Origin: Fibrobacter sp. | GTDB taxonomy: Bacteria > Fibrobacterota > Fibrobacteria > Fibrobacterales > Fibrobacteraceae | Length of the DNA: 64,000 bases | Reading direction: 5' to 3' | NCBI GenBank assembly: GCA_024399015.1 | Contig: JAKSIC010000001.1 | Span: 1-64,000 of the forward strand | Part shown: piece by piece, positions 1-64,000 of the stretch | Position numbering within the stretch: position 1 is the first letter of the stretch | Layout: every line of letters begins with the position of its first letter | The notes under the pieces: model-generated | What the model was told of the DNA's origin: nothing | The model's database searches: none | The model's input: only the letters and a program-made list of their open reading frames with translations | Made by a program: the position numbers and the translations under genes

Positions 1-554
1 CCCTTGCCAGCCTTGGCGGCGGCGATGCCCTTGACGGTGTCGAGAGCGGCAGCCAGGGTGGTGATGTAAGGAGTCTTGTACTTGATGGCAGCCTTACGGA
101 TGGCGCTTTCATCGGCAACAGCGTCGCGGCGAGCCCACGGGGTGTTGATGATGAGGTTCACCTGCTTGTTCAGGATGACATCCAGAACGTTCGGGCGGCC
201 TTCGGCGATCTTGTTCACCACTTCGCACTTGACGCCAGCCTTTTCGTAGAACTTGGCGGTGCCTTCGGTTGCGTAGATCTTGAAGCCCAGTTCCTGGAAA
301 CGCTGACCCACTTCGATAGCCTGGTCGCAGAGGTTGGTCTTATCAGCACTTCACCGGTGGAACGCATTTCAGGACCGAGAACCGGGTCAACCTTGGGGAA
401 CTTGTCAAACGGGAACACAGCTTCCTTGGCGCCGTGGTGCTTGAACTTCTTGTCCTTCAGCTTCAAATCTTCCAGCTTTTCACCCATCATGAGGCGGGTA
501 GCAAGGCGGGCCATCTGAGTGTTACAGACCTTGGAGACCAGAGGCACGGTACGG
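1..554 (-). pseudogene. carB 3' fragment 1 (degraded, runs off the window)
   Basis: This stretch is nearly identical to the 3' part of the intact carB at 7506-10724, about codons 840 to 1055, covering the end of the second ATP-grasp half and the methylglyoxal-synthase-like allosteric domain. It is broken: around 341-346 roughly 100 bp present in the intact gene are missing, which shifts the frame after the residues STGEVL. At 554 carB similarity stops abruptly at a GCACGGTACGG sequence and unrelated coding sequence begins. Its substitutions are mosaic: some match only the intact gene, others only fragment 2. It cannot make a functional synthetase. The remainder lies left of the window. Confidence 0.9.
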
Positions 555-676
555 CTTGCTTTCGGTCCATAAGCGCCATGAACCATCATCACATTATAAT
601 TCGTAATACTTTCCATCGGCTTCGGAACGGCCCAAGACATAGCTGTAAAAGCTACCAAAAGAATACACGCAATTAA
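555..676 (-). pseudogene. 5' remnant of a secreted hydrolase gene fused to carB
   Basis: Read on the minus strand, this short piece encodes a hydrophobic signal-peptide-like run (LIACILLVAFTAMSWA) followed by a segment ending in NVMMVHGAYG. The HG pair in that context resembles the oxyanion-hole motif near the N-terminus of alpha/beta hydrolases. The open frame then continues directly into carB codons (SRTVPLV...), so the gene is truncated and chimeric. No clean start codon is left; a TTG followed by two Lys codons lies just upstream but is out of frame. The hydrolase assignment rests on one motif and is tentative. Confidence 0.5.
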
Positions 677-693
677 TTAACCTTTTTCAAACC

Positions 694-1620
694 CTAATAT
701 GTGATGTATACATCGTCTTCTTTATTTTTAAAAGAAATTCCTCTAGACGAAGCTGATGCAAAGCACTTAATTTTTCCGTTCTCTAACCGACAAACATCTC
801 GTTCCAACAAGAGAATGTTCCCCTGAAATTGCAAAACAGCACCCGCAGTCCAGAAGTAATCATTTTCCAAAATGTATTTTAAGTTATCATTTACAAACAA
901 CGAAGAAGTTCGTTCTTCTTTATCAAATTTCAAGCAATACATATCACCATCCCACGCTCTCACATCATCACATTTCCTAATCCATTTTAAATCACCATCT
1001 AGTCTCTTGTATGTAACCGTTTTTTGAATCGTATCCAATACGCCATATTGGCAATACTCACTCCCGAGACTATCCATATTAAACCCTTCTATATTAGGAT
1101 TCCTGTTATTTCCCATCACCAATATTTTTCCATCAAGCCACGGTCTCAATTTCGTAGTGTAATGGACATCAATAGAACAGCCGTCAAACAGCTTCTTGAT
1201 TTTCATTTTATGCGGTTTCTCACCGATTTTCCAAAAAGACACTTTCGATTTCGGGTCACCTCCCCAAATTACAGAATCTGAAAGTTGTCCTCTGATATAA
1301 TTAAACTCATCATCTTTTGTATTGTCGAGTGTATCAAACCATACAGGGCCATCCAATTGAACTCGGTAGTTGTAAAGAGATAATCCTGGATGGGCATACC
1401 CAGAATAATCATACGAAAGGCTAAATGTATGTTCTACCTCCTCATGCCAATAGCGAGCACTGCTAACAATAGCCAGCGAGTCATCAACAAAGCCAACTAC
1501 TTCGCCTAACGAACGGTCTTCCGCCCAATGCATCGACACGTCATCCCCACACCCCCACATGCCTACGCACGCAAATGCTGCCAGAGCAACCACAATCAGT
1601 CTTTTAATTTCAACCATCAT
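694..1620 (-). CDS. Predicted lipoprotein of unknown function
   Basis: The product is about 308 aa with an N-terminal hydrophobic segment ending in GMWGC, a plausible though not ideal lipobox, so it is probably a membrane-anchored lipoprotein. The chosen ATG (of a tandem ATGATG) lies 8 nt after AAAGGAGG; a longer reading frame extends upstream but has no ribosome site. The rest is soluble, rich in Asp, Tyr and Trp and in short repetitive beta-like stretches, but I recognise no catalytic motif. It sits alone between two carB fragments in the same orientation, so it probably travelled with the rearranged carB DNA. Function unknown. Confidence 0.7.
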   Translation of the reverse strand: MMVEIKRLIVVALAAFACVGMWGCGDDVSMHWAEDRSLGEVVGFVDDSLAIVSSARYWHEEVEHTFSLSYDYSGYAHPGLSLYNYRVQLDGPVWFDTLDNTKDDEFNYIRGQLSDSVIWGGDPKSKVSFWKIGEKPHKMKIKKLFDGCSIDVHYTTKLRPWLDGKILVMGNNRNPNIEGFNMDSLGSEYCQYGVLDTIQKTVTYKRLDGDLKWIRKCDDVRAWDGDMYCLKFDKEERTSSLFVNDNLKYILENDYFWTAGAVLQFQGNILLLERDVCRLENGKIKCFASASSRGISFKNKEDDVYITY

Positions 1621-1778
1621 AAAGGAACCCTCCTTTGCCACTAGTCCAAAACCAAGAACGATTCGGGAGTATATGACGACAATCACACGCAAATATAAAA
1701 ATTACTTTGTTAAGATATTTTATACAAATTTTCACACAAAAAAGACCGCAGCATTTTATTGCTACGATCTTTAATGTT

Positions 1779-1822
1779 CTGGATCCTTCGACTTCACGCC
1801 TTACGGCGTTTCGCTCAGGATG
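1779..1822. repeat. Dispersed intergenic palindromic repeat
   Basis: The segment starts GGATCCTTCGACTTC and ends CGCTCAGGATGAC, with a small CGCCTTACGGCG hairpin between. The two ends are partly complementary, giving an imperfect stem-loop. Repeats of this form are common between genes in many bacterial genomes. It sits just downstream of the stop codon of carB fragment 2. Confidence 0.6.
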
Positions 1823-1832
1823 ACACGCCTAA

Positions 1833-3218
1833 TTAAATCTCTTCAATGGAGGAATGGTATTCCTGGAGAGATTTAACTTCGCCCTTGCCAGCCTTGGCGG
1901 CGGCGATGCCCTTGACGGTGTCGAGAGCGGCAGCCAAAGTGGTGATGTAAGGAGTCTTGTACTTGATGGCAGCCTTACGGATGGCGGATTCATCGGCAAC
2001 AGCGTCGCGGCGAGCCCACGGGGTGTTAACGATGAGGTTCACCTGCTTGTTCAGGATGACATCCAGAACGTTGGGGCGGCCTTCGGCGATCTTGTTCACC
2101 ACTTCGCACTTGACGCCCGCCTTTTCGTAGAACTTGGCGGTGCCTTCGGTGGCGTAGATCTTGAAGCCCAGTTCCTGGAAACGCTGACCCACTTCGATTG
2201 CCTGGTCGCAGAGGTTGGTCTTGTCAGACAAACTAATCAGCACGGCACCGGAAGACGGGAGGATAGAACCTGCGGCTTCCTGGCTCTTGTAGTAAGCCAG
2301 GGCGAAGTCTTCGGAGAGGCCCAGCACTTCACCGGTGGAACGCATTTCAGGACCGAGAACCGGGTCAACCTTGGGGAACTTGTCAAACGGGAACACAGCT
2401 TCCTTGGCGCCGTGGTGCTTGAACTTCTTGTCCTTCAGCTTCAAATCTTCCAGCTTTTCACCCATCATGAGGCGGGTAGCAAGGCGGGCCATCTGAGTGT
2501 TACAGACCTTGGAGACCAGAGGCACGGTACGGGATGCGCGGGGGTTGGCTTCGAGAACGAAAACCTTGCCGTCTTCGATGGCATACTGCATGTTCATGAG
2601 ACCGCAAACGTGGAGGGATTCAGCAATCTTGCGAGTGTAATCCTTGATGGTCTTCAGGTTGGACGCCTACGGCGTCCGCTGCTGCGCTCGGTCATAAAAA
2701 TAAACAAGTTTATTTTTGCGACACTCGCTTGCAAGCTATTTGCCTCGGTAATGGTCTCCGGCGGGATAATGCAGGCGGAGTCACCGGAGTGGACACCTGC
2801 AAGTTCCACGTGTTCCATCACGGACGGAATGTAAACGTGTTCGCCATCAGAGAGGGCGTCGGCTTCGCATTCCAGAGCGTTGTGGAGGAAACGGTCGATG
2901 AGGAGCGGGCGATCCGGGGTAACGCCAACAGCCTTGGCAACGTATTCGCGGAGCATGTTTTCGTCGTAGATGACTTCCATGCCGCGGCCGCCAAGCACGA
3001 AGCTGGGGCGGATCATCACCGGGTAGCCACCGATCTGCTTGACGCAAGCGAGGGCTTCGTCGATGTTGGTAGCCATGCCGCTTTCGGGCATGGGGATTTC
3101 CAGCTGGTCCATCATCTTGCGGAACAGGTCGCGGTCTTCAGCGATATCGATGGAATCGATGCTGGTACCGAGAATCTTCACGCCTTCGTCGCTGAGAGCG
3201 CGGGCGATGTTCAGCGGA
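1833..3218 (-). pseudogene. carB 3' fragment 2, interrupted by an 80-bp insertion
   Basis: It matches intact carB from about codon 638 to the stop, covering the second ATP-grasp half and the C-terminal allosteric domain. It keeps the natural stop codon (1833-1835) and differs from the intact copy by only four residues in the last 120. It lacks the first 637 codons, and at 2661-2740 an 80-bp palindromic element interrupts it and shifts the frame. The 5' junction at 3218 passes directly into a GC-rich repeat. It has no start signal and is best read as a recombination remnant, although a carboxy-terminal fragment could be made from an internal ATG. Confidence 0.92.
2661..2740. mobile_element. 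80-bp palindromic miniature element inserted in carB fragment
   Basis: Comparison with the intact carB (empty site between 8333 and 8334) shows an exact 80-bp addition with no loss of carB bases; the end shares TT with the target, so a 2-bp target duplication is possible. It holds a short hairpin (GGACGCC tac GGCGTCC), then CTCGGTCAT, a perfect palindrome of AAAAATAAAC/GTTTATTTTT arms, then GCGACACTCG. The CTCGGTCA...GCGACxCTCG frame around a variable palindrome recurs at 11383, 17713, 55087 and 55154. No ORF or transposase is present, so any movement would be in trans. Confidence 0.8.
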
Positions 3219-3360
3219 GTAATCTTTTGGGCGTTCCCCGCGCTCCGCACGGGTCGGGCTATATTTTATGGGTTGCCCGGTTCACTCCGTTCCCGCCCAA
3301 CCTCATAAAACGGAGCCCCTTCGGGTCTCCGCCCCAAGGGGTCACTATCCCTAACGCAAT
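3219..3360. repeat. GC-rich interspersed repeat at the carB fragment junction
   Basis: This non-coding stretch begins where carB fragment 2 ends and contains CCGTTCCCGCCC, CGGAGCCCCTTCGGGTCTCCG (a hairpin) and ends with CACTATCCCTAACGC. It differs in composition from the AT-rich DNA on its left-hand continuation (3361 onward). I see no gene in it. It looks like one of the GC-rich dispersed repeats common in Bacteroidota/Fibrobacterota-type genomes, and its position at the breakpoint is notable. Confidence 0.55.
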
Positions 3361-3419
3361 ATGTCAAAAAGTTCTATGGTCCAGGAATTGTTTTATCTTG
3401 ATTATTATAAGCTAATTGC

Positions 3420-3677
3420 TCAATCCATTCTAATCGGACCAACCGCCTTCTTACTACGGTTGTCCCCATTAGGCCATACAACGTTGTTTTGATTTAATTT
3501 GTAAGGAGATTCTTTTCTCAAAGATTCATATTTTTGGTGATTCAAATGACGTTCTTGTATTTTTTTATCCGCATAGGCCGATTTATTTGCGTTAGCATGT
3601 TGAATCCATCTATATCCAGCGACCAACATACCAAATATAGCAGCTTTAATCAAAAAGTCCGCAATTTTTGAATTCAT
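3420..3677 (-). CDS. Small membrane-anchored hypothetical protein
   Basis: This 85 aa protein has one hydrophobic segment near the N-terminus (about residues 7-21, FLIKAAIFGMLVAGY) followed by a highly charged, Lys/Asn/Gln-rich tail, so it probably sits in the inner membrane with the tail in the cytoplasm. The start ATG lies 1 nt after the TGA of the upstream gene (TGATATG) and follows AAGGTGGTGA, which suggests translational coupling. It is the last gene of a four-gene minus-strand cluster with an exported protease. I recognise no family. Confidence 0.6.
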   Translation of the reverse strand: MNSKIADFLIKAAIFGMLVAGYRWIQHANANKSAYADKKIQERHLNHQKYESLRKESPYKLNQNNVVWPNGDNRSKKAVGPIRMD

Positions 3678-3678
3678 A

Positions 3679-4497
3679 TCACCACCTTACTCCAAAAAAA
3701 GAACAAAGTTTTTTTTGTGCATATACAGCTCTCATCATATGATGGGTTACAAAAGAATACTCTTTTGACGAAAAAAGTATTTTGCCATCTATGCACTCTT
3801 TATCATGAACATCTTCAAAAACATCATATAAACGAGCAAGAGTCATACCAAGAGCATAATCAGGGGTTTCGTCCATTCTTACAACATCAAATCGCATACT
3901 TTCTCGCAGAGAAAGTTCTTTTTCAACATAAACCGAAGCAATTTTTGCACCACTTGAAAACCCACTGCAATCGTAAATAATTTCACACTCTTTTTTCTCT
4001 TCTGATTGAAATGGAATCACTGGCAATTTTTCATATTCCCTTAAATATTCACAATATGTCGCAATTTTTTTGAAAGATAATAAGGCCAGGCACACCCCAC
4101 CCCATATACCAACAAAACAATCCCGTTCATACTCTCTTGCAACAATCGTTTCTTTACCAGCAACTATAAAAGTCGCAAAACATTGTGCAAGCGCAGCCAA
4201 GCACGCTTCAAAAGAATAACGACTACTCGTTTCTAAAACATCATCACCCCATCGACAGCGCATCGCCAAGACACACTCACTTGGAATATCTGCACATATT
4301 TGGTTTAAACGATCCATCCTTGCCAAAAATTCCGAAGGCATCATTTGATCGTTTTCAAACTCATACAAAGAAGAGAAATCATGTCGATGAAAATTATGCA
4401 CGTCATCCAGCAAACAACGAGTCAAACCTTCATTTGTTTTTGCAGGTGCGTTTATTTTCATTCCAAGCAAAGACTGTAATTTAGATAAAAGAAACAT
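3679..4497 (-). CDS. Hypothetical protein in protease cluster
   Basis: An open frame of up to 323 codons ends at 3679, but its first 50 codons overlap the protease gene out of frame. I therefore take the first ATG after the protease stop (4497), giving 272 aa; this start has no clear ribosome site and is uncertain. The product is Cys-rich, with a hydrophobic patch (FVGIWGGVCLALLSF), a SRYSFEACLAALAQCFATFIVAG region and a C-terminal segment with several acidic residues. It shows no signal peptide and no motif I can name. Its placement immediately after an exported serine protease suggests a shared role. Confidence 0.55.
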   Translation of the reverse strand: MFLLSKLQSLLGMKINAPAKTNEGLTRCLLDDVHNFHRHDFSSLYEFENDQMMPSEFLARMDRLNQICADIPSECVLAMRCRWGDDVLETSSRYSFEACLAALAQCFATFIVAGKETIVAREYERDCFVGIWGGVCLALLSFKKIATYCEYLREYEKLPVIPFQSEEKKECEIIYDCSGFSSGAKIASVYVEKELSLRESMRFDVVRMDETPDYALGMTLARLYDVFEDVHDKECIDGKILFSSKEYSFVTHHMMRAVYAQKKLCSFFGVRW

Positions 4498-4525
4498 TTT
4501 TTCAGAAAAAGTTTTACCGGGATCT

Positions 4526-5581
4526 TCAATCACCAATTCCTTGTATGTATTTTTGCACCTTGTTTTCTTCTCGACGGCGTTCGTTATAAAACCGATAACT
4601 TTGCCCTTGAATTGAATATGTACACTCTTTTGGAAGAGATACGCCATCATTCTGAATATTCAAAACATCTAGAATCGCCATAAGGAAATTGCTTTTTATC
4701 GCATAGTTTACAAGTTGAGAATCTCCTTTCAATCTTGACGAAACAATTCCCACCACCTTACCGTCTCTCGCAAGGGGGCCCCCTGAATTTCCCGGCTGAA
4801 CTGCGGCATCAATTTGATAACTATGAGCAGAATTACGATATCCCATCCGAGAAGAAATAATACCCTTGGTCGCTTTCAAGGATTTCCCTTGCAAGTCCAT
4901 TTGAGGATAGCCATAAGCAAAAACTTCTTCTCCAATTCCATACACATTACGATCAACTTCGCAGGCCGTCAAGGAATCCTTTGAGGACAAAACAGCCAAA
5001 TCCAAAAGAGGGTCTTCATGAACAATTTCTAATTCATGATATATTTTCGTTCCATTTCCATATTGGGTAGCCCAGAATAAATCAAGCCCCGATACGACAT
5101 GCTGATTTGTAATTATGGTATGACTATTTACAGCAAATCCACTGCCAAAAGCTAATCCGTCCTCACCAAAACTACCGTAAAAATCAAAGAAAAGATCATA
5201 ACGCTGCATCACTCGAAATGTCAAATATTTTCCATGAATGGATATAGCCGCAGTCTCATCCTTAAAAGGTCCATTGCTAAGAGTTCCTACATAGCCTTTA
5301 TAAGATCCATCTGTATCAAAAGAATCTATTATTGATTCTATTCGTAAAGAGAGATCTTCCACTAATTGATCCCCTTTGTACACTTTGAAATCAACTCGGT
5401 GTTTCAATTTTTCATCTATTTCCACTTTACCAGATGCACCTGTCATCCAGCCATCACTATAACCATCGTCTCTACCAGAATAGTAGAACCGCCCAACATC
5501 TTTAAAGTTGTATACTTCTGCGTACACCAAACCCACAAAAATCATTACAAAACAAAAGATATGTGTTTTCATCGATTTCAT
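4526..5581 (-). CDS. Exported trypsin-like serine protease (S1 fold)
   Basis: The 351 aa product starts with a signal peptide (residues 1-21, ending VYA) and carries the full catalytic triad of a chymotrypsin-fold protease: His161 in TNQHVV, Asp194 in LLDLAVL and Ser266 in QPGNSGGPL. The first 120 residues form an extra beta-rich N-terminal region of unknown type, and there is no PDZ domain, unlike DegP/HtrA. It should act in the periplasm or outside the cell. The ATG was chosen because AAGGAG lies 8 nt upstream; an in-frame TTG two codons earlier is less likely. Downstream and upstream genes on the same strand are separated by 12-28 nt, indicating one operon. The target is unknown. Confidence 0.85.
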   Translation of the reverse strand: MKSMKTHIFCFVMIFVGLVYAEVYNFKDVGRFYYSGRDDGYSDGWMTGASGKVEIDEKLKHRVDFKVYKGDQLVEDLSLRIESIIDSFDTDGSYKGYVGTLSNGPFKDETAAISIHGKYLTFRVMQRYDLFFDFYGSFGEDGLAFGSGFAVNSHTIITNQHVVSGLDLFWATQYGNGTKIYHELEIVHEDPLLDLAVLSSKDSLTACEVDRNVYGIGEEVFAYGYPQMDLQGKSLKATKGIISSRMGYRNSAHSYQIDAAVQPGNSGGPLARDGKVVGIVSSRLKGDSQLVNYAIKSNFLMAILDVLNIQNDGVSLPKECTYSIQGQSYRFYNERRREENKVQKYIQGIGD

Positions 5582-5593
5582 AAACAAAGCTCC

Positions 5594-6169
5594 TTATATA
5601 AATTTCCAAAACAGACTTTCAAATAAATAAGGAATATCAAATACCGTAAGTGGCAAACTGATGTCTGTTGCCGAATGAAAATGTGCCAGAGCAGTTGCAA
5701 CAAAGGATGATAGAGAAAACCAAACCGCACATCGTTCATTGTTTTGATATTCCGTCGACTCATAGTTTGGGTAAGAAAAGCGTATTACTTTTGCCCCAAC
5801 AAACCCCTGAATAACAATGTTTACGATGGAGTACACTACCAAAAGAACTAAATAAATCATTACCGATGATTCTTTTTCATGATAATCCATCAAGCAGCCC
5901 AATATGAAATCAGGAATAAACATTATGAGATAAAATTTCGTCATAATCCAAAAGAAGCTTCTTGGCGCATTCTTAAGAGCCTTTCTATGGAAAAACCATG
6001 TGATGAAAGGATCACCTAATGCGGCACTCCACATAAATTTTCCAGCAGGATGCTTTTGAGGCTGCAATTCAGCCTCCGATTTTATTTTTTGTTCCTTACT
6101 CGCAATTTCTATGGGCTGCACTTCATTTTCATAAACTTCATGCGATTCCACTATAACTTCATCCATCAT
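5594..6169 (-). CDS. Hypothetical polytopic membrane protein
   Basis: About 191 aa. The first 45 residues are acidic and probably cytoplasmic, followed by about four hydrophobic stretches (near FFWIMTKFYLIMFIPDFILG, VMIYLVLLVVYSIVNIVI, CAVWFSLSSFVATALAHF and the C-terminal SLPLTVFDIPYLFESLFW). No transport or enzyme motif is visible. The start is one of two tandem ATGs, 5 or 8 nt after AAGGAG; a GTG two codons earlier is possible. It is the first gene of the cluster that continues with the exported protease 12 nt downstream. Confidence 0.65.
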   Translation of the reverse strand: MMDEVIVESHEVYENEVQPIEIASKEQKIKSEAELQPQKHPAGKFMWSAALGDPFITWFFHRKALKNAPRSFFWIMTKFYLIMFIPDFILGCLMDYHEKESSVMIYLVLLVVYSIVNIVIQGFVGAKVIRFSYPNYESTEYQNNERCAVWFSLSSFVATALAHFHSATDISLPLTVFDIPYLFESLFWKFI

Positions 6170-6261
6170 AGACACTCCTTATCAAGTAGGACCTTTTGCA
6201 ATCAGCAACTAAAAACAACTCTCTACGTATAGAGTCCACCCTCATTCAGCAAAGTATCACA

Positions 6262-6470
6262 TCTTTTTCAGGAAACAAAAAAGGACGTGGATCGCTGCAT
6301 TTATCCAATCGAGGCTCTCGACAGCCGCTAGACGATAAACGCAAACGACCCACGCCCCAAAAGGGCTGTTGCCCATGGCCTATACAGCCAAAAGACCAGC
6401 TTGAAAAAGCCGGTACAGCAAACTGAAACATACCGCAAAAACGGCATATCTGCGTGAGCGCTCGCCTTAT
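6262..6470 (-). ncRNA. Candidate structured RNA with intrinsic terminator
   Basis: No convincing gene lies between 6170 and 6671. Read on the minus strand, this part folds into a series of hairpins: ATGCCG/CGGTAT near 6430, ACCGGCTT/AAGCTGGT at about 6395-6414, GGCTGT/ACAGCC at about 6363-6388, and a long stem from about 6354 to 6283. In that long stem CGTGGGTCG pairs with CGATCCACG and GCGTTTATC with GATAAATGC, and it ends in a T-run, as an intrinsic terminator would. I do not recognise it as tmRNA, RNase P, SRP or 6S RNA. A small RNA of about 200 nt or a structured repeat remnant are both possible. Confidence 0.4.
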
Positions 6471-6671
6471 TCTCGTCTAATTGAAATTGTCGAGATTTCG
6501 ATTGGAGAACAAGAGCAAAAACTCTATTTTCTTCAAATATAACTTAAAACTCACGGATTCAACAATCTATCATTCTAATTTTGTATCAAAACAGCTTGTT
6601 TTTACAGCAAAACATCGTTATCTTTTTGTGGATTTCATATATTTTAAGAGAAACTATCCAAGGAGGTTATT

Positions 6672-6905
6672 ATGACAACGCTACAAATGGATGCCATTAA
6701 GCGAATTGAGACTTTGTCTGATGACAAGGTTTTTTATGTCATTCAAATCCTTGACGGTTTGGAAGGTCTCCTAAGAGATGCCAAAGAAAAGCAAACTGCA
6801 CGAGATCAGGCCTTTGACACCCTTGAGAAGATTATCAAGGCGGCTCCTGAACTGGACTACGAAAAGGAACTTGCATCTTGGCGTGATGAAAGGTTTGCCG
6901 GATGA
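6672..6905 (+). CDS. Antitoxin of a PIN-toxin pair
   Basis: The 77 aa product is small, mostly helical and charged, beginning MTTLQMDAIKRIETLSDDKV, and ends near an acidic/aromatic tail (LDYEKELASWRDERFAG) of the sort that often wraps into the partner toxin. Its ATG follows a strong AAGGAGG by 5 nt. The stop overlaps the toxin start by four bases (ATGA at 6902-6905), the usual translational coupling of toxin-antitoxin operons. Its class is not certain from sequence; the identification rests on gene order, overlap and size. Confidence 0.8.
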   Translation: MTTLQMDAIKRIETLSDDKVFYVIQILDGLEGLLRDAKEKQTARDQAFDTLEKIIKAAPELDYEKELASWRDERFAG

Positions 6906-7315
6906 GGGCTCTTATTGACACCAACGTCCTAATGGATTACGTTGTAAAACGTGAACCGTATTTCGCATTTGCAAGGTCTATTGTTGATGCGAGAAGGCAG
7001 AATGTCTTCGATGGCTGTGTCGCAGCCCATTCTTTCACAAACATGTTCTACATTCTCCGCAAGGTTTACGATGACGCCACAAGAAGGGCTGTTCTCTTAA
7101 ATCTTACAGAGCTTTTTGATGTCGGAGATGTAAATAAGAATGTTATCGTGAGAGCTTTGGAGTATCAAAATTTTCCAGACTTTGAAGATTGTGTTCAAAG
7201 CGAAGTTGCTGAAAAATATCGAGCAGACTACATTGTTACTAGAAACCCGAAGGATTTTGAAAATTCCAGGATTCCTTGCATTTCTCCTGAAGATTTCATT
7301 AAACTGTTGAAATAG
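6902..7315 (+). CDS. PIN-domain ribonuclease toxin (VapC-like)
   Basis: The 137 aa product begins MRALIDTNVLMDYVV, where Asp6 in the IDTNVL motif is the first metal-binding acid of PIN-domain nucleases. Further conserved acids are in FPDFEDCVQ and in the C-terminal ADYIVTRNPKDF, which is the usual PIN ending. Proteins of this type cut tRNA or rRNA in the cytoplasm and are held inactive by the cognate antitoxin, here the overlapping upstream gene. A perfect-palindrome terminator follows immediately. The pair lies in the variable zone between carB copies, consistent with horizontal gain. Confidence 0.88.
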   Translation: MRALIDTNVLMDYVVKREPYFAFARSIVDARRQNVFDGCVAAHSFTNMFYILRKVYDDATRRAVLLNLTELFDVGDVNKNVIVRALEYQNFPDFEDCVQSEVAEKYRADYIVTRNPKDFENSRIPCISPEDFIKLLK

Positions 7316-7342
7316 AAAAATCCAGACGTCGTCTGGATTTTT
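7315..7342. terminator. Intrinsic terminator after the toxin gene
   Basis: AATCCAGAC and GTCTGGATT flank a 3-nt loop, with A-run before and T-run after, so it can stop transcription from either side. It begins right at the toxin stop codon. Confidence 0.85.
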
Positions 7343-7391
7343 GCGTTAGGTGCCGCAGCCCGTATGGGTTAGGACGCGAAGCGGCTGAACG

Positions 7392-7430
7392 AAAAAAGAC
7401 CGAACTGGATTTTTCCAGCTCGGTCTTTTT
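7392..7430. terminator. Bidirectional terminator between toxin gene and carB
   Basis: AAAAGACCGA-CTGGA pairs with TCCAG-TCGGTCTTTT, flanked by A and T runs. It can serve carB transcripts coming from the right and toxin read-through from the left. Confidence 0.8.
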
Positions 7431-7447
7431 ATAGCGCAAGGCACCGG

Positions 7448-7489
7448 CCCGGCCCACTTCGGCAAGCTCAGTGACCTTGGCCGGGCAAC
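7448..7489. repeat. GC-rich hairpin repeat downstream of carB
   Basis: Perfect 8-bp arms GCCCGGCC and GGCCGGGC enclose CACTTCGGCAAGCTCAGTGA, itself a common dispersed-repeat word. It lies 17 bp beyond the carB stop codon. Confidence 0.5.
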
Positions 7490-7505
7490 GCCCAGAAGAA
7501 GTTAA

Positions 7506-10500
7506 TTACACCTCTTCGATGCTTGCGTGATACTCTTGCAGAGACTTCACTTCGCCCTTACCAGCCTTAGCGGCGGCGATGCCCTTGACGGTGTCGAGAG
7601 CAGCAGCCAAAGTGGTGATGTAAGGAGTCTTGTACTTGATGGCAGCCTTACGGATGGCGCTTTCATCGGCAACAGCGTCGCGGCGAGCCCACGGGGTGTT
7701 GATGATGAGGTTCACCTGCTTGTTCAGGATGACATCCAGAACGTTCGGGCGGCCTTCGGCGATCTTGTTCACCACTTCGCACTTGACGCCAGCCTTTTCG
7801 TAGAACTTGGCGGTGCCTTCGGTTGCGTAGATCTTGAAGCCCAGATCCTGGAAACGCTGGCCCACTTCGATTGCCTGGTCGCAGAGGTTGGTCTTGTCAG
7901 ACAAGCTAATCAGCACGGCACCGGAAGACGGGAGGATAGAACCTGCGGCTTCCTGGCTCTTGTAGTAAGCCAGGGCGAAGTCTTCGGAGAGGCCCAGCAC
8001 TTCACCGGTGGAACGCATTTCAGGACCGAGAACCGGGTCAACCTTGGGGAACTTGTCAAACGGGAACACAGCTTCCTTGGCGCCGTGGTGCTTGAACTTC
8101 TTGTCCTTCAGCTTCAAATCTTCCAGCTTTTCACCCATCATGAGGCGGGTAGCAAGGCGGGCCATCTGAGTGTTACAGACCTTGGAGACCAGAGGCACGG
8201 TACGGGATGCGCGGGGGTTGGCTTCGAGAACGAAAACCTTGCCGTCTTCGATGGCATACTGCATGTTCATGAGACCACAAACGTGGAGGGATTCAGCAAT
8301 CTTACGAGTGTAATCCTTGATGGTCTTCAGGTTTGCTTCGGTAATGGTTACCGGCGGGATAATGCAGGCGGAGTCACCGGAGTGGACACCTGCAAGTTCC
8401 ACGTGTTCCATCACGGACGGAATGTAAACGTGTTCGCCATCAGAGAGGGCGTCGGCTTCGCATTCCAGAGCGTTGTGGAGGAAACGGTCGATGAGGAGCG
8501 GGCGATCCGGGGTAACGCCAACAGCCTTGGCAACGTATTCGCGGAGCATGTTTTCGTCGTAGATGACTTCCATGCCGCGGCCGCCAAGCACGAAGCTGGG
8601 GCGGATCATCACCGGGTAGCCACCGATCTGCTTGACGCAAGCGAGGGCTTCGTCGATGTTGGTAGCCATGCCGCTTTCGGGCATGGGGATTTCCAGCTGG
8701 TCCATCATCTTGCGGAACAGGTCGCGGTCTTCAGCGATATCGATGGAATCGATGCTGGTACCGAGAATCTTCACGCCTTCGTCGCTGAGTGCGCGAGCGA
8801 TGTTCAGCGGAATTTGGCCACCGAACTGCACGATAACGCCTGCGGGCTGTTCCTTCTTGTAAATCTGGAGAACGTCTTCGAGGGTAACCGGTTCGAAGTA
8901 CAGCTTGTCGCTGGTATCGTAGTCGGTAGAAACGGTTTCCGGGTTGCAGTTCACCATGATGGTTTCGTAACCCATTTCGCGGAGAGCCATTGCAGCGTGG
9001 CAGCAGCAGTAGTCGAATTCGATACCCTGGCCGATTCTGTTCGGGCCACCGCCGAGGATCATGATCTTCTTCGGGTTGTTGGTGGCGGTAGATTCGTCCT
9101 TGCAGTTGTAGGTAGAGTAGTAGTAGTACTGGTCCTTCACGCCGCTAACAGGCACTGCGCACCAGCCTTCAACCATGCCAAGTTCGATACGCTTTGCACG
9201 AACGTCCTTTTCGCGGATGCCGAGGATCTTTGCAATGTACTTATCGCCAAAGCCGTCCTTCTTGGCCTGGATCAGGAGTTCGTCAGAAGGCATACGACCC
9301 GGAGTCTTGAGCATCTTTTCTTCAAGTTCAACCAGTTCGCGCATCTGCTGCACGAAGTAAGCCTTTTCGTAAGTTGCTGCGAAAACTTCTTCGTCGGTTG
9401 CACCCTTACGGATGGCTTCGTACATCTGGAAGTGACGTTCAGAGGAAGCGGTCTTCATCATGTCGAGAAGTTCTTCCTTGGTCTTCTTGTTAAAGTCCTT
9501 AGCAAAGCCAAGACCTGCACGGCCATTTTCCAGACCGCGGATTGCCTTCTGGAGGGTTTCCTTATAGGTCTTACCGATAGCCATGACTTCGCCCACAGCC
9601 TTCATCTGGGTGCCGAGGCAATCGTCAACGCCGCGGAACTTTTCGAATGCCCAGCGAGCAAACTTCAGCACCACATAGTCGCCACTCGGGGTGTACTTTT
9701 CGAGGGTGCCGTCGCGCCAGTAGTCCATCTGGTCCAGAGTCATGCCAGCAGCGAGCTTTGCAGAAACGAGAGCGATGGGGAAACCGGTTGCCTTGGAAGC
9801 AAGAGCGGAGGAGCGAGAGGTACGGGGGTTGATTTCGATGATCACCACGCGGCCAGTCTTGGGGTCGTGTGCGAACTGAACGTTGGTACCGCCGATCACG
9901 CCGATAGCTTCAACAATCTTGAAAGCGTCGGTCTTCAGCTTTTCTTCGAGCTTCTTGTCGATGGTGAGGAACGGGGCTGCGCAGAAGGAGTCGCCAGTAT
10001 GAACGCCCACCGGGTCAATGTTTTCGATGAAGCAGATAGCAATCATCTGGTTCTTGGAGTCGCGAACCACTTCAACTTCCAGTTCTTCCCAACCGAGAAT
10101 GGATTCTTCGATGAGGCACTGGTGAGTCATGGAAAGTTCAAGACCGTTACCGCAAATGGTACGGAGTTCTTCGACGTTGTAGCAGAAGCCGCCACCTGCA
10201 CCACCCATGGTGTATGCCGGGCGAACCACCACCGGGTAGCCGATTTCAGCAACAATCTTTTCGGCTTCTTCAACAGAGTGGCAAATGCCGGAGCGCGGGG
10301 TGTCGATGCCCAGCTGCTGCATGGTAGCCTTGAAGATTTCACGGTCTTCGCCGCGTTCGATAGCGTCCAGGTTCACGCCAATGACCTTCACGCCGTACTT
10401 GTCCAGAATGCCAGCCTTGTTCAGGGCAGAAGACAGGTTCAAGCCAGTCTGACCGCCGAGGTTGGGGAGCAATGCCTGGGGACGTTCCTTGGCAATGATC

Positions 10501-10724
10501 TGTTCCAAGCGTTCCAGGTTCAGCGGTTCGATATAAGTAGCGTCAGCCATGACCGGGTCGGTCATGATGGTTGCCGGGTTAGAGTTCACCAGCACGATCT
10601 TGTAACCCTGTTCGCGCAGAGCCTTACAGGCCTGGGTGCCAGAGTAGTCGAATTCGCAAGCCTGGCCAATGACAATGGGGCCAGAGCCGATGATGAGAAC
10701 CTTATCGATACCTTCGATCTTCAT
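7506..10724 (-). CDS. carB: Carbamoyl-phosphate synthase large subunit
   Basis: At 1072 aa it is full length. It makes carbamoyl phosphate from bicarbonate, ATP and glutamine-derived ammonia for pyrimidine and arginine synthesis, together with CarA, which is not in this window. The N-terminal half (about 1-400) carries the first ATP-grasp unit (GQACEFDYSGTQACKAL, PNLGGQTGLNLS), an oligomerisation region follows, then the second ATP-grasp unit (about 550-930; GIEFDYCCCHAAMAL, FVLGGRGMEVIYDE) and the C-terminal methylglyoxal-synthase-like allosteric domain (about 940-1072). The ATG follows GGAGATAAAAA. Two partial copies of its 3' part lie downstream, so this locus is recombining. A leader with a terminator-like hairpin precedes it. 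Confidence 0.98.
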   Translation of the reverse strand: MKIEGIDKVLIIGSGPIVIGQACEFDYSGTQACKALREQGYKIVLVNSNPATIMTDPVMADATYIEPLNLERLEQIIAKERPQALLPNLGGQTGLNLSSALNKAGILDKYGVKVIGVNLDAIERGEDREIFKATMQQLGIDTPRSGICHSVEEAEKIVAEIGYPVVVRPAYTMGGAGGGFCYNVEELRTICGNGLELSMTHQCLIEESILGWEELEVEVVRDSKNQMIAICFIENIDPVGVHTGDSFCAAPFLTIDKKLEEKLKTDAFKIVEAIGVIGGTNVQFAHDPKTGRVVIIEINPRTSRSSALASKATGFPIALVSAKLAAGMTLDQMDYWRDGTLEKYTPSGDYVVLKFARWAFEKFRGVDDCLGTQMKAVGEVMAIGKTYKETLQKAIRGLENGRAGLGFAKDFNKKTKEELLDMMKTASSERHFQMYEAIRKGATDEEVFAATYEKAYFVQQMRELVELEEKMLKTPGRMPSDELLIQAKKDGFGDKYIAKILGIREKDVRAKRIELGMVEGWCAVPVSGVKDQYYYYSTYNCKDESTATNNPKKIMILGGGPNRIGQGIEFDYCCCHAAMALREMGYETIMVNCNPETVSTDYDTSDKLYFEPVTLEDVLQIYKKEQPAGVIVQFGGQIPLNIARALSDEGVKILGTSIDSIDIAEDRDLFRKMMDQLEIPMPESGMATNIDEALACVKQIGGYPVMIRPSFVLGGRGMEVIYDENMLREYVAKAVGVTPDRPLLIDRFLHNALECEADALSDGEHVYIPSVMEHVELAGVHSGDSACIIPPVTITEANLKTIKDYTRKIAESLHVCGLMNMQYAIEDGKVFVLEANPRASRTVPLVSKVCNTQMARLATRLMMGEKLEDLKLKDKKFKHHGAKEAVFPFDKFPKVDPVLGPEMRSTGEVLGLSEDFALAYYKSQEAAGSILPSSGAVLISLSDKTNLCDQAIEVGQRFQDLGFKIYATEGTAKFYEKAGVKCEVVNKIAEGRPNVLDVILNKQVNLIINTPWARRDAVADESAIRKAAIKYKTPYITTLAAALDTVKGIAAAKAGKGEVKSLQEYHASIEEV

Positions 10725-10740
10725 TTTTTATCTCCGTGTG

Positions 10741-10926
10741 TTAACAACTAAAAATCTCACGGTTTTCACCGCATACAAAAAGAGCTGAACCAAAAGGTTC
10801 AGCACTCATAAAATCAACAATCTTGGAAACAGAAAGGGAATGACAAGAAACAGAAGAAACACCAACAGCGGCGGTTCGCTTCGCAGCGCACTTTGCAATG
10901 TTTTGGGTCTTCAGAATTTTCATCAT
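10741..10926 (-). CDS. Possible leader ORF upstream of carB
   Basis: A 61-codon frame starts at tandem ATGs (10926, 10923) and stops 16 nt before the carB start codon. It is rich in Ser, Ala, Val and Lys. An intrinsic-terminator hairpin (10773-10803) lies inside its second half, so its translation would disturb the hairpin. That is the arrangement expected of a leader that controls carB by attenuation. The ribosome site is weak (GAG shortly before the ATG), and the peptide has no run of a regulatory amino acid, so it may instead be untranslated leader. Confidence 0.4.
   Translation of the reverse strand: MMKILKTQNIAKCAAKRTAAVGVSSVSCHSLSVSKIVDFMSAEPFGSALFVCGENREIFSC
10773..10803 (-). promoter_or_regulatory. 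Attenuator-like terminator in the carB leader
   Basis: On the minus strand GCTGAACC-TTTT-GGTTCAGC is followed by CTCTTTTTG, a standard intrinsic terminator, about 50 nt before the carB start codon and downstream of the only promoter-like sequence. carB transcripts must read through it, so conditional termination is likely. I could not find a clear alternative antiterminator pairing by eye. Confidence 0.6.
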
Positions 10927-10961
10927 CTCTAACTAAAATTCACAAGGTTTAAACTTGTGCA

Positions 10962-10990
10962 AATATAGTTAGAAATGTAAAACTCATCAA
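10962..10990 (-). promoter_or_regulatory. Promoter-like sequence for the carB leader
   Basis: On the minus strand TTGATG (-35-like, 10985-10990), exactly 17 nt, and TATATT (-10-like, 10962-10967) are found about 36 nt before the leader ORF. Confidence 0.6.
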
Positions 10991-11014
10991 CACTTTTTAA
11001 CAAAAAATGTAATA

Positions 11015-11194
11015 CTACTCGTCATCAGAATCATCGACAATGAAATCGTCCATTCCAGGATCCTGCTTATCCTTGCAAATTGTAGACGTAATATCGTCAA
11101 TGCAGTCGTCCTTTGCAGCTCCCTTACCACTGCAAGCAGTAAACCCGGCAATAAGAGCCAGCAACAAGAACATACCCAAGAATTTCTTCTTCAT
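11015..11194 (-). CDS. Small acidic lipoprotein
   Basis: This 59 aa gene starts at an ATG 6 nt after AAGGAG. It opens with MKKKFLGMFLLLALIAGFTAC, a textbook lipoprotein signal with lipobox FTAC (Cys21). The mature peptide is only 39 residues, has two further Cys residues, and ends in a strongly acidic tail (DDFIVDDSDDE). It lies between the HU gene and the carB leader on the same strand. Small lipoproteins of this type are anchored in the inner or outer membrane; no function can be assigned. Confidence 0.8.
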   Translation of the reverse strand: MKKKFLGMFLLLALIAGFTACSGKGAAKDDCIDDITSTICKDKQDPGMDDFIVDDSDDE

Positions 11195-11289
11195 AAGTTT
11201 CTCCTTCTTTAGAACTTATTGATACACAACGACTTATATACAAAAATTTCAATTTCCCGTCAAATTCGGGAAAACACAAGACTTCCTCT

Positions 11290-11325
11290 TTCACAACAAA
11301 AAAACGCCCACCCTTAGGTGAGCGT
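11290..11325 (-). terminator. Terminator downstream of the HU gene
   Basis: On the minus strand GACGCTCACCTAAGGGTGGGCGT forms a stem followed by a run of at least seven T. It comes after the repeat pair that follows the HU stop codon. Confidence 0.8.
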
Positions 11326-11349
11326 CTTAAAGCTTTTTAGGCTAGAAGA

Positions 11350-11425
11350 ATTACTGGCACGCTTCGCGTGCAGTAATCATCACCTCGGTCACAAAATCAA
11401 GCAAGCTTGATTTTACGACACTCGG
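11350..11425 (-). repeat. Post-stop palindromic repeat pair (HU gene)
   Basis: Seven bases after the HU stop codon lies a palindrome (AAAATCAAGC/GCTTGATTTT) framed by CCGAGTGTCG and GTGACCGAGG (11383-11425). It is followed by a hairpin (11350-11377) whose outer arms are ATTACTG/CAGTAAT. The AGTAATT in that hairpin repeats the sequence spanning the HU stop codon (AAGTAATTT). The same order, stop-palindrome-hairpin-terminator, is seen after the carboxyltransferase gene at 17706. Confidence 0.75.
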
Positions 11426-11431
11426 TTCAAA

Positions 11432-11740
11432 TTACTTGGACTTCTTAGCAGCCTTCTTAGCAGAAGCGGTAGCCTTGAGAGCAGCGCCAACCTTGAAGGA
11501 AACAGTCTTGGAAGCCTTGATCTTGATGGTAGCACCAGTCTGCGGATTGCGGCCGGTACGTGCAGCACGTTCCTTAACCTGGAAAGTACCGAAACCGATC
11601 AACTGAACGTTGCCGTCCTTCTTGATGCCAGCAGCGATGCCGTCGAGCACAGCGTCAACAGCGCGGCCTGCAGCGGCCTTGGATTCAATGCCAGCTTCCT
11701 TGTTAGCGAGGATAGCTTCGATCAATTCTTGCTTATTCAT
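11432..11740 (-). CDS. HU-family DNA-binding protein
   Basis: The 102 aa product is a nucleoid-associated histone-like protein that bends DNA as a dimer. It starts MNKQELIEAILAN, has the conserved core GFGTFQVKERAARTGRNPQTGATIKI that forms the beta-arm entering the minor groove, and ends with an Ala/Lys tail (ATASAKKAAKKSK) longer than in E. coli HU and likely to add non-specific DNA contacts. The ATG follows AAGGAGTTATAAA. It appears monocistronic: AT-rich promoter DNA lies upstream, and a repeat pair and terminator lie downstream. Confidence 0.95.
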   Translation of the reverse strand: MNKQELIEAILANKEAGIESKAAAGRAVDAVLDGIAAGIKKDGNVQLIGFGTFQVKERAARTGRNPQTGATIKIKASKTVSFKVGAALKATASAKKAAKKSK

Positions 11741-11858
11741 TTTATAACTCCTTGAGTTGGTTTTAAGAAATTTATGACTTTATTATACTTTTTTTTTGAT
11801 TAATAAGTTCGCGACTTCCAAAAAAAGATGCAAAAAAAATGACACAATCGCAGTAAAA

Positions 11859-12986
11859 TCAAGCCTCGGGGCTAGGTTCGCCCTCTTCTTCCGCTATAGC
11901 GTCAGCCTTTTTCTGAATCTTTTCCAAGTAAACTAAGCATATGCAGGTGAACGGGATTGCAACAATCAGGCCCAGGAAGCCAAGAAGTTTTCCCCAGATG
12001 GAAAGAGAAAGCAAGATGCCTACCGGAGGCAAATCCATTGAGGAGCCAACGATTTTCGGGACAAGGAAAAAGTCCTGGATGACCTGAACAAGTCCATAAA
12101 TCGCAAGAACAATTACTGCCACTTCCCAGAAAGGCATTGCAGTATCCAAGGCATAAACCACCGCCAACAGCAAGGCCAAAGGAATAGTCGTCAACTGCAA
12201 ATAAGGAATCATATTCAACGCTCCGGAGAACAAACCAAAGGCGACTCCCATAGGCAGTCCAATGATTCCAAAGCCAATCGCATAAAGGACACCCACAGTC
12301 AGCGCCACCAAAGACTGAGCGCGGAAGTAGCTTCCCATGAAGCGATCAACTTCCTTACCAAAGCTTGCTGCATCAATTCTAAACTTTCTCGGAACCAAGC
12401 TTTTAGCGCCACGGCGAAGCTTCGGCATGTCCAACATAATGAAAACAAGATACATGAAAATCAAAGCCGCACCAGACAACCACGCAATCAAGTGCGACGT
12501 CTTAGACAACAAGCCCCAAGCACCAGGCAACACACGATCCGCCACAGATTGCACAGACTGCCAGAAGTCAAGACTGCGCATAGACTTCGCAACCTGGTCC
12601 CAAGAAATCATTCCCTTCACAGACTGCCACAGGTCTTCCGGCACAAACACAGAAATTCGAGAAACCCAAGTGGAATCGCTGAACATCTTCGGGATAAGTT
12701 CACCCAAGTGGCGGACTTCATTCACCACCATAGGAACAAACACGTAGCCAGCCCCAGCAACAATCAAAGCCAAAGCGACAATCACCAGGATAACTGCAAT
12801 AATGCGATGTTTCAATTTGTCTTGAAGTTTGCAAACCACCGGGTCCAAAATGTAGGCCAGCAGGAATGCTGCAAAGAACGGAAAAAGAACTCCGCTCAAA
12901 TAGTTCAGCACCCAAAGCATGGCTCCAATACCAAGAACCACAATAAGGTTACGCATAATTCTATCAATAGTCCATGCGCGTCTCAT
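11859..12986 (-). CDS. AI-2E/PerM-family membrane permease
   Basis: The 375 aa product has about seven to eight hydrophobic segments and the family's typical signatures: an N-terminal pair of helices (NLIVVLGIGAMLWVL, VLFPFFAAFLLAYILDPVV), the motif near GALNMIPYLQLTTIPLALLLAV and the C-terminal QDFFLVPKIVGSSMDLPP. Family members include the autoinducer-2 exporter TqsA, but most have unknown substrates, so no transport role is claimed. I chose the ATG at 12986, which overlaps the previous gene's stop (TGATG) and has AAGGAG 6 nt upstream; a longer frame starting at 13022 is less likely. It is the last gene of a minus-strand operon with two membrane-anchored paralogues. Confidence 0.88.
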   Translation of the reverse strand: MRRAWTIDRIMRNLIVVLGIGAMLWVLNYLSGVLFPFFAAFLLAYILDPVVCKLQDKLKHRIIAVILVIVALALIVAGAGYVFVPMVVNEVRHLGELIPKMFSDSTWVSRISVFVPEDLWQSVKGMISWDQVAKSMRSLDFWQSVQSVADRVLPGAWGLLSKTSHLIAWLSGAALIFMYLVFIMLDMPKLRRGAKSLVPRKFRIDAASFGKEVDRFMGSYFRAQSLVALTVGVLYAIGFGIIGLPMGVAFGLFSGALNMIPYLQLTTIPLALLLAVVYALDTAMPFWEVAVIVLAIYGLVQVIQDFFLVPKIVGSSMDLPPVGILLSLSIWGKLLGFLGLIVAIPFTCICLVYLEKIQKKADAIAEEEGEPSPEA

Positions 12987-13705
12987 CAGCGTCTCCTTAT
13001 CCAAATCAGCGAAGCAATCCACAGCAGAAGCATCAAGCCAAGAACTACGTACATTACCGTAACGAAGCTATGGTTCTCGCCCCACAGTCTCACACCACGC
13101 AACTTAATTTCATCAGGAATGCCAAGCATGGTTCCTTCGCCGCTGGACACTTCCAGCATCACACCACGCTGAAGGTATTTCATGCCATCGTCCTTATCAA
13201 GACCTCGGTCGGCAAACCAACGGTCAGGCACATTCAAATCCTGCAAGGACAATGCGACAACGCCCTTGCCCACTGCAGTTGATTTCTGCAGCGGTCGGTA
13301 GCTTGCATACAAGTTATCCTTACTGTATACCGGATCGTTGTTCAGCATGCGGGTAGTCACGTTACGCATGCGTCCTGTTTCAACAAGAACTTCAATGGAA
13401 TCAAATCTTGAGAAGTCAAAGAAATCTGCAGACGGCCTTTTGTTTACCGACATCAAGTTGAAACCAATGCCAGCATACGGATAAGCCATTCCAGAATGAA
13501 TGTTCACATCCGCCGTAATCACGGAATCCGTCTGCTTCAAGTCGCAAACAGAAAAGCCACCCAGGTCGCGGTCCGTCAACGCATAAACTTCATAAACATT
13601 AGACGGAAAGATTGTCAGTTCATTGGAACGGAAACTAAAGAAAGCAGCAATCCACAAGGATGCCAGAATCACTAACAATGTTGTTGGAGCTGCAAATGAT
13701 TTCAC
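12986..13705 (-). CDS. Bitopic membrane protein, paralogue of the upstream gene
   Basis: This 239 aa protein has a hydrophobic segment at residues 8-24 and another near the C-terminus (VMYVVLGLMLLLWIASLIWI), with a beta-rich domain between that is presumably periplasmic. It resembles the neighbouring 243 aa protein in length, topology and local motifs (VVAL/VVVP, DRWFAD/DFWYTD). The middle region recalls carbohydrate-binding-like beta sandwiches (SIEVLVETGRMRNVTTRML), but this is only an impression. It is separated by 3 nt from the upstream gene and overlaps the permease start by one base. Confidence 0.75.
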   Translation of the reverse strand: MKSFAAPTTLLVILASLWIAAFFSFRSNELTIFPSNVYEVYALTDRDLGGFSVCDLKQTDSVITADVNIHSGMAYPYAGIGFNLMSVNKRPSADFFDFSRFDSIEVLVETGRMRNVTTRMLNNDPVYSKDNLYASYRPLQKSTAVGKGVVALSLQDLNVPDRWFADRGLDKDDGMKYLQRGVMLEVSSGEGTMLGIPDEIKLRGVRLWGENHSFVTVMYVVLGLMLLLWIASLIWIRRR

Positions 13706-13708
13706 TTT

Positions 13709-14440
13709 TTACTTTCCGTCTATTTTCTTTTCACTGGAATTCTTACGACCGATAGCCACAACAGTCAAGCCAAGAATAATAAACAGTACAACGCCAAAGG
13801 CAAAGTTGCTCACACCCTTCGCTGCCACCTCATGGATAGCCAGAGAGTACTTTTGTCCGCGTTTCTGATTCCAACCCGGAGCAATTTCCAATCGGGCGAT
13901 AGATTCCTGATGGCGGCGATTCATAGACGGATCAACCTTTCCATCCGTGTACCAGAAATCAGGTGTATAGAAATGTTCCATAGGAACAACAACACGCTGT
14001 CTCCCCTCTTCAAGAGAAACTTCCTTTAACAATAGACGGAAGGAACGAGGCTGGTTCGGTTTCGTAACATCCGGATCAAAAGCCCAGATTTTAACCAAGA
14101 CTTCCTTTGTTCCGTGGGCTTCTACATCAAAAACCACGGAGTCCACAAAAGTCCAGTTACGATATTTTCCCTTTTCACCTTGACTTAAGTCAAAAACCAG
14201 GCCACACCAAGCTCCGCGAGAAGTATCGGCACCAAGGGTACAGGAAAATTCGAGCAAAGAATCTTTCGCGGAAAATTCAGCTTCAGACAAACCACCATCG
14301 GCCTTGTCATCATAAGCAACAACAGTCATTCCGTCGGTCAACGGAAAGACGCTTTCAGTAAAGTAACGGTTGGGCAGGGCGAAATACACGCCAAGAACAA
14401 CAGCAACTATAGCAGCAAGAACTGCATAAGTTTTAGTCAT
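13709..14440 (-). CDS. Bitopic membrane protein, unknown function
   Basis: 243 aa, with an N-terminal hydrophobic segment (YAVLAAIVAVVLGVYFAL), a periplasmic-type beta-rich domain containing SVVFDVEAHGTKEVLVKIW, and a C-terminal helix (FAFGVVLFIILGLTVVAIG) followed by a Lys-rich tail. It is the longer member of a tandem duplicate with the next gene. The upstream Zn-ribbon gene ends 5 nt before it, so these genes appear cotranscribed. No enzyme motif is recognised. Confidence 0.75.
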   Translation of the reverse strand: MTKTYAVLAAIVAVVLGVYFALPNRYFTESVFPLTDGMTVVAYDDKADGGLSEAEFSAKDSLLEFSCTLGADTSRGAWCGLVFDLSQGEKGKYRNWTFVDSVVFDVEAHGTKEVLVKIWAFDPDVTKPNQPRSFRLLLKEVSLEEGRQRVVVPMEHFYTPDFWYTDGKVDPSMNRRHQESIARLEIAPGWNQKRGQKYSLAIHEVAAKGVSNFAFGVVLFIILGLTVVAIGRKNSSEKKIDGK

Positions 14441-14445
14441 AAATT

Positions 14446-14961
14446 CTACTTGTCTTCGGGTTCGAGAATCGGTTTCAATCGCAGGTTATACTGCAGCAAA
14501 TCCATCGGATCCTCATCCGGCATCTTTTCGCCAATAAACTTGTCTACAAGATTGAAAAGCCAGCGGATGAAGAAGAAATGGTGCTTTTCCTCTTTGCCAG
14601 GCACCTGGAACGGGTGTTCCAAAGTACGCTTAAGCAACGCCACCGTCATGGACGGAGTAAAGTGGAACATCTTGCAGCAAGTTGTCACCTTACCATCGGT
14701 ACCATAATCCGGAAGCTTACCCTCAACTAACGGTTCCCCATGGTCAATACAGCAAACATTATCGCAAACCGGGTCCTGCACATTCTTGGCAAGCAAAGCC
14801 TTCAGCCAAAGTTCACGGGACTTGTCCGAGAGGTCAGAACGGAAAGCCATAGTCTGATCGCAGGGGAAGAACGTGGAATAGCAGTGAGGACAAATGCGGA
14901 GGTCGAGATGGAGGATCTTGACTTCAGCAACTTCGGACTTACAATAAGGGCATTGACTCAT
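14446..14961 (-). CDS. Zinc-ribbon protein of unknown function
   Basis: The product starts MSQCPYCKSEVAEVK and has CPYC...CPHC, a four-cysteine zinc ribbon (residues about 4-34), then further cysteine clusters (CDNVCCIDHG, TTCCKMF). The rest is soluble and ends with an acidic tail; about 171 aa in all. I place the start at 14961, where TATATT lies exactly 7 nt before the ATG and there is no Shine-Dalgarno, so the mRNA may be leaderless. A longer frame continues into the divergent promoter region and is unlikely. It heads the operon with the two bitopic proteins and the permease. Confidence 0.75.
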   Translation of the reverse strand: MSQCPYCKSEVAEVKILHLDLRICPHCYSTFFPCDQTMAFRSDLSDKSRELWLKALLAKNVQDPVCDNVCCIDHGEPLVEGKLPDYGTDGKVTTCCKMFHFTPSMTVALLKRTLEHPFQVPGKEEKHHFFFIRWLFNLVDKFIGEKMPDEDPMDLLQYNLRLKPILEPEDK

Positions 14962-15039
14962 AAAAACGAATATAGTAAAAGGTTCCCACGCGGGGGTAGT
15001 TCTCACAGGTCCGGCGGCATCATTTTCAGTCCATTTTTT

Positions 15040-15045
15040 TATATT
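15040..15045 (+). promoter_or_regulatory. -10-like box 7 nt before a start codon
   Basis: TATATT is followed by 7 nt and the ATG of the thioredoxin/TPR gene, with no ribosome-binding sequence between. This fits a leaderless transcript. The divergent gene at 14961 has a mirror-image TATATT (14969-14974). Confidence 0.55.
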
Positions 15046-15052
15046 AGCAGAC

Positions 15053-15877
15053 ATGGCTAAAGTAGTACAAATCACCCCCGAAAATTTTGAAACCGAAATC
15101 GCCCAGGCCTCCGAGACCAAGGCCGTGGCCGTTCTTTTCTCTTCCGCCGAATACCCCGACTGCGCACCTTACGCCCAGCTGGTCGGCTCCTTCAGCACCA
15201 GCATGGACTTCACCCTGGGCGTAGTCAGCTGCGACGACCGCAACAACATGCAGCTCATTCAGGCATTCCGAGTACGCTCCGTTCCCGAAATCCATGTGGT
15301 GGACAAGGGACAGATTGCAGACGTTATCGCAGGAGTGCTCCCCGAAGCCGACCTCAAGAAGCGCCTGGAAAAGTTCTACACCTCCGACGAGACCCGCACC
15401 CAGAATACCCTGGAAGAAGCCATCGCCAACAAGCAGTTTGACGAAGCCCTCCCCCTCCTGAACGAAGCCTTGCAGAAGACTCCCGACGACAAGAAGCTTC
15501 TTCTCCTTTGGGCAAAGGCAAGCCTCGGCATGGGCGACACTGAGAAAGCTAAGGAGATTTTGAACAAATTCACAGAAGTTGATGACCAGTACAAGGAAGC
15601 CAAGTCCTTGCTGGAACTTCTGGATTTCCACGCCGAAGCGGCCAAGAAGGACGTTCAGGGCAAGGAAGCCATCGTCTATCAGCAGTGCTGCATCCTGGCC
15701 GCAGGCGAACAGTTCGAAGATGCCCTCCAGGCATTCCTCAACCTGTATGTGGAAGCTCCGGAATGGAACGACGGGGCAGCCAAGAAGGCCATGCTCACCC
15801 TGTTTGGAGTCCTGGGCCCCAAGCACGAACTCACCTGGAAGTACCGTGCCAAGTTGAACACCATCATGTTTATCTAA
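15053..15877 (+). CDS. Thioredoxin-fold/TPR protein (CnoX/YbbN-like)
   Basis: The 274 aa product has a thioredoxin-like domain (residues 1 to about 110; AVAVLFSSAEYPDCAPYAQLVG, then VRSVPEIHVVDKGQ with the cis-Pro) followed by TPR-type helices (about 118-270; FDEALPLLNEALQKTPDDKKLLLLWAKASL). This is the architecture of CnoX, which protects proteins from oxidative damage and hands them to GroEL. The usual WCxxC is replaced by SAEYPDC with a single Cys, so it is unlikely to act as a dithiol oxidoreductase. The gene appears monocistronic and leaderless, with a terminator downstream. Confidence 0.85.
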   Translation: MAKVVQITPENFETEIAQASETKAVAVLFSSAEYPDCAPYAQLVGSFSTSMDFTLGVVSCDDRNNMQLIQAFRVRSVPEIHVVDKGQIADVIAGVLPEADLKKRLEKFYTSDETRTQNTLEEAIANKQFDEALPLLNEALQKTPDDKKLLLLWAKASLGMGDTEKAKEILNKFTEVDDQYKEAKSLLELLDFHAEAAKKDVQGKEAIVYQQCCILAAGEQFEDALQAFLNLYVEAPEWNDGAAKKAMLTLFGVLGPKHELTWKYRAKLNTIMFI

Positions 15878-15960
15878 CAGGAATGTGTTGTGAATTACGT
15901 GAGCTCAGATTTCTGGCTTACATTTTTCACATTTCGTAACATCACGTGACAACATTTTCA

Positions 15961-15995
15961 AAAGGGGCATTCCAGTTGGAATGTTCCTTTTCTTT
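15961..15995 (+). terminator. Intrinsic terminator after the CnoX-like gene
   Basis: AAAGGGGCATTCCA pairs with TGGAATGTTCCTTT and is followed by TTCTTTTTC. Confidence 0.75.
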
Positions 15996-16041
15996 TTCAA
16001 TCACTTTTTCCAAAATTCGGCCATTTTTCCACATTTTTTTC

Positions 16042-16069
16042 TAACCACTAACCACTAACCACTAACCAC
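16042..16069. repeat. Four tandem TAACCAC heptamers
   Basis: The 7-bp unit TAACCAC occurs four times in a row about 70 bp upstream of the carboxyltransferase gene, just before TTTTTTATATT, a -10-like sequence. It could be a regulator site or a simple-sequence expansion. Confidence 0.7.
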
Positions 16070-16136
16070 TTTTTTATATTCATCAGCGTATTTTATTGAA
16101 TTAATATACCCGGGGTTATACCCCATAGGATGACAC

Positions 16137-17705
16137 ATGAAAAAGATCAAATTCCAGGACACCTCCTTCCGTGATGGTTTCCAGTCTATTTTCGGTGCCC
16201 GCGTGTTCGCTAAGGACTTCATGCCGGCTGTTGAAGCTGCATGCCACGCAGGTATCACCCACTTTGAAGCAGGTGGCGGCGCCCGTTTCCAGGCCCTCTA
16301 CCAGAACTGCGGCGAAGACGCATTCGACATGATGGACGAATTCCGCCGCGTCGTCGGCCCGAAGGCTCGCCTCCAGACCCTCGCCCGCGGTATTAACGTT
16401 GTGGCTCTGGCTCCCCAGCCCCGCGACATGATCAAGCTCCACGCTGACATGTTCAAGAAGCACGGCATGACCCGTATCCGTAACTTCGACGCTCTTAACG
16501 ACGTGAACAACCTGATCTACTCCGGTAAGTGCATTACCGACGCCGGTCTGGAACACGAAGTCGTTGTTACCATGATGGAACTTCCTCCGGGATGCTCTGG
16601 CGCACACGACCCTGAATTCTACGAACGCATTCTTAAGAACATCCTCGACGCAGGTGTTCCGTTCGCATCCGTTTGCTTCAAGGACGCTTCCGGTACCGCA
16701 AACCCGAACAAGGTTTACGAAACCTTCAAGCGCGCTCGTAAGCTCCTCGGCGACGACGTAGAACTCCGCATCCATAGCCATGATACCTGCGGTACTGGTG
16801 TAGCTCAGTACGTTGCAGCTATCAACGGTGGTGCAGATGGTGTTGACCTGGCTCGTAAGCCCCTCTCTGGTGGTACTTCTCAGCCGGACCTCTTCTCCAT
16901 GTTCCACGCTCTCAAGGGCTCTGAATTCCAGCTGGCTCTTGGCGAAGACGGCATCGTCGACGATCACATCAAGGAACTCATGGACGCAAACAACGTCGCA
17001 GTTGAATGCCTCAAGGACTACAACTTCCCGCCCGAAGCTCGTCAGATCTCTCCGGACGTGATCTTCTCCCCCATGCCGGGTGGCGCACTTACCGCCAACA
17101 CCCTCATGATGCGCGAAACCAAGACCTTCCACCTGTACGACAAGGTGATCAAGAACATGAGCGAATGCGTGGCTCGCGGCGGCTTTGCTTCTTCCGTGAC
17201 CCCGGTTTCTCAGTTCTACTTCCAGCAGGCCTACATGAACACCATCAACGAAAACGCTGGTCGTGATCGTTGGTTCAAGATGACTGAAGGCTACGGCAAG
17301 ATGCTCCTGGGCTACCAGGGCAAGACCCCGTGCGAACCGGATCCGGAACTGGTGAAGATCGCAGCAGACCAGTTCAAGATGGAACCGTTCTCTGTGGCTC
17401 ATCCGGGCGTTCAGTGCGCAGAAGAAATCCTTGAACCGGGTATTCCGGCTGCAAAGAAGCAGCTTGAAGAAAACGGTCTTCCGGTTAACGATGAAAACAT
17501 CTTCATCGTCGGCTGTCTCCAGACCAAGGCTGGCAACAAGGGTATCGAATTCCTCAAGGGTAACCGCCACATTGGCGTTCCCAAGAAGGACCCGAACGCA
17601 GCACCGGCTGTGGACACCAAGAACATGAAGGCTGGTCAGGCTTCTACTTACCGTATCGCCCTCGGCAACCAGAGCTGGGACGTTCAGGTAAGCACTCTGA
17701 AGTAG
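16137..17705 (+). CDS. Biotin-dependent carboxyltransferase (oxaloacetate decarboxylase alpha / pyruvate carboxylase B type)
   Basis: The 522 aa protein has the HMGL-like TIM barrel of the pyruvate/oxaloacetate carboxyltransferases: DTSFRDGFQS at the N-terminus with the metal-ligand Asp, FKDASGTANP, and the metal-binding HSHDTCGTG, followed by PMPGGALTANT and the helical conserved domain. It would move a carboxyl group between biotin and pyruvate/oxaloacetate. Full OadA proteins continue into a C-terminal biotinyl domain with an MKM motif; here the protein stops right after TYRIALGNQSWDVQVSTLK, the start of that region, so biotin must be on another subunit. The ATG follows GGATGACAC, with a GGGGTTATACCCC hairpin just upstream. 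Confidence 0.92.
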   Translation: MKKIKFQDTSFRDGFQSIFGARVFAKDFMPAVEAACHAGITHFEAGGGARFQALYQNCGEDAFDMMDEFRRVVGPKARLQTLARGINVVALAPQPRDMIKLHADMFKKHGMTRIRNFDALNDVNNLIYSGKCITDAGLEHEVVVTMMELPPGCSGAHDPEFYERILKNILDAGVPFASVCFKDASGTANPNKVYETFKRARKLLGDDVELRIHSHDTCGTGVAQYVAAINGGADGVDLARKPLSGGTSQPDLFSMFHALKGSEFQLALGEDGIVDDHIKELMDANNVAVECLKDYNFPPEARQISPDVIFSPMPGGALTANTLMMRETKTFHLYDKVIKNMSECVARGGFASSVTPVSQFYFQQAYMNTINENAGRDRWFKMTEGYGKMLLGYQGKTPCEPDPELVKIAADQFKMEPFSVAHPGVQCAEEILEPGIPAAKKQLEENGLPVNDENIFIVGCLQTKAGNKGIEFLKGNRHIGVPKKDPNAAPAVDTKNMKAGQASTYRIALGNQSWDVQVSTLK

Positions 17706-17829
17706 TCGCAAGGCGAGAGTCGCGACGGCCGAGCTTGCTCGAGCCGGCATGACCGAGCCGCTGACTACTGCGTTCGTTAGAACGCCAGTAGTCGCAGGCT
17801 ACAGCACTCGCTAGAGTGCCGGTAGTTCT
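17706..17829 (+). repeat. Post-stop palindromic repeat cluster (carboxyltransferase gene)
   Basis: Directly after the stop codon come GCGAGAGTCGC, a palindrome (CGGCCGAGC-TT-GCTCGAGCCG) and CATGACCGAGC (17713-17758), then two hairpins (17763-17793 and 17799-17825). The first hairpin's arms are GACTACT and AGTAGTC. The ten bases AGTAGTCGCA at 17787-17796 exactly repeat those at 17701-17710, which contain the stop codon. The two hairpins share a TACxGGC/GCxGTA pattern with different inner stems. A terminator follows. Confidence 0.8.
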
Positions 17830-17845
17830 CGTTCTTCGTGAATTT

Positions 17846-17880
17846 AAGAAGCCCCGCGATTCAATTCGCGGGGTTTCTTG
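17846..17880 (+). terminator. Terminator of the carboxyltransferase gene
   Basis: AGCCCCGCGA and TCGCGGGGTTTCTT form a strong GC stem with a T-rich tail. Confidence 0.85.
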
Positions 17881-17906
17881 TTTCCGTCAAATGCGCCGGC
17901 GAAAAC

Positions 17907-17940
17907 AAAAAAGCTCGTGACAAACACGAGCCTTTTTATT
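17907..17940. terminator. Bidirectional terminator before the lipoprotein gene
   Basis: AAAAAAGCTCGTG and CACGAGCCTTTTT flank a short loop; it can end the minus-strand lipoprotein transcript. Confidence 0.8.
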
Positions 17941-17965
17941 TGCGACAATCAATTCGCACAACCTA

Positions 17966-18835
17966 TTAGAAAGTGAAGGTTTTACCTACATACGCTGTAT
18001 AATTCAACAGGTCACCCCAGGCTGCGCCACCATAGAATCCAGTCGGATGCCAATAGGTCAGTTTCCAAGAACGAGTCCACATACTTGGCCCATCTTTAAG
18101 GAACGTGCTTAATTCCAAAGACAAGTTTCCATACTCAGATTGCTTACCGAAGCGGGCCCCCATCCAAGCAACCGTCGCTACACCAAAGCCATAACGGCCA
18201 TCTGCATCACGAATAATGGGTGCATTAATCGTAATGGGACTAGTCTCTCCCGTTTCCTCATCGACTCCATAAACAACAACCGTGTCTGACGCCAAGTTTC
18301 CCCTCTTCTTATCGTAGGAACCGCCGCCTTGGAACGCCTGCCCTCCAACGGCAACTCCGGCAAAGAGGTAAGAACCCATATCGAAATCAAGGCCGACCAG
18401 CAAACGTTCCTGCAAATTGGTAAAGTCATAACGTTTGCCACCCTCCGAGGTCTCAAGCCACTTGTGGTAGGCCCGATAATAGGAATCATCCGGATCACTG
18501 CAGTCTTCATCTGTGCAGGCAAAATTCAATGACCCATGAAAACCGGACAAAGCGGCATTGAAGAACAAGAATGAAGCTCCGCCACCCATCCTATAAGTAA
18601 ATGAAGCGGTACCACCAAACGCACGAACATCGGAAACATTTTCCGTTTCATCGGACCCGGCAAAAAAGCCCATCGCATCCAGAGCCATTTGAGACCCTTT
18701 ATTACTGGCATCAGCACGATGGGTAATCGGAGCAACTTCAACAGAGCCACCCATGGAGCGCATTCGCGGAGTACACCCCATCAACATCGGAGCTATTGCC
18801 AAAAACGATATTAAAGCAAAACCAGACTTCATCAT
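17966..18835 (-). CDS. Lipoprotein with beta-barrel-like domain, paralogue 1
   Basis: The 289 aa product has a lipoprotein signal ending MLMGC (Cys21) and a mature part full of alternating aromatic/Gly stretches (SFTYRMGGGASFLFFNAALSG, YLFAGVAVGGQAFQGGGSY) ending in YTAYVGKTFTF, whose terminal Phe is typical of outer-membrane barrels. It is about half identical over its whole length to the next gene at 18963, indicating tandem duplication. The ATG follows AAGGAG by 6 nt. A surface or outer-membrane location is inferred; no function is known. Confidence 0.82.
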   Translation of the reverse strand: MMKSGFALISFLAIAPMLMGCTPRMRSMGGSVEVAPITHRADASNKGSQMALDAMGFFAGSDETENVSDVRAFGGTASFTYRMGGGASFLFFNAALSGFHGSLNFACTDEDCSDPDDSYYRAYHKWLETSEGGKRYDFTNLQERLLVGLDFDMGSYLFAGVAVGGQAFQGGGSYDKKRGNLASDTVVVYGVDEETGETSPITINAPIIRDADGRYGFGVATVAWMGARFGKQSEYGNLSLELSTFLKDGPSMWTRSWKLTYWHPTGFYGGAAWGDLLNYTAYVGKTFTF

Positions 18836-18962
18836 TGTTCACTCCTTCTTTATCGTTCATAAACTACAATTAAACAAAACGATAAGAGCCCTCATGGACT
18901 ATAAAAGTCAAAGAAAATCTTTGTTTCAGGCTAAAAAGTCGTTTTAATCACATCAGATGCTG

Positions 18963-19808
18963 TTAAAAACTAAAGGTTTTCCCTATATATCCAGCATATG
19001 TCTGCACATCGCCGTAATGGATGCCCCCATAAAATCCGGACGGATGCCAATAGGTAAGCCTAAAAGACGACGTCCAGGAACCGAGACCATCCTTGTAGAA
19101 AGTACTCAAATCAAACGTAAGATTGCCATACTGCGACTGTCTACCGAAACGAACACCAAGCCAAGAGACTGTTGTTAATCCTATTCCATATCGCCCATCA
19201 ACATCATCAACCACAGGGCTAACGACTCCATGACGGTCTTCCCCTTCAACAAACGAAATTGAATCAGAAGCTAATTCCGCCTTCTTATCATCGTAAGAGC
19301 CTCCTCCCTGAAACGCCTGACCACCAATGGCAAAGCCCAGTATTAAATACCCTGGGTTAAAATCAAAACCCACCAGCAAGCGCTCTTGCAAATTGGTGAA
19401 ATCGTAGCGTTTTTTGGCCTCGTCAGTCGTAAGCCATTCTTGATACTTTCTGTAGTAGGAATCGTTCTCTTCGCAATCAATATCGGTGCAAGCAAATTTC
19501 AAATCACCATGAAAACCGGACAAAGCAGCGTTAACGAAAAGGAATGACGTTCCTCCACCCATCCTGTAAGTAAAGGACGCAGATCCACCAAGCGCACGTT
19601 CCCCGGACACATTTTCCGCCTTATCGGACATCGTTGCAAACCCCGTCACATCCAGTTGCATTTGCTGATCCTTGCTATCTGCATCAGCACGGTGGGTAAT
19701 AGGAGCGATTTCCACCAAAGCGCCCATGGAACGCAACTGCGGAGAACATCCAACCAGGTTCACCGCAATCAGCACAAGCACCGTCAAAGACGCAAGTGAT
19801 TTAATCAT
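18963..19808 (-). CDS. Lipoprotein with beta-barrel-like domain, paralogue 2
   Basis: The 281 aa product has a signal ending NLVGC and the same body as its neighbour: SMGALVEIAPITHRADA, RYDFTNLQERLLVGFDF, GGQAFQGGGSYD, FYGGIHYG and a C-terminal YIGKTFSF. Acidic loop residues around CTDIDC differ between the two. AAGGAG lies 6 nt before the ATG. The genes are 127 bp apart on the same strand and could be cotranscribed, but each has its own good ribosome site. Confidence 0.82.
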   Translation of the reverse strand: MIKSLASLTVLVLIAVNLVGCSPQLRSMGALVEIAPITHRADADSKDQQMQLDVTGFATMSDKAENVSGERALGGSASFTYRMGGGTSFLFVNAALSGFHGDLKFACTDIDCEENDSYYRKYQEWLTTDEAKKRYDFTNLQERLLVGFDFNPGYLILGFAIGGQAFQGGGSYDDKKAELASDSISFVEGEDRHGVVSPVVDDVDGRYGIGLTTVSWLGVRFGRQSQYGNLTFDLSTFYKDGLGSWTSSFRLTYWHPSGFYGGIHYGDVQTYAGYIGKTFSF

Positions 19809-19829
19809 TCGTTACTCCTTCATATAATG

Positions 19830-19853
19830 GAGGTGGCCCCTTTTCTAAAGGGC
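19830..19853 (-). terminator. Hairpin downstream of the lipase-like gene
   Basis: GGCCCTTT and AAAGGGGCC pair around a 4-nt loop between the lipase-like stop and the next lipoprotein start. The T-run is weak, so it may be a weak terminator or processing site. Confidence 0.5.
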
Positions 19854-19906
19854 CATCCCCATTTAAAACTACAACAAAATTTGAATTTTACAACAACAAT
19901 ATCGAT

Positions 19907-22432
19907 TTATTCCAAAATCACGTCATGAATAAAGCATTGTTCCTCGTTTTTTGTGCTTTGGAACACAAGTCTTGAAGCAGCCAGCTCACCATTGGGCGTA
20001 ATTGAGGTGTTAATTATACTCGACAGAGGGATTGTTTTGCCCTCAAGCAGGCCCACAGCAACACCATTCTTCAAGGAAACCATATTTTTTCTAAACGAGT
20101 CAAAGTAAACCGATGTTCCCTGACAAGTTCCGGGCCAGTACAAAATCTTCACATTTCTGTAATTGTTAAGACTTTTCTTTCCCGACAAATCCATATAGAA
20201 TCCAGCACCTATCGCCTTGAAATTGGCATTCAACCCTAATCCTAATGCATCAGAATAGGGCAATAGAATCGTAGACTCGGCCCATGGGAAAAATTGAACG
20301 AATTCATTGGGAAAGACTATTGGGGACTCGATTGAAGGTGGAATTTCTGCATTTGCAACATTCCTTTCAAAACGGGGATTTGAGAATGTCACAGAACCTC
20401 CATCGGAATTCAACACTAGCCTTAACCATCTATAATGTGAGGAAGCATTTTCCGCAAAATCAATGTTCCACTTCAAGGTATGCACGGCTCCATCAACTGG
20501 AACATTCAATTCTTGTAATTGCAACTGCCCAGAACCAGACTTATTTGTGGCAAGCATCAATTCCGCCTTCATCCACGAAGACTTTGCGTTATCAACCCTC
20601 ACATCAACAACAAAATTTCCGTTTAAAGTTATTGGAGTTCCATTATCAAATACGGCAACCTTGTGCCAACCTGCCGGGACATCAAAAGATACCGACTCGT
20701 CTAATTCTGTGGCCACCTTATTATAATCATAGCGAGCATAGGCAAATGTCTTAACATTCTTAAATCCACCGTATCGCAAAATTTCCGGCATATAAGAAAG
20801 ATCCATGCAATCGGCCTTGGGATCAAATATTCCCGTCAAACTCTCATTACGAAATGTTGATTTTGTTTCATCGTAGTCATTTTTTGCAACTTCACACAAG
20901 AAGCGCCAAATGTCAACCTGCATGCCGTGCAAAACAGTAGTATCTATCGCACCAGAAGAGTGAACAGGCAATTCAATATGCCGACCACTAATACTTTCCT
21001 TATAGCGAGGGTGAGAGACGTCAACTGCATATCTAGAGATTGCAGAATTTTTATCACCCGAAATTTCCGAAAAAACGTCTGAATATGTAGAGCTGAATGC
21101 ACAATGTTTTCTCATTGAAAAATCGTTCTCGCAACGTAAATCAAGAGCACTCGTAGTCGGGATAAACGTACTGTTAGCTTGCATTAGTGTATCTTCATCC
21201 CATGATGTAGCTAACGAAATTTGAGCATTCAACCCAAAAGATGATGGCAAATCTTGACGCATACCCTCGGGCATGGCATCTTCAAAACCACTTCTTAAAC
21301 TTTCATACATCTTTTTCGCAAAAGGATAAGTACTCCCCTGAACAAAGTCATATGACAAAGAGTCTGAAATTGTCGATTTAATATCATCATCCATCATCCT
21401 ATAGATTCTATTAAAGGCAATTAGGTGACCATCGTTCAACAATGCGTCTCCAATTTCACTTTGTGCACGCCCAACAACAACACCAAGCTTCGACGCCTTA
21501 CGGTTCAATTTATAATACACTTTAGAATGAATCGGCAAAGTTCCTTTTATCTGTCCCTGTGAAATAAGAACCGACGGATATTTTTTATACTCAGCAGCCT
21601 TTCTATATTCACCAAAAAGAAATCGTCCATCAGAAAAATTTTCTGCATAAACTTTTTCTTCTGCCACAGAATCAACCACATTGGTTATTAGCAAGTCACT
21701 TGCTCCTGGGCCCGAAACCAAATCAGAGAAAGCCTCCGCATCAGAAGAACCTCCGTTTTTCGCCCAAAAATTTATAGTATAGAACAACCCCTTTGGCATT
21801 ATAGCGCCCTGATGAGGCGAGTCCAAAGACCCGAACAATCTAATAGGAGCATCAGTCACCTTTCTAATGACATCGTACGTGTATGCCCCATAACGTCCAA
21901 TCACACCACCCTGGCTAATTCCAAAAACAATCATTCCATCTTCCATTTTATTAGGAAATCCAAAGAACTTGTTTTCGCTCACAAAATGCAGTAAGTTGGC
22001 AAAATGCATCGCATTCTCGATAAGGGAAGTACGAACCGTTTCCGAAAATTGAACAAGGATTGGTGTATATCCAAGTTCCGTAAGAACATCTGTAAGTCCA
22101 AACTGCAACGTTTCCTCATGGAATCCATCCAGATTCCTCAAGGTATCGGTACTCAAATAAATCCCATCAAGAATAAATATGGGGCGAACCACATCAAATC
22201 CATATTTTTGATCTTTATTTATCTGGGGATTCACAACACGAACACGAACATCGTTTCTCAACGAAACAGCACAGGTTTCAAGATCGTTAATGTTTCTTCG
22301 ATAAAGATCATGCGGAAGCTGGCTAACACAAAGACCATGTGCATTGTCGTTATGGAAAAACAAATCATAATTCTTGGCAAAAGCATTTCCAATTAAAGCA
22401 ACAAGGCTAAAAAGCAAAATAACCCTTTTCAT
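19907..22432 (-). CDS. Large secreted lipase-like alpha/beta hydrolase
   Basis: 841 aa with a signal peptide (MKRVILLFSLVALIGNAFA). Residues about 70-260 resemble an esterase/lipase: RPIFILDGIY near the strand before the oxyanion hole, the nucleophile elbow GISQGG (GxSxG) followed by VIGRYGAY, then LDSPHQGA, the motif seen in PGAP1- and triacylglycerol-lipase-type enzymes. The C-terminal half has beta-sandwich-like segments that may bind a ligand. It has no T9SS-type sorting tail. The start codon overlaps the stop of the preceding gene (TAATG), so the two are translationally coupled and probably act together outside the inner membrane. Confidence 0.75.
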   Translation of the reverse strand: MKRVILLFSLVALIGNAFAKNYDLFFHNDNAHGLCVSQLPHDLYRRNINDLETCAVSLRNDVRVRVVNPQINKDQKYGFDVVRPIFILDGIYLSTDTLRNLDGFHEETLQFGLTDVLTELGYTPILVQFSETVRTSLIENAMHFANLLHFVSENKFFGFPNKMEDGMIVFGISQGGVIGRYGAYTYDVIRKVTDAPIRLFGSLDSPHQGAIMPKGLFYTINFWAKNGGSSDAEAFSDLVSGPGASDLLITNVVDSVAEEKVYAENFSDGRFLFGEYRKAAEYKKYPSVLISQGQIKGTLPIHSKVYYKLNRKASKLGVVVGRAQSEIGDALLNDGHLIAFNRIYRMMDDDIKSTISDSLSYDFVQGSTYPFAKKMYESLRSGFEDAMPEGMRQDLPSSFGLNAQISLATSWDEDTLMQANSTFIPTTSALDLRCENDFSMRKHCAFSSTYSDVFSEISGDKNSAISRYAVDVSHPRYKESISGRHIELPVHSSGAIDTTVLHGMQVDIWRFLCEVAKNDYDETKSTFRNESLTGIFDPKADCMDLSYMPEILRYGGFKNVKTFAYARYDYNKVATELDESVSFDVPAGWHKVAVFDNGTPITLNGNFVVDVRVDNAKSSWMKAELMLATNKSGSGQLQLQELNVPVDGAVHTLKWNIDFAENASSHYRWLRLVLNSDGGSVTFSNPRFERNVANAEIPPSIESPIVFPNEFVQFFPWAESTILLPYSDALGLGLNANFKAIGAGFYMDLSGKKSLNNYRNVKILYWPGTCQGTSVYFDSFRKNMVSLKNGVAVGLLEGKTIPLSSIINTSITPNGELAASRLVFQSTKNEEQCFIHDVILE

Positions 22433-23685
22433 TATTTCACCTCCACAAAAAGATTCTGATTTACAACGACATTTCCTTCGGACAGCTTTACTTGAATTTT
22501 TTGAACGCCAGCTCCGTCAAATTCATAAGTCACTTTTGAATTCGAATCCAAAGTTTTCCATTTACCATCCATAAGGATTTCCAGTTTTGGCAAAGTTTGT
22601 CTATTGGTACTTACGAAATATGAATCATAGTACAAGCTGATACTAGAGCTATGTACCAAAGCCGTCGGCAAGCCTGCCTGCAACATTCTAGAATTCAGCA
22701 ATTTTGTTGTATTGCATGCAGAGTCTGCGCAAGCCCTATAAGCATAATCAACGTTGCCAATGAGAATCGGCATACCACGGTTACCCTCTTCCGATGCAAA
22801 TAAACCGGCTTCGTAGCTTAAAGCCTTTGGATTCGCCATCACGCTGTCCTTTAAGCGATTTCTATCCAAATAAAACATATTGCGAAACCAACCTTTTCGG
22901 GATCGTTGAGGAGTCATTGAAGTTTCTTTTACGAAAGACTGGATTTGCTGATGTTCACTTTCACTGACAACAATCGTTGCCGTTGTCGAATCTGCAATCT
23001 TACTTCGTTGTTCCACTGTATAAGCTGCAGTTGTCTGAGGATAAGCATTCTTTGAAAACTTTCCCTCACGGGCGGCAACCCCGGGGTTTATATTCGAGTA
23101 GACATATTCCGAAGTTGCAGAAACATTCTCCACACGAGCACCCGTATTCCCTGCACAAGTAAATGCAATATCATCAACAAATAGAATCGTATATTGGTAT
23201 GCAGGAACATCAAATATTCCCACACCGATTTTATCAATCCTTGCAGAACCATTACCAATTAAATTTGCAACAGGAATTTCAACCAAGGTTGTTGTATTTG
23301 CCGGAATTTCTTTAAACGAAATAGCACTCGTTCCAAAGTCTCCTTGAAGCCACAGCCCCACCTTGCCTTTTTGCGAAGAACGAACCCTAGCCTTAAAAAA
23401 GCCTCCCTTCACCATTAAAGGCAACGCCTCAAAATCAAGCAAGCCAGTCCAATCGCTTGCATGATTTTTCATTCCAGAAAAACGAATATATGGCGGAATC
23501 ATTCCATCCATATCACCCCAGTTTGTCACCCATTCGGGCTTTTCGGGAAATGAATTCAACGCTTCTTCAACCATTCCATCTTCGCCATTTTTATATAGCG
23601 AAACTTCTTGACAATCTTGTGCAAAGCTTGACAAAGACAATACGGTCCCTATCAAGGCTGCACACCTTGACATCCAATTTTTCAT
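22432..23685 (-). CDS. Secreted protein coupled to the lipase-like gene
   Basis: 417 aa with a signal peptide (MKNWMSRCAALIGTVLSLSSFA). The N-terminal part (about 30-190) reads like a jelly-roll domain with a conserved Trp/Asp pattern (ASDWTGLLDFEALPL, GKVGLWLQGDFG, ILFVDDIAFTC), similar in style to family-unassigned carbohydrate-binding modules. The C-terminal part (KLEILMDGKWKTLDSNSKVTYEFDGAGVQKIQVKL) looks like an Ig-like fold. The ATG follows GGGAGGTCCA; an in-frame TTG four codons earlier is less likely. It is upstream in the same operon as the lipase-like gene. Confidence 0.65.
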   Translation of the reverse strand: MKNWMSRCAALIGTVLSLSSFAQDCQEVSLYKNGEDGMVEEALNSFPEKPEWVTNWGDMDGMIPPYIRFSGMKNHASDWTGLLDFEALPLMVKGGFFKARVRSSQKGKVGLWLQGDFGTSAISFKEIPANTTTLVEIPVANLIGNGSARIDKIGVGIFDVPAYQYTILFVDDIAFTCAGNTGARVENVSATSEYVYSNINPGVAAREGKFSKNAYPQTTAAYTVEQRSKIADSTTATIVVSESEHQQIQSFVKETSMTPQRSRKGWFRNMFYLDRNRLKDSVMANPKALSYEAGLFASEEGNRGMPILIGNVDYAYRACADSACNTTKLLNSRMLQAGLPTALVHSSSISLYYDSYFVSTNRQTLPKLEILMDGKWKTLDSNSKVTYEFDGAGVQKIQVKLSEGNVVVNQNLFVEVK

Positions 23686-23779
23686 TGGACCTCCCAAATA
23701 AACAGTTATGTGGATCTATCAAAAAATGGCCAACATTCGTTGCGCCTATCGCATATAAAAAAGGACTTCAAATAAAAAA

Positions 23780-23811
23780 AGTACACCCGTGCTTAACGGC
23801 TGTACTTAACA
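23780..23811 (-). terminator. Terminator of the histidine kinase gene
   Basis: On the minus strand AGTACAGCCGT pairs with ACGGGTGTACT and is followed by a run of seven T. Confidence 0.8.
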
Positions 23812-23878
23812 AACTATTTAAATTCCTCGATCAAAGTTAAACAAAGAATTTTGCTTTGTAAAGGGGTTTGCTATAAAA

Positions 23879-25060
23879 TTATTTCAATGTTAACTTTAGC
23901 TCGCAAAAATACACATCATTTTCCACTCTAGTCTCATACGAAAAATTCCCCTTGTAAAGTAAATTCAGTCTTTTTGTAAAAGTAGACAAGCCAAGGCCTC
24001 CGGCGTCATTGCGGGACTTCCGCGGGAAATTACTGTTTTCCATGCGAACATAAAGTTGATCTTCAACTTGAGCGATACATACATGGGCAAAGCCTTTTCC
24101 TTCTGGGTCGACGCAGTGCTTCATTGCGTTTTCAAGTAACGGCATCAACAAAAGCGGTTCAATTTGTCTTGTCGGATCTTGCAGATTTTTACTAAAGGAA
24201 AAATCAAATTTTTCATCATGGCGAAGTTTCTCAAGATCCGCATACTTTTCAAGAATTTCAATTTCTTCCTTCAACGTGATAAACTTGTCTTCTGTTTGAT
24301 ACAACGTAACACGAAGTAGCTGGGAGAGTTTCGTCATTGATTTCTCGGCCAGTTTCGGATCAATAGAAATTAACGAGGAAATATTATTCAGGGTATTGAA
24401 AAGAAAATGGGGACTCAGCTGCTGCTTCATAAAATTCAATTCATACTCAAGATGAGCGCGGCCTCTTTCACGGATTACAAAAGCACGCATCGTTTGACGA
24501 ACAAAGACTGAAATCAAGATACTGCAAAGACACACCAAAAGCAGACCGACGCAAATAATCACCGTGGCAAGCAAGCTTACGTGGCCCTTAAAAATCGCAC
24601 TTGTTTCAAAGAACGTTTGCCAAGTATCGCCAGGCTCCCGCGTCGCCAAAAAAAGGAAAACTTCTCGGCAGAAAACAGCAAACATCATACATAAGCAGTT
24701 TCCCAAAACATACTTGACGTATTTTCCTCTAAAGAACCACTTGGGAACCATATACTTTTGGTTTCCCCAGAAGATGAAGAACGTCATAAGCAGCGGGACA
24801 TAATACTCCACAATGCTCGCCAATTCAACATGGCCCGAAGAAAAATTCCCGGGATGTAAAATAAGGAGCAACGGGAACAGAAGAATAAAGCCCCACACTA
24901 GAATGGCAATAATAGGAATGGGGGCGGGAAACGTGTCCTTAATCTTTTCGTCATTCATCATCTTGGCCAGTTCTTTTTCTCCGCGGTCAAAATGAGCCTC
25001 CTGAAGCTCCATTAGATGACGTCTTTGCTTACTTAAGCACTCCATGATTCGATTTTTCAT
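23879..25060 (-). CDS. LytS/YehU-type sensor histidine kinase, orphan
   Basis: 393 aa. Hydrophobic segments lie near residues 47-69, 84-98, 117-137 and 160-187, followed by the His_kinase (PF06580-type) domain with phosphoacceptor His218 in QQLSPHFLFNTLNN, then PLLLMPLLENAMKHC (N-box) and GGLGLSTFTKRLNLLY (glycine-rich ATP lid). Kinases of this family normally pair with a LytTR response regulator encoded next door, which is absent here, so its partner is elsewhere. The N-terminal 45 residues are cytoplasmic and charged. AAGGAAT precedes the ATG. It is divergent from the sigma factor gene. Confidence 0.88.
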   Translation of the reverse strand: MKNRIMECLSKQRRHLMELQEAHFDRGEKELAKMMNDEKIKDTFPAPIPIIAILVWGFILLFPLLLILHPGNFSSGHVELASIVEYYVPLLMTFFIFWGNQKYMVPKWFFRGKYVKYVLGNCLCMMFAVFCREVFLFLATREPGDTWQTFFETSAIFKGHVSLLATVIICVGLLLVCLCSILISVFVRQTMRAFVIRERGRAHLEYELNFMKQQLSPHFLFNTLNNISSLISIDPKLAEKSMTKLSQLLRVTLYQTEDKFITLKEEIEILEKYADLEKLRHDEKFDFSFSKNLQDPTRQIEPLLLMPLLENAMKHCVDPEGKGFAHVCIAQVEDQLYVRMENSNFPRKSRNDAGGLGLSTFTKRLNLLYKGNFSYETRVENDVYFCELKLTLK

Positions 25061-25065
25061 ATTCC

Positions 25066-25200
25066 TTCCCGTGACAAAACCCTTACATTTCTACACAATT
25101 TAGCCTCAAAAACGCTCAAAAAACGTGTTTCATGACAAAAACGTGACAAAACTGGATAAAAATCCGACAAACGGTTACAAAACTCCGACAAAACTTGTAT
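25066..25200. promoter_or_regulatory. Region with five GACAAAA-type repeats
   Basis: The AT-rich gap between the kinase and sigma factor genes holds GACAAAAC or GACAAAC at about 25073, 25134, 25145, 25167 and 25187, mostly in the same orientation and often preceded by T or CC. They may be activator or repressor sites for either divergent gene, or overlapping promoter elements. No other feature explains this gap. Confidence 0.45.
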
Positions 25201-25294
25201 AAAACTTTTGCGAAGACCATACCAAACAGTGACACTTCTATTTTGCCTTTAAGGTATCTTTACTTACGTAAACGAGTTATGCTAGGAGGCAATT

Positions 25295-26149
25295 ATGACT
25301 AAGAATTCTAACGTTCGCGCTGAAAGAGATGTGTATTTTCAGTATCTTAACGACATTTCCAAATACCCTCTTTTGACCAAACAGCAAGAAAAAGTTTTGC
25401 TCATTAAGGCCCAGGCAGGCAGCAGAGCCGCCATGGATCTTTTGGTAAAGTCCAACCTGCGTTTTGTGGTGAACATCGCCAATCTTTACAAGGGTCAGGG
25501 ACTCGATGTCAACGAACTGATTAACGAAGGCAACATGGGCCTCATTGATGCGGCCAAGCGCTTCGATCCTAATCAGAAGATCAAGTTCATCAGCTATGCC
25601 GTTTGGTGGGTCCGTCAGAACATCACCCGCGCCATTGCAGAACGTGGTCGCTTGGTACGCATCAGTGCCGAAAAGGAACTGGTCCTCCGCCGCTTCGGTA
25701 AGCACGGCGGCAAACTTCGCCAGGTTATCGGCGGCGGCCTCATGGTTGATCCCGCAAGCCTCGAAGGCCTCACTAAGTACAAGGCTCACGATATCGAAAA
25801 GATTTTGATGCTGGGCGGCCGCTCCTCTTCCCTGGACGCCCCCGTCGGCGAAGATGGCGACACTACCGTTGGCGACACCATCGCTGCTGAAAACTCCGTT
25901 ACCGACGCCTTCACAGAAGGCAAGGAACGCAGAAAGGTTTTCAACAACGTCATGAAGCAGAACCTCTCCGAACAGGAAATGCAAATCATCAAGCTGTATT
26001 TCGGTTTCAAGATGGATGCAGACCTGAATCTCAAGGAAATTGCTCCTATGGTTGGTCTCTCCAAGGAACGCGTTCGTCAGCTCAAGGAATCTGCCCTGGA
26101 AAAGTTGAGAAACGACCAGGTTCAGCGAGCCTTGCACGACGCAGCCTAA
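25295..26149 (+). CDS. rpoD: Primary-type sigma-70 factor
   Basis: 284 aa, as short as the primary sigma factors of Bacteroidota and Chlorobiota, which lack region 1.1. Region 1.2/2.1 starts at about residue 10 (YLNDISKYPLLT); region 2 has NLRFVVNIANLYKGQGLDVNELINEGNMGLIDAAKRFD and the promoter-melting FISYAVWWVRQNITRA; region 3 follows; region 4 has the helix-turn-helix LKEIAPMVGLSKERVRQLKESALEKLR. A stretch of about 30 residues between regions 2 and 3 (RRFGKHGGKLRQVIGGGLM) is unusual. The strong AGGAGG ribosome site suggests high expression. Whether it is the housekeeping or an alternative sigma cannot be settled from this window alone. Confidence 0.9.
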   Translation: MTKNSNVRAERDVYFQYLNDISKYPLLTKQQEKVLLIKAQAGSRAAMDLLVKSNLRFVVNIANLYKGQGLDVNELINEGNMGLIDAAKRFDPNQKIKFISYAVWWVRQNITRAIAERGRLVRISAEKELVLRRFGKHGGKLRQVIGGGLMVDPASLEGLTKYKAHDIEKILMLGGRSSSLDAPVGEDGDTTVGDTIAAENSVTDAFTEGKERRKVFNNVMKQNLSEQEMQIIKLYFGFKMDADLNLKEIAPMVGLSKERVRQLKESALEKLRNDQVQRALHDAA

Positions 26150-26198
26150 AGGTTGCCCACACTCACTTTGTTTTTCTTCTCTCTCTCCCATAGTATCA

Positions 26199-26226
26199 AA
26201 AACCGGCCCTAATCGGCCGGTTTTTT
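26199..26226 (+). terminator. Terminator of the sigma factor gene
   Basis: AACCGGCC and GGCCGGTT around a 5-nt loop, followed by six T. Confidence 0.85.
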
Positions 26227-26272
26227 CCGTTTTTGTCAAATCTTGGGCAAAATCTTATTGTATCTTTAAGAC

Positions 26273-28099
26273 ATGAATTTCTATAAGCCGAATTTTCGCA
26301 GTCTTTTTGTAGCTTCTCTTTCTGCCTTGTGCCTTGCCAACGCATCTTTTGCAGCCAAGGACAGCAAGCAGACCCCTCCGGGCGACTTCTACGACGAAGT
26401 TTCCCGTTTGAACAAGGTTCTTTCCGAAGTCAACCGTAAGTATGTGGAAGATGTGAACCCCACGGAACTTACCGATGCCGCCCTCAATGGCATCCGCGAC
26501 ATTCTGGACCCACACACCACCGTGTTCAGCCCCAAGGACTACGAAAGCCTGAAGGTTTCCATGGAAGGTAAGTTCGGCGGCGTTGGCATTACCATCAGCC
26601 TCCGCGACAACGTTCTCACCGTCATCTCCCCCCTTTCCGGCACCCCGGCCTTCCGCCTGGGCATTCGCGCTGGCGACAAGATTCGCAAGATTGACGGCAA
26701 GGACACCAAGGGCCTTTCCCTTGACGACGCAGTGAACAAGCTCCGCGGCAAGATCGGCACCGACGTCACCGTTTCTATTGAACGTGAAGGCGTGCCCGAC
26801 TTGATGGACTTTACCATCACCCGTGCAGAAATTATCGTTCACGCAGTGCCTTACTACGGCATGGTCACCAATGACATCGGCTATATCAAGCTGGCTACCT
26901 TCAGCGACAAGACTACAAGCGACGTGGTGAACGCCATCAACGCCCTCCAGAAGCAGGGCATGAAGAAGATCATCCTCGACATGCGCTACAATCCGGGTGG
27001 TCTTTTGAACCAGGCCATCGATATTAGCGAACTCTTCTTGAAGAAGGGAAACACCATTGTCAGCACCAAGGGTCGTACCCAGCAGACCGAAAGCCGCGCC
27101 CGTAAGGACGGTGTGGTCAAGCAGGACATTCCCATGGTCGTTCTCGTAAACCAGGGTTCCGCAAGTGCTGCAGAAATCGTTTCCGGAGCGCTCCAGGACT
27201 GGGACCGCGCCCTCATTATCGGTAAGACGTCCTTCGGTAAGGGTTCCGTTCAGACCATCTTCCCGTTGGACAACCAAGGCAACGCACTTAAGCTCACCAC
27301 CGCATTCTACTACCTCCCCTTCGGCCGTTGCATCAACAAGCCGGAAAACGGCATCAAGGGTCTGAAGCTCCAGGAAGAAGAATACGAAGCTGAAGCCAAC
27401 GGTGACGAAGCAAAGATTGATTCCCTCAAGAAGGACACCGTAGCACGCGACACCTTCTACACCAACAACGGCCGTATGATGTTCGGCGGTGGTGGCATCA
27501 CTCCTGACGTTGAAGTCGAACTTTCCCCTATGCCTTGGGTCGTCCAGGTCCAGGAACGCATGGCAATGTACTTCAAGTTCGCAGTCAAGGCCCGTCCGGG
27601 TCTTGAAAAGAGCGGCGTGAAGATCGACGCCAACTGGGAAGTCCCCGACTCCCTGTTCCAGCAGTTCCGCGACTACTGCATGAACGACACCAACTTTACC
27701 AAGGTCAAGAGCAACGCATTGGTGGGCGTGGATCAGCTCGAAAAGAGCATCATCCGCGAACAGAACTACATGGGCGACTCTTCCAAGACCGTTTCCGACT
27801 CCCTCCTGGCACAGCGTATTGCCGAAATGCGCGCTGCCCTGGAAAGCAACAGAAACGCTCAGTTTGACGAAAACAAGGAATACATCAAGGACGGCATCAA
27901 GCGCGAGCTCTTGACCTCCTTCATCAACGATTCCGTAAGTACAGCATTCTCCCTGAAGCGCGACGAACAGCTCAAGGAAGCCATCAAGTACCTCAGCGAC
28001 ATGAACCTTTACAAGAAGGCAATCAGCGCACCGGACAAGAAGGCTGCCAAGAAGCCTGAACAGGCTAAGCCCGTCAAGGACGCCAAGAAGAAAAAATAA
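26273..28099 (+). CDS. C-terminal processing protease, S41 family
   Basis: 608 aa with a signal peptide (about 1-24, ending SFA), a PDZ domain (about residues 95-185; GKFGGVGITISL, GDKIRKIDGKDTKGLS) and the S41 catalytic core with the Ser/Lys dyad Ser298 (GSASAAE) and Lys323 (SFGKGS), spaced as in CtpA/Prc. It should trim or degrade envelope proteins in the periplasm. The C-terminal 200 residues are Lys-rich and helical, ending in a KKAAKKPEQAKPVKDAKKKK tail. TATCTT lies 6 nt before the ATG with no ribosome site, so the transcript may be leaderless. The MlaE gene follows within 10 nt. Confidence 0.92.
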   Translation: MNFYKPNFRSLFVASLSALCLANASFAAKDSKQTPPGDFYDEVSRLNKVLSEVNRKYVEDVNPTELTDAALNGIRDILDPHTTVFSPKDYESLKVSMEGKFGGVGITISLRDNVLTVISPLSGTPAFRLGIRAGDKIRKIDGKDTKGLSLDDAVNKLRGKIGTDVTVSIEREGVPDLMDFTITRAEIIVHAVPYYGMVTNDIGYIKLATFSDKTTSDVVNAINALQKQGMKKIILDMRYNPGGLLNQAIDISELFLKKGNTIVSTKGRTQQTESRARKDGVVKQDIPMVVLVNQGSASAAEIVSGALQDWDRALIIGKTSFGKGSVQTIFPLDNQGNALKLTTAFYYLPFGRCINKPENGIKGLKLQEEEYEAEANGDEAKIDSLKKDTVARDTFYTNNGRMMFGGGGITPDVEVELSPMPWVVQVQERMAMYFKFAVKARPGLEKSGVKIDANWEVPDSLFQQFRDYCMNDTNFTKVKSNALVGVDQLEKSIIREQNYMGDSSKTVSDSLLAQRIAEMRAALESNRNAQFDENKEYIKDGIKRELLTSFINDSVSTAFSLKRDEQLKEAIKYLSDMNLYKKAISAPDKKAAKKPEQAKPVKDAKKKK

Positions 28100-28108
28100 G
28101 GATCCGAC

Positions 28109-28894
28109 TTGATTAGAACGATGAACAAAATTGCGGAAAGTCTGGGTAAGTTTATCCGGAAGTTCCTGCATACCGTCATCAATTATCTGCTGTTCGTATG
28201 GCAGATGTTCAAGAGCATTCCTGGTGCTTTCAGTAATTTCCATACAACCGTTGAACAGATGCAGCACGTGGGTGTCACCAGTATTCCCGTGGTGCTTGCA
28301 GCATCACTTGCAACGGGCGCAATCATGTCCTGGCAGCTGGCTTACCAGTTCGCTGACATGATTCCCTTGATGTTTGTAGGCATGGCCGTGGGTAAGTCCG
28401 TGATGGTGGAACTCTGCCCCATCCTTACTGCCATGGTGCTTGCCGGACGTATCGGAGCCTCCATGTGCTCTGAACTTGGTACCATGGCTGTGACAGAGCA
28501 GCTTGACGCGTACAAAGTATTAGGTTTAAGCCCCCATAAGTTCTTGCTCGCACCAAGACTTATTGCGACGGTCATCATGCTTCCGACCCTCACTGTTATC
28601 AGTATTTTCGTGGGTATCCTAGGTGGTTACGCCGTGGCCGCCCTCTATAAGGACGTGTCTTTCTCCGTATTCTTCTACGGAGTCCGCATGTTCTACGCAA
28701 ACTGGGATTTGGCAGTGGGTCTGATCAAGGCATTTGTCTACGGTTACTTTATCGCTAGCTACGCTTGCTTCTTTGGTTTCAACACAACCAGTGGTGCAGA
28801 AGGCGTGGGTAAGAGCACAAAGTCCACCGTGGTGGCCGGTATGACCAGCATTTTGATTGGCGGTTTCGTTCTCTCTAAGCTGCTCCTTCTTTAA
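28109..28894 (+). CDS. mlaE: MlaE-family ABC transporter permease
   Basis: 261 aa permease of the phospholipid/organic-solvent ABC transport family. Motifs include VGVTSIPVVLAASLATGAIMSWQ, ELCPILTAMVLAGRIGASMCSELGTMAVTEQLDA and the C-terminal KAFVYGYFIASYACFFGFNTTSGAEGVGKSTK, with five to six membrane helices. Its ATPase (MlaF) and MCE partner are not in the window. The predicted start is TTG at 28109, 5 nt after AAGGAT; the ATG at 28121 is an alternative. Its stop codon overlaps the next start (TAATG). The operon with S41 protease, DciA and gyrB mixes envelope and replication functions. Confidence 0.92.
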   Translation: MIRTMNKIAESLGKFIRKFLHTVINYLLFVWQMFKSIPGAFSNFHTTVEQMQHVGVTSIPVVLAASLATGAIMSWQLAYQFADMIPLMFVGMAVGKSVMVELCPILTAMVLAGRIGASMCSELGTMAVTEQLDAYKVLGLSPHKFLLAPRLIATVIMLPTLTVISIFVGILGGYAVAALYKDVSFSVFFYGVRMFYANWDLAVGLIKAFVYGYFIASYACFFGFNTTSGAEGVGKSTKSTVVAGMTSILIGGFVLSKLLLL

Positions 28895-29220
28895 TGGAAA
28901 ATTTCGAGAATAAAAGACGTAAAAAAAACGTCTGTGGGGGCGACCTCACAGACATCAGTGTGCTTTTGAAAATGGTTCTGGACAAGAACAATATTTCGGA
29001 AGATTTGACCTTCAAAGCCATTTGTGAGGGCTTTGAAAACATCGTGGGAACCCTGCTTTTACCCCACGTAAAACCGGTCAAAATGGACAAGAATATTTTG
29101 GTGCTAAAAGCCGCCAATTCCGCATGGAAACAAGAGTTGTTCCTGCAAAAAAAAGCTATTATTGACAAGTGTAATTTAGTGTTGGGCAAGCCTGCCGTAA
29201 GGGATGTCCACCTCATTTGA
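28894..29220 (+). CDS. dciA: DciA-like (DUF721) helicase-loading protein
   Basis: 108 aa. It contains the DUF721 core: LKMVLDKNNISEDLTFKAICEGFENIVG, LVLKAANSAWKQELFLQKKAIIDKCN, with the SxxWxxEL pattern that marks the family. DciA interacts with and loads the replicative helicase DnaB in bacteria lacking DnaC. Its position immediately before gyrB is a common genomic arrangement of this family. The start ATG overlaps the MlaE stop by one base. Confidence 0.85.
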   Translation: MENFENKRRKKNVCGGDLTDISVLLKMVLDKNNISEDLTFKAICEGFENIVGTLLLPHVKPVKMDKNILVLKAANSAWKQELFLQKKAIIDKCNLVLGKPAVRDVHLI

Positions 29221-29233
29221 GTAAGGTTAAAAG

Positions 29234-31180
29234 ATGGCAGAAAACGTAGAAGAAGAAAAGAAGAACGAAGACTATAGCGGTTCCAGCATTACCGTTTTGG
29301 AAGGTCTGGAAGCGGTCCGCGTTCGCCCTGCAATGTACATCGGTTCTACCGACATCCGCGGTTTGCACCACCTCGTATGGGAAGTGGTTGACAACTCCGT
29401 CGACGAAGCATTGGCTGGTTTCTGCAACCATATCGAAATTTCCATTTTGCCGGGCAACGGCATTCGCGTCACCGATAACGGCCGCGGCATTCCGACCGAT
29501 ATCCACCCCAAGGAAAAGGTGGGCACCCTCGAAGTCGTTATGACCAAGCTTCATGCCGGTGGTAAGTTCGACAGCAATTCCTACAAGGTTTCTGCAGGTC
29601 TCCATGGTGTGGGCGTCAGCTGCGTTAACGCACTTTCTACCAAGCTTATTGCCACCGTCCGTCGCAACGGCAAGGTGGTGACTCAGACTTTCAGCAAGGG
29701 TGTTCCTTGCGGTCCCCAGCAGGAAATCGGCACTTGCGCTGCAGATGATCACGGAACAACCATTGAGTTCTATCCGGACGACACCATCTTCAGCGAAACC
29801 GTCTACGTCTACGATACTCTCGCTACCCGTTTCCGCGAACTGGCTTTCTTGATGAGCGGCCTTCGCTTGACCCTCACCGACGAACGTGAAGAAACTGGCG
29901 AAGAAAAGCCTTCTGAAACCTTCTGCTTCCCGGGCGGTGTTTCCGAATTCGTCCGCTACGTGGACGAACATCGTACCCCGTTGTTCAACGAGCCCATCCA
30001 CTTGGTATTGCCTGATGGTCAGTATCCTCTTGAAGTGGCTATGTGGTATAACGACGGCTACCAGGAAAACTTCTTTAGCTTTGTGAACAACGTGAACACC
30101 TACGACGGTGGTACCCACGTTACCGGTTTCAAGACCGCTCTTACCCGCGTGATCAGCAAGTTCGCACAGGACATGCCCAAGGGCAAGAAGGACATCAGCA
30201 TTACCGCCGATGACATCCGTGAAGGTCTTACCGCTGTTATCGCCATCAAGGTATCCCAGCCTCAGTTCGAAGGCCAGACCAAGCGCAAGCTGGGCAACTC
30301 CGAAATTGCAAGCTACGTGGCTTCCGCATTCGGCGCCAAGCTGGACGAATACTTCCAGGAAAATCCGGCAGCCGTCAAGGTCATTCTGGACAAGGTCTAC
30401 TTCGCAGCTCAGGCTCGTGAAGCAGCCCACAAGGCACGTACCCTCGCACGCCGCAAGAACGTTCTGGAAAGCGGCGGCCTTCCGGGCAAGCTGGCCGACT
30501 GCAGTAGCCGCGACCCGAAGGAATGCGAAATGTTCATCGTGGAAGGTGACTCTGCAGGTGGTTCTGCAAAGCAGGGGCGTAAGCGTGAATTCCAGGCCAT
30601 CCTTCCCCTCCGTGGTAAGATTCTTAACGTGGAAAAGGCAAGCCTCCACCGCGTGCTTGATACCGAAGAAATCCAGAACCTGGTGAACGCCATCGGTTGC
30701 GGTCTCGGTACCGAATGCAAGCTTGAAAAGCTCCGCTACAACAAGATCGTCATCATGACCGATGCTGATGTGGACGGTTCTCATATTCAGACTTTGCTCC
30801 TGACTTTCTTCTTCCGCTACATGCGCCCGCTTATCGATGAAGGCCACGTGTACCTGGCAATGCCTCCTCTGTACAAGTTGAAGGTGGGCCTCAAGGAACG
30901 CTACCTGTTCGACGAAAAGGAAAAGGAAATCGCCATGGCCGAACTGGAAGACAAGAAGAACGTAACTATCACACGATTCAAAGGTCTTGGCGAAATGTCC
31001 CCGGAACAGCTGTTCGAAACCACCATGGATCCGGAAAAGCGATTCCTCAAGCAGTGCTATGTGGAAGATGCCGTTGTCGCAGACCAGATCTTCAGCATGC
31101 TCATGGGTGAAGATGTGGAACCTCGTCGTAAGTTCATCGAGACCAACGCTTACAAGGTCCTGAACGATCTGGATATCTAA
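29234..31180 (+). CDS. gyrB: DNA gyrase subunit B
   Basis: 648 aa. The GHKL ATPase domain has EVVDNSVDEALAG, VTDNGRGIPTD and LHGVGVSCVNALS; the transducer domain follows; the TOPRIM domain carries EGDSAGGSAKQGR and DADVDGSHI, which bind the catalytic metal; and the C-terminal GyrA-contact region ends near RRKFIETNAYKVLNDLDI, the standard GyrB terminus. It drives ATP-dependent negative supercoiling with GyrA. It overlaps no gene and starts 13 nt after DciA. ParE is the other possibility, but the start MAEN...YSGSSITVLEGLEAVRVRPAMYIG and the ending favour GyrB. Confidence 0.96.
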   Translation: MAENVEEEKKNEDYSGSSITVLEGLEAVRVRPAMYIGSTDIRGLHHLVWEVVDNSVDEALAGFCNHIEISILPGNGIRVTDNGRGIPTDIHPKEKVGTLEVVMTKLHAGGKFDSNSYKVSAGLHGVGVSCVNALSTKLIATVRRNGKVVTQTFSKGVPCGPQQEIGTCAADDHGTTIEFYPDDTIFSETVYVYDTLATRFRELAFLMSGLRLTLTDEREETGEEKPSETFCFPGGVSEFVRYVDEHRTPLFNEPIHLVLPDGQYPLEVAMWYNDGYQENFFSFVNNVNTYDGGTHVTGFKTALTRVISKFAQDMPKGKKDISITADDIREGLTAVIAIKVSQPQFEGQTKRKLGNSEIASYVASAFGAKLDEYFQENPAAVKVILDKVYFAAQAREAAHKARTLARRKNVLESGGLPGKLADCSSRDPKECEMFIVEGDSAGGSAKQGRKREFQAILPLRGKILNVEKASLHRVLDTEEIQNLVNAIGCGLGTECKLEKLRYNKIVIMTDADVDGSHIQTLLLTFFFRYMRPLIDEGHVYLAMPPLYKLKVGLKERYLFDEKEKEIAMAELEDKKNVTITRFKGLGEMSPEQLFETTMDPEKRFLKQCYVEDAVVADQIFSMLMGEDVEPRRKFIETNAYKVLNDLDI

Positions 31181-31182
31181 TT

Positions 31183-32187
31183 ATGATTCCCAACAAGGAC
31201 GACTTTCAATCTGTACTGAACCAGGCCCGCGACCTCGTTGAAGACCATCTCCAGCTGACCGAGCAGGTCATTATGGACGTGGCCAAGAATGCTCCTGCAG
31301 GTATTGCAGAACGCTTGGAATCTCTGTTCCAGCGCAAAGGTAAGCGCATCCGCTCCACCCTGCTTTGCCTGATTGCAAAGAGCGGCGAGAAGCAGCCCGA
31401 CGCGTCCCGCGTTGCCCATGCCTGCGCCGGCGTTGAATTGCTGCACTTGGCAAGTCTCGTACACGACGATATTATTGACGGAACAGATATCCGCCGCGGC
31501 CAGAAGACTGCCCATAAGGAATGGGGCACTCAGGTTGCCGTTCTTATCGGCGACTACGTTTTGAGCCAGGCCATGCGTTGCGTGATTAACGAAGAATCCC
31601 GCGACGTGCCCGTAGCCCTTTCTGACGCTGCAGACAAGCTTATCGCTGGCGAAATCCTGGAGCTGGACCACTCCGGCGATATGAACTTGTCTTTTGAAAA
31701 GTATGACGAAATCATCGACGGTAAGACCGCCGCATTGATTGACGCAGCAGCCCGCATCGGCGGTGTGCTGGCAGGTTTCGACAAGGAACAGGCCGACCGT
31801 TGCGCCCAGATGGGCAGCCACTTCGGCATTGCATTCCAGATTGTGGACGACCTGCTGGACTACGGCTTTGGCAGCAAGAACCTGGACAAGGCCAAGTTTA
31901 CCGACCTGAGTAACGGATTAATTACCCTTCCCCTCCTCTACTACTTCGACGCCTGCAACGCCGAAGAACGTGCAGAAATGGAAGGATTGATCGCCAAGGC
32001 TTCTGAAGCTGGCGTACCTGAAAAGATCATCGATTTGATGAACTCCAAGGACGCTTTCAAGAAAGCTAAGGCTAACGCTCAGGAACACCTGGAAAAGGCT
32101 CTGGAAATCGCCCAGAGCCTGCCCGCAGGCAAGTTTACCGACGAAATCGTTGCCATGTTCGCGTCCATGAGCGATCGTGGAAATTAA
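31183..32187 (+). CDS. ispB: Polyprenyl diphosphate synthase
   Basis: 334 aa trans-prenyltransferase. The first Asp-rich motif is in HDDIIDGTDIRRG and the second in DDLLDYG, with the FQIVDD lead-in of this family. Such enzymes extend farnesyl diphosphate with isopentenyl diphosphate for quinone side chains; chain length cannot be read with certainty. It starts 2 nt after the gyrB stop codon. The repeat after its stop (32189 onward) carries copies of the stop context. The gene symbol is by function and could equally be a heptaprenyl/octaprenyl synthase. Confidence 0.88.
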   Translation: MIPNKDDFQSVLNQARDLVEDHLQLTEQVIMDVAKNAPAGIAERLESLFQRKGKRIRSTLLCLIAKSGEKQPDASRVAHACAGVELLHLASLVHDDIIDGTDIRRGQKTAHKEWGTQVAVLIGDYVLSQAMRCVINEESRDVPVALSDAADKLIAGEILELDHSGDMNLSFEKYDEIIDGKTAALIDAAARIGGVLAGFDKEQADRCAQMGSHFGIAFQIVDDLLDYGFGSKNLDKAKFTDLSNGLITLPLLYYFDACNAEERAEMEGLIAKASEAGVPEKIIDLMNSKDAFKKAKANAQEHLEKALEIAQSLPAGKFTDEIVAMFASMSDRGN

Positions 32188-32188
32188 C

Positions 32189-32266
32189 GCAAGGCGAGAG
32201 AAGCGCGGGTGCTTGCACACGCATTTCCGAGCCGAAGTTAATGCACTGCGCAGCAGGGCCAATTAA
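32189..32266 (+). repeat. Post-stop palindromic repeat (ispB)
   Basis: The stop codon runs directly into GCAAGGCGAGAGAAGCG, a palindromic centre, and GCATTTCCGAGCC (32189-32233). This is the same frame as the repeat at 55009-55051 on the other strand. Then comes GTTAAT (32237-32242), the inverse of the stop context ATTAAC, a small hairpin, and AATTAA (32261-32266), a direct copy of it. Confidence 0.65.
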
Positions 32267-32269
32267 TGA

Positions 32270-32352
32270 CGTGAGGGCTTCCGCCCCCTGAAACCCCTTA
32301 CCAAAACTTTGCTTAGCAAAGTATTTGGGTGTGGAGGGGCGTCCCTCCAACC
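32270..32352. repeat. GC-rich dispersed repeat, copy 1
   Basis: CCCCCTGAAACCCC, then an ACTTTGCTTAGCAAAGT hairpin, then GGGTGTGGAGGGGCGTCCCTCC, another hairpin. The reverse complement of 37644-37742 has the same order with changed but still paired stems. It is non-coding. Confidence 0.65.
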
Positions 32353-32400
32353 CTCCCCTAGAAGCAACAGCAAAGCATTGAAACAACACTTGTAAAACAG

Positions 32401-32430
32401 AAAAGTCTCGGTTTAAGCCGAGACTTTTTC
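32401..32430. terminator. Terminator between ispB and corA
   Basis: AAAAGTCTCGG and CCGAGACTTTTT pair around TTTAAG, between convergent genes, so it may serve both. Confidence 0.85.
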
Positions 32431-32450
32431 TTTTCGCATAAAGCGTCTAA

Positions 32451-33386
32451 TTATTTTCTTTTGCCCCAGATTGCCATGAAGACAAGCACGGAGAGGAAGC
32501 AGACCGCAATAATAATCCAGAAGGCCAGTTCGCTACCGCCGGAGGCGTCACCGTTCATGCCGAAGGGCAGACGCACGTTCATGCCGAACAAGCTAGCGAA
32601 GAACGTCGGGAGGGAAATAGAAATGGTCACGATGGTCAAGTTCTTCATCAGCGTATTCACGTTGTTGCTGATGACGCTTGCACGGGCATCCATCATGGAC
32701 GTCAAAATGTTTGCGTAGATTTCAGCTTGCTGGAGGCTCTGACGGTTTTCAATGACGATATCGTCCAGCAGTTCACGTTCGGCCTCGGACCAGTTCATGC
32801 TGCGGCCAATCTGCAGTTTCTTGAGCAAGGTGTCGTTACTGTTCAACGCACTGACGTAGTAGATCAAGCCCTTGTTCAAGCTGAACATGGAAAGCAGGTA
32901 CTTGTTTTCCATAGCGGTGCGGAGCTTCTGTTCCAATTCATCGTTAATGCGGTTGATGATCTTCAAGTGTTCGTTGAAGTGGAAGATTGCGTAGTTCAGC
33001 ACGCGGAGCACGAAGGTGTTCAAGCTATCGATCTTAGAGAAACGCTTTTCATCAAGGATAGGAAACTCAGAGTCGGTCAGCAGCAGAACCCAGTCTTTAA
33101 AGATAAAGATACCGAAGGATTCCACACGGAACTGGAAGTTGTCGCTGGCAGAATAGTTCTTGGGCTTCTTAAACACGATGGTGGTAAAGTCGTCATCGTA
33201 TTCAATTCGGGAAAGTTCGTCCGAGTCGAATGCGGACGCAATGGTATGCTCAGTTATTTCGTATTCCTTAACCAGGACGCTTCGTTGTTCCTGGCTAAGA
33301 GAACCCATCATGACGATATCGGCTACGTCTTCGTTCGGGGCACTAGCGAGGCGCCCTGATTCGATTTTATAGTACTTCTTGAGCAT
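32451..33386 (-). CDS. corA: CorA-family divalent metal transporter
   Basis: 311 aa. The large N-terminal cytoplasmic domain and long helix precede two C-terminal membrane segments, with the family signature GMN in FFASLFGMNVRLPFG at the end of the first. It forms a pentamer that passes Mg2+ (also Co2+/Ni2+) across the inner membrane. The short NVNTLMKNLTIVTISISLPTFFA segment is typical. The start was placed at 33386 because AAGGGGG precedes that ATG; nine upstream codons in frame lack support. Confidence 0.93.
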   Translation of the reverse strand: MLKKYYKIESGRLASAPNEDVADIVMMGSLSQEQRSVLVKEYEITEHTIASAFDSDELSRIEYDDDFTTIVFKKPKNYSASDNFQFRVESFGIFIFKDWVLLLTDSEFPILDEKRFSKIDSLNTFVLRVLNYAIFHFNEHLKIINRINDELEQKLRTAMENKYLLSMFSLNKGLIYYVSALNSNDTLLKKLQIGRSMNWSEAERELLDDIVIENRQSLQQAEIYANILTSMMDARASVISNNVNTLMKNLTIVTISISLPTFFASLFGMNVRLPFGMNGDASGGSELAFWIIIAVCFLSVLVFMAIWGKRK

Positions 33387-33473
33387 AGAGCCCCCTTGAT
33401 CGAACGGGGACAAATATAGGAAATAGACGAGAGACGGAAGACGTGAGACGAGAGAAAAGTACCTTTTTCAAAC

Positions 33474-33508
33474 AAAAAAAAGTCCCAGCTTTAGGCTGGA
33501 ACTTTTTC
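33474..33508. terminator. Terminator downstream of secDF
   Basis: AAAAGTCCCAGC-TTTAG-GCTGGAACTTTTT forms a stem flanked by A and T runs, between the secDF stop codon and the corA start on the minus strand. Confidence 0.8.
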
Positions 33509-33538
33509 AATAGAGAACCTGTGGTTTTCTACAATCTG

Positions 33539-36169
33539 TTATACACCGCCCTTGAAGCGCTTGGAGTACCAGAGCACGAAGGGAGAGCAGACGCAAACGG
33601 AAGAGTAGGTACCGATCAGCACACCGAAGACCATCACAAGACCGAAGTCACGGATAGAGGAACCGCCCATAATAGCGAGAACCAAGCAGACGAACAAGGT
33701 CGTAAGAGAGGTAATCACGGTACGGCTGAAGCACTGGTTGATAGAGCTATTCAAAGTCTTGTCGAAACCGGAGGTTCCGTAGATTGCAGTGTTTTCACGA
33801 ACGCGGTCGAACACCACGATGGTATCGTTAACAGAGTAACCGATCATGGTAAGGAGGGAAGCGATCAATGCACCATCGAAGGAGAGACCGAAGATGGAGA
33901 TGAAGCCCAAGGTAATGATGGAGTCGTGGATAAGGCCAACGACAGCACCGATACCGAAACCAAGACCCAGCTTACCGAATCGGAACCAGACGTAAAGACC
34001 GATGGCGAGCCATGCCAAGATGATAGCGAGGATTGCATCGTTACGGAGTTCCTTACCGATGGTCGGACCAACGCTGTCCTTAGCAACAATTTCAACCTTC
34101 TGGTTTGCAGCTTCGAAGGCCTGAGCCATCTTAGCTTCGAACTGAGTATCGTCAGAAGACTTCATGCTGATCTGGTAGGAGTTAGCAGAAGTTCCACCCA
34201 AGGAACGAACCTTAGCACCGCTAATGCCTGCAGCGGAGAGAGCCTTGTTCAAGTCAGTTTCGTGCTTGCCGTCGTCCTGGTACTGGACAGTGTAAACCTG
34301 ACCACCAGTGAAGTCGATGCTGAAGTCGAAGCCCTTGATTGCGATAGAGGCAATGCTTGCAACGATGAGGACGAGGGACAGAACCTTGAACTTGCCACGG
34401 TTCGGAACGATAGCGAGGTTAGCGTTGTTGAGAGCCTTGAAGCCGCCACCGATGGAGAGGGTGGTTGCATCACGCTTAGCAAGCTTGAGGTCGAACACTG
34501 CACGAGTAACAGTAAGAGCGCAGAACAAGGAAGTGATAATACCGATCATCAAGGTGAGACCGAAACCCTTCACAGAACCGGTACCAATCTTGTACAAAAT
34601 AAGTGCGGTAAGAACGGTGGTCAAGTTAGAGTCGAAGATTGCGCTGAATGCACGTTCGTAACCCTTTGCCACAGCTGCGCGAGCAGTGAGGCCAGCCTTG
34701 ATTTCTTCACGGATACGTTCGTAAATAATGACGTTAGCGTCGAGAGACATACCAAGCACGAGGATGAAGCCTGCGATACCCGGGAGAGTCAAAGTTGCGT
34801 TGAACACGGACATCACTGCTGCAGTGACCAAGGTATTGATGATCATACCGAGGCTAGCAATGAAACCACCGAGGCGATAGTAACCGACCATGAAGACCAA
34901 GCAGAGGACGAGACCGACAGCGCCGGAACCGAAGCCCTGAACAATGTTTTCTTCACCGAGGGTTGCACCGACGCTACGAGATTCGATGATCTGCATCGGA
35001 GCCTTGAGAGCACCAGCGCGGAGCACGACAGCAAGGCGGTTTGCTTCCTTCATGTCGTCGAGGCCGGTAATCTGAGCTTCACCGTTCGGGATACGTTCGT
35101 TAATACGCGGAGCAGAAATAACCTGGTTGTCGAGAACGATAGCCATCTGCTTGCCGACGTTAGCAGCGGTAACAGCAGAGAACTTCTTAGGACCGATGCC
35201 GCCGAACTTCAGGCTAACAGCAACTTCACCAGCGCTCATACCATCGGAAACACGGTGCGGACGAGCGTCAACAACATCGTCACCACCCATTTCAGCACGA
35301 CGCTTCAGGAGGTAAAGGCGCTTTGCCTTGATCTTGGAATCGCGCTGGACAGGTTCGAGACCGCTACCGAATGCGAAAGCAACGTCACGGGGAATGAGCT
35401 TCTGGACGCCTTCGGTTTCGAGGAGCTTCTTGACCTTTTCAACATTTTCTTCGGCGATGAAGCCACCGTTGCCGAAGTTCATGTAGTAAGCGGAGAGAGC
35501 TACGCCAACTTCGCTTGCCGGTTCAGCCTTGACTTCTGCAGCGGAATCCTTAGCGGGTTCAGCCTGAGCAGTCTGGGTTGCGCCACCGAGAAGTTCTTCG
35601 TCGGAGAGAGCCTTTGCAGTGTCCTTGGCAGGAGCAGCGGCAGCAGCAGCGGTATCTGTTGCCACAGAGTCGGTAGCAGCGATATCGGTGGTCTGACGAG
35701 TCAGGTACTGGTCGATCAGCAAAACGATCTGCTGGAACTTATCAGATTCAGCAAGGATCTTGAATTCGAGCTTAGCGGTAGAACCAACGAGTTCCTTTGC
35801 AGTGGAGTCATCCACACCTGCCAGTTCAACCAAGATACGGTCGTCGCCGCTGGGAGAAATCTGGGGTTCGGAAAGACCGAACTGGTCAACGCGGTTACGG
35901 ATAATTTCCAAGGATTCTTCCTGGATATCCTTCACGTCTTCGTTCTTGAGGTTAGACTTGTCGATCTGAAGGGTAAGGCTAGTACCACCTGCCAAGTCCA
36001 AGCCGAAGTTGATGGACTGAGATCCCTTCTTCGGATTTTCCTTGAGGAAGGTTTTCTTAGCTTCGCCGGTCTTGGAGTGGACTTCGATAGAAGGCCAAAC
36101 CGTGTAAGCGGAGAGGACAATGACGAGAAGAATGATAATTTCTCGCAAACCGAATTTGTTCTTGTTCAT
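33539..36169 (-). CDS. secDF: Fused protein translocase SecDF
   Basis: 876 aa combining SecD and SecF. SecD part: N-terminal helix IIILLVIVLSAYTVW, GLDLAGGTSLTLQID, VDQFGLSEPQI, then the six-helix block with GMSLDANVIIYERIREEI. SecF part: GKFKVLSLVLIVASI, IDFTGGQVYTVQYQD, and SLLTMIGYSVNDTIVVFDRVREN. It uses the proton gradient to pull exported proteins across the inner membrane. A low-complexity Ala/Thr/Asp-rich insertion of about 60 residues (around 155-220, AAAAAAPAKDTAKAL) in the first periplasmic domain is unusual. Starts after AAGGGATTACAA. Confidence 0.95.
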   Translation of the reverse strand: MNKNKFGLREIIILLVIVLSAYTVWPSIEVHSKTGEAKKTFLKENPKKGSQSINFGLDLAGGTSLTLQIDKSNLKNEDVKDIQEESLEIIRNRVDQFGLSEPQISPSGDDRILVELAGVDDSTAKELVGSTAKLEFKILAESDKFQQIVLLIDQYLTRQTTDIAATDSVATDTAAAAAAPAKDTAKALSDEELLGGATQTAQAEPAKDSAAEVKAEPASEVGVALSAYYMNFGNGGFIAEENVEKVKKLLETEGVQKLIPRDVAFAFGSGLEPVQRDSKIKAKRLYLLKRRAEMGGDDVVDARPHRVSDGMSAGEVAVSLKFGGIGPKKFSAVTAANVGKQMAIVLDNQVISAPRINERIPNGEAQITGLDDMKEANRLAVVLRAGALKAPMQIIESRSVGATLGEENIVQGFGSGAVGLVLCLVFMVGYYRLGGFIASLGMIINTLVTAAVMSVFNATLTLPGIAGFILVLGMSLDANVIIYERIREEIKAGLTARAAVAKGYERAFSAIFDSNLTTVLTALILYKIGTGSVKGFGLTLMIGIITSLFCALTVTRAVFDLKLAKRDATTLSIGGGFKALNNANLAIVPNRGKFKVLSLVLIVASIASIAIKGFDFSIDFTGGQVYTVQYQDDGKHETDLNKALSAAGISGAKVRSLGGTSANSYQISMKSSDDTQFEAKMAQAFEAANQKVEIVAKDSVGPTIGKELRNDAILAIILAWLAIGLYVWFRFGKLGLGFGIGAVVGLIHDSIITLGFISIFGLSFDGALIASLLTMIGYSVNDTIVVFDRVRENTAIYGTSGFDKTLNSSINQCFSRTVITSLTTLFVCLVLAIMGGSSIRDFGLVMVFGVLIGTYSSVCVCSPFVLWYSKRFKGGV

Positions 36170-36281
36170 TTGTAATCCCTTAATATTACGATCTCTTTGG
36201 CGACGGAACTCTCATTCCAGCCACCAAATCATAAGGCACTATTATCTAGTTGGGCGCAAAGATAGCAAAAAAGAGGGGTGC

Positions 36282-37598
36282 TTAACGCTTGGAAACGGCA
36301 AAACAAGGCGAATTAGAGCCGTCAGAAGCATAGACATCAAGCCTTAAAGTCGTTCCATCCTGGGTGCGGACAATGGAAAAACCGTCAGAACGCTGTTCCA
36401 CGGCAAAAGAGCCCGTCCTGAGGGCCGGTTCCGCGTTTCTGAGGGCAATCAGCTCCCGAACCCAGTGGTAAATCGGGCTCTTCTGGAGGTCTTTAAGCTT
36501 TTCCCAGGGGATGGTACGGCGGTTGTCAGGGTCCTTACCGCCTTTTAATGCCAGTTCGTCACCATAATAGACGCAGGGGGCGCCTGGCAGGAAGAACAGC
36601 AGTGCATAGGCAAGGCGCACGCGGGCCTCGTCGGAGCAGGGCTGATTCTGCAGGCGGCTCGTATCGTGACTGCCCAGCAAGTTCATGGGGACGTCGCCAC
36701 AAGGCAACTGCCCGAGGGAGCTATAGCGGAACTGCGGGAAGGCGCCCTTGAGGCGGTTGCAGAACTCTTCCGTAGAAATCGGGTTCTCGTCGAAGAGGTA
36801 GGCCATCACCGCCTTACGGAACACATAGTTCATGACCCCATCGAACTGGTCGCCCTGAAGCCAACGGCTAGGCTCATCCCAAATCTCGCCAACGATGTAC
36901 GCCTCCGGATTGATAGCCTTGACGCATCGGCGGAATTCCTGCCAGAAACTGTCATCATCAATTTCATTGGGAACATCAAGGCGCCAGCCGTCAATACCGC
37001 GTTTCATCCAGAACTCGCCCACACTCATCAAGTATTCGCGAACATCCGGATTGTTTGTATTGAACTTGGGAAGCGCAGGCATTCCCCACCAGCATTCATA
37101 ATTAGGCTTGCCAGAGAAGGCATGTAGCGGCCAGCCCTTCACATGGAACCAGTCCACGTAAGGAGAATTCTTGCCCAGTTCCATCAAGCTATTGAACTGA
37201 AAGAAACCGCGGGAGCAGTGATTGAACACGCCATCAAGAATCACACGGATTCCAAGCTTGTGGGCCTTCTTGATCAGGCGATCGAAATCAGCAAGGGTTC
37301 CAAGGACCGGATCAATTTCGAAGTAGTTCACTGTATGGTAGCGGTGGTTGGAATTGCTCTTAAAAATCGGGCAAAGGTAAATAGCGTTTACCCCAAGGCC
37401 AGCGATGTACTTTAGCTTGTCTTCAATACCCGCCAGGTTACCGCCGAACATATTCTCGCGAGTGGGCTTGGAATCCCAATCCACAAACTTTCCCACGGCA
37501 TTGTACCGAGGAGAACGGCAGAAACGGTCCGGAAAAATCTGGTAGAAGACCGCATCCTTAACCCAGGCTGGAGCAAAACTATTCATATAAAGACGCAT
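36282..37598 (-). CDS. GH13 alpha-amylase-family enzyme (neopullulanase/cyclomaltodextrinase-like)
   Basis: 438 aa without a signal peptide, so probably cytoplasmic. The catalytic barrel starts at once (DAVFYQIFPDRF) and has LDGVFNH, the nucleophile Asp208 in GWRLDVPNE, the acid/base Glu238 in VGEIWDE and Asp312 in LGSHDTSR. The N-terminal accessory domain of most neopullulanases is missing. It should cleave alpha-1,4 (possibly also alpha-1,6) bonds in maltodextrin. It lies just downstream of the 4-alpha-glucanotransferase gene on the same strand, which suggests glycogen or maltodextrin turnover. A GGGCT/AGCCC hairpin covers the region just before the ATG. Confidence 0.9.
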   Translation of the reverse strand: MRLYMNSFAPAWVKDAVFYQIFPDRFCRSPRYNAVGKFVDWDSKPTRENMFGGNLAGIEDKLKYIAGLGVNAIYLCPIFKSNSNHRYHTVNYFEIDPVLGTLADFDRLIKKAHKLGIRVILDGVFNHCSRGFFQFNSLMELGKNSPYVDWFHVKGWPLHAFSGKPNYECWWGMPALPKFNTNNPDVREYLMSVGEFWMKRGIDGWRLDVPNEIDDDSFWQEFRRCVKAINPEAYIVGEIWDEPSRWLQGDQFDGVMNYVFRKAVMAYLFDENPISTEEFCNRLKGAFPQFRYSSLGQLPCGDVPMNLLGSHDTSRLQNQPCSDEARVRLAYALLFFLPGAPCVYYGDELALKGGKDPDNRRTIPWEKLKDLQKSPIYHWVRELIALRNAEPALRTGSFAVEQRSDGFSIVRTQDGTTLRLDVYASDGSNSPCFAVSKR

Positions 37599-37643
37599 GG
37601 GGCTTCCAGCCCTAAAAAATTTGAAGGCGTTTAAGAAAGTGCG

Positions 37644-37742
37644 CTTCGGGGGTAGGTTGAAGGGGGCAGAGCCCCCTACACCCTAGAATCTTTGAGAAGC
37701 AAAGTTTCAGGCCAGGGGGTCCAGGGGGGTGGAACCCCCTTG
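37644..37742. repeat. GC-rich dispersed repeat, copy 2
   Basis: AGGGGGCAGAGCCCCCT and an imperfect CTTTGAGAAGCAAAG hairpin, then CCAGGGGGTCCAGGGGGG. It fills the gap between the GH77 and GH13 genes and, reverse-complemented, corresponds to 32270-32352 with compensating base changes. Confidence 0.65.
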
Positions 37743-37744
37743 CA

Positions 37745-39718
37745 TTAGATTTTCCACATGGGGCGGCGCTTGCGCACATCCACCAGCTTGCGGATTTCAG
37801 AGCTGAGAGAAGAGTAATCCAGCAAATCGTCCACAGAGCAGGGCAGACGGTAGCACCAGTTGGAGGCGCCAACAGTGCCCGGCACGTTCACGCGTTCTTC
37901 ACCAGCCGGCACCTTGGAAAGATTTGCAGACAGAGCAAAGTAATCCTGGGCAGGCAAGATACAGAACATACTGTTAGAAGAGAACACGTGGGTCAGCACG
38001 GTACGAGCCACAGACGGAGTCATCTCCTTAGGAGCGGAACCCGGCAGGTGGGCATGAGACCAGTAAAGATCCTTGTCGAAATCCGGTTCTTCCCAGAGGC
38101 CGCGAAGAGTGGATGTATCGTGGCAGCTGGTGGTGCAAACAGAAAGTCTCGGATATTCGTCCATGTCGTAGTACGGAGAGTATGGCACATTCCAGTTACG
38201 CGCCCAGCGTTCAATACGCAGAGACAAAATGTTGAGCTTGTTCAAGACGGTGGGAACGCAGCTGGGCACAGCACCCAAGTCTTCGGCGCAAACCAGCATG
38301 TCGGTTTCGTTGGCGAGAACAGACAGGAGCTTGGTAGCGTTTGCTTCCCACAAACCGTTCTGACAATCTTCGTTGTGCTTGAGGATTTCCTGAAGCTTCT
38401 TTTGTTCGTATTCCGGCAAGGTGAACAGCACCGGCTGATTGTACCAGTACCAGAACGGATAGAAAGTATTTTCGTCGCCAGACGGGATAAATACTCGGTT
38501 CCAGTAAACCTTGAGCATTCCGTCCTTCACTTCCTGAGGTTCATCCAGGGATGTGATTGCCTTTTCGCAATCGTATTCAGGCTTAATGACGAAACGATCA
38601 CATTCATTGGGCAGGCTCTGGAAGTACAGAGCCATGACGCGTTCGGTTTCTGCGCCAAGGAAGGCGCGGAGCTGGTCCACGGAGTAGTTGGGACGACGGA
38701 GGTATTCCAAAGTTTCAGGAATGAAACCAGCGTTCATCAATTCGGACTTGGTCAGCGGCACGCAAGGATTGAAGCGGCCCATGATACCGGTGACTTCCTT
38801 CTGCGGGATAGACCAAATGCGGAAGAAGCCCAGCACATGGTCGATACGGTATGCATGGTAGAACTTGCTTGCCTGAGCCAGACGGCGGCGCCACCAATTG
38901 AAGTTGTCCTGTTCGAGGACATCCCAGCGGTAAGTGGGGAAACCCCAGTTCTGGCCGCTGTAGCTGAACATGTCAGGAGGAGCACCGGCGCGGTCGTCCA
39001 GAGAGAAGAACTTGCGTTCAGACCAGACGTCTGCGCTGTCTTCGTTAATAAGAATAGGAATGTCACCCTTGAGGCGCAGCCCCAACTTGGAAACTTCTGT
39101 TACGGCGGCGTTGAACTGCACTTCGGCGTTGTACTGCATCCATGCCTGGAACAGGCAGTCCTTGGCATACTTCTTCCAAAGCTTTTCCAAATCCTTATCG
39201 GTGGGATCGCGGAATTCAGACCAATCCTTCCAGCTGGATTCGTTGTTCATGGCCTTGAGGGTGCAGTACACACAGTACGGCTTGGCCCAGCTATTTTCGT
39301 CGATCCAACGGGAAAGAGCCTTGTCCTTCTTGAGGGAGTCGTAGCTGTTATCAAAAATCTTGCGGAGAATAGAACGCTTCCAGGTGGAAATCTTGTAGTA
39401 GTCGATCTTTCCCAGCTTTTCAAATTCTGCCTTGCCAGCCTTGATGTCGGAAGCGAATTCAGAAGAACCTTCCACAGACTGGATGTTGATGAACACCGGG
39501 TTCAAGGCGAAGGCACTGCGAGCACTGTAGGGGCTGGATTCAGCACCAGTATCATTAACCGGCAACAGCTGGATAATGTTGAAGTCGCAGAACTGAGCCC
39601 AGCGAGCAAAAGGAATCAAGTCCAGATATTCACCGATACCGATGCTCTGCTTGCTGTAAAGGCTGAAAAGGGGAACGGCTACGCCGCTCTGAAAGAATGA
39701 TAATTCACCGTAACGCAT
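37745..39718 (-). CDS. malQ: 4-alpha-glucanotransferase (GH77)
   Basis: 657 aa cytoplasmic amylomaltase. N-terminal SGVAVPLFSLYSKQSIGIGEYLDL and LLPVNDTG(A)ESSPYSARSAFALNP match the family start; catalytic Asp293 lies in YRIDHVLGFFRIW, Glu479 in CAEDLGAVP, and the transition-state Asp in SCHDTSTLRG. It transfers maltosyl and longer units between maltodextrins. TATCTT sits 7 nt before the ATG with TTGAAT 17 nt further upstream and no ribosome site, so a leaderless mRNA is predicted. The GH13 gene follows after a repeat. Confidence 0.94.
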   Translation of the reverse strand: MRYGELSFFQSGVAVPLFSLYSKQSIGIGEYLDLIPFARWAQFCDFNIIQLLPVNDTGAESSPYSARSAFALNPVFINIQSVEGSSEFASDIKAGKAEFEKLGKIDYYKISTWKRSILRKIFDNSYDSLKKDKALSRWIDENSWAKPYCVYCTLKAMNNESSWKDWSEFRDPTDKDLEKLWKKYAKDCLFQAWMQYNAEVQFNAAVTEVSKLGLRLKGDIPILINEDSADVWSERKFFSLDDRAGAPPDMFSYSGQNWGFPTYRWDVLEQDNFNWWRRRLAQASKFYHAYRIDHVLGFFRIWSIPQKEVTGIMGRFNPCVPLTKSELMNAGFIPETLEYLRRPNYSVDQLRAFLGAETERVMALYFQSLPNECDRFVIKPEYDCEKAITSLDEPQEVKDGMLKVYWNRVFIPSGDENTFYPFWYWYNQPVLFTLPEYEQKKLQEILKHNEDCQNGLWEANATKLLSVLANETDMLVCAEDLGAVPSCVPTVLNKLNILSLRIERWARNWNVPYSPYYDMDEYPRLSVCTTSCHDTSTLRGLWEEPDFDKDLYWSHAHLPGSAPKEMTPSVARTVLTHVFSSNSMFCILPAQDYFALSANLSKVPAGEERVNVPGTVGASNWCYRLPCSVDDLLDYSSLSSEIRKLVDVRKRRPMWKI

Positions 39719-39725
39719 GTCGCGA

Positions 39726-39754
39726 AAGATAGCATAAGACTGATTTTAATTCAA
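39726..39754 (-). promoter_or_regulatory. Promoter placing transcription start at the malQ ATG
   Basis: On the minus strand TTGAAT (39749-39754), 17 nt, TATCTT (39726-39731), 7 nt, then ATG. This is the best-matched -35/-10 pair among the predicted leaderless genes. Confidence 0.65.
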
Positions 39755-39817
39755 GAAACCCCTATCACAACAAGCTTTTTTAGCACGTTTTTCGCCTATT
39801 TTTTTAGATTTGTGAAT

Positions 39818-40012
39818 ATGAGTTACGAATGCAAACATCTTAGGAATACTTTTTGCGACAAGCGAAAGAAAGAATGCGACCCTGGTTCCCCGGGATGCGT
39901 TCTGCGCGGCCGCTTCGTATTCCCCTTCAGCGAATCCGCACAAGGTAAGGGCAGTGCCCAGCCTGCCGACAAAAAACAGCGGATCTTTCTAGAAAACGAA
40001 TACAAGAAGTAA
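39818..40012 (+). CDS. Small cysteine-rich protein
   Basis: The product is 64 aa beginning MSYECKHLRNTFC, with four cysteines in the pattern C-x8-C-x7-C-x5-C that could hold a metal, and a charged C-terminal half. TAGATT lies exactly 7 nt before the ATG and no ribosome site is present. A GTG two codons upstream is possible. It is divergent from malQ. No family recognised; short length makes this moderately uncertain. Confidence 0.5.
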   Translation: MSYECKHLRNTFCDKRKKECDPGSPGCVLRGRFVFPFSESAQGKGSAQPADKKQRIFLENEYKK

Positions 40013-40079
40013 GGTTCGAGGTTCCAGGCTCCAGGCTCGAGGTTTGAGGTTTCAGGTTCGAGGTTTCAGATTCCAGGCC
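40013..40079. repeat. Tandem GGTTCGAGGTTYCAG-type repeat
   Basis: About eight imperfect units of 7-8 bp alternate between GGTTCGA, GGTTCCA, GGCTCGA and GGTTTCA. It follows the stop codon of the small Cys-rich protein directly and precedes a terminator. Confidence 0.7.
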
Positions 40080-40096
40080 ACGTGCCAGTAGGTCAG

Positions 40097-40130
40097 AAAA
40101 AAGCCCGTCGCGAATTGCGAGCGGGCTTTA
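40097..40130. terminator. Terminator after the Cys-rich protein gene
   Basis: AAAAAAGCCCG and CGGGCTTT frame a hairpin with T-rich tail; located between convergent genes. Confidence 0.75.
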
Positions 40131-40258
40131 AATTTTACTGAACATATTTAATCAAGTATTGCCAAGCAGAACAAGGAACCGAGCGCCCGTAGCGTATAAG
40201 AATACGTGAGGGTGCGAGTGACGAAGTTATGCGCAGGCAAGACGCCGATTAACGCAGA

Positions 40259-40921
40259 TTAAATCATGCGCAAGATTTCTTGTGCAGTCTGTTCCGAGAA
40301 AGTATTATCCAGAACAAAACGGCGGACTTCCTGAGGATTGATTCGGGCGTATTCAGAAAGTGCACGACCAATGCCATTACGAATGTAATAGTCATCGTCC
40401 TTAGCGCAGGTCAGGCAGAACTGACGGAGCAAAGGCCAGTCGGTACGATCCTTGTACTGAATCTGGAAAATGATGGCGCTGCGACGAACCCAGACATTGG
40501 GGTCGCGAATCCAGGAAGCGATCTTGGTACGGAGTGCCGGAAGACGCAAAGCCAAGTCACCAAGGATACAGGAAGCCAAGGTGTCAACAGTATCGCGCCA
40601 TGCACGAGTCTTGATCAACTTCTTGAGGAAAGCCAAATGCTGACCGCCCAAAAGAGCACGGTGGCGGAAGAGATAGTCGCAGGCAGCGTACTGAATTTCA
40701 CGGTACGGCTGAGCCCACATATCTTCCACTCTGGCAACCAATTCATCGCCATCTTTTGGAGGATTCTTGTCAAACAAAGGATAAGTAACTTCACGGCGGG
40801 GAACCAATCTGATTCCAAGGAAATCAAATTGTTCACGAGCCTTCTTAGACATTTCGTGTGCTTCTTCCTCATTGGAGATAGCACGGAGAGCAAGCAATAT
40901 ATCTTGTGTAAAACGAAGCAT
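40259..40921 (-). CDS. AlkD-like DNA alkylation repair protein
   Basis: 220 aa made of HEAT-like helical repeats. The motif RAWRDTVDTLAS supplies Trp108 and Asp113, which correspond to the catalytic Trp/Asp of AlkD glycosylases; LARxSAIIFQIQYK and DDDYYIRNGIGRALSEYA are further family signatures. AlkD removes bulky or cationic alkylated bases without flipping them. The gene stands alone, between a region of repeats and an AT-rich promoter region. The ATG was the only good start; no strong ribosome site is seen. Confidence 0.88.
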   Translation of the reverse strand: MLRFTQDILLALRAISNEEEAHEMSKKAREQFDFLGIRLVPRREVTYPLFDKNPPKDGDELVARVEDMWAQPYREIQYAACDYLFRHRALLGGQHLAFLKKLIKTRAWRDTVDTLASCILGDLALRLPALRTKIASWIRDPNVWVRRSAIIFQIQYKDRTDWPLLRQFCLTCAKDDDYYIRNGIGRALSEYARINPQEVRRFVLDNTFSEQTAQEILRMI

Positions 40922-41035
40922 TGTAGGCCAAAAATAGTCCTAAAAAAAAGAAATTTCTAGACCTTGACAAACACTTTTTTCAATTTTTTTTAAATTATTA
41001 TCACTTTTTTACATCAAAAAACCGAAAAATTACTC

Positions 41036-41063
41036 TTGACAAATTAAAAATCCGCTTTATCTA
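41036..41063 (+). promoter_or_regulatory. Promoter of a predicted leaderless gene
   Basis: TTGACA (41036-41041), 16 nt and TATCTA (41058-41063), then 7 nt to the ATG at 41071. Confidence 0.65.
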
Positions 41064-41070
41064 CGGCTTT

Positions 41071-41559
41071 ATGAGCGACAATTCTACAGAATACACCTTT
41101 GATGTTATTGAAGTGCCCCCAGAATTGAGAGGCCTTTCCGACGAAGAAATTATCAAAAACTCGGAAAAGCCCTTGCGAGAAGTTTCCGGAAAAAGAAAAA
41201 ACGGTGCAAAACGACCTGCAAAGAAAGTAAGGGTCGCACTCAAGATGCAAAAAGAGCTGGAAGACATTAGATTAGCCGCCGCTCAATTATTTGAAAAGAC
41301 TTTTGATAAAAAAATTGCAGATATTAATTTCTACAACAGCAGTCATGCAAAAAGCGATATGCAGATTGCAGCATATTCCAAAAAAAGCAAAGACTATTCT
41401 TTTTATGATGTAGATGTACAGCAAAATCGCAATCCTAAGAAAAATGAAGGGAAATTCACTGCGATTTTCTCTGAGACTACAAAACCTGCCACCACCGAAG
41501 GCCGCGTGCTCAAGGCCTCCTTCGGCTCCATCACCAAGCGCGTTCTAGAAAAGAAATAA
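41071..41559 (+). CDS. Hypothetical basic protein
   Basis: 162 aa without signal peptide. The first third is acidic, the middle is Lys/Arg-rich (SGKRKNGAKRPAKKVRVALKMQKELEDIRLAAAQLFEKTFDKKIADINFYNSS) and could bind nucleic acid, and the end is TEGRVLKASFGSITKRVLEKK. No domain recognised. A near-consensus promoter places its ATG at +1, so a leaderless mRNA is predicted. A terminator and tRNA-Cys follow. Confidence 0.7.
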   Translation: MSDNSTEYTFDVIEVPPELRGLSDEEIIKNSEKPLREVSGKRKNGAKRPAKKVRVALKMQKELEDIRLAAAQLFEKTFDKKIADINFYNSSHAKSDMQIAAYSKKSKDYSFYDVDVQQNRNPKKNEGKFTAIFSETTKPATTEGRVLKASFGSITKRVLEKK

Positions 41560-41603
41560 CCAACGTTGGGTCGCGAGCTCTAAAAACAATAGACTTTAAA
41601 AAC

Positions 41604-41640
41604 GAAAAAATCCTCCCAACTTACGCTGAGAGGATTTTTT
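41604..41640. terminator. Terminator between hypothetical gene and tRNA-Cys
   Basis: AAAAAATCCTC and GAGGATTTTTT flank a loop; usable from both sides, including the minus-strand tRNA. Confidence 0.85.
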
Positions 41641-41643
41641 CAG

Positions 41644-41716
41644 AGGCAACGATCAGACTCGAACTGATGAATAAGAGTTTTGCAGACTCGCCCCTTACCA
41701 ACTTGGGTACGTCGCC
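41644..41716 (-). tRNA. tRNA-Cys (GCA)
   Basis: The 73-nt cloverleaf has acceptor arms GGCGACG/CGTTGCC, anticodon loop CTGCAAA with GCA, a T-arm with GTTCGAG and discriminator U73, the identity base for tRNA-Cys. CCA is not encoded. The anticodon stem has only four clear pairs (GAGT/ACTC). Confidence 0.9.
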
Positions 41717-41796
41717 AAAAGTGAGTCCCAATATAGGTAAAACTTTTCACCTTTTCAAGGGATAGGCCGCAAATTTCATAATTTTATACACGAATT

Positions 41797-42306
41797 ATGA
41801 ATAATTGCTCCTGGAAAATCAAAATTGGCGCCACTTTGGCAGCGCTCTGGATGCGTAGTTTGCGCATTCGGGTCCACGCCCCCGCCGATTTTCGCCCGGG
41901 AGTTCTAGGTTTATGGCACCAGGATTTGCTGGCTAGCACCGCAGCCTTCAAGGATAAGGGCGTGCACATTCTAGTTTCTGAATCAGGAGATGGGGAATTT
42001 TTCTCCCAGGCAGCTCAAAAACTGGGCTACACCGTGACCCGCGGCTCCGACACCCACGGAGCCACAAACGTTCGCCACGTTCTGAAATCCTTGAAAAAAG
42101 GCACTTTTGTAGGCATGGCTCTCGACGGACCCCACGGCCCCGACCACCAAGTGAAGCCTGGCTCCGTCTGGCTATCCAAGTCTAGCGGCACTCCCCTATG
42201 GCTTTTTGAATTCAAGTACGGCGCCCATATTAAATTAAAGGGGTGGGATAAGTTCATAATTCCCTTGCCGCTGACAACTATTGACCTTGAAATTAAGTAT
42301 CTTTGA
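41797..42306 (+). CDS. DUF374 lysophospholipid-acyltransferase-like protein
   Basis: 169 aa with an N-terminal hydrophobic region. The family core is present: LGLWHQDLL, TRGSDTHGATNVRHVLKSLKKG and VGMALDGPHGPDHQVKPGSVWLSKSSGTPL, corresponding to the RGS...DGPxGP signature of DUF374/LPLAT proteins related to lipid A acyltransferases. It should be peripheral on the inner membrane. It is shorter than most family members (about 210 aa). TATACA lies 6 nt before the ATG with no ribosome site. The DnaQ-like gene follows after 57 bp. Confidence 0.85.
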   Translation: MNNCSWKIKIGATLAALWMRSLRIRVHAPADFRPGVLGLWHQDLLASTAAFKDKGVHILVSESGDGEFFSQAAQKLGYTVTRGSDTHGATNVRHVLKSLKKGTFVGMALDGPHGPDHQVKPGSVWLSKSSGTPLWLFEFKYGAHIKLKGWDKFIIPLPLTTIDLEIKYL

Positions 42307-42363
42307 TTTTGCAAAAAATTCAGCCAAAGTAAAGCGTAATAAGATTAAAAAAGGATAAAGACA

Positions 42364-43011
42364 ATGATTATGATGCCGCCGAAATTCGTGGCTTTCGACT
42401 TGGAAACCACAGGCCTTAACAACCAGAAAGATGAAATCATTGAAATTGGTGCTGTAAAATTTTCCGTCCAGACTGAAAAGGGCGTTGTAGTCCCTAAGCT
42501 TGAAAAGGAATTCCAGACCTTCGTCAAGCCCAACATGATGATTCCGGCAGAAGCCTCCAGCGTTAACCACATCTACGACAAGGACGTGGAAAACGCCCCC
42601 TCCGCAGGCGACGCCATCAAGGCATTCACCGCTTTCTGCGGACAGTCCTCCATCCTGATCGCACATAACGCAAACTTCGACGCCAGCTTCCTGCGTGCCG
42701 CCTACCAGAAGAATCCCCAGATTATTCCGGGCAATCCCATTGTCGATAGCTTGGCCATCGCAAAGTCCATCCTTCCCGAAGCCAGCTCCCACAAGCTGGG
42801 TATTTTGGCTAAGATGTTCGAACGTCGTGGCGAAATCGGTATGAAGATCGAAACCGAAAAGGCTCACCGCGCCGTTTACGACTGCGAAATGCTTATGGAA
42901 GTGTTCGTTGCCCTCCTCCGCCGCCGCTTCAAGGAAAAGGACTGGGAAATGGCAACCATCATGAAGAACCTTGAAAAGTACAAGGGTACAGCTCAGTTCC
43001 TCAATAAGTAG
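42364..43011 (+). CDS. DnaQ-like DEDDh 3'-5' exonuclease
   Basis: 215 aa. ExoI motif AFDLETTGLNN, ExoII HNANFDASFL and ExoIII HRAVYDCE supply the DEDD acids and the ExoIII His. It resembles the proofreading epsilon subunit of DNA polymerase III, but it could equally be an RNase T- or epsilon-like stand-alone exonuclease. GGAT lies 7 nt before the ATG; two further in-frame ATGs follow within four codons. An 11-bp inverted repeat begins at the stop codon. Confidence 0.88.
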   Translation: MIMMPPKFVAFDLETTGLNNQKDEIIEIGAVKFSVQTEKGVVVPKLEKEFQTFVKPNMMIPAEASSVNHIYDKDVENAPSAGDAIKAFTAFCGQSSILIAHNANFDASFLRAAYQKNPQIIPGNPIVDSLAIAKSILPEASSHKLGILAKMFERRGEIGMKIETEKAHRAVYDCEMLMEVFVALLRRRFKEKDWEMATIMKNLEKYKGTAQFLNK

Positions 43012-43055
43012 TTCAAGTCGTTCTTCAATAAAGACCCTCCGGTCACTTGAACTAC
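43008..43055. repeat. Inverted repeat beginning at the stop codon
   Basis: GTAGTTCAAGT (containing the TAG stop, 43009-43011) pairs with ACTTGAACTAC at 43045-43055. As with other post-stop repeats in this window, the stop context is mirrored downstream; here there is no conserved palindrome frame. Confidence 0.6.
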
Positions 43056-43104
43056 AAGCTGGTTAGGAGTGCGTACTTGATGGACGTTTCACAAAGATTT
43101 AAAA

Positions 43105-43135
43105 GAAAAAAGTCCGGATTGGTCCGGACTTTTTC
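43105..43135 (+). terminator. Terminator of the exonuclease gene
   Basis: AAAAAAGTCCGGA and TCCGGACTTTTT frame a short loop. Confidence 0.85.
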
Positions 43136-43257
43136 ACATTTTTCAACATTCGTTTGTTTTGCAACCAGACGCCTGGATTCTAATAATTATAAGGGTTTGC
43201 GATGATCCAGGTCCCAAGCCACCAAATTTATCAACAATTTACAAACATTTATAAATA

Positions 43258-43305
43258 GAAAAGACCACCTAGCGGAAGATTATTCCGTTAGGCGGACTTA
43301 AAGTC
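43258..43305 (-). terminator. Terminator of rpmB
   Basis: On the minus strand GTCCGCCTAACGGAA pairs with TTCCGCTAGGTGGTC and is followed by TTTTC. Confidence 0.75.
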
Positions 43306-43324
43306 TAAACTCTACAAGAAAGAA

Positions 43325-43546
43325 TTAGATTCCGAGTTCCTTAGCAACAGCCTGGATACCGCGCTTATTGATGGTGCGGAGACCAGCGTTGGAGATGCGA
43401 AGGGTAACCCAACGATCTTCTTCAGGAATGTAGAAGCGCTTCTTCTGAAGGTTCGGCAGCTGCTTCATCAACTTCTTGCGGTTAGAGTGGGAAACCATGT
43501 TGCCCACGAGACCGGCTTTGCCGGTAACTTCACAAATGCGGCTCAT
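43325..43546 (-). CDS. rpmB: 50S ribosomal protein L28
   Basis: 73 aa. The sequence MSRICEVTGKAGLVGNMVSHSNRKK is the standard L28 start, and RWVTLRISNAGLRTINKRGI is its C-terminal core; length and motif match bacterial L28. It binds the large subunit. The zinc-binding cysteines found in some L28 proteins are missing (only one Cys), so it is the zinc-free form. GGAG lies 8 nt before the ATG. It is monocistronic, not linked to rpmG. Confidence 0.97.
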   Translation of the reverse strand: MSRICEVTGKAGLVGNMVSHSNRKKLMKQLPNLQKKRFYIPEEDRWVTLRISNAGLRTINKRGIQAVAKELGI

Positions 43547-43616
43547 AATAAAACTCCGTTGTTTATAACGAGAACCAATTTTAGAAAAACTTTATGGTTC
43601 CGTCAAGGTTAAATTG

Positions 43617-44549
43617 TTAATCTTGTAGCGCCTTTGGCACGCTAAACTTGGTAGATTCCACTAATTTTACGAAATTCTCGATTTCTACCCCCTCAAATTT
43701 CGCTTTTATCCAGTCTACAACCTCCTGAACCAGCACTTCAGGAGCACTTGCACCGCTGGAAATACCCACAACTTCGTGACCTTCGAACCATTCCGGCTGG
43801 AGATCGTTGACCGTATCGATCAAGTGGCTGGGGATACCCTGTTCAAGGCCCAATTCCATCAGACGGCTGGAATTGGAGGAATTCTTGGCACCCACCACCA
43901 GAAGCATGTCCACCTTGGAGCAGAGGTCCAGCACGGCGGACTGGCGGTTTCCGGTAGCATAGCAAAGGTCGCCGGCATCGGGACCGATGATATTGGGGAA
44001 GCGTTCCTTCAAGGCCCTGATAATTTCACGAGTTTCTGCAACGGACAAGGTGGTCTGGGTAATGTAGGCCAGTTCCTTGTCTGCGGGAACCTGGACAGTG
44101 GCAACGTCTGCTTCGTAGCGGACCAGGGAAATGGCGCCTTCCGGCAGCTGTCCCAGGGTACCTTCCACTTCGGCGTGGCCAGCATGGCCAATCATGATGA
44201 TATGGCGGCCGGCGTTATAATGACGGGTTGCACTGTAATGGACCTTGAGCACCAGAGGACAAGTGGCGTCCAGCACCTGAAGTCCGCGTTCCTCGGCTTC
44301 CTTGTAAATGCGTTCTGCCACACCATGGGCAGAGAAAATCACCACGGAACCGGAGGGAACTTCGCACAAATGATCCACGAAGATAACGCCCTTGTTCTTC
44401 AGGGTTTCCACCACGAACTTGTTGTGGACAATTTCGTGACGCACGTAAATCGGGGTTCCAAACTTTTCGATAGCCTTTTCAACGACGTGGATTGCACGGT
44501 CTACACCTGCGCAAAAACCGCGGGGGGTCGCAAGAATCACTTTTTTCAT
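43617..44549 (-). CDS. ispH: 4-hydroxy-3-methylbut-2-enyl diphosphate reductase
   Basis: 310 aa. The three cysteines that hold the iron-sulfur cluster are in GFCAGVDRA (Cys13), LDATCPLV and GDLCYATGNRQ, and the substrate His motifs are present (RHEIVHNKFVV, GHAGHAEVEG). It catalyses the last step of the MEP isoprenoid pathway, making IPP and DMAPP used among others by the polyprenyl synthase at 31183. Its start overlaps the upstream kdtA stop region by 4 bp, so it is the last gene of an envelope operon. Confidence 0.97.
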   Translation of the reverse strand: MKKVILATPRGFCAGVDRAIHVVEKAIEKFGTPIYVRHEIVHNKFVVETLKNKGVIFVDHLCEVPSGSVVIFSAHGVAERIYKEAEERGLQVLDATCPLVLKVHYSATRHYNAGRHIIMIGHAGHAEVEGTLGQLPEGAISLVRYEADVATVQVPADKELAYITQTTLSVAETREIIRALKERFPNIIGPDAGDLCYATGNRQSAVLDLCSKVDMLLVVGAKNSSNSSRLMELGLEQGIPSHLIDTVNDLQPEWFEGHEVVGISSGASAPEVLVQEVVDWIKAKFEGVEIENFVKLVESTKFSVPKALQD

Positions 44550-45736
44550 TTTAGCAAATCCTTTAAGAAAAGCAGCAACTGCCGGTAGGAATCAGAAACT
44601 TTCAACTTTTGCACAGACAAGCATGCCTGGGCTTGGTTTTCTTCCACCAAATCTAGATTTTCAAAATCACTTGCGGAAGCGAGCTGGGTCAGAACACCCT
44701 CCCGAACAAGATCTTCCACCATATCTTCGTGGCCAAAGGAATAGGGACCGACGCAAGTGGGCACTCCCGCCTGGACAGGTTCCCAGAAATTGTGGACGCC
44801 AGGCTTGGGGCAGAAGGATCCACCCACGACGGCCAGCCCGGAACGGGCAAGAATTTCGGAGGTCAAGCCAAACTGGTTTATAAGGGTCACGACACCTGGG
44901 CGGGCCCGAGGCCAATCTACAGTTTTCACATTGTTCTGCTGCAACTCATGGCGGAAGATTTCCACTTCTTCCAAGCGACGGGGCATGAGCACCACGGACT
45001 TGTTGCGAAGCTTGCAGTTACGAATGATTTCCCACAAGGATTCCCATTCCGCAAAATGGACGGAGAGCATGGCCACGTCGATGTCCTTTGCAGAAGCGCA
45101 CGCATGAGAAGCCGCGCCACCCAAAACCCAGGGCAAGATTTTCCAATCGCCGCCGATGCCGGGATTGAACTTAGGGCGACCCGCAGCGGCGACAATTCTT
45201 TCCTGATCCGCCAGAGTCTGCATGCAGGCAAAACCCAGGGCGGAGAAATCCGTTCCCGGGAAGGCCCTGCGGAAACGGCCCGACACCAAAGCCACGGAAG
45301 GCTTAAGGGAAGTGCGGGACATGGTGGAAAGGTAGCCCGGCCACAATTCGTTTTCAGCCAGGATCAAAGCAACGGGCTGAACATTTCGAACAAACTTTGA
45401 TATGGACATGGGCGAATCCGCAGGAGCCATAGCCACATCAACCACACCGGCACCATGGTCTTCCAAATAAGGAACCACTTCAATTTTCTGGGTGGTGATC
45501 AAAAGCTTGGGACAATGGGGAATATCGCGACGGAGAAGTTTCGCCAGATCCAGCAGCATCTTGCATTCACCAAGGCTCGCCCCGTGAAGCCAAATGTACG
45601 GGCCCTTAGGCCAAGGTCCATCCAGACGTTCATTCAGATGATATTTATGATCCAAGGGGGAAACGGTCGCCACAGTTTTCGCCACGGCGCCCAGGGCAAA
45701 ACGACCCACATCCAAAATCGTACGAATACCAATCAT
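44546..45736 (-). CDS. waaA: 3-deoxy-D-manno-octulosonate transferase
   Basis: 396 aa GT30-family enzyme (KdtA). It has WLHGASLGE at about residue 50, where the Glu is the catalytic base, plus LAENELWP, VSGRF, GGSFCPKPGVHNFWEP and VGPYSFGHED. It transfers Kdo onto lipid IVA, so the cell makes an LPS-type outer membrane. The N-terminal region is short compared with E. coli WaaA and carries no clear membrane anchor. It overlaps both neighbours by 4 bp. Confidence 0.92.
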   Translation of the reverse strand: MIGIRTILDVGRFALGAVAKTVATVSPLDHKYHLNERLDGPWPKGPYIWLHGASLGECKMLLDLAKLLRRDIPHCPKLLITTQKIEVVPYLEDHGAGVVDVAMAPADSPMSISKFVRNVQPVALILAENELWPGYLSTMSRTSLKPSVALVSGRFRRAFPGTDFSALGFACMQTLADQERIVAAAGRPKFNPGIGGDWKILPWVLGGAASHACASAKDIDVAMLSVHFAEWESLWEIIRNCKLRNKSVVLMPRRLEEVEIFRHELQQNNVKTVDWPRARPGVVTLINQFGLTSEILARSGLAVVGGSFCPKPGVHNFWEPVQAGVPTCVGPYSFGHEDMVEDLVREGVLTQLASASDFENLDLVEENQAQACLSVQKLKVSDSYRQLLLFLKDLLK

Positions 45737-46347
45737 AGGAACTTACGCAAAAGAATTAATGCAAAGAAGACACAAAGCCAAATCCAGGTGGACTTATCGG
45801 ACTTGAAAGATTCTACGAAAGATCGGGCGGGGCCACGGTGACATTCATGCTTCAGAGCGATCCAGGGAACGAAGGCCGGGGTCACTGATTTCCAGGTACG
45901 CCATTCATCCTGAAAACGATTTTCAAGGAAAGAATCTTCCATGCGGGAAAGGACAAATTCATACACCACCAGCACCGCAGAAATCAGCGCAGTTTCCCAG
46001 GCAAAGCCCAAGTGGATAAGGGCAAAGGAAATTCCCACGCCAGTATTGGACAAGTAAAGGGGATGACGGATTTTGGAATAGACGCCCCAGGTCACGAGCC
46101 GATCCGCAGCGTGTTCAGAACCGCGAGTGTGTTCACCGATGGAACGACGGGCCTGAATTCGGAGCAACACCGAAAGGAGGAAAAGAGTTTCCGCCAGAAC
46201 AAAGGGAGCCCACAACATAAAGTAATAGAAGGAATCCGTGGACTGATCCAGCGTTTGCTTGGAAGGGAAACCCACTCCAGGCATGGCGAGCAAAAGAATT
46301 GCCAAGAGGCCAAGAATGTAGCCTCGGAATTTATAGAGGTTATTCAT
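45733..46347 (-). CDS. ICMT/PEMT-type membrane methyltransferase
   Basis: About 204 aa with four to five hydrophobic segments. The C-terminal motif GVYSKIRHPLYLSNTGVGISFAL followed by RMEDSFLENRFQDEWRTWKSVTPAFVPW is the isoprenylcysteine-methyltransferase/phospholipid-methyltransferase signature (RHPxY and the EE-type region). The methyl acceptor is unknown. I start it at 46347, where GGGAGG precedes the ATG; the frame extends further upstream only over the ABC gene. It overlaps the ABC gene end by 8 bp and waaA by 4 bp. Confidence 0.82.
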   Translation of the reverse strand: MNNLYKFRGYILGLLAILLLAMPGVGFPSKQTLDQSTDSFYYFMLWAPFVLAETLFLLSVLLRIQARRSIGEHTRGSEHAADRLVTWGVYSKIRHPLYLSNTGVGISFALIHLGFAWETALISAVLVVYEFVLSRMEDSFLENRFQDEWRTWKSVTPAFVPWIALKHECHRGPARSFVESFKSDKSTWIWLCVFFALILLRKFL

Positions 46348-48046
46348 GGGAGCCTCCCATATGACTTCCGACGCATCCGCCGGCATAAGCCGACGCGCCA
46401 CCAAAACGGACCACATTGAAACGAGATTCTAGTTCGGGAGAAAGCACGTCGTGGCTTACAATGACAGTCCATTTGTCCAGAGCCGCGGCGCACTCCAGGA
46501 ATTCAGAGAGCAGAGGTTCGCGGGCGGCAAGAGCGACGGATGCGAAAGGTTCATCCAGAAGGATGGTTTTGCTGGAGGACGCAAGGGCCCAAAGGAGAGC
46601 CACCTTGGCGCGTTCACCACCGGAGAGGGCAGGCTTTTCGAGAAGAGGCTGCAGGTTCGCAAAATTCAAGAAGCGGGAAACGGCTGAACTTTTCGCAAAA
46701 GAATCCGCCGCGTCACATTTCGATTCCAGCAATTGCAGCAAAAGTTTACGAGGAGGAAGTTCCAAATCCTGGGCAACAAAGAAAACATCCCCAAGAGTGT
46801 TCGGAACAGCGCCATCATTTACTGAAGTTTCACCGACGCCCCATTGCTCAAGGCCAGCAAGCAATCGCAAGAAGGTAGACTTCCCTGCCCCATTTTCACC
46901 ACGCACCAGCACAGGCTTTTCACGAGACCAGGAGGCACTGAAATTTTCAAAGACCGGAGCTTCGCTTCCGTCATATTTGAAGGACTGATTCTGAATGGAG
47001 ACACCCTTGTCAGCGTCGTTGTTCGCACCGCGCGCAACCTGAGATGAACCGCGCACGACATCCCCTTTCTTGGGCATTTCCTCAAAGGATTTCAAAACAT
47101 CCAGCGCACTCAACACAGAACGGAACTGGGGCATCACGCGGGCACATTCCTTCACAGGTTTGTAACTCAGCAAAACCGCAGAGCAGAACAGCACCAAGTC
47201 CGCTCCAGCCATCAAACCTTTGCTAATCAGGATTGCGCAGAAACTCAGCACAAAAACCATGGCCAAAACAGAAACCGCTTCCGTCACCAGGGACAATCCG
47301 TTTTTTTGCACAGAGGTTCGCAGGCCATCATCGCGGAGTTTGCGCACCGACATCAGCAAATCATCGGAAACAGCCTTGCGTTCAGAAGCGGAACTCCACT
47401 GACGGAAAAGGCGGCGGGCCAAATTCAAGTCGCCGCGGAAATCGGAACGTTCGCGAAGCAGGGATTCTTCGGCAGGGCCCAACTTGTGAAGCTTGCGCTG
47501 CAGCAAACTGACGAAGGGCACCACGAACACAAAAAGGAACAAAGTCAACTGCCAAGATATATATAACAGGACCGGCAGGAAAACCACCAACTGCAAAACC
47601 GCCTGCACCGCCTGGAAAAGCACCGCGCCATTATTCTGCAGCACCACCGTAGATTCGTAGGCAGCCTCCACCTGGCGCTCCCCTTCCGCCGTATGGAACA
47701 CCCGGGGGGCCAAGTTCCGGAGGCCATGAAGGAACCAGGCATTCACCCGGCCGCTGATATTGTACAGCCAGCCCTCGGAAGTTTTCGTCTTTAAATAAAG
47801 GGAAACCAGGCGGATCACCGTCAGCAAGACCATCAAGCCAATCCAAACCGGAAGGCTTAACGCGGGGTGAGCGACAGGGGCCCCCGCCGCATTTTCACCT
47901 GCGGCACCTCCGCCGGAAACGATGTCCATGAAGGCGCGAATCCCCCAGAGAACGGCCGCGTCAGCCCCGCTGGCCAGCAAGGCCAAGGGGAAAAAGCGCA
48001 AAATTCCGCCTAAAAAGGATTTTTTTAACCATTTTCGCAGGGACAT
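46340..48046 (-). CDS. ABC exporter (fused membrane and ATPase domains)
   Basis: 568 aa. The membrane domain (about 1-310) has about five to six helices, and the ATPase domain has the Walker A RGENGAGKST, signature LSGGERAKVALLWAL and Walker B TILLDEP, with the H-loop His in VIVSHD. Half transporters of this class work as dimers. As it opens an operon with methyltransferase, Kdo transferase and IspH genes, an envelope-lipid substrate is plausible but not shown. TACATT lies 7 nt before the ATG with no ribosome site, so a leaderless mRNA is predicted. The signature is slightly degenerate (LSGGERAK). Confidence 0.9.
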   Translation of the reverse strand: MSLRKWLKKSFLGGILRFFPLALLASGADAAVLWGIRAFMDIVSGGGAAGENAAGAPVAHPALSLPVWIGLMVLLTVIRLVSLYLKTKTSEGWLYNISGRVNAWFLHGLRNLAPRVFHTAEGERQVEAAYESTVVLQNNGAVLFQAVQAVLQLVVFLPVLLYISWQLTLFLFVFVVPFVSLLQRKLHKLGPAEESLLRERSDFRGDLNLARRLFRQWSSASERKAVSDDLLMSVRKLRDDGLRTSVQKNGLSLVTEAVSVLAMVFVLSFCAILISKGLMAGADLVLFCSAVLLSYKPVKECARVMPQFRSVLSALDVLKSFEEMPKKGDVVRGSSQVARGANNDADKGVSIQNQSFKYDGSEAPVFENFSASWSREKPVLVRGENGAGKSTFLRLLAGLEQWGVGETSVNDGAVPNTLGDVFFVAQDLELPPRKLLLQLLESKCDAADSFAKSSAVSRFLNFANLQPLLEKPALSGGERAKVALLWALASSSKTILLDEPFASVALAAREPLLSEFLECAAALDKWTVIVSHDVLSPELESRFNVVRFGGASAYAGGCVGSHMGGSHE

Positions 48047-48122
48047 CAGGGCAAATGTAATTTTTTTTGATTAAGCACCCTTTACAAAATTACAAAGCAT
48101 ACCTATATTTGGCCTACCTTAC

Positions 48123-48195
48123 GCCTCCATCGTCTAGTGGCCCAGGACTCGGGATTTTCATTCCCGCAACAGCGGTTCGAAACCGCTTGGAGGTA
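48123..48195 (+). tRNA. tRNA-Glu (TTC), copy 1
   Basis: A 73-nt cloverleaf with acceptor GCCTCCA/TGGAGGT (first pair G-T), anticodon loop TTTTCAT holding TTC, and T-loop GGTTCGAAACC. CCA is not encoded. An identical copy lies 76 bp downstream. Confidence 0.93.
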
Positions 48196-48271
48196 TTAAG
48201 CAACTTAGAGTTGATCGCTTGCAGTTACGTCTGGGCGATGAAACGAGATCAAAGCTAGGTTCAAAACATAC

Positions 48272-48344
48272 GCCTCCATCGTCTAGTGGCCCAGGACTCG
48301 GGATTTTCATTCCCGCAACAGCGGTTCGAAACCGCTTGGAGGTA
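48272..48344 (+). tRNA. tRNA-Glu (TTC), copy 2
   Basis: Base-for-base identical to copy 1 over all 73 positions. The spacer between them is not repeated. Three tandem terminator modules follow. Confidence 0.93.
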
Positions 48345-48495
48345 TACGAAAAGCACCACTCATACGAGTGGTGCTTTTTGTATCAACCGCAACAAAGGTA
48401 TAAAAAGGCTCAGTCGAAAGACTGAGCTTTTTTATTAACCGCGTCAAAAGGTACGAAAGGGAACTCACTTTTGTGAGTTCCTTTTGTATCAACCG
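48341..48495 (+). terminator. Three tandem terminator modules
   Basis: Three units of about 52 bp each read GGTAY-, A-run, perfect hairpin, T-run, then TATCAACCGC or TATTAACCGC. The hairpins differ (AGCACCACTC/GAGTGGTGCT; GGCTCAGTC/GACTGAGC; GGAACTCAC/GTGAGTTCC), but the linkers are alike. The first two or three can act as strong terminators for the tRNA-Glu transcript. Confidence 0.75.
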
Positions 48496-48497
48496 CA

Positions 48498-48698
48498 CTA
48501 CAAGGCTTTAACCTGTTCCTCGGTGAGTTTTAAAATTCGGCAGACCTTTTCGACGGAGTCCCCGTCACGAAGCATCTCGCGAGCAGCCTGCAACTTCTCA
48601 GACAAAGCCTTTTGGCGTTCTTCCTTGCGGCCAATATCTTCGCCATCAGCTTTACCCTGCAGATACGAGCCTTCTTTTTCGTATGCGAGATCAGTCAT
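48498..48698 (-). pseudogene. C-terminal remnant of an Rpn-family nuclease
   Basis: The 66-codon frame encodes LAYEKEGSYLQGKADGEDIGRKEERQKALSEKLQAAREMLRDGDSVEKVCRILKLTEEQVKAL, which matches in style the last part of the complete gene at 48962 (EGEKRRAEETARRMLAQNEPMEKIVSYTDLSKEQIEALK). The catalytic N-terminal region is absent. It may be a decayed second copy, oriented opposite to the intact gene. A separate small gene cannot be excluded. Confidence 0.5.
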
Positions 48699-48961
48699 GC
48701 CGTCTGCCTCCAGAAGAAAAACATCATTAGTGTACGAGGAAAAAGATACATCATTTGCAAACTCACTGTCAAGGAGACCGCACCTTGGTTTTCTGTTTTA
48801 CATTTTGTACTTTTAACATATCCGCTGCGAAAGCGGGGTTTATTTACTACATGTCGACTCGTGGCTAGCTCAAATATTTCAAGCAGTCGCGGGCCCACGG
48901 AATTCGCCCCAACTAGGCCATTCCCTGATTTTTTACATCCACATAAATTCATAGGATAAAA

Positions 48962-49852
48962 ATGAATTTACCTCACGATCCCTTCTGCAGGGGAGTGTTA
49001 GCGGATGTCCCGACTTTTCTGGAGTTTATCCGCTACCTTACCACAAAGGATGCAGAACTAAACGACCTCTTCAACCTGCTGGACCAAGCATCATTCAGAC
49101 GCATGCCCGGCGATTATAGCGACACCGAAAGCAAAGGGTACGCCGACCTGGCGTTTCTTGCAAACGTAAAGCAGGATTTTCAGGAAGACTGTTCCGAGCC
49201 CGTACAGTTCGTCGGTTTCCTTGTGGAGCACAAGTCCGCACGGGACAACAATGTTCTGGAACAGCTTCGCCGCTACAACTTTCACCTCATGGTGCAAAAG
49301 CTGAAGGACAATGTTTTTAGGGGAATTCCCTCCATCGCCATCATCCTGTACAACGGTAAGGAAAACTGGGATCCGCTTAAGGAACTGTACGCCAATAAGC
49401 CCAAGAAACTTCAGCGGCTCATGCTCCCGTTCCAGTGCATTATGCTGGATGTGAACAATGTCTCCGACGAGGAACTGGGCGGTTTCAACGCGCGCCTCGC
49501 GGCATTCATCGGTTCGCTTAAATACGTTCGTGATCCCGAAAGCAAAAGGGATTTGTTCAAGAGGATTATCGAACGAGTTCTCGAAGAACTTCCAAAACAG
49601 GAAGCCCTTGACTTATTGCATCAGATGGATGTATATTTACATGGTTGGCTTAGAAAAATTTTCATGGAGGCATACAAGATGGATTTCGTTCGTCCGAACT
49701 ACAAGACTATCGCTGACGGTTTCTATGAAGAAGGCGAAAAGCGACGAGCCGAAGAAACCGCCCGCCGAATGCTAGCCCAAAATGAACCTATGGAAAAAAT
49801 CGTCTCATACACAGACCTTTCCAAGGAACAGATCGAAGCACTCAAGAAATAA
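48962..49852 (+). CDS. Rpn-family recombination-promoting nuclease / putative transposase
   Basis: 296 aa. The N-terminal half has the PD-(D/E)xK core: KGYADLAFLANV and VGFLVEHKSARD (the E-x-K), followed by the conserved LLxLLHQMD-type region EALDLLHQMDVYLHG. Rpn proteins raise RecA-independent recombination in E. coli and are spread across mobile regions. The helical Lys/Glu-rich tail is typical. AGGATAAAA precedes the ATG. A remnant of a second copy lies on the opposite strand just upstream. A terminator follows. Confidence 0.82.
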   Translation: MNLPHDPFCRGVLADVPTFLEFIRYLTTKDAELNDLFNLLDQASFRRMPGDYSDTESKGYADLAFLANVKQDFQEDCSEPVQFVGFLVEHKSARDNNVLEQLRRYNFHLMVQKLKDNVFRGIPSIAIILYNGKENWDPLKELYANKPKKLQRLMLPFQCIMLDVNNVSDEELGGFNARLAAFIGSLKYVRDPESKRDLFKRIIERVLEELPKQEALDLLHQMDVYLHGWLRKIFMEAYKMDFVRPNYKTIADGFYEEGEKRRAEETARRMLAQNEPMEKIVSYTDLSKEQIEALKK

Positions 49853-49885
49853 TTTACAACACTTTTGAAACGAAAATATTATGCA

Positions 49886-49917
49886 AAGAAGCCCCTTTCG
49901 GGGGCTTCTTTTTTTTG
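49886..49917. terminator. Terminator between the Rpn gene and the T9SS-type gene
   Basis: AAGAAGCCCC and GGGGCTTCTT around a TTTCG loop with long T-run; convergent genes flank it. Confidence 0.85.
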
Positions 49918-49955
49918 CGAACATCGTGGCGGCGGAGCCGCCTTTGTGCTAGCGG

Positions 49956-52454
49956 TTACTTTACGTTCACGCGTTTCGTCTGGGAACCGACGCGGACCAT
50001 GTAGCTGCCTGCGCGGGGCACGGCGATTTCCATGGAGGCGGAAGCGGTGCGGCCAGTGGCGAGGACGCGGCCCTGCATGTCGAGGACGGCATAGGCGGAA
50101 CCGATACGGGCGCCAGCGATCTGCACGTTGCGACCGGCAACGGACAGGCTAAACTGCGGAACGGCGGCGGCAATAACGGCATCGGTCTTGCTGGAGCTGG
50201 ACTTGGGCTTGGTGCTGCTAGAGCTAGACTTGGGCTTCGTGCTGCTGGAACTCTTGTCTTCCTTGGCAGAAGAACTAGAGCTCGGCTTTTCACTGGAACT
50301 AGACTTTTCCTCTTCCTTGCTGGAGCTGGAAATTTCAGTAGACTTGAACTGTGCAGTAAACTTGACGTCACTCTTCACCACACTTTCTGCGGTCCAGCCT
50401 TCCACATCGGCCTTCCAGTCGGCAAACTCATAGGTGTATTTATCGTCAGCAGCCTTTGTTGGCGTTTCGCCATCATACTTGGGCTTGGAGCCATACACAA
50501 CATCATTGTCAGTTTCTACAGTTTCGCCTTCAACGATCCAGGTAACAGTGTAAGTTGTTGTGGCAAATTTATAATTAAAAAGAATATCAGGATTCGTAGC
50601 ATCTAGACGATTTCTGCCGGAATATTCGCCATTGATGTAGATATTCACCAGGGCCTTGCCATCTTCGTTATTCTGAATGGCGTAGTTAACACTCTTTACA
50701 TATTCGTCATTCAGGCAGTCGCCAGTTTTAGGCAACGTAACACCAGCATCAAACCTGTTCCACTTATTCGCCCACAAATGAACTCCGCTTTCTCCGTCAC
50801 CGCCAGCGAGCCATTCATTGGTCTTATAGTTGAAAAGTGCAAAGCCTTCTGAATAGCCTTCATCATTATAAACCCTCAGGCTCAATTTTTCCACATCCAG
50901 ACATTCATTGGGTTCGGCAAGTTCAATGCTTACATCCTCGCCAATATCATAATTCACATTGAAATGCAGACTAAGGTCGTTGAGGACACTGTCCAATACA
51001 ATCGAGTAATCCTGATCTTGAGTAACGGCAGTAATTTCCGGGACAACCTTTACAAAGTAGTGGTACTTTTCGTTATCTTCCTTTTCCACCTGACTTGTTA
51101 ACGACACAGGAGCTACAGGTATTGTTCCATAATCGTAAATTTTAAACCACGGATTAGTCGCTCCGTCTTCAAGCGACGGAACAAACCAATTAATACGATA
51201 TTGCAGAGGCTTAAACTTTGCAGAAAGAACTGTATCGCCAATCAATGTGATCGAAGTACTCATCCATCCATCACCAGCGTCATTGGATTCAGAGGTAACA
51301 CACTCGCCAGCCTCGTTCTGCCAGCATTCAAATTGATACCCTTCATCCGGCTTATACTGCAGGTCCACAGCTTTGCCGTATCCTGCAGCAGCGTCACCAT
51401 TAACCTTCTGTGAACCGTGTTCAGTTTCACCAAGGGTCAACTTGTATGGCATATTCAAGGTGATTTCATCGGTGTAAAGTGTATCAACAGCTCCTGATTG
51501 ATACATTTTCCAACGGAACTTTGCTGTTGCTCCATTAACGACACAGGATTCATACTTGTCATCATTAAACTGCAACGTACTGCCTATCTTATTAACGCCG
51601 GAAGAGGGATAATAAACATCCTTGGACTCCCACAAACCATTACTATTATTTAAACATTCCAGCTCCACATTATTTTTTGAGCCATCTGTAATTGTGGTCT
51701 GCATATTAACAACATCCTTGCTGCGAATAAAATCAAAATGAGTTGGAGCAGTGGATTCAGTGTATTTTGTTGTCTCGCCGTCATGCGTGAACGAACTTGC
51801 ATACCAGGAAATGGAGCCAGGAGTAAGCTTCAGGTCAACAAAAGCTACATAAGTCGCACCATCATTCCTCAATCTGGTTTCCATTTCTTGCACCGCCGGA
51901 ACACTTACATAGCTACCCAATGCTTCATTTTTATATTGCCAATCAGCCAATCCAATTCGAATCTCATTAAAGCCCTGGCGATTCGCTGCTTTCACAACAA
52001 CATCAATAAACTTCGTCAAATCTACAGAAAGGATTTCGGATTCATCTCCACTATGGGTATATTTATAATCAGTTTCTAGCAGCAATGTTGAAAGAACACT
52101 CCCTGCCTCAATGTCAAAAGTTCCATAATCAATATGGTGGTCGACGTCCCTTAACCAATACGTTGTTGACGCATCCTTTCCAAAAGCACTCAAAAATAAT
52201 CTACGATTCACCGCAATATTAGTCTTCCATGCATCAACAAAATTTAAAACAGGTCTTCTTTCCATAGACATTTCAAATTTTTTTATGCCCATTGAACTTA
52301 TATTACTAGAAGAGATACACCCATCGGCACATGGAAAATCAGGCATTGCATAATAAGTATATGCACCGACATGGATAACGTCAGCTGCTGCAGATGCAAC
52401 CCCCGCCAAAGCAGCAAGACCAACCATCATCTTTTTGATTAATGAGAGTTTCAT
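49956..52454 (-). CDS. Secreted repeat protein with Ser-rich linkers and a T9SS-type C-terminus
   Basis: 832 aa with a signal peptide (about 1-24). The N-terminal region (25-240) is a beta-rich domain I cannot name. Residues about 340-420 and 615-690 contain InlB/Flg_new-type repeats (ESWQNEAGE, ADWKADVEGWTA, KFTAQFK). Then come Ser/Lys linkers (SSSSKEEEKSSSSEKPSSSSS) and a C-terminal domain with GRNVQIAGARIGSAYAVLDMQGRVLATGR and a VPRAGSYMVRVG ending, typical of Fibrobacter type IX secretion sorting domains. It is therefore probably carried to the cell surface or released. A polysaccharide or surface-binding role is plausible but unproven. Starts at an ATG 7-8 nt after AAGGAG. Confidence 0.78.
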   Translation of the reverse strand: MKLSLIKKMMVGLAALAGVASAAADVIHVGAYTYYAMPDFPCADGCISSSNISSMGIKKFEMSMERRPVLNFVDAWKTNIAVNRRLFLSAFGKDASTTYWLRDVDHHIDYGTFDIEAGSVLSTLLLETDYKYTHSGDESEILSVDLTKFIDVVVKAANRQGFNEIRIGLADWQYKNEALGSYVSVPAVQEMETRLRNDGATYVAFVDLKLTPGSISWYASSFTHDGETTKYTESTAPTHFDFIRSKDVVNMQTTITDGSKNNVELECLNNSNGLWESKDVYYPSSGVNKIGSTLQFNDDKYESCVVNGATAKFRWKMYQSGAVDTLYTDEITLNMPYKLTLGETEHGSQKVNGDAAAGYGKAVDLQYKPDEGYQFECWQNEAGECVTSESNDAGDGWMSTSITLIGDTVLSAKFKPLQYRINWFVPSLEDGATNPWFKIYDYGTIPVAPVSLTSQVEKEDNEKYHYFVKVVPEITAVTQDQDYSIVLDSVLNDLSLHFNVNYDIGEDVSIELAEPNECLDVEKLSLRVYNDEGYSEGFALFNYKTNEWLAGGDGESGVHLWANKWNRFDAGVTLPKTGDCLNDEYVKSVNYAIQNNEDGKALVNIYINGEYSGRNRLDATNPDILFNYKFATTTYTVTWIVEGETVETDNDVVYGSKPKYDGETPTKAADDKYTYEFADWKADVEGWTAESVVKSDVKFTAQFKSTEISSSSKEEEKSSSSEKPSSSSSAKEDKSSSSTKPKSSSSSTKPKSSSSKTDAVIAAAVPQFSLSVAGRNVQIAGARIGSAYAVLDMQGRVLATGRTASASMEIAVPRAGSYMVRVGSQTKRVNVK

Positions 52455-52525
52455 TTTTTCTCCTTGTTATTGTTTAAAAACACAAAAAAAAGCCCAAGAG
52501 ACAAAGAGTCCTTTGGGAAAAGGGA

Positions 52526-52555
52526 GAGGGATTCCGGTTCGGAGGCCGGAATGAC
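52526..52555. repeat. Intergenic inverted repeat
   Basis: GGATTCCGG TTCGGAGG CCGGAATGAC: arms ATTCCGG/CCGGAAT around a small loop. The form GGATTCCGG...CCGGAATGAC is a known-style dispersed repeat. The rest of 52455-52800 shows no gene; a GC-rich patch at 52595-52665 looks like decayed coding sequence but has no start or frame support. Confidence 0.5.
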
Positions 52556-52793
52556 AATTCGAAAGTAAATTTCTAGTTACATAGGGGGGGGGTAATGGAC
52601 TTGCGGACCTGCACGGCGGAGGCACAGCCAGCAATAGAGACCGGGGCGGCCTCCACAAATTTCAATCCATTACATGCGACTATATTCATTTAGTCCAAAT
52701 ATAGTCTCTCGTAAGTTTTTTGTAAAGATTTGAATGCCGCGACTCGTTTAAATGTTCCTAGAGATCGCGAACTCATACATCTATAAAGCACTA

Positions 52794-52816
52794 AACGCAC
52801 CCCAAAGGGTGCGTTT
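52794..52816 (-). terminator. Terminator of the tRNA-Ser cluster (copy A)
   Basis: AACGCACCC and GGGTGCGTT form a stem with T-run on the minus strand. Confidence 0.75.
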
Positions 52817-52820
52817 ATTG

Positions 52821-52967
52821 TTTCAAAGGAGGGTGAGGGATGGGACTACTCCTTCACTTCGTTTCAGTCGTAGCCTTTCAGGTTCGGTGCCTTGCACCGA
52901 ATCCTTAACTGCGCTGAGTTCGCTTCGCTCTCGCGCAGCTAAGCGAACCCTCTTATTCGAGGGTTCG
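52821..52967 (-). pseudogene. tRNA-Ser 3' end copy with three-hairpin insert (copy A)
   Basis: TTTCAAAGGAGGGTGAGGGAT at 52821-52841 exactly repeats 53017-53037, which is the 3' end of the intact tRNA-Ser plus trailer. The T-arm is split: after GAGGGAT about 100 nt of hairpin sequence (52842-52943) intervene before CGAACCCTC (52944), which is mirrored as GAGGGTTCG by 52967. The tRNA body beyond the T-arm is missing, so it cannot be a working tRNA. Confidence 0.7.
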
Positions 52968-52982
52968 ATCTCCCGAGCCCGT

Positions 52983-53017
52983 GAAAACAAAAAGGCGCCC
53001 AAAGGCGCCTTTTCGTT
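52983..53017 (-). terminator. Terminator of tRNA-Ser (CGA)
   Basis: AAAGGCGCC and GGCGCCTTTTT pair, followed by a T-run on the minus strand, just after the tRNA. Confidence 0.85.
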
Positions 53018-53023
53018 TTCAAA

Positions 53024-53107
53024 GGAGGGTGAGGGATTCGAACCCTCGGTCCTGTGACAGACTCCGGATTTCGAGACCGGCCCAATCGACCACTCTGGCA
53101 ACCCTCC
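53024..53107 (-). tRNA. tRNA-Ser (CGA)
   Basis: The 84-nt cloverleaf has acceptor GGAGGGT/ACCCTCC, D-arm with AGAGTGGTCGATTGG, anticodon loop CTCGAAA (CGA, reading UCG), a long variable arm GTCTGTCACAGGAC and T-arm GAGGG-TTCGAAT-CCCTC, all as expected for a class II tRNA-Ser. It is the only intact copy in this cluster. Its discriminator base appears to be U. Confidence 0.93.
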
Positions 53108-53180
53108 GAGTTTGACCCAATTTAGTATAATATTCTCTGATTGTCTATTTATCCAATCTCTTTTCGCAGCTTTGCTGCGA
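53108..53180 (-). promoter_or_regulatory. Upstream region of tRNA-Ser, duplicated
   Basis: On the minus strand TAGACAATCAGAGAATATTATACTAAATT lies about 15-40 nt before the tRNA 5' end and may be its promoter (TATTAT or TATACT as -10). The same sequence recurs at 53364-53436. Between it and the preceding copy is a CGCAGC/GCTGCG hairpin. Confidence 0.5.
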
Positions 53181-53363
53181 GGAGGGGGAGGGATTGACAA
53201 AGGACTCATTTCTTTTCGCCCTTTGCCCTTCGGGTCCGGCCCTTGGCCGGATCTCAAAACTTGCATGTTCGCCTTCGGCTCTCGCAAGTTTTGGCGAACC
53301 CTCGGTCCTGTGATAGACGACCGATTTTGTGGCCGGCCCAATCGACCACTCTGGCAACCCTCC
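53181..53363 (-). pseudogene. tRNA-Ser-like copy C, T-loop interrupted
   Basis: Its 5' half (53295-53363) matches the intact tRNA-Ser at the acceptor, D-arm, variable arm and T-stem start, but the anticodon arm is changed to one lacking U33 and with three mismatches in the stem. The 3' half (53181-53195) is separated by about 99 nt inserted exactly inside the T-loop, between TTCG and AAT. The acceptor also has a mismatch at pair 7. It cannot work as a tRNA unless processed in an unknown way. Confidence 0.75.
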
Positions 53364-53436
53364 GAGTTTGACCCAATTTAGTATAATATTCTCTGATTGT
53401 CTATTTATCCAATCTCTTTTCGCAGCTTTGCTGCGA

Positions 53437-53597
53437 GGAGGGGGAGGGATTGACAAAGGACTCATTTCTTTTCGCCCTTTGCCCTTCGGGTCCGGCCCTT
53501 GGCCGGATCTCAAAACTTGCATGTTCGCCTTCGGCTCTCGCAAGTTTTGGCGAACCCTCGGTCCTGTGATAGACGACCGATTTTGTGGCCGGCCCAA
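53437..53597 (-). pseudogene. tRNA-Ser-like copy D, T-loop interrupted and 5' truncated
   Basis: This is a base-for-base copy of copy C at an offset of exactly 256 bp, including upstream sequence and insert. It stops at CGGCCCAA (53597), where the next lipoprotein gene's 3' end region begins, so the first 25 or so tRNA positions are lost. Confidence 0.75.
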
Positions 53598-53615
53598 CTA
53601 TGAAGGAATTTAACA

Positions 53616-54920
53616 TTACTCTCGTGATTCATACAATTTGTCAAAGCGTTCTCGAACCTCTTCGCAATGACTTTTTGCATTTTCATACAGAGTTTTTCTC
53701 GTTTCATCGTTAGCCACGCTTAAGGTATCCTGTTTTACTGTAACTACAACAGGGCCCTTGCAATAAACATTTCCCGCGGGGGCTCCATGAGAAAGAAAGT
53801 TCTCGCATTCACTTTCATCTGATGCAAGGGTAAGGTTTTCATTAATAGACCTTTTGACAACCTGCGCACCGTTAAATGAATAGTAATAATACTCAGCAAC
53901 GTGTCCCCCAGCCATATCTTTCGAGGTGGCTCCGCAATAAAACCACAGGGAATCGTTGACATTGAAATCACAAGTCTTCGGTACAGAATCTTCGCAAAAA
54001 TCAATATCCGGGACTTCTTCAGGAACTGGATCTTCCGGTTTTGAGAATCCATCTTTCATCCTAAACACGGTTGTGATTTCGGTGGAGTCCCTTATGCCAT
54101 ACATGTCCGTATAATAAGCTTGCCAGGTTACCGTAGTATCCTTTTCAAGAGGTTCATCGCTATATATGTATAATCCGACTTCATGTATTTTCGGAGTAAA
54201 AGGATAATCGATACGAATTGTATCATAGCATCCGCCGATAGATTCCAGGTCCAGAAGATTCACATGCCAAACAGAGTCACCATCGGCACCTACCGTATAA
54301 TAACTCGGGTATGTCAAAAGTCCGGCATCGCTGGGTAGCGTTCCATAGACATCTTCCATTACATAAGGTGTTCTAAAATTGGCTCTCCCTCTGTATTTAT
54401 CATATGTGTAAGAATCGTCAAAATCTAATTCAACCGTATCAAAGGCATCCTGCAAACCTTTCAAATCCATCTTTTCTTGTTCAATATAGGGAGGAATGGA
54501 ATCGATTAGTCGTTTTTTCCCATAGTTGATGAACGTGGTATCTACACGAAGAATGTTTATTTCCTTGTGAATCAAGGAGTCGCTATCGGTGTTGCGTTCC
54601 GCATGGTTTGCCTGCGCACTATACACTTCGTAGCAAGTCCTATGCGTCCTTGTCAAACGGCAAGAAAAGTAGTTGTCTTCGATATCGCATTTCATTTCGC
54701 CGGTAAATGCCGTAACCGTATCCAGTTTATTTTTCCCAGAGTAGTAAACAAAGCTGTACGCACTTGTATCGGTATACGTCGTATCGCAGATGTAGCCTTC
54801 CGGGCATTCGTCACCTCGAGAAGAACTGGAAGGGTCGTTACCGCAGCCCGCAAACAACCCCAGCATCAAGCCTAAGGCGACTACGCCAACAACGAACTTA
54901 ATTCCTAAAACAAACTTCAC
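53616..54920 (-). CDS. Large lipoprotein of unknown function
   Basis: 434 aa, starting at a GTG 5 nt after AAAGGAG; upstream in-frame codons lack a start signal. It begins VKFVLGIKFVVGVVALGLMLGLFAGC, a lipoprotein signal with lipobox FAGC, then GNDPSSSSRGDECPEGYICDTTY. The mature protein has ten or more Cys residues, is rich in Asp, Tyr and Thr, and has no catalytic motif I recognise. Paralogue-like extracytoplasmic lipoproteins of this style are frequent in Fibrobacter. The 3' end abuts the truncated tRNA-like copy D, so that junction is recent. Confidence 0.7.
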   Translation of the reverse strand: MKFVLGIKFVVGVVALGLMLGLFAGCGNDPSSSSRGDECPEGYICDTTYTDTSAYSFVYYSGKNKLDTVTAFTGEMKCDIEDNYFSCRLTRTHRTCYEVYSAQANHAERNTDSDSLIHKEINILRVDTTFINYGKKRLIDSIPPYIEQEKMDLKGLQDAFDTVELDFDDSYTYDKYRGRANFRTPYVMEDVYGTLPSDAGLLTYPSYYTVGADGDSVWHVNLLDLESIGGCYDTIRIDYPFTPKIHEVGLYIYSDEPLEKDTTVTWQAYYTDMYGIRDSTEITTVFRMKDGFSKPEDPVPEEVPDIDFCEDSVPKTCDFNVNDSLWFYCGATSKDMAGGHVAEYYYYSFNGAQVVKRSINENLTLASDESECENFLSHGAPAGNVYCKGPVVVTVKQDTLSVANDETRKTLYENAKSHCEEVRERFDKLYESRE

Positions 54921-54961
54921 AGATTCTCCTTTCAAAGAACATCTACACAACTTAATATAAT

Positions 54962-54991
54962 TAAAAAAACTTCTCCGTTTATTGGAGAAGC
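54962..54991 (-). terminator. Terminator of the ribose operon
   Basis: On the minus strand CTTCTCC-AATAAAC-GGAGAAG is followed by seven T. It lies after the repeat array downstream of rbsK. Confidence 0.8.
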
Positions 54992-55008
54992 TCATGTAAC
55001 ATTAAACC

Positions 55009-55229
55009 GGTTCGGAAATGCCCGCGCAAGCACGGTCGCTTCTCTCGCCTTAGTTATCAATTAATAACTTCGTTATTTTGATAATCGGCTCGGTCATAAA
55101 AATAAACGCGTTTATTTTTGCGACACTCGCCTTAGTTATCAATTAATGTCTAAGCCGAGAGTCGCGGCAAAAACGAAGTTTTTGACATGACCGAGGCGCA
55201 ACATTAACGATAACTTTAGTTATCAATTA
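55009..55229 (-). repeat. Post-stop repeat array of rbsK
   Basis: The 306-bp gap between genes is filled by three palindromic elements (55009-55051, 55087-55129, 55154-55198) of the CGAG/CTCGGTCA-type frame seen elsewhere. The 14-mer TTAGTTATCAATTA occurs three times exactly (55050-55063, 55132-55145, 55216-55229); the last one contains the rbsK stop codon. The repeat at 55087 is nearly the same as the element inserted in carB fragment 2. The array lies in the 3' untranslated part of the ribose operon mRNA, before its terminator. Confidence 0.8.
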
Positions 55230-56117
55230 GCTGTTGGCTAGGGCTTCTTCCACTTCCTTGCGGAGGGGAATGGAAGGCACGGCGCCGGGGCGGCTTACTG
55301 CAATGGCAGAAGCGTGGGCACTCATGCGAAGAGCCTGGACAATGGGCATGCCTTCTGCGAGACCTGCCAGGAAATACCCGGTGAAGGTGTCGCCGGCGGC
55401 AGTGGTATCTACAGCCTTCACGGGGAAGATGGGCTGGAACACCTTTTCTTTGCCATCGCTATACACAGCACCGTCCTTGCCCAAGGTAAGCACAATGCAA
55501 GCCTTGGGGAAACGCTTGCGCATTTCGGCCAGGATTTCGTCGGGATCCGTCTTGCCAGTAACCTGATTGCCTTCTACCTCGTTCAGCAGGAAGATGCTGA
55601 TCTTGGTCATGTCCACCGCATCCAACTTCTCGTTGAAGGGAGACGGATTCAAGGCAATCTGCATTCCCTTTTCGAAGGCCTTGTCCACAATGTAGGGCAG
55701 CATATTCACTTCGTTCTGCAGCAAAAGAATGTCACCTGCGTCAAAGTGTCTAAGCACGCCGTCCACATATTCCTGAGTTAGGCGTTGGTTTGCACCGCCG
55801 TACAGCAGAATGCTATTCTGGGCGTTCTTGTCAATCTGAATGATGGTGTGGCCGGTCTGGTCATCCACCTTGGCGATGTATTCGCCGTGAACGCCGTATT
55901 CCTTACAAGCATCCAGGAAAGGCTGGCCATCTTCACCAATCATACCGCCCTGATAAACTTCCACACCAGCCTTGGCCAAAGCCACAGACTGGTTCATGCC
56001 CTTGCCGCCAAGATAATGCTTGACAGCGCCGGTAGCTTCCGTTTCACCAGGGAGAATAATATGGTCCACGCTGTAGACGTGGTCAAGATTCATGGAACCA
56101 ATGTTTAAAACTTTCAT
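55227..56117 (-). CDS. rbsK: Ribokinase
   Basis: 296 aa PfkB-family sugar kinase. NLDHVYSVDHIILPGET near the N-terminus and GGKGMNQSVALAKAG are the sugar-binding signatures, and the C-terminal DTTAAGDTFTGYFLAGL holds the catalytic Asp and anion hole. It phosphorylates D-ribose to ribose-5-phosphate in the cytoplasm. The start was placed at 56117 after GGTGGAG, giving the usual length. It is the last gene of the rbs operon, 10 nt after rbsB. Confidence 0.93.
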   Translation of the reverse strand: MKVLNIGSMNLDHVYSVDHIILPGETEATGAVKHYLGGKGMNQSVALAKAGVEVYQGGMIGEDGQPFLDACKEYGVHGEYIAKVDDQTGHTIIQIDKNAQNSILLYGGANQRLTQEYVDGVLRHFDAGDILLLQNEVNMLPYIVDKAFEKGMQIALNPSPFNEKLDAVDMTKISIFLLNEVEGNQVTGKTDPDEILAEMRKRFPKACIVLTLGKDGAVYSDGKEKVFQPIFPVKAVDTTAAGDTFTGYFLAGLAEGMPIVQALRMSAHASAIAVSRPGAVPSIPLRKEVEEALANS

Positions 56118-56127
56118 GACTCCACCT

Positions 56128-57903
56128 TTACTTGCCTGCATTTTCAGCAGTGACCAAGGTAACCTTTACCGGAATGTTCTTTGCAACGGTCTTGCCGTTG
56201 CCCAATTCGGCTGCAGTCTTAACAGCAGTTTCACCAATCAAGCCAGGCTGCTGAGCGATGGTTGCAGCCATGCGACCAGCCTTGATTGCTTCCACAGCGT
56301 CATCGGTGGCGTCAAAACCAACCACCATGACCTTCTTGCCGGCACCGCTGCTGGCTTCCACTGCGCCAAGAGCCATTTCGTCGTTGGCAGCAAAGACGGC
56401 TGCGATGTTGCCTCTGGCCTGGAGCATATTTTCCATAACGCTCATGCCTTCGGTACGGTTGAAGTTTGCAGTCTGGGAAGCAACAACTTTAAGCTTTGCG
56501 TCGGCAATGTTGTGGAAACCCTTACCGCGGTCAATGGCAGCAGAAGAGCCCATGGTGCCCTGAAGTTCGGCGGTGATAACGCCTTCGCCCAGCTTGTCTA
56601 CGATATACTGAGTTGCAAGTTCTGCACCGGCAACGTTATCGGAAGCAATCTGGCAATCCACTTCCACGCCGTTAATGGCGCGGTCTACGCTAATGACCTT
56701 TACGCCCTTGGACTTGGCAACTTTTACGGCACCAGTCAAGGCGTCGGAATCCACAGCGTTTACAATGAGGATGCTAACGTTCTTGGAAACCAGATCTTCG
56801 ATATCGCTCACCTGCTTGGAAACGTTGTCGCCAGCGTCAACTACAGTGAGTTTGATACCCAGATCACCGGCAGCCTTCTTTGCGCCTTCAACCAGGGTAA
56901 CGAAGAAAGGATTGTTCAGAGTAGAAATAGACAAACCGATGGGGCCTTCGAAGGCGGGCTTATCTGCATTCAGTTTATCAGCATTTTCTGCAGTCACCAA
57001 GGTCACCTTCACCGGAATGCTCTTTGCAACGGTCTTGCCGTTCACAAGATCACTTGCGGCACGAACTGCGGTTTCGCCAATCAAGCCAGGCTGCTGAGCG
57101 ATGGTTGCTGCCATACGGCCAGCCTTGATAGATTCCACTGCGTCATCGGTAGCGTCAAAGCCAACTACCATCACCTTCTTGCCAGCACCGCTGCTAGCTT
57201 CCAAGGCACCCAGGGCCATTTCGTCGTTGGCAGCAAACACAGCGGCAATATCGCCGTTGGCCTGGAGCATATTTTCCATGACGCTCATGCCTTCGGTACG
57301 GTTGAAGTTTGCAGTCTGGGAAGCAACAACCTTAAGCTTTGCGTCGGCAATGTTGTGGAAACCCTTACCGCGGTCAATGGCAGCAGAAGAGCCCATGGTG
57401 CCCTGAAGTTCGGCGGTGATAACGCCTTCGCCCAGCTTGTCTACGATATACTGAGTTGCAAGTTCTGCACCGGCAACGTTATCGGAAGCAATCTGGCAAT
57501 CCACTTCCACGCCGTTGATGGCACGGTCCACGCTGATGACCTTCACACCCTTGGCCATGGCAGCCTTTACGGCACCAGTCAATGCGTCAGAATCCACGGC
57601 GTTCACAATCAGCACGCTTACATTCTTGCTGACCAAATCCTCGATGTCGCTGACCTGCTTGGAAACGTTGTCGCCAGCGTCAACCACAGTGAGCTTGGCG
57701 TTCAAATCACCGGCAGCCTTCTTGGCACCTTCAACAAGAGTAACAAAGAAGGGATTGTTCAAAGTGGAAATGGACAAGCCAATGGAGCCAGTAGACTCCG
57801 TCTTCTTAGAAGCCGTTTTTTCTTCACCGTCAATGACAATGGCGCAAGCGGTAAAGCAAAGAGCCACCAGAGAAGCGAAAAGCAGTTTAATCATTCTTTT
57901 CAT
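56128..57903 (-). CDS. rbsB: Two ribose-binding proteins fused in tandem (lipoprotein)
   Basis: 591 aa. A lipoprotein signal (MKRMIKLLFASLVALCFTAC) is followed by two nearly identical copies of a class B periplasmic sugar-binding domain, offset by 281 residues: each runs from IGLSISTLNNPFFVTLVEGAKKAAGDL through VISVDRAINGVEVDCQIASDN and ANDEMALGA to PGLIGETAV...KVTLVTAENA. DNA copies 843 bp apart are similarly close. One binding protein is about 300 aa, so this is an internal duplication, most likely giving two ribose sites per anchored chain. AAGGAG lies 10 nt before the ATG. Confidence 0.93.
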   Translation of the reverse strand: MKRMIKLLFASLVALCFTACAIVIDGEEKTASKKTESTGSIGLSISTLNNPFFVTLVEGAKKAAGDLNAKLTVVDAGDNVSKQVSDIEDLVSKNVSVLIVNAVDSDALTGAVKAAMAKGVKVISVDRAINGVEVDCQIASDNVAGAELATQYIVDKLGEGVITAELQGTMGSSAAIDRGKGFHNIADAKLKVVASQTANFNRTEGMSVMENMLQANGDIAAVFAANDEMALGALEASSGAGKKVMVVGFDATDDAVESIKAGRMAATIAQQPGLIGETAVRAASDLVNGKTVAKSIPVKVTLVTAENADKLNADKPAFEGPIGLSISTLNNPFFVTLVEGAKKAAGDLGIKLTVVDAGDNVSKQVSDIEDLVSKNVSILIVNAVDSDALTGAVKVAKSKGVKVISVDRAINGVEVDCQIASDNVAGAELATQYIVDKLGEGVITAELQGTMGSSAAIDRGKGFHNIADAKLKVVASQTANFNRTEGMSVMENMLQARGNIAAVFAANDEMALGAVEASSGAGKKVMVVGFDATDDAVEAIKAGRMAATIAQQPGLIGETAVKTAAELGNGKTVAKNIPVKVTLVTAENAGK

Positions 57904-57917
57904 AATACAAATTCTCC

Positions 57918-58892
57918 TTATCTCTTACGGTCAGAAAGCACAGCCACCAGAATCACGAGGGCCTTGACCACACTCTGGTAGTAGGAAGTAACGCCCAAAA
58001 TGTTCAAACCATTGTTCAATACAGCAATGATCAAAACACCAGCAATGGTACCGGCAATTCGGCCACGGCCACCATTCATACTGGTACCGCCAAGAGCCAC
58101 TGCAGCAATGGCATCCAGTTCATAACCAGTACCCATAATGGGCTGAGCAGAGTCCACACGGCTAATCATAATCAGGCCAGCCAAAGCACTGAGGAAACCG
58201 GAAACGGCATAGACGCTCATCTTAACGCGGTTGATGTTCACACCAGTCAAAGCAGCGCACTTGGCATTAGAACCGGTAGCGTAAAGACGACGACCGAAAA
58301 CTGTATGCTTCAGCACAAAGTACATGATGGCGAACACCACGACAAGAATAATGATAGGAATAGGAATCTTGAAATCCGGTGCAAAGGTGAAGATAAAATT
58401 ACCCTTACCCATGGCCTTGAACAAAAGGCTATCACCAGAGCTTTCAGCCAAGCGAGAAATAGGCTTACCATCGGTAAGAATCATAGCGAGGCCGCGATAA
58501 GCTGTCATGGTAATCAAGGTAGCGATGAAGGGCTGCAAACGGCCCTTGGTCACCAAGAGACCACTGATCAAGCCCAAGGCAACACCCACCAGCAAAGCCA
58601 CAGGAACCGCAACAATCACCGGCACGCCATGACCAATCATTTCGGCACAGACAATGGCGCTCAAAGCGAAGGTGGAGCCCACAGAAAGGTCAATGCCGCC
58701 GCTAAGAATCACGCAGGTCATACCGAAGGCAATCAAGCCGTTAAAGGAAGCCTGACGCAGCAGGTTCAGGAAGTTGCCCGGTTGGCGGAATTCAGGGCTG
58801 ATGGCACTGATAATAACTACCAGAATTGCTAGCGCAATAAACACGCCATATTCTGACAAAAATGCACCAATATTTTTGTTTTCCTTTTTCAT
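57918..58892 (-). CDS. rbsC: Ribose ABC transporter permease
   Basis: 324 aa with eight to ten membrane segments; family motifs include GMTCVILSGGIDLSVGSTFALSA, the conserved EAA-like ATGSNAKCAALTGVN and GTSMNGGRGRIAGTIAGVLIIAVLNNGLNILGV. It forms the membrane channel for ribose with RbsA and the binding protein. The start codon overlaps the rbsA stop codon (TAATG), with AGGAGG upstream. Confidence 0.95.
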   Translation of the reverse strand: MKKENKNIGAFLSEYGVFIALAILVVIISAISPEFRQPGNFLNLLRQASFNGLIAFGMTCVILSGGIDLSVGSTFALSAIVCAEMIGHGVPVIVAVPVALLVGVALGLISGLLVTKGRLQPFIATLITMTAYRGLAMILTDGKPISRLAESSGDSLLFKAMGKGNFIFTFAPDFKIPIPIIILVVVFAIMYFVLKHTVFGRRLYATGSNAKCAALTGVNINRVKMSVYAVSGFLSALAGLIMISRVDSAQPIMGTGYELDAIAAVALGGTSMNGGRGRIAGTIAGVLIIAVLNNGLNILGVTSYYQSVVKALVILVAVLSDRKR

Positions 58893-60376
58893 TAGAGGGA
58901 TCCTCCTGTAGCAAGAGTCATAATTTTTTCCTGATCAGCGTCGGCACCGTTGATAATACCGGTCACATGTCCTTCGTGGACCACCATAATGCGGTCGCTC
59001 ATGCCTAGAACTTCGGGCAATTCAGAGGACACCATAATCACGGCGACGCCCTTGGCAGCCATTTCATTAATGACGCTGTAAATTTCCTTTTTAGCACCAA
59101 TATCCACACCACGGGTAGGTTCATCCAGAATCAGAATCTTGGGATCGGTGTAGATCCACTTGGCAAGAACCACCTTCTGCTGGTTACCACCGCTAAGATT
59201 GCCGCATTCATGGTGAGGGCCGAAGCAACGAATCTTGAATTCCTCAATACCGCGCTTCACCAAATTGGTCTGCTTATCGGCCTGAAGTACGCCCTTCGTA
59301 GAAACCTTTCCCAGGTTACAAAGTTCAATGTTTTCGGCAATGCTCTTTTCCAGCAACAGGCCTTCGGTCTTGCGGTCTTCGGTAATGAAACCGATGCCAG
59401 CTTCGATGGCCTGACGGGGATTGCGGATGGAGACTTCCTTGCCCTCAATGAAGATCTTGCCCTTTACGAGAGGCAGATTTCCAAAGATGGAATGCATGAT
59501 TTCGGTACGGCCGGCACCCATAAGGCCGGACACGCCCAGCACTTCACCGGCGCGAACATTAAAGCTTACATCGCGGAACAGTTTTTCGTGGGTAAGGCCT
59601 TCTACACGAAGCACCTCGCCGCCGATGGCGTTATTGCGCTTGGGGTAGCGTTCGCCAATTTCACGGCCGATCATCATCTTCACCACGTCATCCATGGTGA
59701 TGTCCTTGATGAACTTGGTATCGATGTAGGTACCGTCACGAAGGATGGTAATGCGGTCGCAAAGTTCAAAGATCTCTTCCATGCGGTGGGAGACGTAAAC
59801 GATGGAGACACCCTTCTTTCGCAGGGAATTGATGACTTCAAAAAGAACTTCCGTTTCGCTCTGGGTAAGGGCTGCGGTAGGTTCGTCCATAATCAGAACC
59901 TTGGCATCCACCATCAGGGCCTTACAGATTTCAACCATCTGCTGCTGGCCCACGGACAGGTCACTCATGACTGCGTCTACGGGAATATGAACGCCCATGC
60001 GGTCCATGATTTCCTGGGCCTTGGCGCGCATGGCCTTCTTGTCGCAAACGCCAAAGCGGTTGGTGATTTCCTTACCCATAAAGAGGTTTTCTTCTACGGT
60101 AAGGTCGAACAAAACGTTCAGTTCCTGATAAATAAAAACGATACCGGCTTCTTCCGCTTCCTTGGGACTATGGTAAATAACTTCCTTACCATCCACAATC
60201 ACGGTTCCGGAATCTCGGGTATACACGCCCGTGAGGATCTTCATCAGCGTAGACTTGCCTGCGCCATTTTCACCCATCAAGGCGTGGATTTCACCATCCT
60301 TCAGATTGAACGCAGCGTCTTTTAACACCTGGTTCGTTCCAAAGGACTTGTTAATGCCTTTCATTTCAACATGCAT
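58892..60376 (-). CDS. rbsA: Ribose ABC transporter ATPase
   Basis: 494 aa with two fused ATPase domains, as in all RbsA/MglA proteins. The first has GENGAGKSTLMKIL, LSVGQQQMVEICKAL and LIMDEPTAAL; the second has the degenerate P-loop GLMGAGRTEIM and LSGGNQQKVVLAKWI with LILDEPTRGVDIGAK. It powers ribose uptake. GGAGGAAAA lies about 11 nt before the chosen ATG. Confidence 0.95.
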   Translation of the reverse strand: MHVEMKGINKSFGTNQVLKDAAFNLKDGEIHALMGENGAGKSTLMKILTGVYTRDSGTVIVDGKEVIYHSPKEAEEAGIVFIYQELNVLFDLTVEENLFMGKEITNRFGVCDKKAMRAKAQEIMDRMGVHIPVDAVMSDLSVGQQQMVEICKALMVDAKVLIMDEPTAALTQSETEVLFEVINSLRKKGVSIVYVSHRMEEIFELCDRITILRDGTYIDTKFIKDITMDDVVKMMIGREIGERYPKRNNAIGGEVLRVEGLTHEKLFRDVSFNVRAGEVLGVSGLMGAGRTEIMHSIFGNLPLVKGKIFIEGKEVSIRNPRQAIEAGIGFITEDRKTEGLLLEKSIAENIELCNLGKVSTKGVLQADKQTNLVKRGIEEFKIRCFGPHHECGNLSGGNQQKVVLAKWIYTDPKILILDEPTRGVDIGAKKEIYSVINEMAAKGVAVIMVSSELPEVLGMSDRIMVVHEGHVTGIINGADADQEKIMTLATGGSL

Positions 60377-60396
60377 AGAGTATTATTTTCCTCCGA

Positions 60397-60795
60397 TCAG
60401 GCAAAAATGCAACCGGCCTGCAAAATAACATTGGCATAGGGAGTAGTTTCGCCAGTGCGAATCACAGCCTTGCAGGTCTCTGTGCGGGCCTTCAATTCTG
60501 CGTGGGGAACATATTCCACTTCCACGCCCGGCAGCAGCTGCAAAACCTGGCTTTCCACCTGGGGATTCTTGGTCTTGATTTCTTCGGCCAAGACGATTTT
60601 TTCCACCTTCATATCCTTCATCACCTCGGTCAAGGTCTGCATAAAGGTGGGCACGCCAAAGGCCAGAGCCAGGTCAATACGTTCTGTTTCGTCGGGAATG
60701 GGCAGGCCACAGTCGCCAATGCAAATGCAGTCCGTATGTCCCAAATAACCTAGAACCCTGGAAATTTCACTATTTAGAATGCCGTTTCGTTTCAT
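60397..60795 (-). CDS. rbsD: D-ribose pyranase
   Basis: 132 aa. The start MKRNGILNSEISRVLGYLGHTD (catalytic His20) and C-terminal TGETTPYANVILQAGCIF are family signatures. It interconverts beta-pyranose and beta-furanose forms of ribose so that RbsK can act. The start at 60795 follows AAGAAGGTTAAGTACA; an upstream extension in frame lacks support. It is the first gene of rbsDACBK; no rbsR repressor is in the window. Confidence 0.93.
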   Translation of the reverse strand: MKRNGILNSEISRVLGYLGHTDCICIGDCGLPIPDETERIDLALAFGVPTFMQTLTEVMKDMKVEKIVLAEEIKTKNPQVESQVLQLLPGVEVEYVPHAELKARTETCKAVIRTGETTPYANVILQAGCIFA

Positions 60796-60933
60796 TGTAC
60801 TTAACCTTCTTGCCCTCACTTTTTTGTGTTTTCTTGCCGTTTTCCTTTAATTTTTACGAAAAACGAAAGAAACAACCTTGTTTTCCAAACTATTCTAATA
60901 TAAGGCAATCTCTGTAAAAAGGTCAGGGGCGAT

Positions 60934-60953
60934 TATTCCATGTTGGAATATAT
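60934..60953. promoter_or_regulatory. Candidate operator upstream of the ribose operon
   Basis: ATTCCATGTTGGAAT is a perfect palindrome (TTCCA-tgt-TGGAA) in the divergent region between rbsD and the helicase gene; a repressor of either gene could bind it. Confidence 0.45.
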
Positions 60954-60989
60954 TTTTCATAACCTTTGATTTCTGCCTTTATATTTCTA

Positions 60990-61147
60990 CCTTTGGGCGC
61001 AGATTCGAGTTAGGAGACCTAACGACTTCAGGTTTATAAGCGCGAGTGCGCTTCGGGGCTTTTCAAGATTCCACGGATTTTTTAGGAATCATTAGATAGT
61101 GCGGCATGGGCCGCAGATGAAGTTTACAGGTCCCCTGAAGGTGATTT
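60990..61147 (+). promoter_or_regulatory. Long structured 5' leader of the DEAD-box helicase gene
   Basis: TATATT near 60981 may be the -10 box, which leaves about 155 nt of untranslated leader. It holds GTTAGG-AGA-CCTAAC (about 61009-61023), AGCGCGAGTGCGCTT (about 61040-61054) and GATTCC...GGAATC hairpins. DEAD-box helicases of cold-adapted operons often have such long leaders that regulate translation by temperature or by their own product. No known riboswitch motif is visible. Confidence 0.45.
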
Positions 61148-63670
61148 ATGTCTAAGAAATCCTACGACAAGGATGCGGAAAATCGTATCCCTGAAGAAAA
61201 CATTGACTCCAGTTCCAACATCGCTCGCGAAGCAGACGCATTCCTTGCAGCTCTCGCTGGCGGCGCCGACGAAGACGAAGCTGACGAAGCTGCATTCCTC
61301 GCATTGAATCCCGATGGCATCGTCGTAGATGATGATGACCAGATCGTGAATGTGGGCAAGCAGGCTGCCGGTTTCACCATCGGACAGAAGGCTGAAATTG
61401 TTGACGTCGATGAAATCAACGAAGAAGTCGTTGAAGAAGCCTCCGTTCCTCGCAATGACATTGTTGAAGAAGAAACTGACGAAGATATTTCTGAAGAGGA
61501 TTCCTCCGAAGAAGAAGATCTTGGCGAAGATACCGATGGCGACAAGGCTCTGGTGACTTTCGAAGATTTGGATTTGGCAGAACCTGTTCTTGAAGCCATC
61601 AAGAAGATGAACTATGTGACTCCCTCCCCCATCCAGGTGAAGGCAATCCCCGTTCTTCTTCAGGGCAACAACTTGCTGGGCACCGCTCAGACAGGTACCG
61701 GCAAGACCGCAGCATTCTCCCTGCCGCTGCTTTCCCGTTTAAACTTCAACGGCCACGAAACTTCCATGGTGGTTTTGACCCCCACACGCGAATTGGCAAT
61801 CCAGGTGGCCGAAGCCATCCAGCAGTACGCAGAAAACATGCCCAAGGTTCACGTGGTTCCTGTTTACGGTGGTCAGGATATTGCCGTGCAGATCCGCGCC
61901 CTCAAGCGTCAGGCAAATATCATCGTGGCAACTCCGGGTCGTTTGATTGACCACATCAAGCGCGGCACCATCACTTTGGGCGGCGTAAAGGCTATCGTTC
62001 TTGACGAAGCTGACGAAATGCTGGACATGGGTTTCGAAGAAGATGTGGAAACCATCTTGAGCGAAATTCCCGCAGACGCACAGCGCGCCCTCTTCAGCGC
62101 CACCATGCCCAAGAAGGTGAAGGCCATCATCGACAAGTACCTGGGCGAATACGACGAAGCCTGCATTGAAAACAAGACCACCACTGTTGAAAACATTCAC
62201 CAGCGCTACATGTTCATCAAGCAGGAACACAAGATCGAAGCTTTGGCCCGCGTGTTGGAAGGCGAAGACTTTGACGGTGTCTTGATTTTTGTACGCACCA
62301 AGCAGAACACCACCGAAGTGGCTGAAAAGTTGGAAAGCCGCGGTTTCAATGTGGCTCCGCTGAACGGCGACTTGGCACAGTCCATGCGAGAACGCACCAT
62401 CAACCGTTTGAAGATGGGCAAGCTTGATATTGTGGTGGCAACCGACGTGGCTGCCCGCGGTATCGACGTGGACCGCATTTCTCTCGTGGTGAACTACGAC
62501 ATTCCTTTCGATACCGAATCCTACGTTCATCGTATTGGACGTACAGGCCGCGCAGGCCGCAGCGGCGACGCCATCCTCTTCATCACTCCCCGCGAAAAGC
62601 GCATGCTGAAGATCATCGAACGCGCCACCCGTCAGCCCATCGACGAAATGGAATTGCCCACTGGCGAAATCATCAGCCAGAAGCGTGTTGCTGCATTCAA
62701 GCAGAAAGTCAAGAGCGTTGCAAGCTACGGCGAACTGGATAAGTTCAAGACTTTGATCAACGAGCTGGTCGCAGAAGGCAACAACCTGACCTGCGGTGTG
62801 GAAAACGAAGACGGCTCCGTGGCACCCCTCACTGCAGAAGACATTGCCGCAGCTGTCATCAAGATGTATCAGAAGAAGCAGCCCTTGTTTCCGGAATTGG
62901 CCCCGCTTGACGCTCCCCGCGAAGCACGCCGCGCCAAGGAACGCGCCGCACGTGACGAACGTTCCGGCAAGGAAAAGGGCGGCCGCGACTTTATCGGAGC
63001 AGGCACCGCAGGCTTTGACGTCGAAGACAGAAAGCGTTTGAACAAGGAACGTAAGGAAGGTTTGAACGGCGTTGAAGAAGGTTACCTCCGTTACTACTTG
63101 GGCGTTGGCCGCTTTGACCGCGTCACTCCCAAGGATATCGTAGGCGCCATCGCAGGCGAAGCCAACATCAGCAGTAGCAACATCGGCCGCATCAAGCTTT
63201 TCGACAAGTTCAGTACTGTGGAACTTCCGCAGGCTGTTCCGCAGGATGTACTGGACATTCTGGCAGGCATCACCATCCGCGGTAACGACGCCAAGTTCCG
63301 CCTGATGACTGATGAACCTCCTGAACGCGATGAAGAAGGTACTCGCGAAGGCCGCAGTTTCCACCGTGAAGGTCGCAGCTTTGGCGGAGACCGTGGTTTT
63401 GGTGGTCGCGGCGGTCGCGGTGGCTTTGGCGGCAATCGCGAAGAACGTCGCGGAGGTTTCCGCAAGGACCGTGAAGGCCGCGGATTCGGCGGCGAACGTA
63501 AGTTTGGCGGCGACCGCGGTGACCGCAAGTTTGGCGAAAAGAAACCTGCAGGCAATCGCGAAGAACGTCGTCGTGAAAAGTTTGGCGAAAAGCCGTTCCG
63601 TAAGGATCACGACGAACGCGAGTTCGGCGACAAGCCCTTCCGCAGAACTCGTCGTTTTGGCCGTGGCTAA
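61148..63670 (+). CDS. deaD: DEAD-box RNA helicase (DeaD/CsdA-like)
   Basis: 840 aa, much longer than E. coli DeaD (629). A 135-residue acidic, low-complexity N-terminal extension (EEETDEDISEEDSSEEEDLGED) is unusual. The helicase core follows: AQTGTGKT, PTRELA, VLDEADEMLD, SAT, VATDVAARGIDV and HRIGRTGRAGR. A DbpA-type RNA-binding domain lies at about 640-720 (GEEGYLRYYLGVGRFDRVTPKDIVGAIAGEA), and the tail is Arg/Gly-rich with RGGRGG and FGGDRG repeats that could bind RNA or drive condensates. It unwinds RNA structures, likely in ribosome assembly or cold shock. Starts after GAAGGTG. Confidence 0.95.
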   Translation: MSKKSYDKDAENRIPEENIDSSSNIAREADAFLAALAGGADEDEADEAAFLALNPDGIVVDDDDQIVNVGKQAAGFTIGQKAEIVDVDEINEEVVEEASVPRNDIVEEETDEDISEEDSSEEEDLGEDTDGDKALVTFEDLDLAEPVLEAIKKMNYVTPSPIQVKAIPVLLQGNNLLGTAQTGTGKTAAFSLPLLSRLNFNGHETSMVVLTPTRELAIQVAEAIQQYAENMPKVHVVPVYGGQDIAVQIRALKRQANIIVATPGRLIDHIKRGTITLGGVKAIVLDEADEMLDMGFEEDVETILSEIPADAQRALFSATMPKKVKAIIDKYLGEYDEACIENKTTTVENIHQRYMFIKQEHKIEALARVLEGEDFDGVLIFVRTKQNTTEVAEKLESRGFNVAPLNGDLAQSMRERTINRLKMGKLDIVVATDVAARGIDVDRISLVVNYDIPFDTESYVHRIGRTGRAGRSGDAILFITPREKRMLKIIERATRQPIDEMELPTGEIISQKRVAAFKQKVKSVASYGELDKFKTLINELVAEGNNLTCGVENEDGSVAPLTAEDIAAAVIKMYQKKQPLFPELAPLDAPREARRAKERAARDERSGKEKGGRDFIGAGTAGFDVEDRKRLNKERKEGLNGVEEGYLRYYLGVGRFDRVTPKDIVGAIAGEANISSSNIGRIKLFDKFSTVELPQAVPQDVLDILAGITIRGNDAKFRLMTDEPPERDEEGTREGRSFHREGRSFGGDRGFGGRGGRGGFGGNREERRGGFRKDREGRGFGGERKFGGDRGDRKFGEKKPAGNREERRREKFGEKPFRKDHDEREFGDKPFRRTRRFGRG

Positions 63671-63684
63671 TTTGTAATGCACAA

Positions 63685-63722
63685 CATTAAAAAAGCGCAG
63701 GCATTCCGCCTGCGTTTTTTTA
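63685..63722 (+). terminator. Terminator of the DEAD-box helicase gene
   Basis: CGCAGGC-ATTCC-GCCTGCG is followed by eight T; the T-run continues into the -10-like TATACT of the next gene. Confidence 0.85.
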
Positions 63723-63732
63723 TACTTATTTC

Positions 63733-64000
63733 ATGAATTCGTCTTTAATCTATATCATAGCCGTCATTATATTTTTGGCTCTTATTTTTGCCAAAACAAA
63801 AACAAACAAGAAACAAGCTCAAAAACGGCCCTATAAAAACTTCAAACATTTTGAAAAAGAAAATAGTAGAAAAAAGGCTTTCCAAGATCATGTTTTCGAG
63901 TTGGGAGGTTTCGGCGTAACCCAAGCACCAACGCGAAGTGAGGAAAGCTTCAACGCTACACCAGTTTTCAATGACGAACGAATCAACAATGACCCTCGGG
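63733..64000 (+). CDS. Membrane-anchored protein, 5' part (runs off the window)
   Basis: 89 codons are visible. The product starts MNSSLIYIIAVIIFLALIFA, one membrane helix, followed by a very basic stretch (KTKTNKKQAQKRPYKNFKHFEKENSRKK) that would stay in the cytoplasm by the positive-inside rule. No stop occurs before the window end. TATACT lies 6 nt before the ATG with no ribosome site; the mRNA may be leaderless. Function unknown. Confidence 0.65.
   Translation, partial: MNSSLIYIIAVIIFLALIFAKTKTNKKQAQKRPYKNFKHFEKENSRKKAFQDHVFELGGFGVTQAPTRSEESFNATPVFNDERINNDPR

Follow-up and report, generated by a model that had tools for sequence, protein, structure and literature searches.

The window analysed here, a 64,000-nt stretch that opens contig JAKSIC010000001.1 of a Fibrobacter assembly (GCA_024399015.1), carries on its minus strand an intact tRNA-Ser(CGA) gene accompanied by three interrupted relatives (Table 1). 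In minus-strand order, copies D and C lie upstream of the intact gene and copy A lies downstream of it, past a terminator-like hairpin. As held by the original prediction, which was made from this sequence alone, all three are split at one T-loop position by inserts of about 100 nt, which measure 99–102 nt and begin after TTCG. The accompanying description of three damaged copies needs qualification, since C and D represent a single event duplicated with a 256-bp unit, and A consists of a tRNA 3′ half only. The insert of C enters after TTCG57 and the tRNA then resumes with AATCCCTC, while the insert of A occupies the same point with a different sequence (102 nt, compared with 99 nt in C and D). 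The replacement of the tRNA 5′ half by an inverted T-arm hairpin (H0), as in copy A, recurs in most relatives. A decoding role for copy C was rejected because its anticodon arm is altered and pairs abnormally, and C and D are thus unlikely to decode. The same alteration, with ATCGGTCGTC replacing ATCCGGAGTC, is seen in full-length split tRNA-Ser copies of several genomes, both in the window (53363-53181) and at loci L008, L011, L049, and L056.

Table 1. Features of the tRNA-Ser(CGA) locus, in window coordinates.
Feature	Position	Strand	Basis
Intact tRNA-Ser(CGA)	53023..53107	-	ARAGORN; Rfam RF00005, 53 bits
Terminator-like hairpin 3′ of the intact tRNA, between it and copy A	52982..53021	-	Inverted repeat I2, 18 nt, 94%
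Copy A: cassette-split T-loop in a tRNA-Ser reduced to its 3′ half (T-arm, acceptor 3′ strand)	52828..52967	-	Sequence; R1 match 52835-52952, 122.3 bits
Type-I hairpin cassette of copy A, 102 nt: H1, P2(H2, H3 CCT-GAA-AGG, H4)	52842..52943	-	Sequence, covariance model, folding
H0, inverted T-arm hairpin CGAACCCTC-GAATAA-GAGGGTTCG in place of the tRNA 5′ half in A	52944..52967	-	Sequence
Copy C: full-length tRNA-Ser body, anticodon arm altered, T-loop split by a cassette	53181..53363	-	Sequence; R1 match 53188-53303, 98.6 bits
Type-I hairpin cassette of copy C, 99 nt	53196..53294	-	Sequence, covariance model
Copy D: tandem duplicate of C, 5′-truncated	53437..53597	-	256-nt direct repeat; R1 match 53444-53559, 98.6 bits
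Type-I hairpin cassette of copy D, 99 nt, identical to that of C	53452..53550	-	Direct repeat, covariance model
Two 256-bp tandem units, 97% alike: tRNA upstream region and split tRNA	53039..53550	-	Repeat family D1

Two DNA queries, the insert of A and one from a related genome, retrieved homologues across the genus, 34 of which served to build a covariance model (R1) comprising the T-stem, H1 (whose loop contains a mini-hairpin), P2, H2, H3, and H4. The fixed order of hairpins proposed for A and C was recovered, with four hairpins and an inner closing helix (P2) instead of the three hairpins first described. The window inserts fold better than 200 of 200 shuffled sequences on either strand (z −4.1 to −4.9), and the R1 scores of A (122.3 bits) and of C and D (98.6 bits) are far above chance for a model whose 34 training rows are mostly homologues from other genomes and include A and C. 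Across the 34-row alignment, 93.9% of cells are paired and the covariation score reaches 0.496, compared with 0.166 for shuffled alignments and at most 0.103 for slid partners, with double changes at 27 pairs. The compensating changes quoted between A and C proved correct, and pairing is kept across 34–114 distinct homologues. Pairing of the T-loop TTCG with the CGAAC of the H1 loop, as a pseudoknot, was rejected as unconserved, being absent from the Pro-linked copies.

The inserts of the window are members of a hitherto undescribed family of structured non-coding elements. R1 matches were detected in 57 of 61 Fibrobacter genomes, including all 29 near-complete ones, mostly at 2–11 copies per genome, and in a wider sample of the phylum they were confined to the family Fibrobacteraceae; all 17 exact-pattern matches in the GTDB collection came from Fibrobacter or Fibrobacterales. 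At the locus, tRNA was the sole Rfam family over the cut-off and the cassettes themselves had no match, so that group I introns were rejected, in line with the original prediction, as were group II introns and other Rfam RNAs. No viral contig carried the conserved H3-H4 pattern, and matches in phages and plasmids reached no further than the intact tRNA, with no relative of the cassettes; viral carriage was rejected on these grounds. Our literature search found no paper on elements like these.

The expectation that further copies would sit in T-loops was borne out at tRNA-Ser(CGA), Pro(CGG), and Pro(TGG): the 141 R1 matches, from 84 partly overlapping sources, adjoin one of these three genes, mostly immediately downstream. 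The insertion point, TTCGA^AT in the T-loop, is identical across the three tRNA species, and the outer stem of each cassette is the T-stem of the local tRNA (GAGGG/CCCTC, GTGAG/CTCGC, or GTCAG/CTGGC), followed by its acceptor 3′ strand. At the insert ends, TTCGA stands on the left and AT alone on the right, with no TTCGAAT duplicated at both ends. Copies of the tRNA 3′ 14-mer were found downstream of the Ser and Pro host tRNAs and not of tRNA-Lys, the count at tRNA-Glu reflecting a tandem tRNA-Glu gene. Both Pro loci of the window’s own genome are occupied too, by other cassette types. Several arrangements occur alongside the T-loop inserts, including tRNA-Pro(TGG) copies whose anticodon arm or its vicinity holds an additional insert rich in hairpins (L064, L137, L112), downstream arrays of shorter units formed of one hairpin and a tRNA 3′ end (e.g., CATCCCTCTCTCTCC and CAATCTGGCTACCCC; L018, L020, L040, L046, L174, L175), and long palindromes centred on the terminator loop, in which the tRNA 3′ half, terminator, and inverted T-arm are joined (e.g., L173, L163, L053).

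A second cassette type (type II), with the core GAGYGTCGCG-H2-CATGACCGA and a closing hairpin GACGCC..GGCGTC, occupies the same T-loop site at many Pro(CGG) loci, including that of the window’s own genome. Two different cassettes may also share one T-loop, in four distinct pairings with exact joints. A type-I b unit (CTACCG...TTGGCA) is directly followed by a type-I a unit (CTGAATC...GTCTT or GTCTC) in genomes G016 and G084, with a joint of the same kind in G022, and by a type II unit ending in GGCGTCC in G033; type II ending in GGCGTCA precedes a type-I a unit (CTAAAT...GTCTT/A) at three loci (L132, L180, L192), and G003 carries a two-type stack at Pro(TGG). Cassette ends recur whether a unit stands first, last, inside a stack, or singly, which defines exact unit borders. 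These exact-jointed stacks are our main evidence and suggest modular, site-specific insertion, as deduced from anatomy rather than from observed movement; no clean pair of empty and filled slots was found among close relatives.

Type II hairpins were also seen in other settings. Three tandem type-II-like units (~93 bp) lie directly behind the typA stop codon at L054 (G062:C11), outside any tRNA. A partial thrS copy lacking the catalytic part (G000:C9:57327; L150, L156 ~7136-7678) has a type II hairpin insert at its junction, with a second thrS tail nearby, and 3′-end fragments of carB (L157, G098:C1:690000-705000, at 8009-8489, 10882-11259, and 11806-12058; L151) contain hairpin inserts at differing points, near apparent insertion-sequence genes. 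Given these occurrences, tRNAs may not be the only carriers of the slot.

Cassettes are mostly inherited in place, and local tandem duplication is common. In a tree of 116 inserts, which rests on about 100 columns and has poorly resolved deep branches, grouping is mostly by host tRNA: 10 host changes are needed, where at least 3 would be required and shuffled labels need 53.9. Transfer between tRNA loci has thus occurred, if rarely, and related cassettes are occasionally found at different tRNA loci. Window copies A and C belong to separate Ser clades, each with partners from other genomes. The proposal of site-specific miniature elements is partly supported, by the shared T-loop point in three tRNA genes and by the mixed stacks, which suggest site-specific insertion, but not in the sense of freely jumping elements, as most are inherited in place.

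The suggested link to T-loop integrases found no support: across 32 element loci in 12 genomes, no integrase was located within 79 kb on the same contig, the nearest lying at least 79 kb away, and a linked island integrase was accordingly rejected. Among the genes tested near the window locus there was no recombinase of known type, the neighbours including a YhgA-like protein, transporter genes, and a PfkB kinase. The YhgA-like protein (PF04754, Transposase_31; window 48962-49852) is encoded about 3 kb from the array. Tyrosine recombinases are present in all genomes examined, and none of the 61 genomes has an integron integrase (TIGR02249) over the cut-off, below which only general tyrosine recombinases appear. 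Y1 transposases are patchy in the genus (6 of 21 genomes) and none was detected in the window’s genome, for which reason mobility through a Y1 transposase of the same genome was rejected.

Whether the hairpins are maintained as RNA or as single-stranded DNA had been left undecided by the original prediction. Compensating changes do conserve the structure, and the scarcity of G.U pairs argues for the DNA level. Among 114 distinct elements, T-stem excluded, 3714 cells are Watson–Crick, 32 G.T, 19 A.C, and 163 other. G.U accounts for 1.3% of cells in the 34-row set and for 10.5% in RNase P RNA from 24 Fibrobacter genomes, where pairs were taken from alifold; when the insert was redone with alifold, the values in variable pairs were 1.6% and 12.9%, respectively. 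Covarying pairs with any G.U number 6 of 25 in the cassette vs 16 of 22 in RNase P RNA, and double changes unable to pass through a G.U intermediate 129 of 250 vs 34 of 110. H3 is capped by a GNA triloop with a free middle base in 110 of the 114 elements. GNA triloops form extraordinarily stable DNA mini-hairpins, and mini-hairpin DNA is used in aptamers for its stability. Taken together, the nearly exclusive Watson–Crick helices and the GNA-capped H3 point less to an ordinary RNA than to hairpins that are maintained in single-stranded DNA or through template-switch repair. In H1 and H4, conservation is stronger in the loop than in the stem (0.5–0.6 vs 1.05–1.22 bits), which argues against a purely neutral process.

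Our preferred explanation, to which we give a probability of roughly 45%, is that the inserts are non-autonomous, non-coding cassettes that fold as single-stranded DNA and occupy the T-loop slot of surplus tRNA copies or 3′ halves beside three essential tRNA genes of Fibrobacteraceae. An enzyme encoded elsewhere would insert the folded single-stranded cassettes site-specifically into the slot, and they would persist only in surplus copies because insertion into an intact gene would be lethal. Their hairpins may be maintained as DNA through recognition of the conserved loops, through template-switch correction at replication, or both. Against this explanation, elements with a conserved function could likewise be inherited mostly vertically and occur in every good genome. 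A reading that is possible but which we regard as doubtful goes further, viewing the surplus tRNA copies as bearers of a dedicated T-loop slot into which a putative recombinase inserts and stacks several families of folded single-stranded cassettes, i.e., a gene-free integron on a tRNA platform.

Alternatively, a transcript of the tRNA 3′ half and cassette, released along with the tRNA, could fold into a structured RNA with a trans-acting or tRNA-mimicking role; the rtT RNA of E. coli, made from tRNA-3′-end repeats behind tyrT, would be a parallel. Such a role would be consistent with the constant position of cassettes beside a tRNA and before terminator-like hairpins, the conservation throughout the genus and beyond, the strong covariation, the tRNA upstream region retained by C and D, and the closure of the fold by the T-stem. 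We nevertheless consider it unlikely, as G.U pairs are nearly absent, unlike in RNase P RNA, the intact tRNA is separated from most copies by a terminator-like hairpin, Rfam holds no match, and the slot is occupied now by one cassette type, now by another.

Quite improbable, in our view, is that the hairpins are functionless by-products perfected by template switching, with tRNA 3′ ends and terminators forming palindromes that are copied back at replication. Template switching has been proposed both to create and to maintain RNA hairpins (PMC8794818). In its favour are the long palindromes built from tRNA 3′ half, terminator, and inverted T-arm, as well as stem sides that change together, about half of the double changes being closed to a G.U step. 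Template switching accounts poorly for the stronger conservation of loops than of stems in H1 and H4, for a fixed four-hairpin order with GNA loops across a genus, for exact cassette joints, and for the restriction to three tRNA loci. Finally, the cassettes are very unlikely to be scars of tRNA-targeting islands, the idea being that every integration by a tyrosine integrase adds a tRNA 3′ end and that a conserved terminus of the islands supplies the hairpins. Integrases of this kind are known to cross over in the T-loop, and tRNA 3′ ends are repeated downstream of the host tRNAs but not of tRNA-Lys, yet the 7-bp TTCGAAT is not duplicated at both ends, no integrase or island genes adjoin the loci, and viral contigs, phages, and plasmids match nothing beyond the intact tRNA.

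This large, sharply structured family, which occurs in every near-complete Fibrobacter genome sampled, was matched by nothing in Rfam and by no phage, plasmid, or viral contig. With it, two questions can be put to the test. One is how a tRNA loop can turn into an insertion slot when no integrase is linked to it. The other, which bears on every covariation-based RNA prediction, is whether strong covariation that lacks G.U should be read as a sign of hairpins at the DNA level, or of template-switch correction, and not of a functional RNA.

Several known systems share features with these cassettes. The attachment sites of tyrosine integrases in tRNA T-loops have the same target and likewise come with tRNA 3′ ends repeated downstream, whereas the cassettes have no core duplicated at both ends and no linked integrase. 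The rtT RNA/tyrT repeats of E. coli (RF00391) form a tandem array downstream of a tRNA gene, whose 3′ end every unit repeats; the rtT model gave 15.9 bits (E 3.7) against a cut-off of 45, and we know of no T-loop slot or cassette exchange in these repeats. The palindromic elements derived from IS200/IS605 and the REP/BIME sequences, associated with Y1 transposases and RAYTs, are also short, non-coding, hairpin-rich, and non-autonomous, with stable mini-hairpin loops of the GCGAAGC type and array formation, and the conserved hairpins with conserved loops that characterize the IS200/IS605 and REP-RAYT systems are found in the cassettes as well. The cassettes differ from them in their single exact tRNA T-loop slot, their fixed order of four hairpins within ~100 nt, and the lack of a Y1 transposase in the window’s genome. 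Integron identity was rejected, since no IntI exceeded the cut-off and attC boxes (R″ RYYYAAC, R′ GTTRRRY) occur in 3 of 114 elements (shuffled mean 0.3) and are not a family feature. T-loop cassettes differ from integron cassettes in being gene-free and in residing in genomes without an integron integrase over the cut-off. The resemblance lies in modularity, in exactly joined stacking at a single site, and in folded single-stranded DNA as a plausible substrate.
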